Positions 1 to 40,297 of a stretch of 40,297 nt of DNA are shown here, piece after piece. A model generated the notes under the pieces. That model was not told the DNA's origin, made no database searches, and saw nothing but the letters and a program-made list of their open reading frames with translations. This DNA comes from Bacillota bacterium. Its GTDB lineage: Bacteria > Bacillota > Dethiobacteria > Dethiobacterales > Dethiobacteraceae. Each line of letters starts with the position of its first letter. The first letter of the stretch is position 1. Position numbers and translations under genes: made by a program. Location: the NCBI GenBank assembly GCA_012523945.1, contig JAAYSO010000113.1, positions 1 to 40,297 on the forward strand. The letters are read 5' to 3'.

Positions 1-1049
1 CCTGGGTAATAAGTTTGCTGGTAATTGCCACCTTAATTGTTTATTGTTTGTCACCGATCGCGGATTTTCTCACTAAAAGAGGTATACCAAATACACTGGC
101 AGTTATCTTTGTCTTTTTACTGCTACTCATTAGCTTTCTTCTGTTCTTTTACTTCCTGATTCCTGAATTTATTATGGAACTGGGAGAACTGGCACGTTTT
201 CTTGCCACAGATTACCGCTATTTGCTCCCGGAATTCGTTGCAGAGCTAAATACCTTCCTGGAAATAGACAGTATCAACCAGGCTTTACAAAACTTTGCCA
301 ATGATTTGGTTAACAACCTGCCATCCAATTTGCAAACTGCCACCCTGCAAATAACACGCATTACCCGTAGTATTGTTTCCCATGTAGTTGATGCCGTTCT
401 TGTTTTATTTCTCGTCTTTTATTTACTGCGGGATCTGAAAGCAATTAAAAAAGGGATTATTAGTATTTTCCCAAAAAGCTGGCGCAAAGAAGCTATTGTG
501 GTGCTTTCCACCGTTGACAGTAAAGTAGGTGCATACCTGCGCGGGAATATCTTGCTCTGTTTGGTTGTGGGTATTCTAACCGGTGTGGCGTTACGTTCAA
601 TTAACATGCCTTTTTCTTTGATGCTGGGTATTTTAGCCGGTGTCCTTAATATTATTGTTTACGTGGGGCCTTGGCTTGCCGGCATTCCTGCAGTCTTACT
701 TGCTCTTACCCCCAACGCACCACATCCGCTGCTGGTAATAAGTATTTATATTGTCGTACAGGCCATTGATGCCTTTATTCTTACCCCTCTTTTGTTGGGT
801 AAAGCCGTGGATTTAATGCCTATTTCCGTTATTGTCAGCTTGCTGGTAGGCGGCCAGCTTTTCGGACTTTTAGGTGTACTACTTGCCATCCCGGTAACAG
901 CCACACTAAAAGTGTTAATTTATTACTATCTACATGGTAATGATGAGCATCTCTCCGCCGCCCGTAAACCTCCCCCCGCTCTGGCCCACGGGTATCAACG
1001 CTTAAAGAAAAAGGTTTCAGCTCTTATTGCCAAAAAAAATAAAGCCTGA
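1..1049 (+). CDS. AI-2E family (DUF20/PerM-type) membrane protein, 5' truncated
   Basis: The frame is open to the left edge of the window, so the start is missing; a TTG at 15 is only the first possible start inside the window. At least 344 residues are visible. Hydrophobic segments alternate through the chain: near residues 1-10, a pair around 25-50, one at about 120-137 followed by the YLLRDLKAIKKG stretch, then a cluster at about 180-300 with Gly/Pro-rich motifs (GILAGVLNIIVYVGPWLAG and GGQLFGLLGVLLAIPVTA). This layout is typical of the AI-2E/PerM family of polytopic inner-membrane proteins. Some members export autoinducer-2 and others act in Na+/H+ exchange, so the substrate cannot be named. 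The C-terminus is basic and cytoplasmic-looking. It ends just before a strong bidirectional terminator. Confidence 0.85.
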   Translation, partial: WVISLLVIATLIVYCLSPIADFLTKRGIPNTLAVIFVFLLLLISFLLFFYFLIPEFIMELGELARFLATDYRYLLPEFVAELNTFLEIDSINQALQNFANDLVNNLPSNLQTATLQITRITRSIVSHVVDAVLVLFLVFYLLRDLKAIKKGIISIFPKSWRKEAIVVLSTVDSKVGAYLRGNILLCLVVGILTGVALRSINMPFSLMLGILAGVLNIIVYVGPWLAGIPAVLLALTPNAPHPLLVISIYIVVQAIDAFILTPLLLGKAVDLMPISVIVSLLVGGQLFGLLGVLLAIPVTATLKVLIYYYLHGNDEHLSAARKPPPALAHGYQRLKKKVSALIAKKNKA

Positions 1050-1076
1050 ACAGGCCTGAACAGGCTTTATTTTTTT
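1036..1076. terminator. Bidirectional intrinsic terminator
   Basis: The stem AAAGCCTG (1041-1048) pairs with CAGGCTTT (1061-1068) and is extended by flanking A and T runs. There is a T run on the plus side and, by symmetry, on the minus side. It separates the convergent AI-2E-type gene (plus) from copZ (minus), overlaps the stop of the former and can serve both. Confidence 0.85.
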
Positions 1077-1081
1077 TGGCA

Positions 1082-1291
1082 CTATTCAACTTCATAACCG
1101 CTGTCAATTACAACTTCTTTTAATTTTTCCACACTTACAATTGCCGGGTCAAAGTGAATTTGTGCCGTTTTTGCTTCTAAATCCACGCTGACATTTTCCA
1201 CACCATTAAGATTTTGCAGCACCTTTTCGACCCTCTTTTTACAGTGCTCGCAGGACATACCGCCAATAGACATGGTAATGGTTTCCGGCAT
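1082..1291 (-). CDS. copZ: Copper chaperone CopZ (HMA domain)
   Basis: A 69-aa single heavy-metal-associated domain covering the whole protein. The metal-binding loop GGMSCEHC has the paired cysteines at 14 and 17, followed by KKRVEKVLQNLNGVENVSVDLEAK, the usual beta-alpha-beta-beta-alpha-beta ferredoxin-like pattern. It should bind Cu(I) in the cytosol and pass it to partner proteins. The start has a clear AAAAGGAGG seven bases upstream. It lies 21 bp after csoR in the same direction, so it is probably co-transcribed and copper-induced. The usual third partner, the CopA ATPase, is not next to it. Its product could in principle bind another soft metal, but the CsoR neighbour favours copper. 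Confidence 0.93.
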   Translation of the reverse strand: MPETITMSIGGMSCEHCKKRVEKVLQNLNGVENVSVDLEAKTAQIHFDPAIVSVEKLKEVVIDSGYEVE

Positions 1292-1312
1292 TTTTTTGCC
1301 TCCTTTTAATTT

Positions 1313-1576
1313 TTAGGCTTTGTATTTCATAAAAGTTTTAAGCTCCCTGACAATTAAATCCTCTTCACCGCGCTGTATTGCTTCACGAATACAAGTTTCT
1401 AAATGGTTTTCCAAAATAATATCACTAATTTTTTTCAGCGATGCAATCACAGCATGCAACTGCAGCAGTATATCCGCGCAATACTGATCTTCTTCCAGCA
1501 TGCGCTCAATAGCTTTCAAATGACCGCCGGCTGTCCTTAAACGCATAAACGCATCTTTCTTTTTTGGGTTTTCCAT
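1313..1576 (-). CDS. csoR: Copper-sensing repressor CsoR
   Basis: A DUF156/CsoR-family four-helix regulator of 87-90 aa. Counting from a GTG at 1585, the Cu(I) ligands fall at Cys36, His61 and Cys65 (EEDQYCADILLQ and ILENHLETCIRE), the classic W-x-C-H pattern of true CsoR rather than RcnR or FrmR. I prefer the ATG at 1576, which gives 87 aa, because GGGGTG lies seven bases upstream; the GTG at 1585 is the alternative. The apo-repressor binds a GC-rich pseudo-palindrome and releases it when Cu(I) binds. Such a site lies directly upstream (1589-1606). The gene heads a two-gene csoR-copZ unit. Confidence 0.92.
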   Translation of the reverse strand: MENPKKKDAFMRLRTAGGHLKAIERMLEEDQYCADILLQLHAVIASLKKISDIILENHLETCIREAIQRGEEDLIVRELKTFMKYKA

Positions 1577-1588
1577 CTTTATCACCCC

Positions 1589-1644
1589 ACCCCCCTAGAA
1601 GGGGTTACTAGCACTAGCTTACAGCTGGTTTTATAAAAAGTCAA
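1589..1644 (-). promoter_or_regulatory. Putative csoR promoter and CsoR operator
   Basis: A GC-rich pseudo-palindrome, CCCC-TAGAA-GGGG (1592-1604) inside AC6...GGGGTT, resembles known CsoR boxes (a C-rich half, a short AT spacer and a G-rich half). It sits immediately before csoR. Upstream on the minus strand, TTGACT (1639-1644) could be a -35, with a poor -10 (TAAGCT) 17 bases on. The operator is plausible by position and composition; the promoter is weak. Confidence 0.4.
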
Positions 1645-1671
1645 GCCGCCTACACCTTACTTTTTCTAAAC

Positions 1672-2130
1672 TTAAACCAAGTGGGGGAAACCAAGTTGGC
1701 GCAAGGCTTCATACAGCACAATGGCCACTGAATTGGAAAGATTGAGGGAGCGAATATTTTTGCCCATGGGAATGCGCAGGCACCTTTCCGGATATTTGTC
1801 CAAAAGCCAGTCAGGCAAACCGGCAGTTTCTTTGCCAAAAAGCAAATAATCATCCGGCTGATACTTTACATCTGTATATTTCCTCTTGCCCTTTGTCGTA
1901 AATAACCAAATAGATTTCCCTTCCAAAACGGAAAGAAAACTTTGCAGATCAGGATAGGTATGAAGTTGCAAATGTCGCCAGTAATCCAACCCGGCACGTT
2001 TTAAATGGCGCTCATCCAGGGAAAAACCTAAAGGCTCAACAAGATGTAAAATAGTCCCTGTAACTGCACAGGTACGGGAAATATTACCGGTGTTAGGGGG
2101 GATTTCAGGTTCTACAAGTACTACATGCAT
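1672..2130 (-). CDS. trmL: tRNA (cytidine/uridine-34 2'-O)-methyltransferase TrmL
   Basis: A 152-aa minimalist SPOUT methyltransferase. The N-terminus has the VLVEPEIPPNTGNISRT motif (3-20). The knotted SAM-binding site is shown by FGKETAGLP (98-106) and by IPM...RSLNLSNSVAI (120-137). This is the TrmL/YibK type, which 2'-O-methylates the wobble base of tRNA-Leu isoacceptors in E. coli. The start at 2130 has GGAGG six bases upstream; a TTG 15 bp further up is less likely. It follows mnmH by 22 bp, so two wobble-position (residue 34) tRNA enzymes share a transcript. Confidence 0.92.
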   Translation of the reverse strand: MHVVLVEPEIPPNTGNISRTCAVTGTILHLVEPLGFSLDERHLKRAGLDYWRHLQLHTYPDLQSFLSVLEGKSIWLFTTKGKRKYTDVKYQPDDYLLFGKETAGLPDWLLDKYPERCLRIPMGKNIRSLNLSNSVAIVLYEALRQLGFPHLV

Positions 2131-2152
2131 TTTGGGCCTCCACAACTAAGAA

Positions 2153-3199
2153 TTAGCTTTTAATAGCCATAAAATTTTCTATTGCCCGCATAATTTCCTC
2201 TGCGGCTTTCTGCAAATTGTTAGCATTAATCACAGCAAGATATTCTTCCTGCTTTCCTTTGGAATCATCGTAATGTTGATCATAATAATCGCGGCAAAGC
2301 AGCCATACTACTTCATGGTAACAACCCTGCCTGATTTTTCCGATTAGTTCTAGTACTTTTGCTTTACCTAATTTTCTTTGTAACATGCTTAGAGAAGCAA
2401 TCAGTTCATCTTTAGTTTCTTTGCTGCCATGGTATTCATTGACAATGCGTTCCACGCGGACGGCTAAATCTGCTTTCAGGAGAATATGCGTACCCTTGAG
2501 CATGGCTGTATACAGATAATCCGGCAATCTTACCTGCCCAATGCGTCTTCCTTCCCCTTCTACAAGCAGGTATGGAGCATGTTCATAATCCAGCAAAGCA
2601 TAAGCAAGCAAGGCGTCAAAGTCTTTTTGACTGCGGGTAGCCCCCAGCCCTACCGAACCAAAGACGGAACCCCGGTTGTTGGCCATTCCCTCCAGATCTA
2701 GAACATAAGCACCGCCGGCTTGCAAGTGCCGTAAAATCCTGGTTTTACCCACACCTGTCAGCCCGTTGAGCACAAATACAGGTACAGAGATTTGCTTTTC
2801 CTGGTGGAAGCGAAAAATAAAACGCCGAAAAGCTTTATAACCGCCGCTTAACTGGTAAACAGGATATTTTAAAGCATTCATCAAAGCACACATAGAAAAA
2901 CTGCGCATTCCCCCGCGCCAGCAATAAATCAGAATCTTTTTTTCCCCGGCTGCAGCCAGGATTTTATCCACCATTTCCGGTAAATGCGGAGCCACCAGCT
3001 TGAGCCCCAAAAGTTTTGCCTGCTCTATCCCTTCTTTTTTATAGGTGTTACCAATCACGGCCCTTTCTTCATCTGTAAATAAAGGCACATTAACGGCACC
3101 GGGAATATGCGCCTGCCGGTACTCGCCGGGAGAACGTACATCAATCGGTTGATACCGGACCCTGTTCTCAATAAATTCTTCTACCTGTAAGATTTTCAA
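2153..3199 (-). CDS. mnmH: tRNA 2-selenouridine synthase MnmH (SelU)
   Basis: About 348-351 aa with an N-terminal rhodanese domain (roughly 10-130) and a C-terminal P-loop domain. Counted from an upstream TTG at 3208, the catalytic loop CWRGGMRS has Cys96 and the Walker A motif GLTGVGKT is at 149-156. MnmH converts 2-thiouridine at tRNA position 34 into 2-selenouridine through a geranylated intermediate, using selenophosphate. Its presence implies the cell makes selenophosphate (SelD, not in this window). Two TTG starts compete: 3208, where AAGAAGG abuts the codon, and 3199, where the same site is nine bases upstream. I chose 3199 for spacing. It forms an operon with trmL. Confidence 0.93.
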   Translation of the reverse strand: MKILQVEEFIENRVRYQPIDVRSPGEYRQAHIPGAVNVPLFTDEERAVIGNTYKKEGIEQAKLLGLKLVAPHLPEMVDKILAAAGEKKILIYCWRGGMRSFSMCALMNALKYPVYQLSGGYKAFRRFIFRFHQEKQISVPVFVLNGLTGVGKTRILRHLQAGGAYVLDLEGMANNRGSVFGSVGLGATRSQKDFDALLAYALLDYEHAPYLLVEGEGRRIGQVRLPDYLYTAMLKGTHILLKADLAVRVERIVNEYHGSKETKDELIASLSMLQRKLGKAKVLELIGKIRQGCYHEVVWLLCRDYYDQHYDDSKGKQEEYLAVINANNLQKAAEEIMRAIENFMAIKS

Positions 3200-3293
3200 A
3201 CTTTCCAACCTTCTTGTGCTTATTCTTTTTCTCTGCGTAAATATTAGTTTCCATGGCTATGAAAACAAACATAAAGCATGATTGAATATAAAT

Positions 3294-3314
3294 AAGCCGG
3301 TTAGAAACCGGCTT
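3294..3314 (-). terminator. Intrinsic terminator after the GreA-like gene
   Basis: A perfect 9-bp stem AAGCCGGTT/AACCGGCTT with a three-base loop. On the minus strand it is followed by TATTTATATT. It separates the GreA-like gene from mnmH. The rest of 3200-3366 shows no gene. Confidence 0.75.
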
Positions 3315-3366
3315 GTTGCATATATCCTCTCATATTATAACAATCTGGCAGCGTTTTTATCAAGAA

Positions 3367-3825
3367 TTAATTCATTACTTCATCACACATTTTTACGGAT
3401 TTAATCCGATAACTAAAAACGCCACCGGGAGCCTTTACTTCAATGATATCTCCGACTTTTTTCAACAATAACGACTTACCAACCGGGGACAAGCAAGAAA
3501 TATCTTCAGCACTAAATTTTCCCTGATCCGGACTGATTATTCTATATTTGAAGCTTTCATGCTCCTCTAGATCTTCAATTTCGACTTCACTGCCAATGGT
3601 CACAAAGGGTACTTCGTTGCAATCTGCCCGGTTATCTTTATTTTCATTAATGAATTGTTCAACTTCTTTAATATAGTTTTCTATCAGCGTTTCAAATTCA
3701 TGACGCTCCGATGTTTGCCCGGCAGGAAAATACTGCTGCAAGATTTTGCTTCTACCTTCCTCCAACTCCACCAGCTGTTTGACAAGATTTTCAAACAAAG
3801 CCCCCGACGATGCAACTTCAGACAT
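3367..3825 (-). CDS. GreA/GreB-family transcription factor, divergent N-terminal coiled coil
   Basis: The 152-aa protein has a GreA-type C-terminal FKBP-like domain at about 74-145 (VTIGSEVEIEDLEE, ISCLSPVGKSLLLKKVGDIIEVKAPGG), which docks on RNA polymerase. Residues 8-65 are helical and acidic. They lack the usual GreA tip motif (DLSENAEY); instead there is YFPAGQTSERHEFETLIENY. It may therefore be a GreA paralogue acting at the secondary channel without normal cleavage stimulation, or a Rnk-like factor. The start has GGAGG seven bases upstream. A promoter and a terminator-like leader hairpin lie ahead of it (3862-3938). Family placement is good; function is inferred. Confidence 0.8.
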   Translation of the reverse strand: MSEVASSGALFENLVKQLVELEEGRSKILQQYFPAGQTSERHEFETLIENYIKEVEQFINENKDNRADCNEVPFVTIGSEVEIEDLEEHESFKYRIISPDQGKFSAEDISCLSPVGKSLLLKKVGDIIEVKAPGGVFSYRIKSVKMCDEVMN

Positions 3826-3861
3826 TTTACTGCCTCCATCTTATCCATTAAATGGTTTTTT

Positions 3862-3901
3862 ATAAAAATACACGGGCACTTCACAGATGTGAGGCACCCG
3901 T
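3862..3901 (-). promoter_or_regulatory. Terminator-like hairpin in the GreA-like gene leader
   Basis: A 14-bp stem ACGGGTGCCTCACA/TGTGAAGTGCCCGT with a two-base loop (including G-U pairs), followed on the minus strand by GTATTTTTAT. It lies between the predicted promoter and the start codon, about 36 bases before the ATG. It looks like an intrinsic terminator placed to attenuate the gene. It could instead be the 3' end of an unseen upstream transcript. Confidence 0.55.
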
Positions 3902-3909
3902 CTGAATAA

Positions 3910-3938
3910 AGCGTACCATATCATGCAGCCATTGTCAA
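3910..3938 (-). promoter_or_regulatory. Predicted sigma-A promoter of the GreA-like gene
   Basis: A perfect -35 TTGACA (3933-3938), a 17-bp spacer and a weak -10 TACGCT (3910-3915). The predicted start falls at the leader hairpin. Confidence 0.5.
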
Positions 3939-4001
3939 TAGTGTATGATATTTACAATTAAAGCGTTTCCAGTTCCTGCCCAGCATAAGTGAACAAGAAA
4001 A

Positions 4002-4032
4002 ATAAAAAAACGCATTCTACAAAGAATGCGTT
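4002..4032 (-). terminator. Terminator of the tRNA-fMet gene
   Basis: A perfect 9-bp stem AACGCATTC/GAATGCGTT with a six-base loop. On the minus strand it is followed by a run of Ts. It begins about nine bases after the tRNA CCA end. Confidence 0.9.
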
Positions 4033-4038
4033 ACAGGC

Positions 4039-4117
<79 letters not shown>

Positions 4118-4129
4118 ACAGCATTATTT

Positions 4130-4158
4130 ATTTTAACACAGATTTTCTCTGTTGTCAA
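4130..4158 (-). promoter_or_regulatory. Strong sigma-A promoter of tRNA-fMet
   Basis: A consensus -35 TTGACA (4153-4158), a 17-bp spacer and -10 TAAAAT (4130-4135), 12 bases before the mature tRNA 5' end. Confidence 0.88.
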
Positions 4159-4215
4159 ACTTATGGATGTGGCAAATAGGTATTTTTGCTTTACGGCAAC
4201 TCCATGTAAGTAAAG

Positions 4216-4467
4216 TCACTCTCTTGTATTTAATTCCTGCAATAATTCCGTAGCTGTAGCCGCATCTTCTTTTGCTACCTGCATTTCCACAGTATGAATA
4301 CCAAAACCAAAGAGCACCCCTGGATAAAGTTGCTGCAAACTCTCGCCCTTGACAAAAAAGTTAATCCCGGCGCTTTGCAGTAAAGATTTAGCTAAGATTA
4401 ATTCCTGATTATTGGCAGGGCGAAAAACGGTAACCAACTCATTATAGCCTGGCTTTTGCGCAGACAC
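4216..4467 (-). CDS. DUF2007-family small protein
   Basis: An 83-aa protein matching the DUF2007 pattern: an N-terminal strand (ELVTVFRPANNQELILAKSLLQSAGINFFVKGE), then a glycine-containing middle and VEMQVAKEDAATATELLQEL at the end. It resembles a compact PII/ACT-like alpha-beta fold. Pfam calls the family putative signal transducing proteins, but no function is established. The start is GTG at 4467, with AGGGGGTG five bases upstream. It lies 78 bp downstream of the next gene in the same direction and may be in the same transcript. Confidence 0.75.
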   Translation of the reverse strand: MSAQKPGYNELVTVFRPANNQELILAKSLLQSAGINFFVKGESLQQLYPGVLFGFGIHTVEMQVAKEDAATATELLQELNTRE

Positions 4468-4545
4468 ATCTACACCCCCTGTTTCAAGGGTAGCAAACTG
4501 TGACAGGGAAGCTCGCCTCCGGGCTCAACTCTTTGCCCGGCATAT

Positions 4546-4983
4546 TTAAACCCCGGCAAATTTTTTCATTTTTAGCAGCTTTTCTTTTAGTTTTTTACCG
4601 GTAAAACGAAGCTCCAGTGTTTTTTTCCCGCGTTGCACAGTTAAAATAATGACTTCCCTTTTACGGGTAAATAAAGATTTAAGCATACCACCCAAGCCAC
4701 CTTCGTTTTGGCCGGAACCATCTATCCTTTCCATTCTTAATCCCAAGATATTGTTTTTCCGTACCTTAGTTAAAACTTGGGCTCCATGCACAATTAAAAG
4801 CGGATCCCTTTCCATTACCACTAAAACATGAATATTTCCCGGCAGTTCCGGATGACCGTCCACATATGTAAGCTCAAAGCGCTGCTCCAGTTTTTCGTTT
4901 AATTTGTCGGCCAATTCACCAAAACCTTCGGCTAAATCGCCCATTGCTTCCATATTATTTTTGAAATTCTTAAAGATCGCCAT
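4546..4983 (-). CDS. Unknown 145-aa cytoplasmic protein
   Basis: I do not recognise a family. The N-terminus (1-36) is a charged amphipathic helix (MEAMGDLAEGFGELADKLNEKLEQRF), probably coiled. The middle (37-90) alternates strands (IHVLVVMERDPLLIVHGAQVLTKV). A Gly-rich loop (about 88-100) precedes a basic strand-helix end (REVIILTVQRGKKTLELRFTGKKLKEKLLKMKK). There is no signal peptide or transmembrane segment. It has AAGGAG upstream of the ATG and its own promoter. Codon use is like its neighbours, so it is probably a real native gene. Confidence 0.7.
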   Translation of the reverse strand: MAIFKNFKNNMEAMGDLAEGFGELADKLNEKLEQRFELTYVDGHPELPGNIHVLVVMERDPLLIVHGAQVLTKVRKNNILGLRMERIDGSGQNEGGLGGMLKSLFTRKREVIILTVQRGKKTLELRFTGKKLKEKLLKMKKFAGV

Positions 4984-5017
4984 GGCAGACTCCTTACTAC
5001 TTTTATGCTTTAATTTT

Positions 5018-5047
5018 ATTATATGAAAGCTATCTAAGCAACCTCAA
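5018..5047 (-). promoter_or_regulatory. Predicted promoter of the 145-aa gene
   Basis: -35 TTGAGG (5042-5047), an 18-bp spacer and a perfect -10 TATAAT (5018-5023) on the minus strand. The -35 lies inside an inverted repeat, CCTCAATAA (5042-5050) with TTATTGAGG (5110-5118), in the region shared with the divergent MFS gene. Confidence 0.55.
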
Positions 5048-5185
5048 TAACCATGTTTTCTCTCCCCTGCTTTGAAAACTGATCCTGAACAGTCAGTCCC
5101 TCCCTTGCTTTATTGAGGCCAATCTGCTAGCCTTAGCTTAAGTGCTTGCACTTTAAAAAACAACAGGGAAACGGAGGTATGTCAG

Positions 5186-6412
5186 ATGCCAAATTATCAG
5201 CGCACTCTTTTTGCCTGCAATCTTGCCGGTTTTATCCAAAGTGCAACCATGAATTTGTCACCATATCTTTTCATCCCTTTAAGCCGGCTTTACGGTATTA
5301 CATATACCCAGATCGGGTTTTTAATCCTGATAAATTTTGTAGCACAATTTGCCGCAGATATCTATTTCGGGCAGCCGGTAAATAAATACGGTTACAGGCC
5401 TTTTTGTGTTAGCTCCCAATTAGCCATTGCCCTGGGATTGATTCTTTTTGCCTCTGCACCATGGATTTTTCCCGGCAACATCTTTATAGTGCTAGTCATC
5501 GCCACTGTTATTTTTTCGGCAGCAACCGGTTTGCTGGAAGTAATCTTATCACCCATCACAAAAACTATTCCCGCCGAAAACAGTGAAGTCAACTTTATGC
5601 TCATGCATACTTCCTTTGCCGCCGGCATCTTTGCCGCAGCTTTGTTTACAACGCTTTTATTGCATATTTTGGGCATAAAAATGTGGCAGCTTGTGGTCTT
5701 TATCTGGGCACTGCTGCCCCTTACCAATGCTTTTCTTTTCCTTGGTGCTCCTTTACCGGAAATCACACCGGAAAATCAGCGGATGAAAATTGGCGAACTG
5801 CTCCAAAACAAAATCTTTATTCTTAGCTTTTTTGCCATCTTTTTCGGAGCAGCCACTGAACTGTTAATCGTCCAATGGGGTTCAACTTACCTGGAAAAAG
5901 GCCTGGGTCTTAGTAAAACGGTGGGAGATGTGGGAGGCATGTGTCTTTTTGCCGCCATGCTGGGCTTGGCCAGATTTTTATATGCCAAAAAGGGAGCCGG
6001 GCTTAACTTAAACAATTTAATGATTTATGGTTCTTTGGCTTGCCTGGTCTGTTATGCCGTCGTCGCGGCTGCTCCTGCCGCCTGGCTGGTCCTGGCAGCC
6101 TTTGGTCTGATTGGTTTCTTCTCCTCAATGCTGTGGACGGGTACGCTCATTGTGGCATCAGATAGCCTTCCTAATACAGGAGCCATGATTTTTGCCCTGC
6201 TGGCAGGCGGAGGCGATTTAGGTACGGCAGCCATTGGGCAGGCAGTCGGTTGGTTTTCAGATCGTTTTGCCGCCCTGGCCCCGGCAGGTGTCGCAGCTGA
6301 ACAATATGGCCTGAAACTTGCCATTGCTTTAACTATTGCAGTTCCCCTTCTCTCTCTGGTTTTTCAGTTGTTGCTGAAGCAAGTAGCACCCCACAGGCGG
6401 GTTCGGTCCTGA
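5186..6412 (+). CDS. MFS transporter
   Basis: A 408-aa polytopic protein with about 12 transmembrane segments and a central polar loop near 195-208 (PLPEITPENQRMKIGELLQN). The first half has the GFLILINFVAQFAADIYFGQPVNKYGYRP segment, the MFS loop 2-3 signature region. The overall look is of the sugar/FucP-like or YfkF-like drug/sugar MFS group; the substrate cannot be told. The start is fixed by GGAGG eight bases upstream. It is one of only two plus-strand genes in the window and is divergent from the 145-aa gene, with a possible structured leader between them. It is convergent with the CPBP protease. Confidence 0.85.
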   Translation: MPNYQRTLFACNLAGFIQSATMNLSPYLFIPLSRLYGITYTQIGFLILINFVAQFAADIYFGQPVNKYGYRPFCVSSQLAIALGLILFASAPWIFPGNIFIVLVIATVIFSAATGLLEVILSPITKTIPAENSEVNFMLMHTSFAAGIFAAALFTTLLLHILGIKMWQLVVFIWALLPLTNAFLFLGAPLPEITPENQRMKIGELLQNKIFILSFFAIFFGAATELLIVQWGSTYLEKGLGLSKTVGDVGGMCLFAAMLGLARFLYAKKGAGLNLNNLMIYGSLACLVCYAVVAAAPAAWLVLAAFGLIGFFSSMLWTGTLIVASDSLPNTGAMIFALLAGGGDLGTAAIGQAVGWFSDRFAALAPAGVAAEQYGLKLAIALTIAVPLLSLVFQLLLKQVAPHRRVRS

Positions 6413-6453
6413 CCACCCCGCTAACTTAAGGGGGCTCCCCCGAAAAAATACAT

Positions 6454-6498
6454 GGTTCGGGAAAGAAGGCAAATCAAGGCTCTAATAATTTCCCAACC
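6454..6498 (+). repeat. Dispersed intergenic repeat, copy 1
   Basis: Ends GGTT(C)GGGAAA and TTTCCCAACC are self-complementary. The core reads GAAGGCAAATCAAGGCTC then TAATAA. It matches copies at 7841, 16259, 24871 and 26529. It lies between the MFS gene and the bidirectional terminator at 6516. Confidence 0.65.
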
Positions 6499-6515
6499 GG
6501 CCAGTAGGATATCGT

Positions 6516-6549
6516 AAAAACAGCGTGACAATTTCGCCACGCTGTTTTT
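6516..6549. terminator. Bidirectional terminator between the MFS and CPBP genes
   Basis: A stem of AAAAACAGCGTG with CACGCTGTTTTT and a nine-base loop. The A/T runs give a U tract on both strands, serving the convergent genes. Confidence 0.9.
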
Positions 6550-6574
6550 GATTAAATATTAGCTTTTAGGAAAG

Positions 6575-7606
6575 TCATGCCGCTGCTAAAAAGAGGGGAG
6601 CAAGTATCCCTATCACACTGAGAACCAAATATAAAATAATACCGGGATTACCGAAAACAATTTTTGCCTGCCGGCCTTTAGGTATAACTACAACTGCCTC
6701 TTTCAGTTGTACTTTTTTCCATCTGGTAATTATCAGTACCAGTCCTGCTATGGTTAAAGCAATCATAACAATCCCATATATACCAACGATAAAAAGCTGG
6801 CCGGCCTGTTCCAGCACAGCATCACCGCCGGCAGCTTCCAGATTGGCAACAGCCTCCAGATCCACCTTCTCCATAGTACGTAAAATTATTGTTCCTATAA
6901 ACATGCCTAAAAAATTAACAAAAGCATGCAAGCCAATACTGTAACGCAGCTTACCTGTTCTGGCATAAACATAGCCAAAAAGAATACCGAGCCCGAAAGC
7001 ATAGAATAGCTGTGCCAGGTTCACGTGCATTAAAGCAAAGAGCAGTGCCGAGAGCAAAATTGCTATTTTATCACCATATTTTAACAACCTGTCCATGACC
7101 AGCTTCCGGAAGATTAATTCCTCTGTAATGGGTACTAAAATAACGGCAAAGATTAATGTTGCCCAAAGATTAGAATTCACGGCCAAGGTCTGGAGTGCAT
7201 TTCCGGCTCCAAAGAGACCGGTTAAAAATGATCCGATAATATTGCCGATATACAAAACGGCAACACACATAATCATCAGCAAAAGATAGTTTCCCGTACC
7301 CAGCTTGCCGGCTACCGGTTCCTGCGGCTCATTTGTGCGCAACATTAAATAAGCAATAGGCACACAAATAATGAATTGCGGCAAATAAACCAGCAGCCAG
7401 AAAAACCAACCGCTATCAACCAAGGCAGAAAAGTTATCTGTAATCAAGTCACCAAAAATAGAACCTAGCAGGATCTGGGCTACTAAAACAATCAGAAGAT
7501 ATATCGCCAATGACAGACCAATACGAGAAATATTTTTCCTTTCTGCATCCGCGTGAAAAACTTCCGTTGTTGCTAGGTTCGGGTTCAAGGGTCCTCCTTC
7601 AACCAT
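6575..7606 (-). CDS. CPBP-family intramembrane metalloprotease (CAAX protease-like)
   Basis: A roughly 343-aa membrane protein with about eight hydrophobic segments. The Abi/CPBP motifs are in order: PITEELIFRKLVM (Glu164-Glu165, Arg169 counted from the 7612 ATG), ALLFALMHVNLAQ (His196) and YSIGLHAFVNF (His229). These are the Glu and His residues of the glutamate-type intramembrane protease site. Substrates are unknown; bacterial members serve in bacteriocin self-immunity, signalling or peptide maturation. The start is uncertain: ATG 7612, ATG 7606 (AAAGGCGG eight bases upstream, chosen) or TTG 7588, which has AAGGAGG four bases upstream. It is transcribed alone, with its promoter at 7741-7769. 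Confidence 0.85.
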   Translation of the reverse strand: MVEGGPLNPNLATTEVFHADAERKNISRIGLSLAIYLLIVLVAQILLGSIFGDLITDNFSALVDSGWFFWLLVYLPQFIICVPIAYLMLRTNEPQEPVAGKLGTGNYLLLMIMCVAVLYIGNIIGSFLTGLFGAGNALQTLAVNSNLWATLIFAVILVPITEELIFRKLVMDRLLKYGDKIAILLSALLFALMHVNLAQLFYAFGLGILFGYVYARTGKLRYSIGLHAFVNFLGMFIGTIILRTMEKVDLEAVANLEAAGGDAVLEQAGQLFIVGIYGIVMIALTIAGLVLIITRWKKVQLKEAVVVIPKGRQAKIVFGNPGIILYLVLSVIGILAPLFLAAA

Positions 7607-7740
7607 GAACATAACCGCCTTTCTTATTATGTATTTTATAAATTTTACGAAGATAAACCGCTAAAATTCTTACTTTGGAGAAATTTTTCACTTTGCTACA
7701 TATTTTGTTGCCACTGCACTTTCTTACTATACCTTTCTTT

Positions 7741-7769
7741 AACATAATAAAAAAGATGGATGTTGTCAA
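7741..7769 (-). promoter_or_regulatory. Predicted promoter of the CPBP gene
   Basis: -35 TTGACA (7764-7769), a 17-bp spacer and -10 TATGTT (7741-7746). It gives a leader of about 130 nt. The gene-free stretch 7607-7935 otherwise holds only the repeat at 7841 and the gatB terminator. Confidence 0.6.
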
Positions 7770-7840
7770 TGCAACAGAGTATAAACTTTCCTGATTGTGA
7801 CCTAACCGCTGCCGGCAAGTGAGTTTAAACAACCCCTATC

Positions 7841-7885
7841 GGTTGGGAAAGAAGGCCAATCAAGGTTGATATCATTTCCTAAACC
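7841..7885 (+). repeat. Dispersed intergenic repeat, copy 2
   Basis: Ends GGTTGGGAAA and TTTCCTAAACC are complementary. The core GAAGGCCAATCAAGGTTGAT contains an inner palindrome ATCAA-GG-TTGAT. It lies between the gatB terminator and the CPBP promoter, so it is probably outside both transcripts. Confidence 0.7.
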
Positions 7886-7888
7886 AAC

Positions 7889-7933
7889 AAAAAGGCTGTA
7901 ATGACACTTGGAAAAGTTCATCACAGCCTTTTC
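7889..7933 (-). terminator. Terminator of gatCAB
   Basis: On the minus strand a long imperfect stem, AAAAGGCTGTGATGAACTT with AAGTGTCATTACAGCC, is followed by TTTTTG. It starts three bases after the gatB stop. Confidence 0.88.
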
Positions 7934-7935
7934 TG

Positions 7936-9363
7936 CTACAGTTTTTCCCGCAGAAGCTTATTTACCAGCTGGGGATTGGCCTTTCCTCTCGTCAGTTTCA
8001 TGACCTGGCCCACTAAAAAGCCCATGGCTTTTTGCTGGCCGCTGCGATAATCCTCCACTGCCTTGGGATTTTCGGCAATAACCTGATCAACAACGGCGGC
8101 AATGGCACCCTCATCACTGATTTGTACCAAGCCCTTTTCTTCTACAATCTGCGCCGGTTTTTTCCCGCTGGCAAACATTTCTTCAAAGACAGTTTTGGCA
8201 ATTTTTCCGCTGATGGTGCCTTTATCGAGTAATGCCAGCAGTTCAGCCAAGTGAGACGGTGTCAGCTTTGTCTCGTTAATCTCAATACCTTCAGTATTTA
8301 AATGTTTGGCAATGTCCCCCATTAACCAGTTGGCAACAGCCTTAGGATCATCATATTCCTTAAGGGTGGCTTCAAAAAAATCAGCCATTTGTTTGGAAGC
8401 GGTAATCACTTCGGCGTCATATGCAGAAAGTTTATACTGCTGTTGATAACGTTTTCTTCTGGCATCAGGCAGCTCCGGCAGTTTTTGGCGAATTTCTTCC
8501 ACCCACTGGGCGGGAACCACCACAGGAACCAGATCAGGATCAGGAAAATAGCGGTAATCATCAGCTTCCTCCTTGGAACGCATGGAAATGGTAACACCGT
8601 TATTTTCATCCCAGCGGCGTGTTTCCTGAACCAGTGTGCCGCCGCTTGCCAAAACTTCCTGATGTCTTTGGACCTCATATTCCAGTGCCCTTTGTACGGC
8701 TCTAAAAGAGTTCATATTTTTAATTTCTACCCGTGTGCCAAATTCCTTACTGCCCACAGGCCTGATACTGATATTGGCATCACAGCGCAAGCTGCCTTCT
8801 TCCATTTTTACATCGGAAATACCGGTATAGAGGATAATACTTCTTAATTTTTCCAGGTAGGCTTTAGCTTCTTCAGGTGAATTTATCTCCGGTTCACTGA
8901 CAATTTCAATGAGCGGAACACCGCCCCGGTTATAATCAGCCAGAGAATAGCCGCCATACTCTGCATGAATCAGCTTGCCTGCATCTTCTTCCAGATGGAT
9001 GCGCGTAATGCCGATCCGTTTTTCCTTGCCGTCCACATCAATTTCCAGGTAGCCGTTGAGTGCTACCGGCTGGTCATATTGCGAAATCTGGTATGCTTTC
9101 GGCAGATCCGGATAGAAATAGTTTTTACGGTCAAATTTCGAAAAGGCAGGTATTTCACAGTTCAGTGCCAGTCCCGCCATCACGGCATACTCAACAGCTT
9201 TTTTGTTGAGCACAGGCAGCGCTCCGGGAAATCCCAGGCAGATCGGGCAGACATTTGTATTGGGTGCACTGCCGAAGCTGGTGGGACAGGAACAAAAGAT
9301 TTTAGTTTCCGTGGCTAATTCCACATGAACCTCAAGACCAATTATTGTTTCATACTTGCTCAC
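7936..9363 (-). CDS. gatB: Asp/Glu-tRNA amidotransferase subunit B
   Basis: A 475-aa GatB. The N-terminal catalytic cradle starts with [23 protein letters not shown] and includes [15 protein letters not shown] (zinc-site cysteines), [23 protein letters not shown] and the [17 protein letters not shown] block. The helical and YqeY-like tail domains end at residue 475. With GatA and GatC it converts Glu-tRNA-Gln (and usually Asp-tRNA-Asn) to the amidated form. The start is GTG at 9363, with GGGAGG eight bases upstream; it overlaps the end of gatA by 14 bp. An upstream ATG at 9384 adds residues not seen in the family. Confidence 0.97.
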
Positions 9364-10831
9364 TGGGGCTGCCTCCCATCTCATTTAAAGTAGGTAATTT
9401 GCGCTCCAGACCGCAATTTTGCTCATATGCATGTGCTGCACGCAAGATAGTTGCTTCCGCAAAAGGCTTGCCGATTAACTGCATACCCACCGGTAGCCCA
9501 TCGACATAACCGCAGGGAACGGATATGGCCGGAAGTCCCGCCAAACTGGCACCGGCAGTACAATAATCATTCATGTATTCCGTCAGCAAATCTTTGACTT
9601 CACCTTTAATGTAGGACACATTGGGGGTGGTAGGCGTCAAAAGCAAATCGTACTGGGCAAAGGCACGGTCAAAATCCTGCCTGATAAGCGTCCTCGCTTT
9701 TAAGGCTTTAAGATAAAAATCATCATACCGGTCCGCACTTAAGGCATATGTACCCAGCATAATCCGCCGCTTTACTTCCGTACCTAAACCTTCACTGCGT
9801 GTTTTAATATACATTGCTTCCAAATCATCTGCTTCAGACCGGTAACCATAGCGAACACCGTCAAAACGGGCCAAATTACTGGACAGTTCTGCCGGTGCAA
9901 TTAGATAATAGACCGGAATGGTGTATTCTGTTAAAGGAAGTGAAATTTCCCCGGCTTCAGCACCTAAGGAGATGAGCACATCCAGGGCTTTGTGCACTGC
10001 CGCTTTTACCCGGGGATCTATGCCTTCGCCAAAATATTCCTTGGGTACGCCAATTTTCAATCCTTTTACTTCACCGGTCAAGCTGGCAGTGTAATCTGCA
10101 GTATCCAGCTTTACAGAAGTGGAATCGCGCGGATCATGCTGCGCCAATACATTCATAACCAAAGCACAATCTTCAACACTTTTTGTGATGGGACCCACCT
10201 GATCCAACGATGAAGAAAAAGCAACAACGCCGTAGCGTGAAACAAGACCGTAAGTGGGCTTCAGGCCGACAACACCACAGAAAGCCGACGGTTGACGGAT
10301 AGAACCGCCTGTATCAGTACCCAGGGCAAAAAGCACTTGTCCGGCAGCCACGGCCGCCGCAGAACCGCCGCTGGAACCGCCTGCCACTCTCTGTAAATCC
10401 CAGGGGTTGTGGGTGGTAAAGAAAGCCGAGTTTTCAGTAGATGAACCGATGGCAAACTCATCAAGATTTGTCTTGCCCAGCATGACAGATCCGGCTTGCT
10501 GCAAAAGCTCAACCACAGTGGCGCTATAAGGCGGAATAAAATTATGTAACATTTTGGAAGCACATGTTGTTAAGACTCCATCCGTGCACATATTATCTTT
10601 ATAAGCTACAGGTATGCCGGCCAGGACACCTAATTTTTCTCCCTGCCGGCGTTTTTTATCAATTTCTGCGGCAGTTTTTAATGCTTCCTCCTTTGTCACC
10701 GTGATGAAAGCTTTAACTTGCTCATCAGTTTCTTCAATCCGCTTTAATGCCGCTTCAGTCAGTTCATAAGCACTGATTTCGTTTTTCGCCAGTTTGTCTG
10801 CAGCTGCAGTTATAGTTAATTTTGCAAACAT
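9350..10831 (-). CDS. gatA: Asp/Glu-tRNA amidotransferase subunit A
   Basis: A 493-aa amidase-signature enzyme that releases ammonia from glutamine for the GatB reaction. The Ser-cisSer-Lys triad is Lys78 (PVAYKDN), Ser153 (AGGSSGGS) and Ser177 ([10 protein letters not shown]), close to the numbering in the S. aureus enzyme. The ATG has GGGGGTGG six bases upstream. It starts 11 bp after gatC and overlaps gatB, so the three subunits are made from one transcript. Confidence 0.97.
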
Positions 10832-10842
10832 GATTCCACCCC

Positions 10843-11127
10843 CTACTCCAGAACACTTGGCACTCGGAACATGCCGTCTTCAATGGCCGTTGTATTGGCT
10901 ACGGCTTTCTCATGGGGCAAACAAGCTTGTACTTTGTCTTCCCGCAAAACATTTTGTAACGGCAATACGTTAATCATGGGCTCTACATCAGTAGTCTCAA
11001 GTTGTTTCAGTTTATCCACATATTGAAGAATATTATTCAACTGGTTGGTAAAATTTTCAATTTCGTCTTCAGAAATTGACAACATACAAAGGCGGGCTAA
11101 CTGAACCACTTCGTCATGTGTGATCAT
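10843..11127 (-). CDS. gatC: Asp/Glu-tRNA amidotransferase subunit C
   Basis: A 94-aa helical linker subunit of normal length: ITHDEVVQLARLCMLSISEDEIENF, then the long QLNNILQYVDKL helix, VEPMINVLPLQNVLREDKV and a C-terminal FRVPSVLE. It wraps around GatA and stabilises GatA-GatB. It is the first gene of gatCAB, behind a promoter at 11210-11239. The start has AGGAGA nine bases upstream. Confidence 0.95.
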   Translation of the reverse strand: MITHDEVVQLARLCMLSISEDEIENFTNQLNNILQYVDKLKQLETTDVEPMINVLPLQNVLREDKVQACLPHEKAVANTTAIEDGMFRVPSVLE

Positions 11128-11209
11128 CTTATCATCTCCTGTCCTTGATCAAATAAAAACCCTGTAAAAGCAGTTTTACGCAAGCTACACAGTCAAAGAT
11201 CATGGGCAA

Positions 11210-11239
11210 ATTATACCATAACCGTTAAGTTGCAGGCAA
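11210..11239 (-). promoter_or_regulatory. Predicted promoter of gatCAB
   Basis: A perfect -10 TATAAT (11210-11215) with an upstream TGG giving an extended -10. A partial -35 TTGCCT (11234-11239) lies 18 bp upstream. The leader is about 75 nt and carries a small GTAAAA/TTTTAC hairpin followed by a T run (about 11150-11180), too weak to call an attenuator. Confidence 0.6.
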
Positions 11240-11261
11240 CTTTTATTGACGACAGTCAAAA

Positions 11262-11284
11262 GCCGCTGCAAATTATACAGCGGC
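11262..11284 (-). terminator. Terminator after the cupin gene
   Basis: A 7-bp GC-rich stem GCCGCTG/CAGCGGC followed on the minus strand by TTTTG. It is nested in a wider inverted repeat of CCGTTAAG and CTTAACGG. Confidence 0.8.
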
Positions 11285-11310
11285 TGCCTTAACGGTTAAA
11301 GCAATATGTT

Positions 11311-11670
11311 TTAGTCTTTTAAACTGACACAGCTTTCCAGCAGGGCACAAAGTCCGCAGCTTTTATCAGCCTGGTGGCTTTGTACCGCCAAAAGCTGAAA
11401 GTTTGCCTCTCCAGCTTCTAAATGTCTTGTTTTACCCGGGGGAACAACAGTTACATCTCCCTCTTGCAGGGAAAACACTTCGTCCTCAACAATTAGCCTG
11501 CCTTTGCCGGCAAAGACAAACAATAATACGGGAGCATCCACCACACAATCTTCAGAAACTTGATGTGGTTCAAGCTGTACACGTACAGCTTTCACTTCAG
11601 CTTTATTTACGAGCAGCCATTTCATCCCGATGCCGGGCTCAGCAGATTTAATATTAATAATTTTTTGCAT
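11311..11670 (-). CDS. Small cupin-domain protein with a Cys-rich tail
   Basis: A 119-aa single-domain cupin. Strand motifs are APVLLFVFAGKGRLIVEDEVFSLQEGDVTVVPPGKTRH (47-83), matching cupin motif 1 in spacing but without the usual HxH pair, and a second motif FQLLAVQSH (91-99). Metal binding in the barrel is therefore doubtful. The C-terminus has C105-x2-C108-x5-C114, possibly a metal or cofactor site, which is not typical of cupins. The start ATG at 11670 has GGGGGTGG five bases upstream; a longer reading to 11763 would overlap the cytochrome gene. It lies 62 bp after that gene and is probably co-transcribed with it. Confidence 0.75.
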   Translation of the reverse strand: MQKIINIKSAEPGIGMKWLLVNKAEVKAVRVQLEPHQVSEDCVVDAPVLLFVFAGKGRLIVEDEVFSLQEGDVTVVPPGKTRHLEAGEANFQLLAVQSHQADKSCGLCALLESCVSLKD

Positions 11671-11732
11671 CCTGCCACCCCCCGTTTCAGCTACTCTAAG
11701 CTTACCGCTTTTGCAGCTAAAGGTCAAGAGTA

Positions 11733-11981
11733 TTATTGCGTGGTGCGGTGGCAGCTTAAACAATCATCATAATTGCCTTCTCCAAAGTGCTCATCATGGG
11801 AAGAGATGATATTGCCATGGCAGTTTAAACAGTCACTGTATGCTCCTGTAGTGTCATGGGGCGTGGGCGGACCTGCAGTTTGCTGTGTATCCGGTTTTGC
11901 CCGATCCATCCCTGCCTTAACGTATAACCCTACTAAAACAACTAAAACCAGCGCCAGAATGATAAATGTCCCTCTTTTCAT
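11733..11981 (-). CDS. Membrane-anchored diheme c-type cytochrome
   Basis: An 82-aa protein with an N-terminal hydrophobic anchor (about 6-21). A short extracytoplasmic part carries two heme c sites, C51-x2-C54-H55 and C74-x2-C77-H78. Spare histidines at 42, 62 and 65 could give bis-His ligation. It resembles half of a small NapB/cytochrome c7-like protein and should carry electrons at the outer face of the membrane. It implies a cytochrome c maturation system elsewhere. The start ATG at 11981 has GGAGG five bases upstream. Its redox partner is not in the window. Confidence 0.88.
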   Translation of the reverse strand: MKRGTFIILALVLVVLVGLYVKAGMDRAKPDTQQTAGPPTPHDTTGAYSDCLNCHGNIISSHDEHFGEGNYDDCLSCHRTTQ

Positions 11982-12020
11982 GCTGTCCTCCAAAGGATTT
12001 TTTATTATTTTGTCCAGAAA

Positions 12021-12054
12021 GTAAAAAACAAACCGGAAACGGCTTGTTTTTTAC
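12021..12054 (-). terminator. Terminator of the pcrA-ligA unit
   Basis: A long inverted repeat: GTAAAAAACAA(A)CCG with CGGCTTGTTTTTTAC and a GAAA loop (plus strand). It reads as a stem followed by Ts on both strands and lies 17 bp after the ligA stop. Confidence 0.85.
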
Positions 12055-12070
12055 CAGAAAAGATAATATT

Positions 12071-16217
<4,147 letters not shown>

Positions 16218-16258
16218 TTTTCCTCCCCAAAACACAAGCAAGACGCTATAAAAACCTC

Positions 16259-16305
16259 ATCTGATAGAGAAAGCAAATCACGGTTGATATTATTTCCCCT
16301 CAGAT
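16259..16305 (+). repeat. Dispersed intergenic repeat, copy 3
   Basis: The outer arms ATCTGA and TCAGAT differ in sequence from the other copies yet still pair. The core GAGAAAGCAAATCACGGTTG then ATATTATTTCCC is shared. This copy lacks the AAGG insert. It lies about 40 bp upstream of the pcrA start and after the yerC terminator. Confidence 0.65.
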
Positions 16306-16334
16306 AAGAAAGACGCTTTTTTGCCACAAAAACG

Positions 16335-16359
16335 ATAAAAAAAGCAGTAAAAACTGCTT
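16335..16359 (-). terminator. Terminator of yerC
   Basis: A 7-bp stem AAGCAGT/ACTGCTT with a four-base loop, followed on the minus strand by TTTTTTTA. Confidence 0.8.
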
Positions 16360-16403
16360 AAAACTGCTCTTACTCTTGCCTGTCAAGAGCTTTTGGAGCT
16401 GCT

Positions 16404-16706
16404 TTACTTTTTCGTTTCTTGATTTAAACGCTCCAAAACCAGACCATAGCCGCCGGCGCCATAATGCAAATAGCGTTTCACACGGCTGATTGTGGCTGTA
16501 CTTGCTCCGGTGTCCTTTTCTATTTGCTGGTAGGTATTTCCTTCATGCAGCATTTTGGCTACCTGAAACCGCTGAGCCATTGCTTTTAACTCATTAATAG
16601 TGCAAACGTCTTCAAAAAACTTGTAACATTCCTCTATGTTTTGCAAACGTAAAATACCGTCAAACAATAAGTCCAGACTGTCATCCTTTAATTTCGGGTT
16701 GGCCAC
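16404..16706 (-). CDS. yerC: YerC/TrpR-like DNA-binding protein
   Basis: A 100-aa all-helical protein of the TrpR-related YerC/YecD family. The helix-turn-helix is at about 60-85 (GNTYQQIEKDTGASTATISRVKRYLHYG), preceded by FEDVCTINELKAMAQRFQVAKML, which matches the Trp repressor superfamily. Its regulon and effector are unknown. The start is GTG 16706 with GGAGGTGA just upstream; an ATG eight codons earlier lacks a site. The order yerC-pcrA-ligA is conserved with B. subtilis, which supports the call. Confidence 0.9.
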   Translation of the reverse strand: MANPKLKDDSLDLLFDGILRLQNIEECYKFFEDVCTINELKAMAQRFQVAKMLHEGNTYQQIEKDTGASTATISRVKRYLHYGAGGYGLVLERLNQETKK

Positions 16707-16839
16707 AGTCTCACCTCCGGCAGAATTCATACTTTTATTCGTGAAAGGAATAATTATTTCCTTCTTGACAAAAACTCTCCGCCATGCACACCTTAGCTGT
16801 ATTAACTATAGTTTAACCGGCTGTGCTGCAAAAAAACTT

Positions 16840-17823
16840 TTAGTAATCTTTCAAGATCAGCCTGGCCGTATTCAGGGCAGTTTCCAGTATTGCTTTGCAG
16901 TGTTTGGTTCTGGTATGGTAACCCGAATTTTTCGTTGTGGTCAGGCGGATTATGATTACTTCCGTACTTAAATCGTTTTGCATTTCTACGGTAAGACCCC
17001 TGTTTGCCGGAATTTTCCCCTTGTATTTTTGCAGGCCAAAACCGCTCTTTGCCGCAATGACACAATAAAAGTAGGGGTACTTTACACCTTGCACTTCATT
17101 CATCTGAATTTGTGCCTGCACCCCGTAGAAGCCTTCCGGCTGGTCCCCAAAAGCAATCATGAAGCGGGCATCCACCGGCACACTTTTACCGGTTTGATCA
17201 CGGGCAAGCAACAATGCCGGCACAAAAGTCTCATTTTCTTTTTTTAACAGCTGAAAATATTGTTCCAACTCCCGGATGATGGCGATTTTTCGCTGTAATT
17301 CACCTTGTTTAAGTACTTTTCTCGTTCCGTTAAACCATAAGGGCAAAACCAGGATGACCACGTCAAGTAAAAATATCAGTGCTACGTCAGTACTGTCGTA
17401 AAATGAAGTCAAAATAAAAGCTGTTATGCCTGCTGCTCCCGCCGCCAGGAGAAAGACAATAAAGCCCAGGCCGTTTGTAATGTCTAAAGCATCCAGATTC
17501 CAACTGTCAATCCTGTCACCGAGCTTTTTAATATCATGAATGCGCTCCATATCAACACTTGTCCAGTTCCTGTCGGGCACATAAGCTTCCAGCCGCACAC
17601 GACTGTCAAAGCCTGCCGCCAGGTTAAGGGCTGCGGCACAAAGTAAAAAAACAACTCCGGGAAAAGCTTTTACCAGCACCAATTGCACAATTATACCCAC
17701 AGCCACCAACAGCATATACCACCGCATTCTGGCTGTATAATTTAAATTTTTAAAAAAAATAAACTGTACCTCACCCTGTTTTTCCGGCGGTAGGAAACCA
17801 GGGATGCGCATTGATTTCCTCAT
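16840..17823 (-). CDS. Four-helix membrane protein of the Cys-repeat/radical SAM operon
   Basis: A 327-aa protein with no family I can name. Transmembrane segments lie near 34-51, 53-71, 117-140 and 146-164, as two hairpins separated by a polar loop (72-116, DRNWTSVDMERIHDIKKLGDR). A soluble C-terminal half (165-327) begins with a charged helix (LKQGELQRKIAIIRELEQYFQLLKKE). It has no heme, protease or ATPase motif. The start ATG at 17823 overlaps the radical SAM stop as ATGA, with GGGGAG upstream. Tight coupling makes it a likely functional partner, for example a membrane anchor or docking factor for the Cys-repeat protein. That role is inference. Confidence 0.75.
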   Translation of the reverse strand: MRKSMRIPGFLPPEKQGEVQFIFFKNLNYTARMRWYMLLVAVGIIVQLVLVKAFPGVVFLLCAAALNLAAGFDSRVRLEAYVPDRNWTSVDMERIHDIKKLGDRIDSWNLDALDITNGLGFIVFLLAAGAAGITAFILTSFYDSTDVALIFLLDVVILVLPLWFNGTRKVLKQGELQRKIAIIRELEQYFQLLKKENETFVPALLLARDQTGKSVPVDARFMIAFGDQPEGFYGVQAQIQMNEVQGVKYPYFYCVIAAKSGFGLQKYKGKIPANRGLTVEMQNDLSTEVIIIRLTTTKNSGYHTRTKHCKAILETALNTARLILKDY

Positions 17824-19154
17824 AGTGCTCCCCTTTCCGGTACCGGTCCCTGAGACTGCCAAAAACCCTCCAGTTCTTCACAGCCGTGAACATTGAAATA
17901 TAATGGACAGGCTCCCTGGCAGACGGCAAAATGACAGCATTCTTTACAAAGTTTGGGGGCAGCTTCTTTGCCGCGAATCCAAACACTTTGTTTTTTATTC
18001 CAGACGACTGCAAACCCTTCAGTAAGCAGGTTACCAACAGGCTGGGACCAGCTTGAACAGGGCAGAACATTACCCTGTGCATCAACCGATAAAAGCCCTT
18101 CACAGGCACTGCACCCCTTATTGCCCAATCCTGCCGCCACAGGATTAAAGAGACAAAGAGGCGTGGGAGAATACCACATAAATTCAATGCCGGCCGCTGC
18201 CGCCGCCTGCATAATCTGTTCAATAATCTCACCAATTTCCGTATAGCTGACCTTCAGTTCTGCATCTGTTCCGCGTCCGGCCGGAATTACCAGGTTGGCG
18301 GAAAATCTTTCGGCACCAATACTGCGCGCAAATTCAGGGTAATCAGTCACTGAATCTTTATTCAGCCGGCAAACGGTAAAATGGGGATGCACCCGCACCC
18401 CTGCCCGCATTAGCGCCTTCAGGCCGGTTACGGAAGCTTCATGAGAACCGGTAACACCGGTAATGGCATCGTGTTCCTCGGGATGAGCGGATTCAATGCT
18501 GACCTGGGCCGAAGCCAGACCTGCCCGCACCATTTCTTTGGCTTTGTGCCGGTTGATGAGGATACCATTTGTAATCAGGTTCACTCTCATGCCGTTATTT
18601 TGCGAGGCATATTTTATCAGCTCCGTTAACCCGGGAAATAAAAGCGGCTCACCTCCGGTAAAAGATACACTGGGGACTTCAGCTTCATAACGGATAATAT
18701 CCAGGACTTTTTTAAACCCGTCCAAATCCAGCTGATTCTCTTTTTTGTTTTCTGTACAGCCTGCATAACAAAAACGGCACTTAATATTGCAGGCGGACGT
18801 TACGGCAACTTCCGACAAGACAGGCAGTTGAATATAACCTAAACTGAATTCACGCCTGATAATTGCCGGCGTGGAATAGTTTTCACATACTTCATTGTTC
18901 CACATTCGCGTCAAATCAATAAAAAAGCGTTCCAGCTGTTCTGCTGTTTCCGGTTCCCATTCCCTGGCTTGAAGAATATCCAGGATGGAACCGCCGTTTA
19001 AAATATGGGCCACAATCCGGGCACCAGTAGGATTTAGTTTAAAAGCTTCATTGGGCATGCGGATAAGGACGTTATCCTGCAGGCGCATATACACGTATGG
19101 TTTGATCTGCCGCAAAAAATCATCAACCCAGGTGAGGCGGTGTTTTTTTCTCAT
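17820..19154 (-). CDS. Radical SAM/SPASM peptide-modifying enzyme with N-terminal PqqD-like domain
   Basis: A 444-aa protein. Residues about 12-90 look like a PqqD/RRE peptide-recognition domain (NVLIRMPNEAFKLNPTGARIVAHILNGGSILDIL). The radical SAM cluster motif is C122-x3-C126-x2-C129 with aromatic Tyr130, and the SAM-binding FTGGEP is at 165-170. The C-terminal SPASM domain has all seven expected cysteines: C351-x9-G-x4-C366, C403-x2-C406-x5-C412-x3-C416 and C425, so two auxiliary 4Fe-4S clusters are likely. This architecture is that of PqqE, sactisynthase and ranthipeptide (SCIFF-type) synthases. The ATG at 19154 overlaps the previous stop as ATGA and has GGAGG upstream. A longer reading to 19235 is only an out-of-frame translation of the Cys-repeat DNA. 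Its likely substrate is the tail encoded just upstream. Confidence 0.9.
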   Translation of the reverse strand: MRKKHRLTWVDDFLRQIKPYVYMRLQDNVLIRMPNEAFKLNPTGARIVAHILNGGSILDILQAREWEPETAEQLERFFIDLTRMWNNEVCENYSTPAIIRREFSLGYIQLPVLSEVAVTSACNIKCRFCYAGCTENKKENQLDLDGFKKVLDIIRYEAEVPSVSFTGGEPLLFPGLTELIKYASQNNGMRVNLITNGILINRHKAKEMVRAGLASAQVSIESAHPEEHDAITGVTGSHEASVTGLKALMRAGVRVHPHFTVCRLNKDSVTDYPEFARSIGAERFSANLVIPAGRGTDAELKVSYTEIGEIIEQIMQAAAAAGIEFMWYSPTPLCLFNPVAAGLGNKGCSACEGLLSVDAQGNVLPCSSWSQPVGNLLTEGFAVVWNKKQSVWIRGKEAAPKLCKECCHFAVCQGACPLYFNVHGCEELEGFWQSQGPVPERGAL

Positions 19155-20833
19155 CGCGCACCTCCGCTGACACAGGCGGAATGGCAGGCCGAGTGACAAG
19201 CCGAATGGCAAGCGGAGTGACAGGCGGAATGACACGCCGAATGGCAGGCATCATGGCAGGCGGAATGACAGACAAAAACTCCCGGACCTGAATTTAAAAC
19301 AGAATCTAATGACTGCTGCTGCGGTTTGACAGGAATGGATTTGGTAAACCGGTTGGCATTACTCCTGTATCTTAGGCCGCTACGGTGAAAGTACCAGTAG
19401 GGCCAGTAACCGGCAAAAACAGCACCCCTGTCTTTTGTCTTCAATTCAGGCAGTTCTCCTTCTTTTTCTTTGACGGCTGCTGCAATTTGCTCCCGGTAAT
19501 ATTTACGTGTTGCTTCCAAATCACAATCCCAGGTTTTCTTTTGCACATTTTCAATAATTTTTTGCAAAATTGCTTCCAGTTCTTTTTCTGAGAAACGGCC
19601 GTCTGCAGCAGCATCGTACATCATTTTTTCATACTCATTGAGCTCAGGGGACGCTGAAAACAGGCTATCCCTGATCACACGACGTACCTGAAGTGGATCC
19701 CTGGACACTTCCTCGAGATAACCCTTTTCTATCAGTTTAGCCAGGATGGCAGAGAGAATGCTTTGATAAGATACCCCTAAAAACATGGCCGCCTCAATGC
19801 TGTCCAAATCTTTGGCAATGGTTCCGTCCTTACGGAAGGAGGCAATTTCAAGTTTCGGCGGCTCCCAGTCAGTTCTGGCCCATTGCACTTCATCAAGTGT
19901 TGACCGGGCCCGTACCAGGGAACGATGCTTTCTGCCCACGGCAAAAAAGGTAACGACTAAAAGCCCTGCCAGCGCCAGGAGCAACCCTGCCCTGCCGCTG
20001 CCAGTACTTACAGGCTTCCGCTCCTGGCCGCTTCTCACCTGTTCCCAGCCTGATCTTGGCGGTGAGGGCGCTACAGGTGCAGCTTTACTGCCTGTACTGC
20101 TTGATGCAGGCAAGGTAAAAACATCTGCGGCAATATACTGCTGAATGCGAAATTGATAACGTGGCCCGGGAGCTTCTTTATGCAGCAATACCTGCGCCCA
20201 TGCAGTACCGTCAACTAAATTTTTGCGGTAATCAATGAGGTACTCATCATTCATCCACGGTTCCGTGGCAAAACCCTGCGACAGTAACAGGGCCTCTATT
20301 TCTTCCCTGGTCTCCTCTTCCACCAGCTCAAGAGGATAGTTAACTGTAACCGTATAATGTTCCATCTTCTCATCCCATTGCGTGGGAGACCAGTTAAAAA
20401 CAACAAGCGGGCTGCCGTCAGCTGCTGTTGTGCGTGCCAGGTACCCTGCTTCATACATATCTGTGGCAAAGCGGAATTTATAGGTCAGATACTCTCCGCC
20501 CAAACGTTTTTCTCCGGCATGAATGATATCATAGTTACCGCCGCCCAGATTCACAATTTCTATCTCAAAAGCAGTATTATCATCTGTTATGACCCAGGCA
20601 TGTTCTTTGTCAAAAACCGGCTTTAACCTGTCAAAACCTGAAACGGTAAAAGCCAGCATCGTCTGCCCCGGCACCAGGTTGTAGCGTACGGTATAACTAA
20701 TTACAGCCTTACCGTCCTCCAGTAAAAGCACATCAGTTTCCACAAAGCCTAAATGAGCAACTGCGGCCTGCGCGTTGCCCACCGGCAGAACCAACAGTAA
20801 TAAGATCAGGCAGCCAAATAATAATTTTTTCAT
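19151..20833 (-). CDS. DUF2207-like membrane protein with (Cys-His-Ser-Ala)n C-terminal tail
   Basis: A 560-aa protein. A signal peptide (1-23, ending NAQA) is followed by an extracytoplasmic beta-rich domain (about 24-235) resembling the DUF2207 N-terminal region. Then come a Ser/Pro-rich linker (236-280), one transmembrane helix (282-299) and a cytoplasmic part (300-520) containing a winged-helix-like stretch (DLDSIEAAMFLGVSYQSILSAILAKLIEKGYLEE). The tail carries Cys522, 526, 530, 534, 538, 542, 546, 550 and 554: eight CH[S/D]A units, a ninth Cys and VSGGAR. The tail is predicted cytoplasmic, where a radical SAM enzyme could reach it. It is first in a three-gene operon. The ATG has GGTGGAG upstream. 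The DUF2207 assignment is moderate; the tail is read directly. Confidence 0.85.
   Translation of the reverse strand: MKKLLFGCLILLLLVLPVGNAQAAVAHLGFVETDVLLLEDGKAVISYTVRYNLVPGQTMLAFTVSGFDRLKPVFDKEHAWVITDDNTAFEIEIVNLGGGNYDIIHAGEKRLGGEYLTYKFRFATDMYEAGYLARTTAADGSPLVVFNWSPTQWDEKMEHYTVTVNYPLELVEEETREEIEALLLSQGFATEPWMNDEYLIDYRKNLVDGTAWAQVLLHKEAPGPRYQFRIQQYIAADVFTLPASSSTGSKAAPVAPSPPRSGWEQVRSGQERKPVSTGSGRAGLLLALAGLLVVTFFAVGRKHRSLVRARSTLDEVQWARTDWEPPKLEIASFRKDGTIAKDLDSIEAAMFLGVSYQSILSAILAKLIEKGYLEEVSRDPLQVRRVIRDSLFSASPELNEYEKMMYDAAADGRFSEKELEAILQKIIENVQKKTWDCDLEATRKYYREQIAAAVKEKEGELPELKTKDRGAVFAGYWPYWYFHRSGLRYRSNANRFTKSIPVKPQQQSLDSVLNSGPGVFVCHSACHDACHSACHSACHSACHSACHSACHSACVSGGAR
19172..19270 (-). repeat. 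12-bp coding tandem repeat for the Cys-His-Ser-Ala tail
   Basis: Eight 12-bp units plus a final Cys codon. Synonymous positions vary (TGT/TGC, CAT/CAC, TCC/TCG, GCC/GCG/GCT) while the amino acids stay fixed, except for Asp in unit 2. This argues for selection on the peptide rather than recent slippage. Confidence 0.9.
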
Positions 20834-20853
20834 CTTCTCTCCACCTGTTTAAG

Positions 20854-20894
20854 CACAATTGTGTGCGGATTTGAACTTCTTTACTGACATTATA
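20854..20894 (-). promoter_or_regulatory. Possible promoter -10 and palindrome before the Cys-repeat operon
   Basis: On the minus strand a TATAAT (20889-20894) is followed by the 10-bp palindrome CACAATTGTG (20854-20863), between it and the ribosome site. No good -35 is visible at 17-18 bp. The palindrome could be an operator. The rest of 20834-21107 shows no gene. Confidence 0.3.
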
Positions 20895-21107
20895 CAATAT
20901 AAATGATTGACTCTGCCTATATCTTACTTTGTTTAATATACCGCAAAGAGTGCGCAATCATTTTAATCACATTGTCAAATGTCTTTAATTTTTTTATCTG
21001 TGCAAAAAACCACCCTATACCTGTTGCCGTAAAATGATTATCAACCATTAGATTTAGCCCCTAATTAAAATTATTTCATCTTATGCAGGAGGCACTTTGA
21101 CTTCAAA

Positions 21108-21668
21108 CTAAAGGCTTTTCATCGCCTCGGCTACGCGACGGAAGTCTTCAATCATTACTTCAGCCTTTACTGTCCCCCGCAGCACTGCGGCCGGATGATA
21201 GGTGGGATAAATTTTATACCCCGGCCCCTCAAACCACTGCCCATGAATATCGGCCAGACGGGCTTTTTTGTCCAGCAGGTTATGAATGGCAACCAGTCCC
21301 ATGCACACCACCACTTGCGGCTTAATAATTTCTAACTGTTGCTGCAGGATAGGCCGGCAGGCAGCAAGCTCCCTCTTGTAGGGATTGCGGTTTTTGGGCG
21401 GGCGGCATTTACATGAACCGGTTATATAAACATCCTGCCTGTCCAGACCGGCTTGCGTCAACATCTCTGTTAACAACTCCCCCGCCCGGCCGACAAAAGG
21501 CCGTCCGGTTTCATCTTCTTTGGCCCCGGGAGCTTCTCCCAAGAGGAAAATCCCGGCATCTGCCTTCCCTTCACCAAAAACCAGATTCTTCCTGGTAGCC
21601 CCCAGTTCACAGTTTTGACAGGTTAAACTCTGCGTATATAAAGCTTGCAAATTATCTTTTGACGTCAT
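21108..21668 (-). CDS. Type-4 uracil-DNA glycosylase (4Fe-4S)
   Basis: A 186-aa UDG family 4 enzyme. Iron-sulfur ligands are C17-x2-C20, C88 and C104 (C88-x15-C104, the family spacing). Motif 1 is GEAPGAKEDETGRPFVGRAG (44-63), with GEAPG binding the uracil pocket, and the family's final motif is YPTYHPAAVLR. It removes uracil from DNA as the first step of base-excision repair. It lies 39 bp after dnaE, with no terminator between, so it is likely part of the same SOS-controlled transcript. It ends at 21108 with no clear terminator downstream. Confidence 0.93.
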   Translation of the reverse strand: MTSKDNLQALYTQSLTCQNCELGATRKNLVFGEGKADAGIFLLGEAPGAKEDETGRPFVGRAGELLTEMLTQAGLDRQDVYITGSCKCRPPKNRNPYKRELAACRPILQQQLEIIKPQVVVCMGLVAIHNLLDKKARLADIHGQWFEGPGYKIYPTYHPAAVLRGTVKAEVMIEDFRRVAEAMKSL

Positions 21669-21707
21669 TTTCCTGATCCCTTCACTATAGTCTGTAGCCT
21701 GTCATTT

Positions 21708-24700
21708 TCATTTCGACAAGTTCTTTTCCTTTTCCTTTGTGGAAGCAATCATAAATAACGGCAGTACTTCCTCCACTAAAACGGAATCGCCGTCAGCAGT
21801 AGTTTTACCGGTTAAAAGCAGCATCTTTTCCTTTAAGAAGTGCAGAAAACGTTTATAAACGGCAGGGTAAACAACGGCTTCCGCAAAGCCGCTTTCATCA
21901 GACAAAAAAAGCGTCAGCATCACACTGCTACCCTTTTTAAAGCGACGGCGGACTCGGGCTAAAACCATTGCCGCCACCGTGACTTTTTGGTTGGCCGGCA
22001 ATTGCGGAAGCTGTGCCAGTGGTGTAAAACCGGCGTCACCATAATCCTGCAGATAATATTTGAGAGGGTGCCATAAAAGTGTCATCCCCAAAACATCTGC
22101 TTCTGCCTTTGCTTGCTCCGCTGCCGTATACCCGGGCAGTTCCGGCACAGGCAGCTCATCATCCCATAAGCTTAACTGCCCCGGGTAGCGGGCAGTCCGT
22201 TTTAAAATATGATCCAGCACAGACAACGCTTGCCGGCGATTTAAACCCAAGCCGTCAAAGGCACCTACTTTTATTAAGTTGGCCAGAGCACTGCGGCGCA
22301 GTGTGCCGCGTCCCAGGCGCCGGCAAAAATCACGCAACGAGACAAAGGGACCGCTTTTCCGGGCTTCCAAAATGGCTGCAGCACTGCGTGTACCCAGATC
22401 ACGGACTAAAGGCAGGGCAGCCCGCACTCCCTTTCCTTCCGGCAGAAAAAGCAGGCCGCTATGGTTAACATGAGGGGGAAAAACCGGTATTCCCCTGCGC
22501 CTGGCTTCGTGCACATAAACCACAGGCCCATAATAACCAAAGCCTGTAGAAAGCAAAGCGGCATAAAATTCCACCGGGTAATGTGTTTTTAAATAAGCAG
22601 TCCAATACGAAATCAGGGCATAAGCCGCTGAATGCGCCTTATTAAAACTATAACCGGCAAAACGACATAAATGAGCAAAGATTGCTTCCGCTTCCAGCAG
22701 GGTTAACCCCTTTGCCCGGGCGCCGCGGACAAATTTGCACCGGTGAAAATCTGGCTGTACCCGCCGGGTCAGGTCGCGCCGGAATCCGTCCGCCTCTCCC
22801 GGTGTATAACCTCCCACTTCACAGGCAATCCGCATTACCTGCTCCTGATATAAGATTACACCGTGAGTATCTGCCAGAATACGGACCAGGCGGGGATGTA
22901 CATATGTTGTTTCCGCTTGTCCGTGGTGTCTGGCTACAAATGTTTCCACCATGCCGCTCTCCCAGGGTCCGGGCCGGTACAGTGACAGCAAATGAATTAA
23001 ATCTTCCAGGCAGCGCGGTGCCAACAGGCGCAGCACACGGCGCATGCCTGTGCTTTCCAGCTGGAAACAACCCAGACTCTCACCCCGCCGCAGCAGGGCA
23101 AAAGTTTTTTTATCATCTACCGGGATCTCATCCACACCGGGAGCAGACCCACATCTTTCCTTTACGAAAGCCAGAGTATCGTGGATAATGGTCAGGTTGC
23201 GGGAACCTAAAATGTCAATTTTCAAAAAACCCATTTCTTCCACATCATCTTTATCCCACTGGGTCAGGATTTCTCCCGACGGTCCCCGGCACAACGGCAC
23301 AATACCGGCCAAATCCTCCGCCCCGATGATAATGCCGCCGGCGTGTGTGGAAAGATGGCGACACATGCCTTCAAGCCGCCGCGCTCCCACCAGCACTTCT
23401 TTTATTTCCCGCTCCCGGAAAGCTTTGACCTGAAACTCGGGGAATTGTTGCACGGCTGCTTCAATGCCGCCCTGCCCGGTATAATGCGGCAAAGCTTCAG
23501 CCAGCTCAGTGATGCGCTGCTGGGTAAGGTCCAGCACCTTACCTGCTTCCCGGACGGCCGCCCGGGCTCCCAGTGTACTGAAGGTACTTACCTGGGCAAC
23601 CCGTTCCTCACCATAGCGGGAGCGCAAATAATCCAGTAGTTCGTGGCGGCGCCGCTGGCAAACATCCAGGTCAATATCCGGAAATTCAGCCCGGTCTTCA
23701 CTTAAAAAACGCTCAAAATACAATCCGTGTTTAAGCGGATCTACCTGCGTAATTCCTAAAAGGTAAGCCACTAAACTGCCTCCGGACGAGCCCCGGCCCG
23801 GGCCCACGGGAATCTCTTTTAAGCGGGCGTAATTGACTAAATCGTGTACAATTAAGAAATATGAAGCCAAACCTTTAGGCAGAATCACGTCAAGTTCTTT
23901 TTCCAGTCGTCTTCTTGCCTCCTGCCTGCCGACCAAACCTTTTTTACGCAAACCTTCCCGGCAAAGACGTTTCAGCGCCGCTTCCGGCTTCTCTCCTTCC
24001 GGCAAAGCCACATGAGGTAAATGCATTCCCTCCCGCTCCAAAACAAAGGAACAACTTTCAGCTATTTTCAGTGTATTGTCACAAGCTTCCGGATAGGCCG
24101 CCAGGCGGTGTCGCATGGTATCCGGGGAAAGTAAATAATAAAAAGCACCCGGCAAAAATAATTTTTCCGCCCCGGCTAAAGGTTTGGCCGTCCGGATACA
24201 ATTAACCAGGCGGTAAATTAAATCATCTTCCGGCAGCACATAATGGACATTATGGGTAGCCACCGGCGGTACACACAAATTGCCCGCCAGCTGCACCAGT
24301 CGCTTGTTTATGCAGTCCTGTGCTTTGCCGGCAGTTTCTACAGCAAGATAAAGCTCCTCGCATTCCGGCCGTAAAGCTTTAAGTACATTTTGCACCGTGG
24401 ACATACGAGCCGGCACAGTTAAAGCCGGACCTTCCGGTTGGGCATGCAAGATCACCGTCAGCCCTTCACTATGCCCGGCGATTTCCCGTATTTCCACTAC
24501 ATTCTCCCTTTTAGCCAACTGACATAAATTAACTAAACGCAAAAGATTGCGCCAGCCTGCCCGGTTGCGCACCAAAAGCACTACCGGCAGGCCGCCGACG
24601 GTGAGTTCCGTCCCCACCAGAGGTTTAATACCGTGTTGTCTGGCCAGGGTCGTAAAGCGGACGGCACCGTGCAGAACACCGTAATCAGTTAACGCTACGG

Positions 24701-24803
24701 CCGGCATCCCGAGTTTTTTGGCCTGTAAAATTAAATTCTCCAAGCGACAGGCACCGCGCAAAAAGCTATATTCACTGTGTATCCTAAGATGCACAAAGGA
24801 CAT
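21708..24803 (-). CDS. dnaE: DNA polymerase III alpha subunit (DnaE), SOS-controlled
   Basis: A 1031-aa DnaE-type C-family polymerase, shorter than the 1115-aa B. subtilis DnaE. It has an N-terminal PHP domain (1-260), palm motifs GPGRGSSGGSLVAY and PDIDLDVCQRRR (two catalytic Asp), KIDILGSRNLT (third Asp), fingers, tandem HhH and a C-terminal OB fold (KVTVAAMVLARVRRR). In the PHP domain the usual HLHVHTEYS reads HLRIHSEYS and LTDHG reads LTDYG. Metal-ligand histidines are therefore lost and PHP proofreading is probably absent. The start at 24803 has GGAGG seven bases upstream; a longer reading to 24884 runs through the promoter and SOS box. PolC is presumably the main replicase elsewhere. 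Confidence 0.93.
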   Translation of the reverse strand: MSFVHLRIHSEYSFLRGACRLENLILQAKKLGMPAVALTDYGVLHGAVRFTTLARQHGIKPLVGTELTVGGLPVVLLVRNRAGWRNLLRLVNLCQLAKRENVVEIREIAGHSEGLTVILHAQPEGPALTVPARMSTVQNVLKALRPECEELYLAVETAGKAQDCINKRLVQLAGNLCVPPVATHNVHYVLPEDDLIYRLVNCIRTAKPLAGAEKLFLPGAFYYLLSPDTMRHRLAAYPEACDNTLKIAESCSFVLEREGMHLPHVALPEGEKPEAALKRLCREGLRKKGLVGRQEARRRLEKELDVILPKGLASYFLIVHDLVNYARLKEIPVGPGRGSSGGSLVAYLLGITQVDPLKHGLYFERFLSEDRAEFPDIDLDVCQRRRHELLDYLRSRYGEERVAQVSTFSTLGARAAVREAGKVLDLTQQRITELAEALPHYTGQGGIEAAVQQFPEFQVKAFREREIKEVLVGARRLEGMCRHLSTHAGGIIIGAEDLAGIVPLCRGPSGEILTQWDKDDVEEMGFLKIDILGSRNLTIIHDTLAFVKERCGSAPGVDEIPVDDKKTFALLRRGESLGCFQLESTGMRRVLRLLAPRCLEDLIHLLSLYRPGPWESGMVETFVARHHGQAETTYVHPRLVRILADTHGVILYQEQVMRIACEVGGYTPGEADGFRRDLTRRVQPDFHRCKFVRGARAKGLTLLEAEAIFAHLCRFAGYSFNKAHSAAYALISYWTAYLKTHYPVEFYAALLSTGFGYYGPVVYVHEARRRGIPVFPPHVNHSGLLFLPEGKGVRAALPLVRDLGTRSAAAILEARKSGPFVSLRDFCRRLGRGTLRRSALANLIKVGAFDGLGLNRRQALSVLDHILKRTARYPGQLSLWDDELPVPELPGYTAAEQAKAEADVLGMTLLWHPLKYYLQDYGDAGFTPLAQLPQLPANQKVTVAAMVLARVRRRFKKGSSVMLTLFLSDESGFAEAVVYPAVYKRFLHFLKEKMLLLTGKTTADGDSVLVEEVLPLFMIASTKEKEKNLSK

Positions 24804-24819
24804 CTGACCGCCTCCAATA

Positions 24820-24833
24820 CAAACATATGTTCG
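24820..24833 (-). promoter_or_regulatory. LexA/SOS box upstream of dnaE
   Basis: CGAACATATGTTTG on the minus strand matches the Gram-positive LexA (DinR) consensus CGAACRNRYGTTYC closely, with a near-perfect dyad. It sits about seven bases downstream of the -10, where LexA binding would block initiation. Confidence 0.85.
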
Positions 24834-24840
24834 CATTGTT

Positions 24841-24869
24841 ATTATACGCGGTAGAATTGTTTTTGACAA
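24841..24869 (-). promoter_or_regulatory. Promoter of dnaE
   Basis: -35 TTGTCA (24864-24869), a 17-bp spacer and -10 TATAAT (24841-24846), directly followed by the SOS box. Confidence 0.85.
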
Positions 24870-24870
24870 T

Positions 24871-24908
24871 GGGAAAGACAGCAAATTAAAGTAGAATATA
24901 TTCCTACC
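24871..24908 (+). repeat. Dispersed intergenic repeat, copy 4 (degenerate)
   Basis: GGGAAAGACAGCAAATTAAA then GTAGAATATATTCCTACC aligns with copy 1 over its length but has weaker arm complementarity. It abuts the dnaE -35 and lies after the hydrolase terminator. Confidence 0.5.
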
Positions 24909-24915
24909 GGTACAA

Positions 24916-24949
24916 GAAAAAAACAGGTTCCCGTTTTTAAGAACCTGTT
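24916..24949 (-). terminator. Terminator of the cobO-hydrolase unit
   Basis: A 9-bp stem AACAGGTTC/GAACCTGTT with a ten-base loop, followed on the minus strand by TTTTTTC. It starts two bases after the hydrolase stop. Confidence 0.9.
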
Positions 24950-24950
24950 A

Positions 24951-25838
24951 CTAATCTTCTCTTTGCCAAAACATTTTACCCTCTTTAATATAGTGTGTTA
25001 CTTTTTTTCTTGCGTGTAGGTGCGTGAGGCAGGCACTGACAGTACTGTAGTCAAGGGCGTATTGTAAAGTATTTTGCTTTCTTTTTCGTACCGCCATGTA
25101 ATAGGCTACAATTTCTTCACGACTGTATGTTTTTTTTCGGAGAAGATCCAAAATCAGATCTAAAGTATTTTCCATGGCTGTAATATTTCTTTGAATCTCG
25201 GCAGCAGGTGCACTGCTAATGACACTGTGACTTGGTACATAACAGGCATACTTGCTTTGCTTGAGCCGGTTTAATGTCTCCAGTGCCAAAGTGACATCTA
25301 CCGTAAAAGGCATGCCGTAACTGTCAACAATACGCGCGCTTATATAGGCGTCGCCACAAAAACACACGCCGTCTGCGGTCACAATACCGATTTGACCCAG
25401 GCAATGGCCCGGTAAAGCTACAACTTCTAAGTCAATGCCGTCTATGGTGCACTTTCCCGGTGTGATCACAGCATCCACCCTTGAAGCTTCCGCCATTAAA
25501 ACCGGATTTTGCAATTCTTTCACCGGAGCCGCCGAGAACAAAAACATGGGCTCCAGAATCGGGTTTTCCATCATGGTTTTTTCGATGGCAGAGGCATAAA
25601 TGCGCACACCGGCAAAAGCACCGTTACCCCCATAATGGTCGGCATGACCGTGTGTATTGATGACGCCCCCGGCTTTAAGACCCTCTTTTTTTAAAATGCT
25701 GGCAATTTGTTTTCCATACCGGCGGTCCCTGCCTGTATCGATGATGACGCATTGATTGCCGTTAACCACAACACCAACATTTGTGGTTCCGGGAAGATAG
25801 TATGTGTTGCCACGAATATGCCTTAATGCGGCCGCCAT
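24951..25838 (-). CDS. Metallo-beta-lactamase-fold hydrolase
   Basis: A 295-aa MBL-fold protein. The metal-binding motif THGHADHYGG is at about 80-89, followed by LPGHCLGQIGI and FCGDAY, which supply the remaining His and Asp ligands, and a late SHS (VPSHSVISS). The C-terminal 100 residues are helical and winged-helix-like (YSREEIVAYYMAVRKRKQNTLQYALDYSTVSACLTHLHARKKVTHY), as in the LACTB2-like group. The substrate is unknown; the group includes thioesterases, glyoxalase II-like enzymes and nucleases. The start at 25838 has GGGAGG six bases upstream. It follows cobO by 22 bp, but no cobalamin role is established. Confidence 0.85.
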   Translation of the reverse strand: MAAALRHIRGNTYYLPGTTNVGVVVNGNQCVIIDTGRDRRYGKQIASILKKEGLKAGGVINTHGHADHYGGNGAFAGVRIYASAIEKTMMENPILEPMFLFSAAPVKELQNPVLMAEASRVDAVITPGKCTIDGIDLEVVALPGHCLGQIGIVTADGVCFCGDAYISARIVDSYGMPFTVDVTLALETLNRLKQSKYACYVPSHSVISSAPAAEIQRNITAMENTLDLILDLLRKKTYSREEIVAYYMAVRKRKQNTLQYALDYSTVSACLTHLHARKKVTHYIKEGKMFWQRED

Positions 25839-25860
25839 TGGAAACCTCCCTTGTTTTGAG

Positions 25861-26391
25861 TTAATATTCCACGCCGGGCTGTGCTGCAATTCCCTTGTGA
25901 AAATGGTGTTTTATTTCCCTTACTTCACTGACAAGATCGGCAGCTTCCATCACTGCTTCGTCTGCATAGCGCCCTGTCAGCACCACTGTCACATGCGGCG
26001 GGCGTTTCTCCAGCATTTCTAGAATATCTTCAATTTTCACCAGTTTGTTGAAAGCTGCAAAATTGATTTCATCAAAAATCACCAGGTCATATTCACCGGA
26101 CAACACTGCTGCTTCACCCTGGGCAAAAATATTGGCAGCATCATCAAAGTCTGCCTGTTCAAAATCTCCTTTTTTCCGGAAACGGCTGCGCTCTGACTGG
26201 ACCACAGTCATGGTGGGCAAAAATTTGCGAATTGCTTGAATTTCGCCATAGGTGGGATCACTTTTCCGAAACTGCACCATGTAGATTTTCTCACCGTGCC
26301 CGCTGGCCCGCAGGGCCAGTCCTAAAGCAGCCGTAGTTTTTCCTTTACCGTTACCTGTATAAACCATTACAATCCCTTTTTTGGCACCCAT
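25861..26391 (-). CDS. cobO: Cob(I)alamin/corrinoid adenosyltransferase
   Basis: A 176-aa BtuR/CobO-type ATP:corrinoid adenosyltransferase. The P-loop GNGKGKTTAALG is at 13-24, the Walker B-like VIFDEINFA near 103-111 and the TGRYA motif near 139-143. It transfers the 5'-deoxyadenosyl group of ATP to Co(I) of corrinoids during adenosylcobalamin synthesis or salvage. The N-terminus is short, as in CobO proteins of Firmicutes. It has its own strong promoter at 26458-26486 and AGAGGTG upstream of the ATG. No other cobalamin gene lies in the window. Confidence 0.95.
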   Translation of the reverse strand: MGAKKGIVMVYTGNGKGKTTAALGLALRASGHGEKIYMVQFRKSDPTYGEIQAIRKFLPTMTVVQSERSRFRKKGDFEQADFDDAANIFAQGEAAVLSGEYDLVIFDEINFAAFNKLVKIEDILEMLEKRPPHVTVVLTGRYADEAVMEAADLVSEVREIKHHFHKGIAAQPGVEY

Positions 26392-26457
26392 CTTTTACAC
26401 CTCTTTTTTGCCTTTACTTACACTTGGTCTCAGCTTTAACGTTTATTTGCTTTTTTT

Positions 26458-26486
26458 ATTATAACTTTACACCCCTGCCTTGCCAA
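26458..26486 (-). promoter_or_regulatory. Promoter of cobO
   Basis: -35 TTGGCA (26481-26486), a 17-bp spacer and -10 TATAAT (26458-26463) on the minus strand. The leader is about 60 nt; no cobalamin riboswitch is visible in it. Confidence 0.8.
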
Positions 26487-26528
26487 GCTTTGACAATAGT
26501 AAAGAGAACCTTAATGAGGCTCTCCGCA

Positions 26529-26560
26529 GGGAAACAAAACAAGGTTGAGATGATTTCCTT
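26529..26560 (+). repeat. Dispersed intergenic repeat, copy 5
   Basis: GGGAAACAAAACAAGGTTGA then GATGATTTCCTT matches the core of copies 2 and 3 and, like copy 3, lacks the AAGG insert. It lies between the MFS terminator and the cobO promoter. Confidence 0.6.
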
Positions 26561-26600
26561 ACCACAAGATGACTGAATTAATTATATCATATTCAGCCCG

Positions 26601-26632
26601 GAAAAATTTTAAGCCCCGGTTATTCCAGGGCT
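26601..26632 (-). terminator. Terminator overlapping the MFS stop codon
   Basis: A stem AGCCCTGG/CCGGGGCT whose loop contains the TAA stop of the MFS gene, followed on the minus strand by TAAAATTTTT. Confidence 0.75.
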
Positions 26633-27828
26633 TTTTTACTTTCAAGGGCCTTAATTTCCGCGGCTTTAATTTCATAATCTTTATTGGTATAGAACCAAAA
26701 ACAGAGAAAAGGAAGAACAAGAAACAAAGCACAGGTTAAAAACATATTGGCATACCCGGCATGAGTGGCAATAAAACCAAGAATCACGGAACCGCTGCCC
26801 ACACCTATATCCAAAGCGGCAAAATAGGTGGAGTTGGCAGCCCCCCTCCTTTCCGGGACTACCATGTTGAAAATCATAGCCTGCAACGAGGGCATCATTG
26901 ACCCGTTCCCCATACCGATGATAAGAGCGGAAACGTAGAAAAGTTGCGGACCGGTGCTTAATGCCAGCAGGACAAAACCTAAAGCCAAGGCGATAAAAGC
27001 AAAAATAATTACCGGCTTGGGGCCGCGCCGATCTTGAATTCTGCCGGCAAACATCCGGGTGATCACTACACCTACTGAATTCAAAATAAAGAACCAGCCG
27101 GCATTGGGTACTCCCAGCTCTTCCCCAAAAAGAATGGCAAAGGAAAGAATCCCGCCCATAAGCACGTGCATCAACATGGTTAAAACGGCTACGGATAAGA
27201 TGCGCTTTTCAAAACAGCTCTCCCAGGTAAATCTTTCCTTTTTAACCGGCAGTGAGGGGTTTTTTACCAGAGCAGCAGAGATAAAGGATAACACAAAGAG
27301 GAAACCGGTAACTGTAAACAGAGCATAATAATTCCCTGTATCAATAATGGACACACCCAGGTAGGGTGCAATGGCCATGGCAAAGGTCAGGGATAGGGAA
27401 AAGTAACCGACGCCTTCCGCCCTTCTGCTGGGATGAACCAGGTCTGCAGCCAGGATGGGGCCGCCGGCCGATGCCACTCCGAAAGTGACTCCGGTCAGGA
27501 CACGAAAAACTATGAGCCAGAAAAAGCTGGCCACAGTTAAATGCCCGAAAGCCAGCAAGGCAAAAATTAATAGGGAAAACAAATAAGTAATTTTTCTGCC
27601 GATTTGATCATAAGAATACCCGGCAAAAGGACGGATCAGCAGTGCAGCAAAAGAGTAAACTGCAACCAGGGAACCGACTTGCGAGTCGTTGGCACCCAGC
27701 ACATGCAAAGCAAAAAGGGGCAGGGAAGACATGAGCATTTGCCCGCCTACTGTCATGAAGAAGTTAGTAAAAAATAAAAAGATATAATCTTTCGTCCACA
27801 GTTTAACTGATTCTTGTTTTTGCAACAA
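26620..27828 (-). CDS. MFS transporter (multidrug/metabolite type)
   Basis: A roughly 402-aa protein with 12 predicted transmembrane helices. The MFS loop 2-3 motif reads RPFAGYSYDQIGRKITYLFS, and its repeat in the second half is RMFAGRIQDRRGPKPVII. It resembles the DHA1/YfcJ-like drug or metabolite group; the substrate is not deducible. The start is probably TTG at 27828 or 27825, where AGGAGG lies five to eight bases upstream. The ATG at 27843 contains that site inside the gene and has no site of its own. It is a single-gene unit with its own terminator. Confidence 0.85.
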   Translation of the reverse strand: MLQKQESVKLWTKDYIFLFFTNFFMTVGGQMLMSSLPLFALHVLGANDSQVGSLVAVYSFAALLIRPFAGYSYDQIGRKITYLFSLLIFALLAFGHLTVASFFWLIVFRVLTGVTFGVASAGGPILAADLVHPSRRAEGVGYFSLSLTFAMAIAPYLGVSIIDTGNYYALFTVTGFLFVLSFISAALVKNPSLPVKKERFTWESCFEKRILSVAVLTMLMHVLMGGILSFAILFGEELGVPNAGWFFILNSVGVVITRMFAGRIQDRRGPKPVIIFAFIALALGFVLLALSTGPQLFYVSALIIGMGNGSMMPSLQAMIFNMVVPERRGAANSTYFAALDIGVGSGSVILGFIATHAGYANMFLTCALFLVLPFLCFWFYTNKDYEIKAAEIKALESKKALE

Positions 27829-27978
27829 AGGTCCCTCCTGCATTTCGAGTTTTATAAATAGCAAAGCTGTTACGTCAACGCGTTGCGGATCCTGCTTGCG
27901 ATAAAAGTATGAATTCAAATTATCATAATTCTAACTTCTATTTTATCCGTAGTCAAGCAACTTTTGCATAATTTAAAG

Positions 27979-28006
27979 GTATGCCGCTTGTTTTTGGCAG
28001 CATACC
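27979..28006 (-). terminator. Terminator of the purine operon
   Basis: A stem GGTATGC(T)GCC/GGCATACC with an eight- to nine-base loop, then TTTAAATT on the minus strand. It lies 19 bp after the purD stop. Confidence 0.7.
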
Positions 28007-28024
28007 TTGTATCAGTCTGAAATA

Positions 28025-29305
28025 TTATTTTTCCCGGCGATTTAAGGCTTTTTGGCCGATATCCGTACGATAATGGGCTCCTGTAAATTGAATAAGCTTA
28101 ACGGCAGTATATGCTTTCTCCAAAGCAGCTTCAAGCGTGTTTGCCCAGGCCGTAACTCCCAGTACCCGTCCCCCAGCCGTCACAAATTTTTCTTCCTGCA
28201 GGGCAGTACCGGCATGGAACACATAAGTATCCTGTAATGCTCCGGCTTCCTTAAGGCCATCTATTTCAATCCCTGTGCGATAATCTCCGGGATACCCGCC
28301 GGAAGCCATCACCACACAAGCAGTATGGTTATCATACCATTCAATTTTTTGCTCATGTAGTTTCCGGTTCACTACGGAAAGCATAATTTCCACCAGATCA
28401 CTTTGGAGGCGAGGCAATACTACCTGACACTCGGGATCGCCAAAGCGGACATTATATTCCAAAACTTTTGGCCCGGCTTCAGTAATCATTAACCCGGCAT
28501 AAAGCACACCCTGGAAAACTATGCCTTCCGCCCGCAAACCTTCAATGGTGGGCTTGAGAATCTCTTTTTCCACCTGTTTAAGTAACGCAGGCGTTAAAAC
28601 CGGGGCAGGAGAATAAGCACCCATACCGCCTGTATTAGGTCCCTGGTCATGATCATAAGCTGCTTTATGGTCCTGGGAAGAGACCATAGGGATGACTGTT
28701 TCGCCGTCTGTAAAGGCTAAAACGGAAACTTCCTCGCCGGTTAAAAATTCTTCAATCACTACCCTGGCACCGGCTTGGCCGAATACTTGCTGCACCATAA
28801 TCTGCTCAATTGCTTCCTGTGCTTCGGCAATTGTTTGTGCCACCACTACACCTTTTCCCGCTGCCAGCCCGTCTGCCTTAACCACAATAGGAGCACCCTT
28901 CTCCTCCAGATAAGCCAGGGCTTCTTTGGCATCGGTAAAGGTCCGGCTGTGGGCGGTAGGAATTTTATATTTTTGCATAATTTCCTTGGCAAAAACTTTA
29001 CTGGCTTCCAGTTGCGCTGCAGCTTTATTCGGTCCAAAAATGGGAAGCCCTGCCGCCTGAAAAGCATCCACAATACCTGCAGCCAACGGTGCTTCCGGCC
29101 CTACAACGGTCAGTTCAATCTCTTGCTCCCGGGCAAACTCCACCAGTTTATCTATTTTATCTGCCGGGATCTCAACACAGTGGGCAATTTGGGCAATGCC
29201 GGCATTTCCCGGCGCACAGTATACTTCTTGCACGCGGGGGCTTTGCCGCAGTTTCCAGACCAAGGTATGTTCCCGCCCTCCGCTTCCGATCACAAGTACA
29301 CGCAT
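28025..29305 (-). CDS. purD: Phosphoribosylamine-glycine ligase
   Basis: A 426-aa ATP-grasp enzyme, full length. The N-terminal domain starts MRVLVIGSGGREHTLVWKL. The ATP-grasp region includes PIVVKADGLAAGKGVVVA and EEFLTGEEVSVLAF, and metal-binding residues lie in YNVRFGDPECQVVLPRL. It makes glycinamide ribonucleotide, step 2 of de novo purine synthesis. AAGGAGG sits six bases before the ATG. It is the last gene of the purine cluster, 15 bp after purH. Confidence 0.97.
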   Translation of the reverse strand: MRVLVIGSGGREHTLVWKLRQSPRVQEVYCAPGNAGIAQIAHCVEIPADKIDKLVEFAREQEIELTVVGPEAPLAAGIVDAFQAAGLPIFGPNKAAAQLEASKVFAKEIMQKYKIPTAHSRTFTDAKEALAYLEEKGAPIVVKADGLAAGKGVVVAQTIAEAQEAIEQIMVQQVFGQAGARVVIEEFLTGEEVSVLAFTDGETVIPMVSSQDHKAAYDHDQGPNTGGMGAYSPAPVLTPALLKQVEKEILKPTIEGLRAEGIVFQGVLYAGLMITEAGPKVLEYNVRFGDPECQVVLPRLQSDLVEIMLSVVNRKLHEQKIEWYDNHTACVVMASGGYPGDYRTGIEIDGLKEAGALQDTYVFHAGTALQEEKFVTAGGRVLGVTAWANTLEAALEKAYTAVKLIQFTGAHYRTDIGQKALNRREK

Positions 29306-29320
29306 CTTAATCCTCCTTGG

Positions 29321-30859
29321 TTAATGTTTGAAATAACGGGTACCGGTCACTACCATCACTAAACCTTGCTCATTACAGGCAGCAATGGATTCTTCATCAT
29401 TAACGGAACCGCCGGGATGAACCACGGCTTTCACACCTGCAGCAGCAGCCGCATCGATTGTATCACGGAAGGGGAAAAAGGCATCGGAAGCCATAACACA
29501 GCCCATTGCCTTTGCACCCGCTTGTTCCAGGGCAATTTTAGCCGCGCCCACCCGGTTCATCTGACCGGCACCAATACCAATGGTCTGACCGTCTTTGACA
29601 AGCACAATGGCGTTTGATTTAACGTGCTTTACTACTTTCATGCCAAAAACCATATCGGCAAGTTGCTCTGCCGTCGGCTTTTGCCTTGTTACGGTTTCCC
29701 AGCCTGCAGAGTCAATCTTGGCCGTATCCAGAGTTTGCATTAAAAGCCCGCCGGAAACTTTTTTCAGATCAAATCTGTCCCTGTTTGCCATCAGTGGTGC
29801 TTCCAGGAGACGGAGATTCTTTTTCTGTGTTAAAACTGTTAAAGCCTCCTCACTAAAACCGGGGGCAATAACTACCTCTAAAAAAATCTCACTCATTTTT
29901 TCTGCCGTTTCTTGATCAACCTCCCGGTTCACAGCCACAATCCCACCGAAAATAGAGATCGGATCGGCTTCATAAGCCCTGGTGTAGGCAGTAAAAAGAT
30001 CTTTACCGGTAGCCACGCCGCATGGGTTTGTATGCTTTACTGCCACCGCTGCCGGCTCATTGAATTCCTGCACTATTTCCCAAGCGGCATTGACATCATT
30101 TAAATTATTAAAGGATAATTCCCGCCCGTGCAGCTGCCTGGCGCAGGCAATGGAGCCGGGGGCTGCTTGTGCCTCCTGATAAAAAGCCGCCTTTTGTTGC
30201 GGATTTTCCCCGTAACGCAGCTCCTGCACTTTAGTGAAAGGCAATATTAGTTTCTCGGGAAAAGTGCCGGCAGCCGTTTTTTGCCAGAGCCACTGGGAAA
30301 TAACGGCGTCATATTCAGCAGTATGTTTAAAAGCTTCCACTGCTAAAGTAAAACGAGTTTCTTCACTTAAGTGGCCTCTTTCCTGCATTTCCAGTAAAAT
30401 CCCCTCATAACGTTCCGGGTTTACCACCACAGCCACATGGGCAAAATTCTTGGCGGCGGCACGTACCATGGTAGGCCCGCCGATATCTATGTTTTCAATG
30501 GCTTCTTTCAGGGTTACATCAGATTTGGCCACAGTTTGGGCAAAAGGATAAAGGTTAACGGCGACCAGATCAATGGCAGGAATTTCATGTTCCTGCATTT
30601 GCTTTAGATGTTCAGCCAGATCGCGGCGTGCCAGAATCCCGCCGTGGATTTTGGGATGGAGTGTTTTGACCCTCCCGTCCAAAATTTCCGGGAAACCGGT
30701 CAGAGCGGAAACACTTTCAACAGGAATTTGTGCTTGTTCCAGCACCTTTTTCGTTCCACCGGTTGAAATAATGGTAAATCCTAGTGCAATTAAACCCTGG
30801 GCAAATTCTACTATGCCTGTTTTATCAGAGACACTCAAAAGTGCCAGCTTCGTCGTCAT
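29321..30859 (-). CDS. purH: Bifunctional AICAR formyltransferase/IMP cyclohydrolase
   Basis: A 512-aa full-length PurH. The N-terminal IMP cyclohydrolase (MGS-like) domain has KTGIVEFAQGLIALGFTIISTGGTKK and FPEILDGRVKTLHPKIHGGIL. The C-terminal AICAR transformylase domain has LRYGENPQQKAAFYQ, AVKHTNPCGVA (the catalytic Lys-His) and SDAFFPFRDTID. It performs the last two steps to IMP. The ATG at 30859 has AAGGTG eight bases upstream and overlaps the end of purN by 35 bp. Confidence 0.97.
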   Translation of the reverse strand: MTTKLALLSVSDKTGIVEFAQGLIALGFTIISTGGTKKVLEQAQIPVESVSALTGFPEILDGRVKTLHPKIHGGILARRDLAEHLKQMQEHEIPAIDLVAVNLYPFAQTVAKSDVTLKEAIENIDIGGPTMVRAAAKNFAHVAVVVNPERYEGILLEMQERGHLSEETRFTLAVEAFKHTAEYDAVISQWLWQKTAAGTFPEKLILPFTKVQELRYGENPQQKAAFYQEAQAAPGSIACARQLHGRELSFNNLNDVNAAWEIVQEFNEPAAVAVKHTNPCGVATGKDLFTAYTRAYEADPISIFGGIVAVNREVDQETAEKMSEIFLEVVIAPGFSEEALTVLTQKKNLRLLEAPLMANRDRFDLKKVSGGLLMQTLDTAKIDSAGWETVTRQKPTAEQLADMVFGMKVVKHVKSNAIVLVKDGQTIGIGAGQMNRVGAAKIALEQAGAKAMGCVMASDAFFPFRDTIDAAAAAGVKAVVHPGGSVNDEESIAACNEQGLVMVVTGTRYFKH

Positions 30860-31460
30860 CAATAAAGCACCTTCTTCCCTGTATAGTTATTTTACCGCGC
30901 ACCCAAAGATCAATGGCTTTGGGGTACAGGCGGTGCTCAACGTTTTGTATCCTTGCCCGCAAACTCTCAACAGTATCATCATCTTTTACGACCACTGCTT
31001 CCTGCAGGATAATAGGACCTGTGTCCATCCCTTCATCCACAAAATGTACTGTGCAGCCCGTTATTTTTACCCCATACTCCAGGGCGCCGGCAATGCCCTT
31101 TGTACCGGGAAATGCCGGCAGTAAAGCCGGGTGAATATTCATGATCCGGTTCCTGTAGGCGGTCACAAATTCAGGAGACAACAGGCGCATATATCCCGCC
31201 AGTACCACCAGATCAATCTTTTGTTCCTGCAAACAAGCCAGAAGGGCATGGTCATATTCCTGCCGCGAAGCATAAAGTTTGGGATTAATAAATTTATTTT
31301 CAATGCCATGCTTTTGCGCCCGGCTTAAAGCATAGGCATCTTTTTTATCACTAAGCACCAGCACCACTTGGGCACCGCTAATCTTTTTGCTCTCTACAGC
31401 ATCAATAATGGCTTGCAGATTACTGCCGTTGCCTGAAGCCAGTACGGCAATGTGTTTCAT
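30825..31460 (-). CDS. purN: Phosphoribosylglycinamide formyltransferase
   Basis: A 211-aa folate-dependent GAR transformylase. IAVLASGNGSNLQAII binds the phosphate. The catalytic region is MNIHPALLPAFPGTKGI, with the Asn-His-Asp triad completed by TVHFVDEGMDTGPIILQ. It produces formyl-GAR, step 3 of the pathway. The start ATG at 31460 has GGAGTGAAGGG upstream; an in-frame start 18 bp earlier lacks a site. It lies 20 bp after purM and overlaps purH. Confidence 0.96.
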   Translation of the reverse strand: MKHIAVLASGNGSNLQAIIDAVESKKISGAQVVLVLSDKKDAYALSRAQKHGIENKFINPKLYASRQEYDHALLACLQEQKIDLVVLAGYMRLLSPEFVTAYRNRIMNIHPALLPAFPGTKGIAGALEYGVKITGCTVHFVDEGMDTGPIILQEAVVVKDDDTVESLRARIQNVEHRLYPKAIDLWVRGKITIQGRRCFIDDDEAGTFECL

Positions 31461-31480
31461 TTTCCCTTCACTCCGCATTT

Positions 31481-32503
31481 CTATTTAAAAGTAATGCCGC
31501 TGCCGTCCACCACTTCGCCCATAATGCAGGGGTCTTCCCCCAGTTTTTGTAATAGAGTCACAGCTTTTGCGGCAGCATCCGGCCTCACTATTAACACAAA
31601 GCCTATACCCATGTTAAAAGTCCTGTACATTTCTGTTTCTGCAATTGTACCCAGCTTTTGTAAAACCTGAAAAACCGGCGGCACCGTCCAGGCATTTTTC
31701 TCGACCACCACCCCTAAACCTTGCGGTAAAATGCGCGGTATATTTTCCACCAGCCCGCCGCCTGTAATATGGGCCATGCCGTTTACCTGAACATCCTCTA
31801 AAAGGGACAGGATTTCTTTAACATAGATTTTAGTGGGCGTTAGCAGTTCTTCACCTAAAGTTTTGCCAAATTCAATTATATAATCGTCCGGTTTCCACTT
31901 GGCTTTTTGCAAAAAAACATCCCTGGCCAGAGAAAAGCCGTTACTATGCAGACCGGAGGCAGGCAACCCAATTAGCACATCTTTTTCCTGAATCTTGCTA
32001 CCGTCAATAAGTTTACTGCGCTCCACCACACCCACAGCAAATCCGGCCAGGTCGTACTCACCTTTCGGGTAAAATCCCGGCATTTCCGCCGTCTCTCCGC
32101 CGATCAAAGCACAACCGGCCTGGCGGCAGCCGGCGGCAACCCCGCTGACAATTTCCGCCACCTGCTCCGGTTTCAATTTGCCTACGGCCAGGTAGTCCAG
32201 GAAAAATAGCGGTTCCGCTCCCTGCACCACAATATCATTGACACACATAGCCACTGCATCCTGGCCAATGGTGTCGTGCCTGTCCAACAAAAAGGCAATT
32301 TTCAGCTTGGTGCCCACACCGTCTGTGCCGGCAACTAAAACAGGTTCCCTATATTTTGGCTCCAAAGCAAACAAGCCACCAAAGCCGCCGATTTCCGTTA
32401 ACACTTCAGGCCGCAAAGTGGATCGCACATGACTTTTCATCAGCTCCACAGCTTTATTGCCGGCATCTATATCCACCCCGGCATCTTTATACGTATACGC
32501 CAC
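31481..32503 (-). CDS. purM: Phosphoribosylformylglycinamidine cyclo-ligase (AIR synthetase)
   Basis: A 340-aa PurM with motifs [25 protein letters not shown] (ATP/metal), [18 protein letters not shown] and [11 protein letters not shown], and a C-terminal [15 protein letters not shown]. It closes the imidazole ring to give AIR. The start is GTG at 32503 with AGGGGGT eight bases upstream. It sits 26 bp after purF, in the conserved order purF-purM-purN-purH-purD. Confidence 0.97.
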
Positions 32504-32529
32504 GGCAACTTACCCCCTTGCCAATATTT

Positions 32530-33939
32530 TCATACAGACTCTTCATCCTCTTCGCCCAGAACCGGATAGCTCCCGTTAAAACAGGCGGTACAAAAATCTT
32601 CTTTGGGCAGGTTTAAGCACTCAAGCATCCCTTCTTCACTTAAAAACCCTAAATAATCAGCTCCGATTTCTCTGGCAATTTCCTTTATCTCTAAATGTGC
32701 ACCGATTAACTCCTGCGCTTTCGCCGTATGCACGCCATAATAACAGGGGGAGATGACAGGAGGTGAAGTTATAAGCACATTTACTTCCCTGGCACCGGCC
32801 TGGCGTAGCATTTCCACAATCCGTTTGGATGTGGTACCCCTGACAATGGAATCATCCACCATGACCACACGTTTACCGGCCACAATCTGTCTTACCGGGT
32901 TGAGTTTAAGCTGCACTCCCAGCGCCCTGAGTTCCGGCGAAGGTTCAATAAAGGTGCGGCCAATATAGCGATTTTTAATAAAACCCATCTCATAAGGCAA
33001 ACCTAACTGTTCTGCTACGCCGGAGGCGGCGGAAAGTGAGGAATCGGGAACGCCTGTAACAATATCTGCTTCCACCGGATGCTCCTCTGCCAGGCGCCGG
33101 CCCAGGCGTTTGCGCACCATGTGCACGTTTTGCCCCAAAAGATTACTGTCGGGCCGGGCAAAATAAATATATTCAAAGACACACATGGCCTGTTTATCCG
33201 TTTCGGCGTACTGGATTGATTGCGGGCCGTTTTTGTCTATTACGACCATTTCCCCGGGTTTGACATCGCGAACAAATTGAGCTCCCACAGTATCAAAGGC
33301 ACATGATTCCGAAGCCAGGACAAAACCTGCTGCCGTTTCCCCTAAAGACAACGGTCTGAAGCCATGAACATCGCGGATGGCAATTAATTTATCCGGCGTC
33401 ATGATAATAAAGGTAAAAGCTCCTTTGAGCCGTGGCAATGCTTTTTTTAAGGCGGCAACAAGATCACTTTCACCGGAACGGGCAATGAGATGAGCAATAA
33501 TTTCACTGTCTGTGGCAGTTTGAAAAATGGATCCTTCCCTTTCCAGTTGCAGGCGCAATTTCCGGCCGTTAACCAGGTTGCCGTTATGTACAATGGCATG
33601 GGAACCGCCATAGTAGCGAACAATCAAAGGTTGAGCATTAACAGGTGAAGTGGAATCGACACCGGAATAGCGCACATGTCCCACCGCAATATGCCCTTGC
33701 AACTGCTCCAGCTTACTTGTATCGGCAAAGACCTCCGAAACCAGCCCCACACCCTTTTCACCTTTAATTTCCCTGCCATTGGCAACGGCAATACCGGCGC
33801 TTTCCTGCCCCCGGTGCTGGAGAGCATAAAGACCGTAGTAAGTAAGTTGAGCCACATTGCTGCCCGGTGAATAGATTCCGAAGACTCCACATTCATCCCT
33901 CATTTTATCGTCATGCATACTCATGCCTCGAGCCGCCAT
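32530..33939 (-). CDS. purF: Amidophosphoribosyltransferase
   Basis: A 469-aa PurF of the Gram-positive type. A 16-residue propeptide precedes Cys17 (MRDECGVFGIYSPG), the Ntn nucleophile exposed after processing. The glutaminase domain includes YGLYALQHRGQESAGIA. The PRPP-binding loop is VVMVDDSIVRGTTSKRIV. Cysteines in QAMCVFEYIYF, VISPCYYGV and DFCTACF match the 4Fe-4S ligands of the B. subtilis enzyme, so it is probably oxygen-labile. It commits PRPP to purine synthesis and is normally inhibited by AMP/GMP. AGGAGG precedes the ATG. Confidence 0.97.
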   Translation of the reverse strand: MAARGMSMHDDKMRDECGVFGIYSPGSNVAQLTYYGLYALQHRGQESAGIAVANGREIKGEKGVGLVSEVFADTSKLEQLQGHIAVGHVRYSGVDSTSPVNAQPLIVRYYGGSHAIVHNGNLVNGRKLRLQLEREGSIFQTATDSEIIAHLIARSGESDLVAALKKALPRLKGAFTFIIMTPDKLIAIRDVHGFRPLSLGETAAGFVLASESCAFDTVGAQFVRDVKPGEMVVIDKNGPQSIQYAETDKQAMCVFEYIYFARPDSNLLGQNVHMVRKRLGRRLAEEHPVEADIVTGVPDSSLSAASGVAEQLGLPYEMGFIKNRYIGRTFIEPSPELRALGVQLKLNPVRQIVAGKRVVMVDDSIVRGTTSKRIVEMLRQAGAREVNVLITSPPVISPCYYGVHTAKAQELIGAHLEIKEIAREIGADYLGFLSEEGMLECLNLPKEDFCTACFNGSYPVLGEEDEESV

Positions 33940-34032
33940 CTTTCTGCCTCCTACTAATCAGATTTCCGCTGCAGATATAAGTGCATTTTTTATTCTTTAC
34001 CATAGTAACCTGTTGCTTGTTTTCAGTTTAAA

Positions 34033-34557
34033 CTATTTTTTCTGTGCAGCCAAATATTGCTTCCAGCCCATTGCAGCCAGTTTTTCTGCTTTGGCCATCA
34101 CTTCTTTTGCCATCTTTTCCTTGTAAGCCACCATTTTCCGGCGCAAGCTTTCATCATGTGCACCTAAAATCTGTATCGCTAAAAGCCCCGCGTTTTTTGC
34201 CCCGTTAAGGGATACAGTGGCCACCGGCACGCCTGAAGGCATCTGCACCATTGAATAAAGGGAATCTGCCCCGCCCAGGGTTTTAGTCAGAACCGGCACG
34301 CCAATAACCGGCAGCTCCGTAAAAGCAGCAACCACACCGGCCAAATGGGCGGCACCACCGGCTCCGGCAATAATCACTTTAAGTCCGCGGGCTGAAGCAT
34401 TTCTGGCAAAATCCTCCACCAGAGCCGGTGTACGGTGCGCAGACATTACAGCCAATTCATAAGTAACCCCAAACTCTTCCATAATTTCCGCAGCCGCACT
34501 CATGACGGCAAGATCTGAATCGCTACCCATAATAATCCCGACTAAAGCTTGCTGCAT
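34033..34557 (-). CDS. purE: N5-carboxyaminoimidazole ribonucleotide mutase
   Basis: A 174-aa class I PurE. The N-terminal [21 protein letters not shown] phosphate loop is followed by [14 protein letters not shown] (catalytic His) and [15 protein letters not shown]. Class I PurE works with PurK, which is not in the window. It forms CAIR from N5-CAIR. It is the first gene of the purEFMNHD run, 93 bp ahead of purF and 143 bp after the permease gene. Genes purC, purL, purQ, purS and purB are not in the window. Confidence 0.96.
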
Positions 34558-34670
34558 CTGATCACGCTCCAGCTGAATTTTTTCAAATTATTATGTACAG
34601 TAAAACCTTGGTAACTTTTATGTATATTTTAACACGAAAAGCATCCTGGACATGCGCAAAGATTAAATTA

Positions 34671-34691
34671 GGGGCCGTAAATTACGACCCC
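34671..34691 (-). terminator. Possible terminator between permease and purE
   Basis: A stem GGGGTCGTAA/TTACGGCCCC (one mismatch) with a one-base loop as drawn, or a larger loop if the inner pairs open. It is followed on the minus strand by TAATTTAATC. The poor U run makes partial read-through into purE possible. Confidence 0.5.
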
Positions 34692-34700
34692 CGTCAGTTA

Positions 34701-35987
34701 CTAGAGCAGATAAAATGCCAGTGAGACCACAAAGAGAACGTACGCAAACCAGTGTACTTCCTTGGCCCGGCCGGAAGCCACTTTCACAATTGGGTAGGTA
34801 ATAAACCCGGCAGCAATTCCGTGGGCAATGGAATAAGTCAGCGGCATGGCAATAATGGTTAAAAAGGCCGGCAATGCTTCCGTAAAATCATTAAAGTCTA
34901 TATCCATAACCGCCCCCATCATCAGCACTCCCACAATCACCAGAGCAGGTGCCGTGGCTGCACCGGGTACAAGTGTTGCCAGCGGGGTGAAGAAAAGTGC
35001 CAGGAGGAATAAAACTCCTGTGGTAACTGCAGTCAGTCCTGTACGTCCGCCTTCGGAAACACCGGCGGTAGACTCCACATAGGTGGTAACGGTACTGGTG
35101 CCCAGCAGCGCACCCAGCATGGTACCGATGGCATCTACAGTCATGGCGCCTTTAATTCTGGGCAGGCGACCTTCTTTGTCCAGGAAACCTGCCCGGGCAC
35201 TTGTACCCATTAAGGTACCCAATGTATCAAACATATCAACAAAAAGCAAGGAAAAAATCACCATGAAGCCCAGTTTAAGAGCGCCGGGAAAATCAAGTTG
35301 CAGAAAGATCGGGGACAAGCTGGCAGGAGGTCCTACCACATCACCAATAGATTGCGGTATTTGCGTTACCTCCACAAACATACCAATGACTGTAGTAATG
35401 AGGATCCCGATCAGAATGGAGCCTTTAACTTTTAAAGCCGTCAGTATGGCCATAATTAAAAGTCCAATTAAAGCTAAAGCCGGTGCAACTTCTTTAATAT
35501 TGCCCAAACCTATGATAGTGGCCGGATCGCTTACAATAATACCTACATTAGTCAAACCGATTAAAGCAATAAATAAACCGATCCCGGCGGCAACAGCCCG
35601 TTTTAGGCTGTGAGGTATGGCTTTATCAATTTGTTCTACAATCCCAAAGACAGACAAGAGGAAAAAGGCAATACCGGAGATGAGAACAGCCCCCAAGGCT
35701 GCCTGCCAGCCATATTCAGGCGCGACAGTAAAGGCAAAATACGCATTTAAGCCCATCCCCGAAGCTAAAGCAAAAGGATAATTAGTAACAAGTCCCATCA
35801 GGATTGTGGTAATGGCTGCCGCTAAAATTGTGGCTGTAGCCACGGCAGGTTTGTCCATGCCGGTAGCACCAAGAATATCGGGGTTAACAAAGATAATATA
35901 AGCCATCGTCATGAAAGTTGTAATACCGGCGACAATTTCAGTTCTTACATTGGTGTTATTTTCTTTCAGTTTAAAAAAGTTTTCCAT
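34701..35987 (-). CDS. Guanine/hypoxanthine permease (NCS2, AzgA/PbuG type)
   Basis: A 428-aa NCS2-family permease with about 12-14 membrane segments. The AzgA-subgroup marks are the N-terminal NVRTEIVAGITTFMTMAYIIFVNP and ASGMGLNAYFAFTV, with DMFDTLGTLMGTSARAGF in the middle. AzgA/PbuG members import hypoxanthine, guanine or adenine with protons. The upstream tandem guanine/PRPP-type riboswitch supports guanine or hypoxanthine as substrate. AAGGAGG lies 11 bases before the ATG, rather far. It lies directly ahead of the de novo purine genes. Confidence 0.92.
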   Translation of the reverse strand: MENFFKLKENNTNVRTEIVAGITTFMTMAYIIFVNPDILGATGMDKPAVATATILAAAITTILMGLVTNYPFALASGMGLNAYFAFTVAPEYGWQAALGAVLISGIAFFLLSVFGIVEQIDKAIPHSLKRAVAAGIGLFIALIGLTNVGIIVSDPATIIGLGNIKEVAPALALIGLLIMAILTALKVKGSILIGILITTVIGMFVEVTQIPQSIGDVVGPPASLSPIFLQLDFPGALKLGFMVIFSLLFVDMFDTLGTLMGTSARAGFLDKEGRLPRIKGAMTVDAIGTMLGALLGTSTVTTYVESTAGVSEGGRTGLTAVTTGVLFLLALFFTPLATLVPGAATAPALVIVGVLMMGAVMDIDFNDFTEALPAFLTIIAMPLTYSIAHGIAAGFITYPIVKVASGRAKEVHWFAYVLFVVSLAFYLL

Positions 35988-36143
35988 GGTACAACTTGCC
36001 TCCTTTATATTTTATGTAAGAAAACTTTTTCCCTCTCTCCCCCTCATCCCTCACCTCCTAACCTCTTTAAGGTTAGTATTTAGCTGTAGTAACAGCAGTT
36101 ATGCCCAGGACATAACAAAAGACAAAGGTCTAATTAAAAATTT

Positions 36144-36189
36144 AGCCCAGACGAGTAGGTCAACTGAGCGAAACCTACCCGTCTGGGCT
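36144..36189 (-). terminator. Riboswitch expression-platform terminator
   Basis: A 17-bp stem AGCCCAGACGGGTAGGT/ACCTACTCGTCTGGGCT with a 12-base loop, followed on the minus strand by AAATTTTTAATT. Its 5' arm overlaps the 3' end of the ykkC-family aptamer (shared AGCCC, 36185-36189), so ligand binding there would prevent terminator formation. Confidence 0.93.
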
Positions 36190-36266
36190 TTTATCCCTTC
36201 GGTGTAGCACATAGTGCCTGTGCCACTTGGACCAGCCCGCTGTCGCGGCGGAACCCTAGGCACACT
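36185..36266 (-). ncRNA. ykkC-family aptamer, probably PRPP-sensing (ykkC subtype 2b)
   Basis: Minus-strand sequence carries the ykkC landmarks in order: a GTGT...ACAC outer helix (about 36262-36265 with 36203-36206), CTAGGGTTCCG (36249-36259), GGCTGGTCCAAGTGG, and the 3' GAAGGGATAAAAGCCC (36185-36200). ykkC-family RNAs sense guanidine, ppGpp or PRPP. The location directly 3' of a guanine aptamer and before a purine permease matches the reported guanine-PRPP tandem arrangement, so PRPP is the favoured ligand. Family membership is well supported; ligand identity is inferred from context. Confidence 0.8.
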
Positions 36267-36269
36267 TTC

Positions 36270-36338
36270 ACCCGTAGTCAGATAATTTACGGTTATCTGG
36301 TAGATACTTTCAGGCCATATTCCTGAGATTATACGAGT
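36270..36338 (-). ncRNA. Guanine-class purine riboswitch aptamer
   Basis: A complete purine aptamer on the minus strand. P1 is ACTCGTA/TACGGGT. The P2 loop is AATATGG between CAGG and CCTG. J2/3 is AGTATCTACC, L3 is CCGTAAA between AGATAA and TTATCT, and J3/1 is GACTAC. The Watson-Crick specificity base in GA(C)TA is C, which reads guanine or hypoxanthine; adenine switches have U. Confidence 0.95.
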
Positions 36339-36354
36339 TATTTTGTTCACTTAC

Positions 36355-36383
36355 AGCTTATCAAATTAGACAAAGCCTGTCAA
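36355..36383 (-). promoter_or_regulatory. Promoter of the riboswitch-permease transcript
   Basis: A perfect -35 TTGACA (36378-36383), a 17-bp spacer and a partial -10 TAAGCT (36355-36360), placed about 10 bases before the purine aptamer. Confidence 0.6.
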
Positions 36384-36428
36384 TATCCTTTACTTTTCCC
36401 GTAAAATCCTGTTGTTTATAAACGGAGC

Positions 36429-37505
36429 CTACTGGCCGCCGTATTTAATTCTTGACTGCTTGTATAATTCCTCCCGGAAAGCGGGCGTTAAGAATTCAGA
36501 AGCATAGAAATTGAGCATGGACGGTTTGTCAGGACGGCAGAACTTCTCTACATAATCCCTGGCGGCAGCTCTCTGTTCTTCCTCACTGGCATCGGGAGCA
36601 ATCGGGTCCGGCATGACACCCAGAATCAGCTTATCTCCGTACATTTCATACAGTTTCTGTGTGTCATTCATAGGCTGCGGGTTCCAGGAATCCCAGCCGG
36701 CGGCAATAATATTAGGTACTTGCTTTTCAATCATGCCGCAGGAGTGCAGGTCTGCATATAAACCGCGGGCATGCAAGTGATCCGTAACTTTTTTCATGGC
36801 CGGAACAATCATTTCCGCGGCTGTGGCCGGGGAAAAGAATGTGTCTTTCTGTGCGCCCCAGTCATCATGGAAGCAGAAGCAGTCAATGTCCGGCAGATAT
36901 TCCAGATGCTTGTCGATGAGTCTTATGTACAGATCAGACAGTCTGTCAAAAAGTGCTTTGACAGCATCTTGTTGATCTTCATCAATCAGCGCCATGACGG
37001 CATTTTCAAAATCCATAAAGGAAATTAAACGCTCAAACCAGCCGTTCATAATCCAGACAATATTAAAAACACCTTTGTCCATGGTGATGTTTTTGGCACT
37101 GGCTTCCCAGTCCCAGCTATCTATATCCGGCCAAACCAGTTTTTCTTCCCACTCGTTTGCATCTTTCAACAACGGGTTGCCCGGCTCTACCATGGAACCG
37201 CCGGCCACGGGCACATATACCCATTCTACCCCGAACATATCTTTTACAGGGCCCTCTAGCGGCTGCATGGGTGTATCCTCAAAAACAAAAGCACGGGCCA
37301 CATTATCAGGGTTGGCTCTGGGGGTAAAGAAACGCGTTTCAATATTTGTAATTTGCCAGATTGGTTTTCTTTCCATGGTGGCAATGTATGCTTCTCTTCT
37401 TGTCACCGGGAAATCATACAGTGGGGTTGGGGGTGCCCCCGGCATCATACTGGGTATTTCACTGACAACTTTTAATTCAGCCTCATTAAATTTCAGGTGA
37501 TGCAA
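36429..37505 (-). CDS. UroD-family methyltransferase (corrinoid-type)
   Basis: A 358-361-aa uroporphyrinogen decarboxylase-superfamily protein. This branch is not a heme enzyme: metal-site motifs FHDDWG (His216-Asp217-Asp218 from the GTG at 37514) and LHSCG (His257, Cys259), followed by WNPQPMND, fit the MtaA/MtbA-like Zn methyltransferases that move methyl groups between corrinoid proteins and C1 carriers or methoxy compounds. Such proteins are common in acetogens and methylotrophic anaerobes. No corrinoid protein or activator lies beside it. The start is TTG 37505 with AAGGAG eight bases upstream, or GTG 37514, which overlaps that site. Confidence 0.8.
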   Translation of the reverse strand: MHHLKFNEAELKVVSEIPSMMPGAPPTPLYDFPVTRREAYIATMERKPIWQITNIETRFFTPRANPDNVARAFVFEDTPMQPLEGPVKDMFGVEWVYVPVAGGSMVEPGNPLLKDANEWEEKLVWPDIDSWDWEASAKNITMDKGVFNIVWIMNGWFERLISFMDFENAVMALIDEDQQDAVKALFDRLSDLYIRLIDKHLEYLPDIDCFCFHDDWGAQKDTFFSPATAAEMIVPAMKKVTDHLHARGLYADLHSCGMIEKQVPNIIAAGWDSWNPQPMNDTQKLYEMYGDKLILGVMPDPIAPDASEEEQRAAARDYVEKFCRPDKPSMLNFYASEFLTPAFREELYKQSRIKYGGQ

Positions 37506-37616
37506 ATTTTTCACTCCTTTTGAAAATTTTTTATATATATTATTACAGAATTATACGCCCTTTGCCTCACTTTCTCCTGCCATCTGAATTTTACTTTTCA
37601 TTTTTTCCAGAACTAA

Positions 37617-37649
37617 ACCCTATAAACCTTATCTTTAGGCTTATAGGGT
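37617..37649 (-). terminator. Hairpin after the amidase gene
   Basis: An imperfect 12-bp stem ACCCTATAAGCC/GGTTTATAGGGT with a nine-base loop, followed by TTAGTTC on the minus strand. The weak U run makes it a fair but not strong terminator. Confidence 0.55.
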
Positions 37650-37669
37650 CAAACTTTCCGGCGGAAACT

Positions 37670-38398
37670 TTATGATTTGGACAGGAATTGAAAAAATCTG
37701 TGCAGCATGGTCACAGCCTGCTCCCTGGTGATGGCTCCCTGCGGGTTTGAGCCGTCTGTAATACCCTTTTGTATCGCCCACTGCCAGGCCTCTCCGGCCC
37801 AGTCACTGGGCAGGTCTTTAGTCTCTTGCGCACCGGTTTCTGCCAGCGCTGCCTTCACCTCTGCCCGGAAAAGATCCATATCCTTTCCGTGCCGGGGGAA
37901 CCAGTGCATAACATCGGCCCGATTGGAGGCAATACCTAATTTATACCCTTCACTGTGACAAATAATATTTTTCTCCGTTAAAGCAAACAGTTTGCAAAGA
38001 TAGACACAAAGCTCCACGGCTTCCCGGTACACCCGGCCGAAGTATACCGGATCATTTAACCCGTCTTCACAGATTTCAAAACCAATATGCGTATTATTTG
38101 CCGCTCCGCCTGCATGCCACCCCCTGTGATCCCATGGCAGAGTTTGATAGGTGGCAATACTGCCGTCCTTTAATTTGCCAATAAAGGCGTGGACACATTT
38201 TTGCTGCCCGTCCGGTCGCGGCTGGTTCCAGTGGTTGCCATAGAGGTTTTTCCCCAAGAGGCCGTCATCCGGTCCCACATAGCGTCGTAAATTGGGATTA
38301 TTTGCCCCGGTGCTATGCACCATGATGCCCTGCACGGTAATTTTTTGTCCGGCCCGATAGCATTCGTTTTCAGTCAGAATCAGCTTCCGCAGATTCAT
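37670..38398 (-). CDS. N-acetylmuramoyl-L-alanine amidase (Amidase_2) with SLH-like C-terminus
   Basis: A 242-aa protein without signal peptide. The Amidase_2/PGRP-like domain is at about 20-180: the zinc ligand His28 (GIMVHSTGANN), substrate-binding WDHRGWHAGG and THIGFEICED (102-111), and late DVMHWFPRHGKDMD (His165). It should cut the amide between MurNAc and L-Ala. Residues 197-238 (SDWAGEAWQWAIQKGITDG...ITREQAVTMLHRFFQF) match one S-layer-homology motif. The absence of a signal peptide suggests a phage-endolysin-like origin or release by lysis, though no phage genes lie nearby. GGGAGGTG precedes the ATG. Confidence 0.88.
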   Translation of the reverse strand: MNLRKLILTENECYRAGQKITVQGIMVHSTGANNPNLRRYVGPDDGLLGKNLYGNHWNQPRPDGQQKCVHAFIGKLKDGSIATYQTLPWDHRGWHAGGAANNTHIGFEICEDGLNDPVYFGRVYREAVELCVYLCKLFALTEKNIICHSEGYKLGIASNRADVMHWFPRHGKDMDLFRAEVKAALAETGAQETKDLPSDWAGEAWQWAIQKGITDGSNPQGAITREQAVTMLHRFFQFLSKS

Positions 38399-38570
38399 GT
38401 ACTCACCTCCCGCCGTTTAGAAATCTTAACATATTGCTTTAACAACAATATATACATCCGCCATCACAGTGGTGCCTTCGGAATACAACAGCATAACAGA
38501 ACATCTTGGCATTAATGATAAGCCCTAATAATAGGGCTTTTGTTATCAATGACAATAGCCAAAGCAAAGA

Positions 38571-38604
38571 GCCCCTTGTGGATGCAGAATAATCCTCAAG
38601 GGGC
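38571..38604 (-). terminator. Terminator of the MATE gene
   Basis: A stem GCCCCTTG/CAAGGGGC with an 18-base loop that partly pairs, followed on the minus strand by TCTTTG. A second short hairpin AGCCC/GGGCT with TTTTG on the plus side lies at 38521-38542. No gene is seen in 38399-38627. Confidence 0.65.
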
Positions 38605-38627
38605 ATTTTAGGCAGATCTGTCCTGCT

Positions 38628-39992
38628 CTAGCTGCGCACGCTTTGTGTAACATCTTTAATCCAGCGGCCCGATCTTACCCTGGCAGCCGCCAAAATGCAC
38701 TTAACCATTTCTTCAACCATGGTCAGGGCATAAACAAAATGAATCGGCAATCTAAAGACAAAGGCACCCAGTAAAGTTAAAGGCACACCAATAAACCACA
38801 TGGTAAAACCTTCTATAATCAGGGCCTGCCTAGCATCACCGCCACCTCTCAAGACCCCGGTGATCAGGATAATACATACCATCCTCACCACCAGAACAGC
38901 CGCCATAATGTATAAAATGATCTGGGTGGAATATGCCACCTCGGCAGAAACATTAAATAACTTAATAATAAAGGGTGAAGAGATAGCCAAGGCTGCTCCT
39001 AAGGTAATGCCTGCAAACAAAGAAAGTGAAATGGACTTGCGGGCATATTCTAGACTCAACTCTTCCTGTCCCGCCCCGATACTGTTGCCAATCATGACTG
39101 AAGCGGCGGCAGAAAGGCCGAAAATCACGATCATAAACAGATTATTAATGGTATTGCCAATTTGGACTGCAGCCACAGCCTGGCTGCCCATGCGCCCATA
39201 AACGGCAACGTAGACAATACTGGCAAGCCCCCAGCAGATATCATTTAAAACCACAGGCATAACTGTTTTGTAAACATCTTTAATGTAAGAAAAAGTAAAG
39301 TCAAGCATTTCTTTAATTGAAGCAGCAATTACTTCTTTGCCAAGATATACAGCCAGGATTAAAGCTACAGTCTCAACAATTCTGGCAATTACCGTGGCTA
39401 TGGCGGCTCCCTGCACACCCAGAGCCGGCAGACCAAGATTACCGAAAATCAAGGCATAGTTTAAGACTACATTGCAAATTAGCCCCAGTACACTGAGGAA
39501 CATGGGTAAAACCGTATTGCCGATTGACCTGAGGGCAGACTGGTACATAAAGGTAATGGCTGAAAACAGATAAGCGATTAATATAATCTGCAAGTATTGG
39601 GAGCCTAGCTTTAAAATCAGCGGTTCTTGATTAAAAAGTGCAATAATCATTTTTGGCTTGCTGATGCCTACGGCAATAAACAGAACGGCAATGGCAGTCA
39701 CGGAAGACAAGCCGAGCCCTAAAATTCTTTTAATATTCACAGTATCGCGTTTTCCCCAGTATTGGGCAATAAAAATACCACAACCTGAACAGATACCAAT
39801 TAAGACCATGTGGAAGAAAAAGAAATACTGGTTTGCTATCCCTACGGCAGCGATTTCAGTCTCCCCCAGCCGGCCCACCATGATGGTATCAACCATATTT
39901 AAAAATTGCCCCAAAAAGTTTTGGATCATAATGGGCACAGCTATCTGCATTACTTTTTGATAAAATTGCCTATCCTTTGCCAAAACGTTCAT
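38628..39992 (-). CDS. MATE-family efflux transporter
   Basis: A 454-aa multidrug and toxic-compound extrusion protein with 12 predicted membrane helices in two homologous halves. Typical motifs are IAVPIMIQNFLGQFLNMVDTIMVGRLGE at the first helix pair, AAVGIANQYFFFFH, and a second-half counterpart AVAAVQIGNTINNLFM plus VMIGNSIGAGQEELS. It exports cationic compounds using Na+ or H+. The start ATG at 39992 has AAGGTGGG eight bases upstream; a GTG at 40031 has no site and lies in an upstream hairpin. It is a single-gene unit. Confidence 0.92.
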   Translation of the reverse strand: MNVLAKDRQFYQKVMQIAVPIMIQNFLGQFLNMVDTIMVGRLGETEIAAVGIANQYFFFFHMVLIGICSGCGIFIAQYWGKRDTVNIKRILGLGLSSVTAIAVLFIAVGISKPKMIIALFNQEPLILKLGSQYLQIILIAYLFSAITFMYQSALRSIGNTVLPMFLSVLGLICNVVLNYALIFGNLGLPALGVQGAAIATVIARIVETVALILAVYLGKEVIAASIKEMLDFTFSYIKDVYKTVMPVVLNDICWGLASIVYVAVYGRMGSQAVAAVQIGNTINNLFMIVIFGLSAAASVMIGNSIGAGQEELSLEYARKSISLSLFAGITLGAALAISSPFIIKLFNVSAEVAYSTQIILYIMAAVLVVRMVCIILITGVLRGGGDARQALIIEGFTMWFIGVPLTLLGAFVFRLPIHFVYALTMVEEMVKCILAAARVRSGRWIKDVTQSVRS

Positions 39993-40025
39993 CCTTACCG
40001 CCCACCTTAATTTTTGCAAAATATT

Positions 40026-40050
40026 AACCACTCAAATAAAAAGAGTGGTT
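40026..40050 (-). terminator. Hairpin upstream of the MATE gene
   Basis: An 8-bp stem AACCACTC/GAGTGGTT with a nine-base A/T loop, followed by AATATTTT on the minus strand. It may end a transcript entering from the right edge or sit in the MATE leader. Confidence 0.5.
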
Positions 40051-40297
40051 ATTTGTTTTCTGCCTTACGGCTCTTTTATGCTGTATGACGGCACAACGCA
40101 TCCATTATATCGTTAATATACAGTTTTGTAAACCAAAAAGGGCAATCCCCCCTTGGCGCCCTTACTCTATTCCCACTCGATTGTTAAAGTTTTATTCGTC
40201 GTTATTCCTATTGTTTTCTGTTATTCCTATTATTCATATTATCAAAATTATTGCCATTTTTATAGTTTATAAATTTTTTTGCTGCCATTTTGCTACC
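40051..40297. other. Gene-free AT-rich right edge
   Basis: No open frame of useful length is seen. A hairpin GGGC...GCCC (about 40137-40162) has TTTTT on the minus strand and looks like a terminator for a gene beyond or decayed in this edge. The last 110 bases are very AT-rich, with two copies of ATAGGAATAAC on the minus strand. Confidence 0.4.

Follow-up and report, generated by a model that had tools for sequence, protein, structure and literature searches.

We describe a three-gene cassette in which a radical SAM/SPASM enzyme (P2) is encoded together with a DUF2207-family membrane protein (P1) that ends in a Cys repeat, and with a further membrane protein (P3). It was found in the window, as we call the whole stretch of 40,297 nucleotides of Bacillota DNA that was analysed. 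Comparison across genomes links the three genes, assigns P1 to DUF2207, finds the repeat where that family ordinarily carries a Gly-rich tail, and sees the enzyme follow two further Cys-tail sequences. On balance, we lean towards the reading that P2 modifies the cytoplasmic tail of P1 in place, its RRE docking on the segment before the tail, with thioethers as the likeliest product, which would be kept on the protein.

Layout of the locus and family membership of P1

All three genes lie on the minus strand, P1 (560 aa) at 19151..20833, P2 (444 aa) at 17820..19154 and P3 (327 aa) at 16840..17823, and the two ATGA overlaps that a preliminary description of this DNA had reported are indeed present, P1/P2 and P2/P3 each sharing four bases. 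The same description had given P1 a signal peptide, one transmembrane helix and a cytoplasmic C-terminus, and our predictions agree: a signal peptide (residues 1-24) is followed by an ectodomain (25-240), one strong TM (approx. 279-301) and a cytoplasmic DUF2207-like helical domain (approx. 340-460), and the C-terminus is predicted to be cytoplasmic because the positively charged GRKHRSLVRAR stands directly after the TM. Behind a variable linker come a pre-tail segment (residues 493-521, 19271..19357, minus strand; NRYExSxPVNPDNxSFxSxLDSxxGxFA), which is a putative leader-like recognition segment, and the Cys tail itself (residues 522-560, 19154..19270, minus strand), the presumed core for P2. 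The tail reads CHSA CHDA (CHSA)x6 C VSGGAR, i.e., eight CH[S/D]A units plus a Cys and then VSGGAR, and its Cys residues stand at 522, 526, 530, 534, 538, 542, 546, 550 and 554, the positions claimed earlier. The last P1 codons, GTC AGC GGA GGT GCG CGA (19154..19171, minus strand), serve at the same time as the P2 Shine-Dalgarno sequence (GGAGGTG) and reach into the ATGA start overlap. P3 is, as had been proposed, a predicted membrane protein; it has about four TM segments, and its C-terminal cytoplasmic domain carries an invariant YPYFYC. Weak CptA_toxin matches were seen in 5 of 16 P3 members (E 0.003), and this identity was dropped as the matches are too weak.

The preliminary description left the family of P1 unnamed. 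The window P1 alone gives no Pfam match, and single-protein Pfam and NCBIfam scans of P1 and P3 were uninformative; the family matches of both came from alignment-wide scans. In such scans the DUF2207 N-terminal domain (PF09972) was matched by 5 of 17 P1 members (best E 1.8e-5), and the P1 family aligned with 20 ordinary DUF2207 proteins by hhalign with E 4.6e-9 over the cytoplasmic domain. Judged by these profile matches, both the ectodomain and the cytoplasmic domain of P1 belong to the DUF2207 family, of which P1 is a divergent member. Ordinary DUF2207 proteins (PF09972/PF20990, e.g., SMU.243) are alike in having an exported N-terminal domain, a TM, a cytoplasmic domain and a low-complexity C-terminal tail, while P1 differs in carrying a Cys repeat for the Gly-rich tail and in its accompanying radical SAM gene. 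For SMU.243 of S. mutans, a Gly/Ser-rich intracellular C-terminus has been described (PMC10457818). A paper on 5-thiohistidine mentions a DUF2207/LemA pair and concludes that the pair is unlinked to that chemistry (PMC12631010).

The 20 ordinary DUF2207 proteins were drawn from the phylum by the Pfam model, and our negative control rests on these loci. Every one of them (20/20) has a Gly-rich C-terminal tail, e.g., GGGFSGGGGGGGGGGVGAR, so the Cys repeat occupies the place of the parent family's Gly-rich tail; the Gly/Ser-rich feature is absent from P1, which has the CHSA repeat instead, and only SGGAR is still similar. No A2-type radical SAM gene was found near the 20 Gly-tailed proteins in the flanks examined, some of which are short at contig ends. 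One genome, G106, holds both kinds, a Gly-tailed DUF2207 protein without the radical SAM gene and a CHSA-tailed one with it. As for the domains of P1, the cytoplasmic DUF2207 domain has weak winged-helix matches such as TrmB, and the ectodomain fold matches ribophorin I and the N-domains of M1 aminopeptidases (Z 15.7 to 12.5, 6-10% identity), which we read only as a shared beta-rich fold and not as functional kinship. A sequence search of solved structures with P1 gave no match.

Constraint on the tail and linkage of the three genes

Among 17 relatives, the repeat region has 8 or 9 units (39 or 43 residues). Its mean pairwise identity is 96%; the ectodomain reaches 68%, the cytoplasmic domain 63%, the pre-tail segment 47% and the linkers 13-20% (20% in the linker at 461-476). 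The pre-tail segment is thus moderately conserved, and in two members it is poorly alignable. The Cys, His and Ala of every unit are invariant except for one first Cys, and the third position takes S, D or T. The exception is the P1 tail at L054, where the first Cys is replaced by Trp (KFAWHSAC); this is the sole loss of a tail Cys that we have seen, and the first tail Cys may be dispensable. The 24 repeat codons show 1815 synonymous versus 118 non-synonymous pairwise differences between genomes, and because synonymous changes far outnumber non-synonymous ones, selection acts on the tail as protein. The conservation of SGGA may be partly translational, since the last P1 codons double as the P2 Shine-Dalgarno sequence. 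A reading of the tail as a c-type heme CX3CH site was set aside, as the units overlap and the tail is predicted to be cytoplasmic.

The P1-P2-P3 cassette is present in 18 genomes of scattered anaerobic bacteria. In all 18 loci, which were read in detail, P1, P2 and P3 or their recognisable remains occur together and always in the order P1-P2-P3, and the Cys tail is encoded at every one of the 18 radical SAM loci, out of frame in one decayed locus. P1 and P2 overlap as NTGA, by four bases, in all 17 loci compared. Flanking genes are common to only a few, more closely related loci; therefore, the three genes form a self-contained cassette. Hosts found through the radical SAM gene include Acetivibrio alkalicellulosi and three clostridial MAGs; within the Acetivibrio order, 12 of 58 genomes carry the cassette, and in an unrelated family one genome out of six does.

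Most of the 18 loci were ascertained through the radical SAM gene and so test the direction from enzyme to tail. The opposite direction rests on three genomes found by the tail pattern, one of which is the window itself. In 398 genomes drawn evenly from the phylum, the pattern was found in three, every time as the tail of P1, and the radical SAM gene was present in all three, recovered here by the tail pattern alone. No second copy of the pattern was found in the window's own genome. The occurrence of the P1 tail pattern, in 3 of 398 phylum genomes and once in the source genome, is beyond chance expectation. Viral contigs gave 12 matches to the pattern, all of them short, simple and unrelated repeats.

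Several loci are damaged. In G488 (L063:5929-8914), an internal deletion in P1 removes the TM and the cytoplasmic domain and shifts the still intact CHSA-coding stretch out of the reading frame. P2, truncated at its C-terminus, forms a fusion with P3; as both are damaged in this genome, P1 and P2 appear to decay together. P2 is also broken in G496 (L064), which may be a sequencing error because other ORFs nearby are broken too. Early frameshifts in P1 were observed at L040:7899-9631 (G106) and in L041 (G001), at different places, and L041 has in addition a frameshift in an otherwise conserved P3; the frameshifts in these two genomes are possibly assembly errors.

The enzyme and its relatives beside other Cys tails

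P2 matches Radical_SAM (PF04055) with E 5.3e-25 and SPASM with E 2e-7. The CxxxCxxC core that had been read in it is confirmed by 16 relatives, with C122, C126 and C129 invariant in all 16. The claim of a complete seven-Cys SPASM domain is borne out in part: its first two parts, CX9-15GX4C (C351-G361-C366) and CX2CX5CX3C (C403/406/412/416), are present and invariant, and the proposed seventh Cys, C425, is retained in just 11 of the 16. The invariant Cys residues of the SPASM region in these 16 relatives are C348, C351, C366, C403, C406, C412 and C416, and C348 may replace C425 as the final SPASM Cys. The N-terminal PqqD/RRE-like domain (approx. residues 17-95) was likewise only partly upheld, being recognisable by fold (SkfB, SuiB) and weak by sequence. 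A PqqD match was obtained for 5 of 16 members with a best E of 0.011, under the cut-off, and a sequence search of solved structures with this domain recovered no PqqD/RRE chain. As an AlphaFold2 model, P2 aligns with SkfB over 310 residues (Z 22.9) and with SuiB over 290 residues (Z 22.1), and these alignments begin at P2 residue 24-27 and so reach into the RRE of both. The model has a pLDDT of 59 overall, with low confidence in the RRE region, and the structure models were built on shallow alignments. The structures of anSME and PqqE also align well with P2 (Z about 20).

The P2 family is discrete, with members above 860 bits and the next best below 232 bits in 397 genomes. None of the NCBIfam RiPP-maturase models reaches its cut-off for P2. 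The best NCBIfam score is that of NirJ2 (139.9 vs. a cut-off of 500), and others lie lower still (SkfB 80.9 vs. 300, PapB 76.6 vs. 340 and HxsC4 73.3 vs. 500 bits). P2 is about equally distant from NirJ2, AhbD, GeoRSP, mycofactocin, PqqE and PapB, and as all maturase models stay under their cut-offs, there is no support by sequence for the SCIFF maturase as its closest relative.

The ten next-best radical SAM proteins, a sample picked by score and not at random, extend the comparison. Nine of the ten adjoin a DUF2207-type protein whose Cys tail has another sequence, CACACACACA or CACVSCACACVSCACACACA, and the tenth locus is N-masked; the two that were compared with P2 are 35-39% identical to it. 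No relative of P3 was found at the loci of these proteins. In a second pair, known from three loci (L080:2532-5278, L081:4661-7344 and L089:2397-5163), a DUF2207-like protein of about 480 aa ending in GGSSCACACACACASSGGCT is encoded directly upstream of a radical SAM/SPASM gene, and we observed two conserved exported proteins downstream. In a third pair, known from six loci, CACVSCACACVSCACACACA or a close variant follows a Gly-rich stretch of the protein adjacent to the radical SAM gene. At L082:2311-6505, L083:241-4162, L084:2232-6567, L086:4484-8619 and L087:4337-8011 we observed the radical SAM/SPASM gene and then a SGGGGGFGGRSIGCACVSCACACVSCACACACA protein; several loci of this pair have a LemA-type gene downstream, and some of the tail proteins are fused to a TPM domain. 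The radical SAM gene of the third pair is present in 13 of 17 genomes of one class, and further search gave four more genomes with the CACVSCACACVSCACACACA-type arrangement.

The proteins with these other Cys tails align with ordinary DUF2207 proteins (hhalign 1.4e-6 and 1.5e-4), and the GGSSCACACACACASSGGCT protein aligns with P1 (hhalign 7e-10). One Cys tail beside this radical SAM lineage, CACACACA, is free of His. Across the wider group two things are constant, a DUF2207-type protein whose tail is rich in Cys and a radical SAM/SPASM enzyme. Since near relatives pair with different Cys tails and P3 is absent, the enzyme tracks the Cys tail and not the exact repeat or P3. Cys and Ala are common to the kinds of tail but their spacing is not, and the bond formed may therefore differ between them. 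A radical SAM gene of this kind regularly without a Cys-repeat protein nearby would speak against the pairing, and this was not seen, as 18/18 cassettes and 9/10 relatives are tailed. The earlier proposal that a large membrane protein is the substrate of P2, through its tail, accordingly has comparison in its favour (18/18 loci, 9/10 relatives, 0/20 Gly-tailed DUF2207 proteins).

Possible modification of the tail and its meaning

We infer that the tail is the substrate of P2, that the RRE would bind the pre-tail segment, and that the chemistry would be that of thioethers. In the mechanism we propose, the RRE of P2 would dock on the P1 segment just before the tail (approx. residues 493-521), and the enzyme would then work along the repeat units in the cytoplasm, where thioether links would most likely connect Cys sulfur with a neighbouring residue in every unit. 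Regular Cys spacing together with the fold of P2 suggests such bonds, and by analogy thioether crosslinks are the best-precedented chemistry for P2. One radical SAM enzyme, PapB, makes six Cys-Asp thioethers in CX3D motifs (PMC9413430), a precedent for multiple crosslinks at intervals of four residues. The product would be neither cut off nor exported and would persist as a permanent domain of the DUF2207-family protein in the membrane; no exporter and no peptidase or protease is common to the 18 cassette loci, so it presumably remains on P1.

It seems rather unlikely, though worth weighing, that the tail is left unmodified and serves a membrane sensor as a Cys/His metal-binding or redox element, and that P2 acts elsewhere (on P1, P3 or another substrate). 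Nine Cys and eight His stand at fixed spacing, both invariant in nearly every unit, a reducing cytoplasm could load metal, and the weak winged-helix matches (TrmB) in the cytoplasmic domain might fit a sensor. However, the same radical SAM lineage adjoins differently built Cys tails, including the one that lacks His, the enzyme is absent beside Gly-tailed DUF2207 proteins, and P3 is not shared. The tail may bind metal in modified or unmodified form, and such binding is in itself compatible with modification by P2. We give still less weight to the idea that P2 modifies the tail in another way, by epimerisation, by a C-C or Cys-His linkage, or by Cys/Ser oxidation of the kind known from anaerobic sulfatase maturation. 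The similar distance of P2 from many SPASM families and its good alignment with the anSME and PqqE structures would suit such chemistry, but Cys is central to each unit in all kinds of tail. The best full-length folds that include the RRE are those of SkfB, which makes Cys thioethers, and SuiB, which forms a C-C bond, and these leave the chemistries unseparated.

It is very improbable that the repeat is conserved for its mRNA, through translational coupling to P2, or that it is a tandem-repeat artefact. The end of the tail (SGGA) does encode the P2 Shine-Dalgarno sequence and overlaps the start codon, so the last codons are doubly constrained, and there may be mRNA-level constraint on the final SGGA. 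For the units, however, this explanation is refuted, as they are free at synonymous sites (1815 vs. 118) while the protein is fixed, and the pattern matches in viral contigs are short unrelated repeats.

Our preferred reading, modification of the P1 tail in place, can be set against known systems. The maturases of ranthipeptides (PapB/freyrasin; CteB/SCIFF, thermocellin) are alike in that an RRE-containing radical SAM/SPASM enzyme stands beside a substrate with evenly spaced Cys. In the cassette, however, the presumed substrate forms the end of a membrane protein of 560 aa, its repeat is of the CX3C type and keeps His and Ala fixed, the loci share no exporter or peptidase, the PapB model reaches 76.6 of the required 340 bits, and the chemistry is a prediction. 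A small dedicated precursor with leader and core, as in ranthipeptides, SCIFF or sactipeptides, is not what we find, since in intact genes the repeat ends a membrane protein of 530-600 aa. QhpD is a radical SAM/SPASM enzyme that forms Cys-Asp/Glu thioethers in the small subunit of quinohemoprotein amine dehydrogenase, and the likeness is that the modified protein is kept and used and not released as a peptide; its substrate, a small periplasmic enzyme subunit, is unlike P1 with its repeat tail and membrane anchor. His-Xaa-Ser (Hxs) systems also pair one or more radical SAM genes with a repeat-bearing protein. Their repeat has three residues and no Cys, whereas that of the cassette is CHSA, and no Hxs model comes near its cut-off (HxsC4 73.3 vs. 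500 bits). In the open-access literature and the NCBIfam models, we found no description of the pairing of a DUF2207-type Cys tail with a radical SAM enzyme, and searches of the open-access literature for the CHSACHS peptide, for DUF2207 with radical SAM, for CA-type tails and for Cys-rich membrane proteins in connection with radical SAM enzymes gave no relevant paper.

To generalise, and here our confidence falls slightly short of even, the Gly tails of DUF2207-type proteins, some of them near LemA and TPM, may have given way in several Bacillota lineages to Cys repeats (CHSA, CACA, CACVSC) that are crosslinked in place by dedicated RRE-radical SAM/SPASM enzymes. In this general class, the outcome of RiPP chemistry would be no secreted peptide but a permanent part of a membrane protein, with a structural or metal/redox role. 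If the reading of the cassette is true, RRE-radical SAM/SPASM chemistry contributes a lasting part to a large membrane protein, and the search for substrates widens from short ORFs to the tails of big proteins. The repeat is a ready substrate for studying how one enzyme handles eight or nine near-identical units. The cassette also offers an initial way into the function of DUF2207/LemA proteins, a widespread group in which the role of the tail is testable by exchange.
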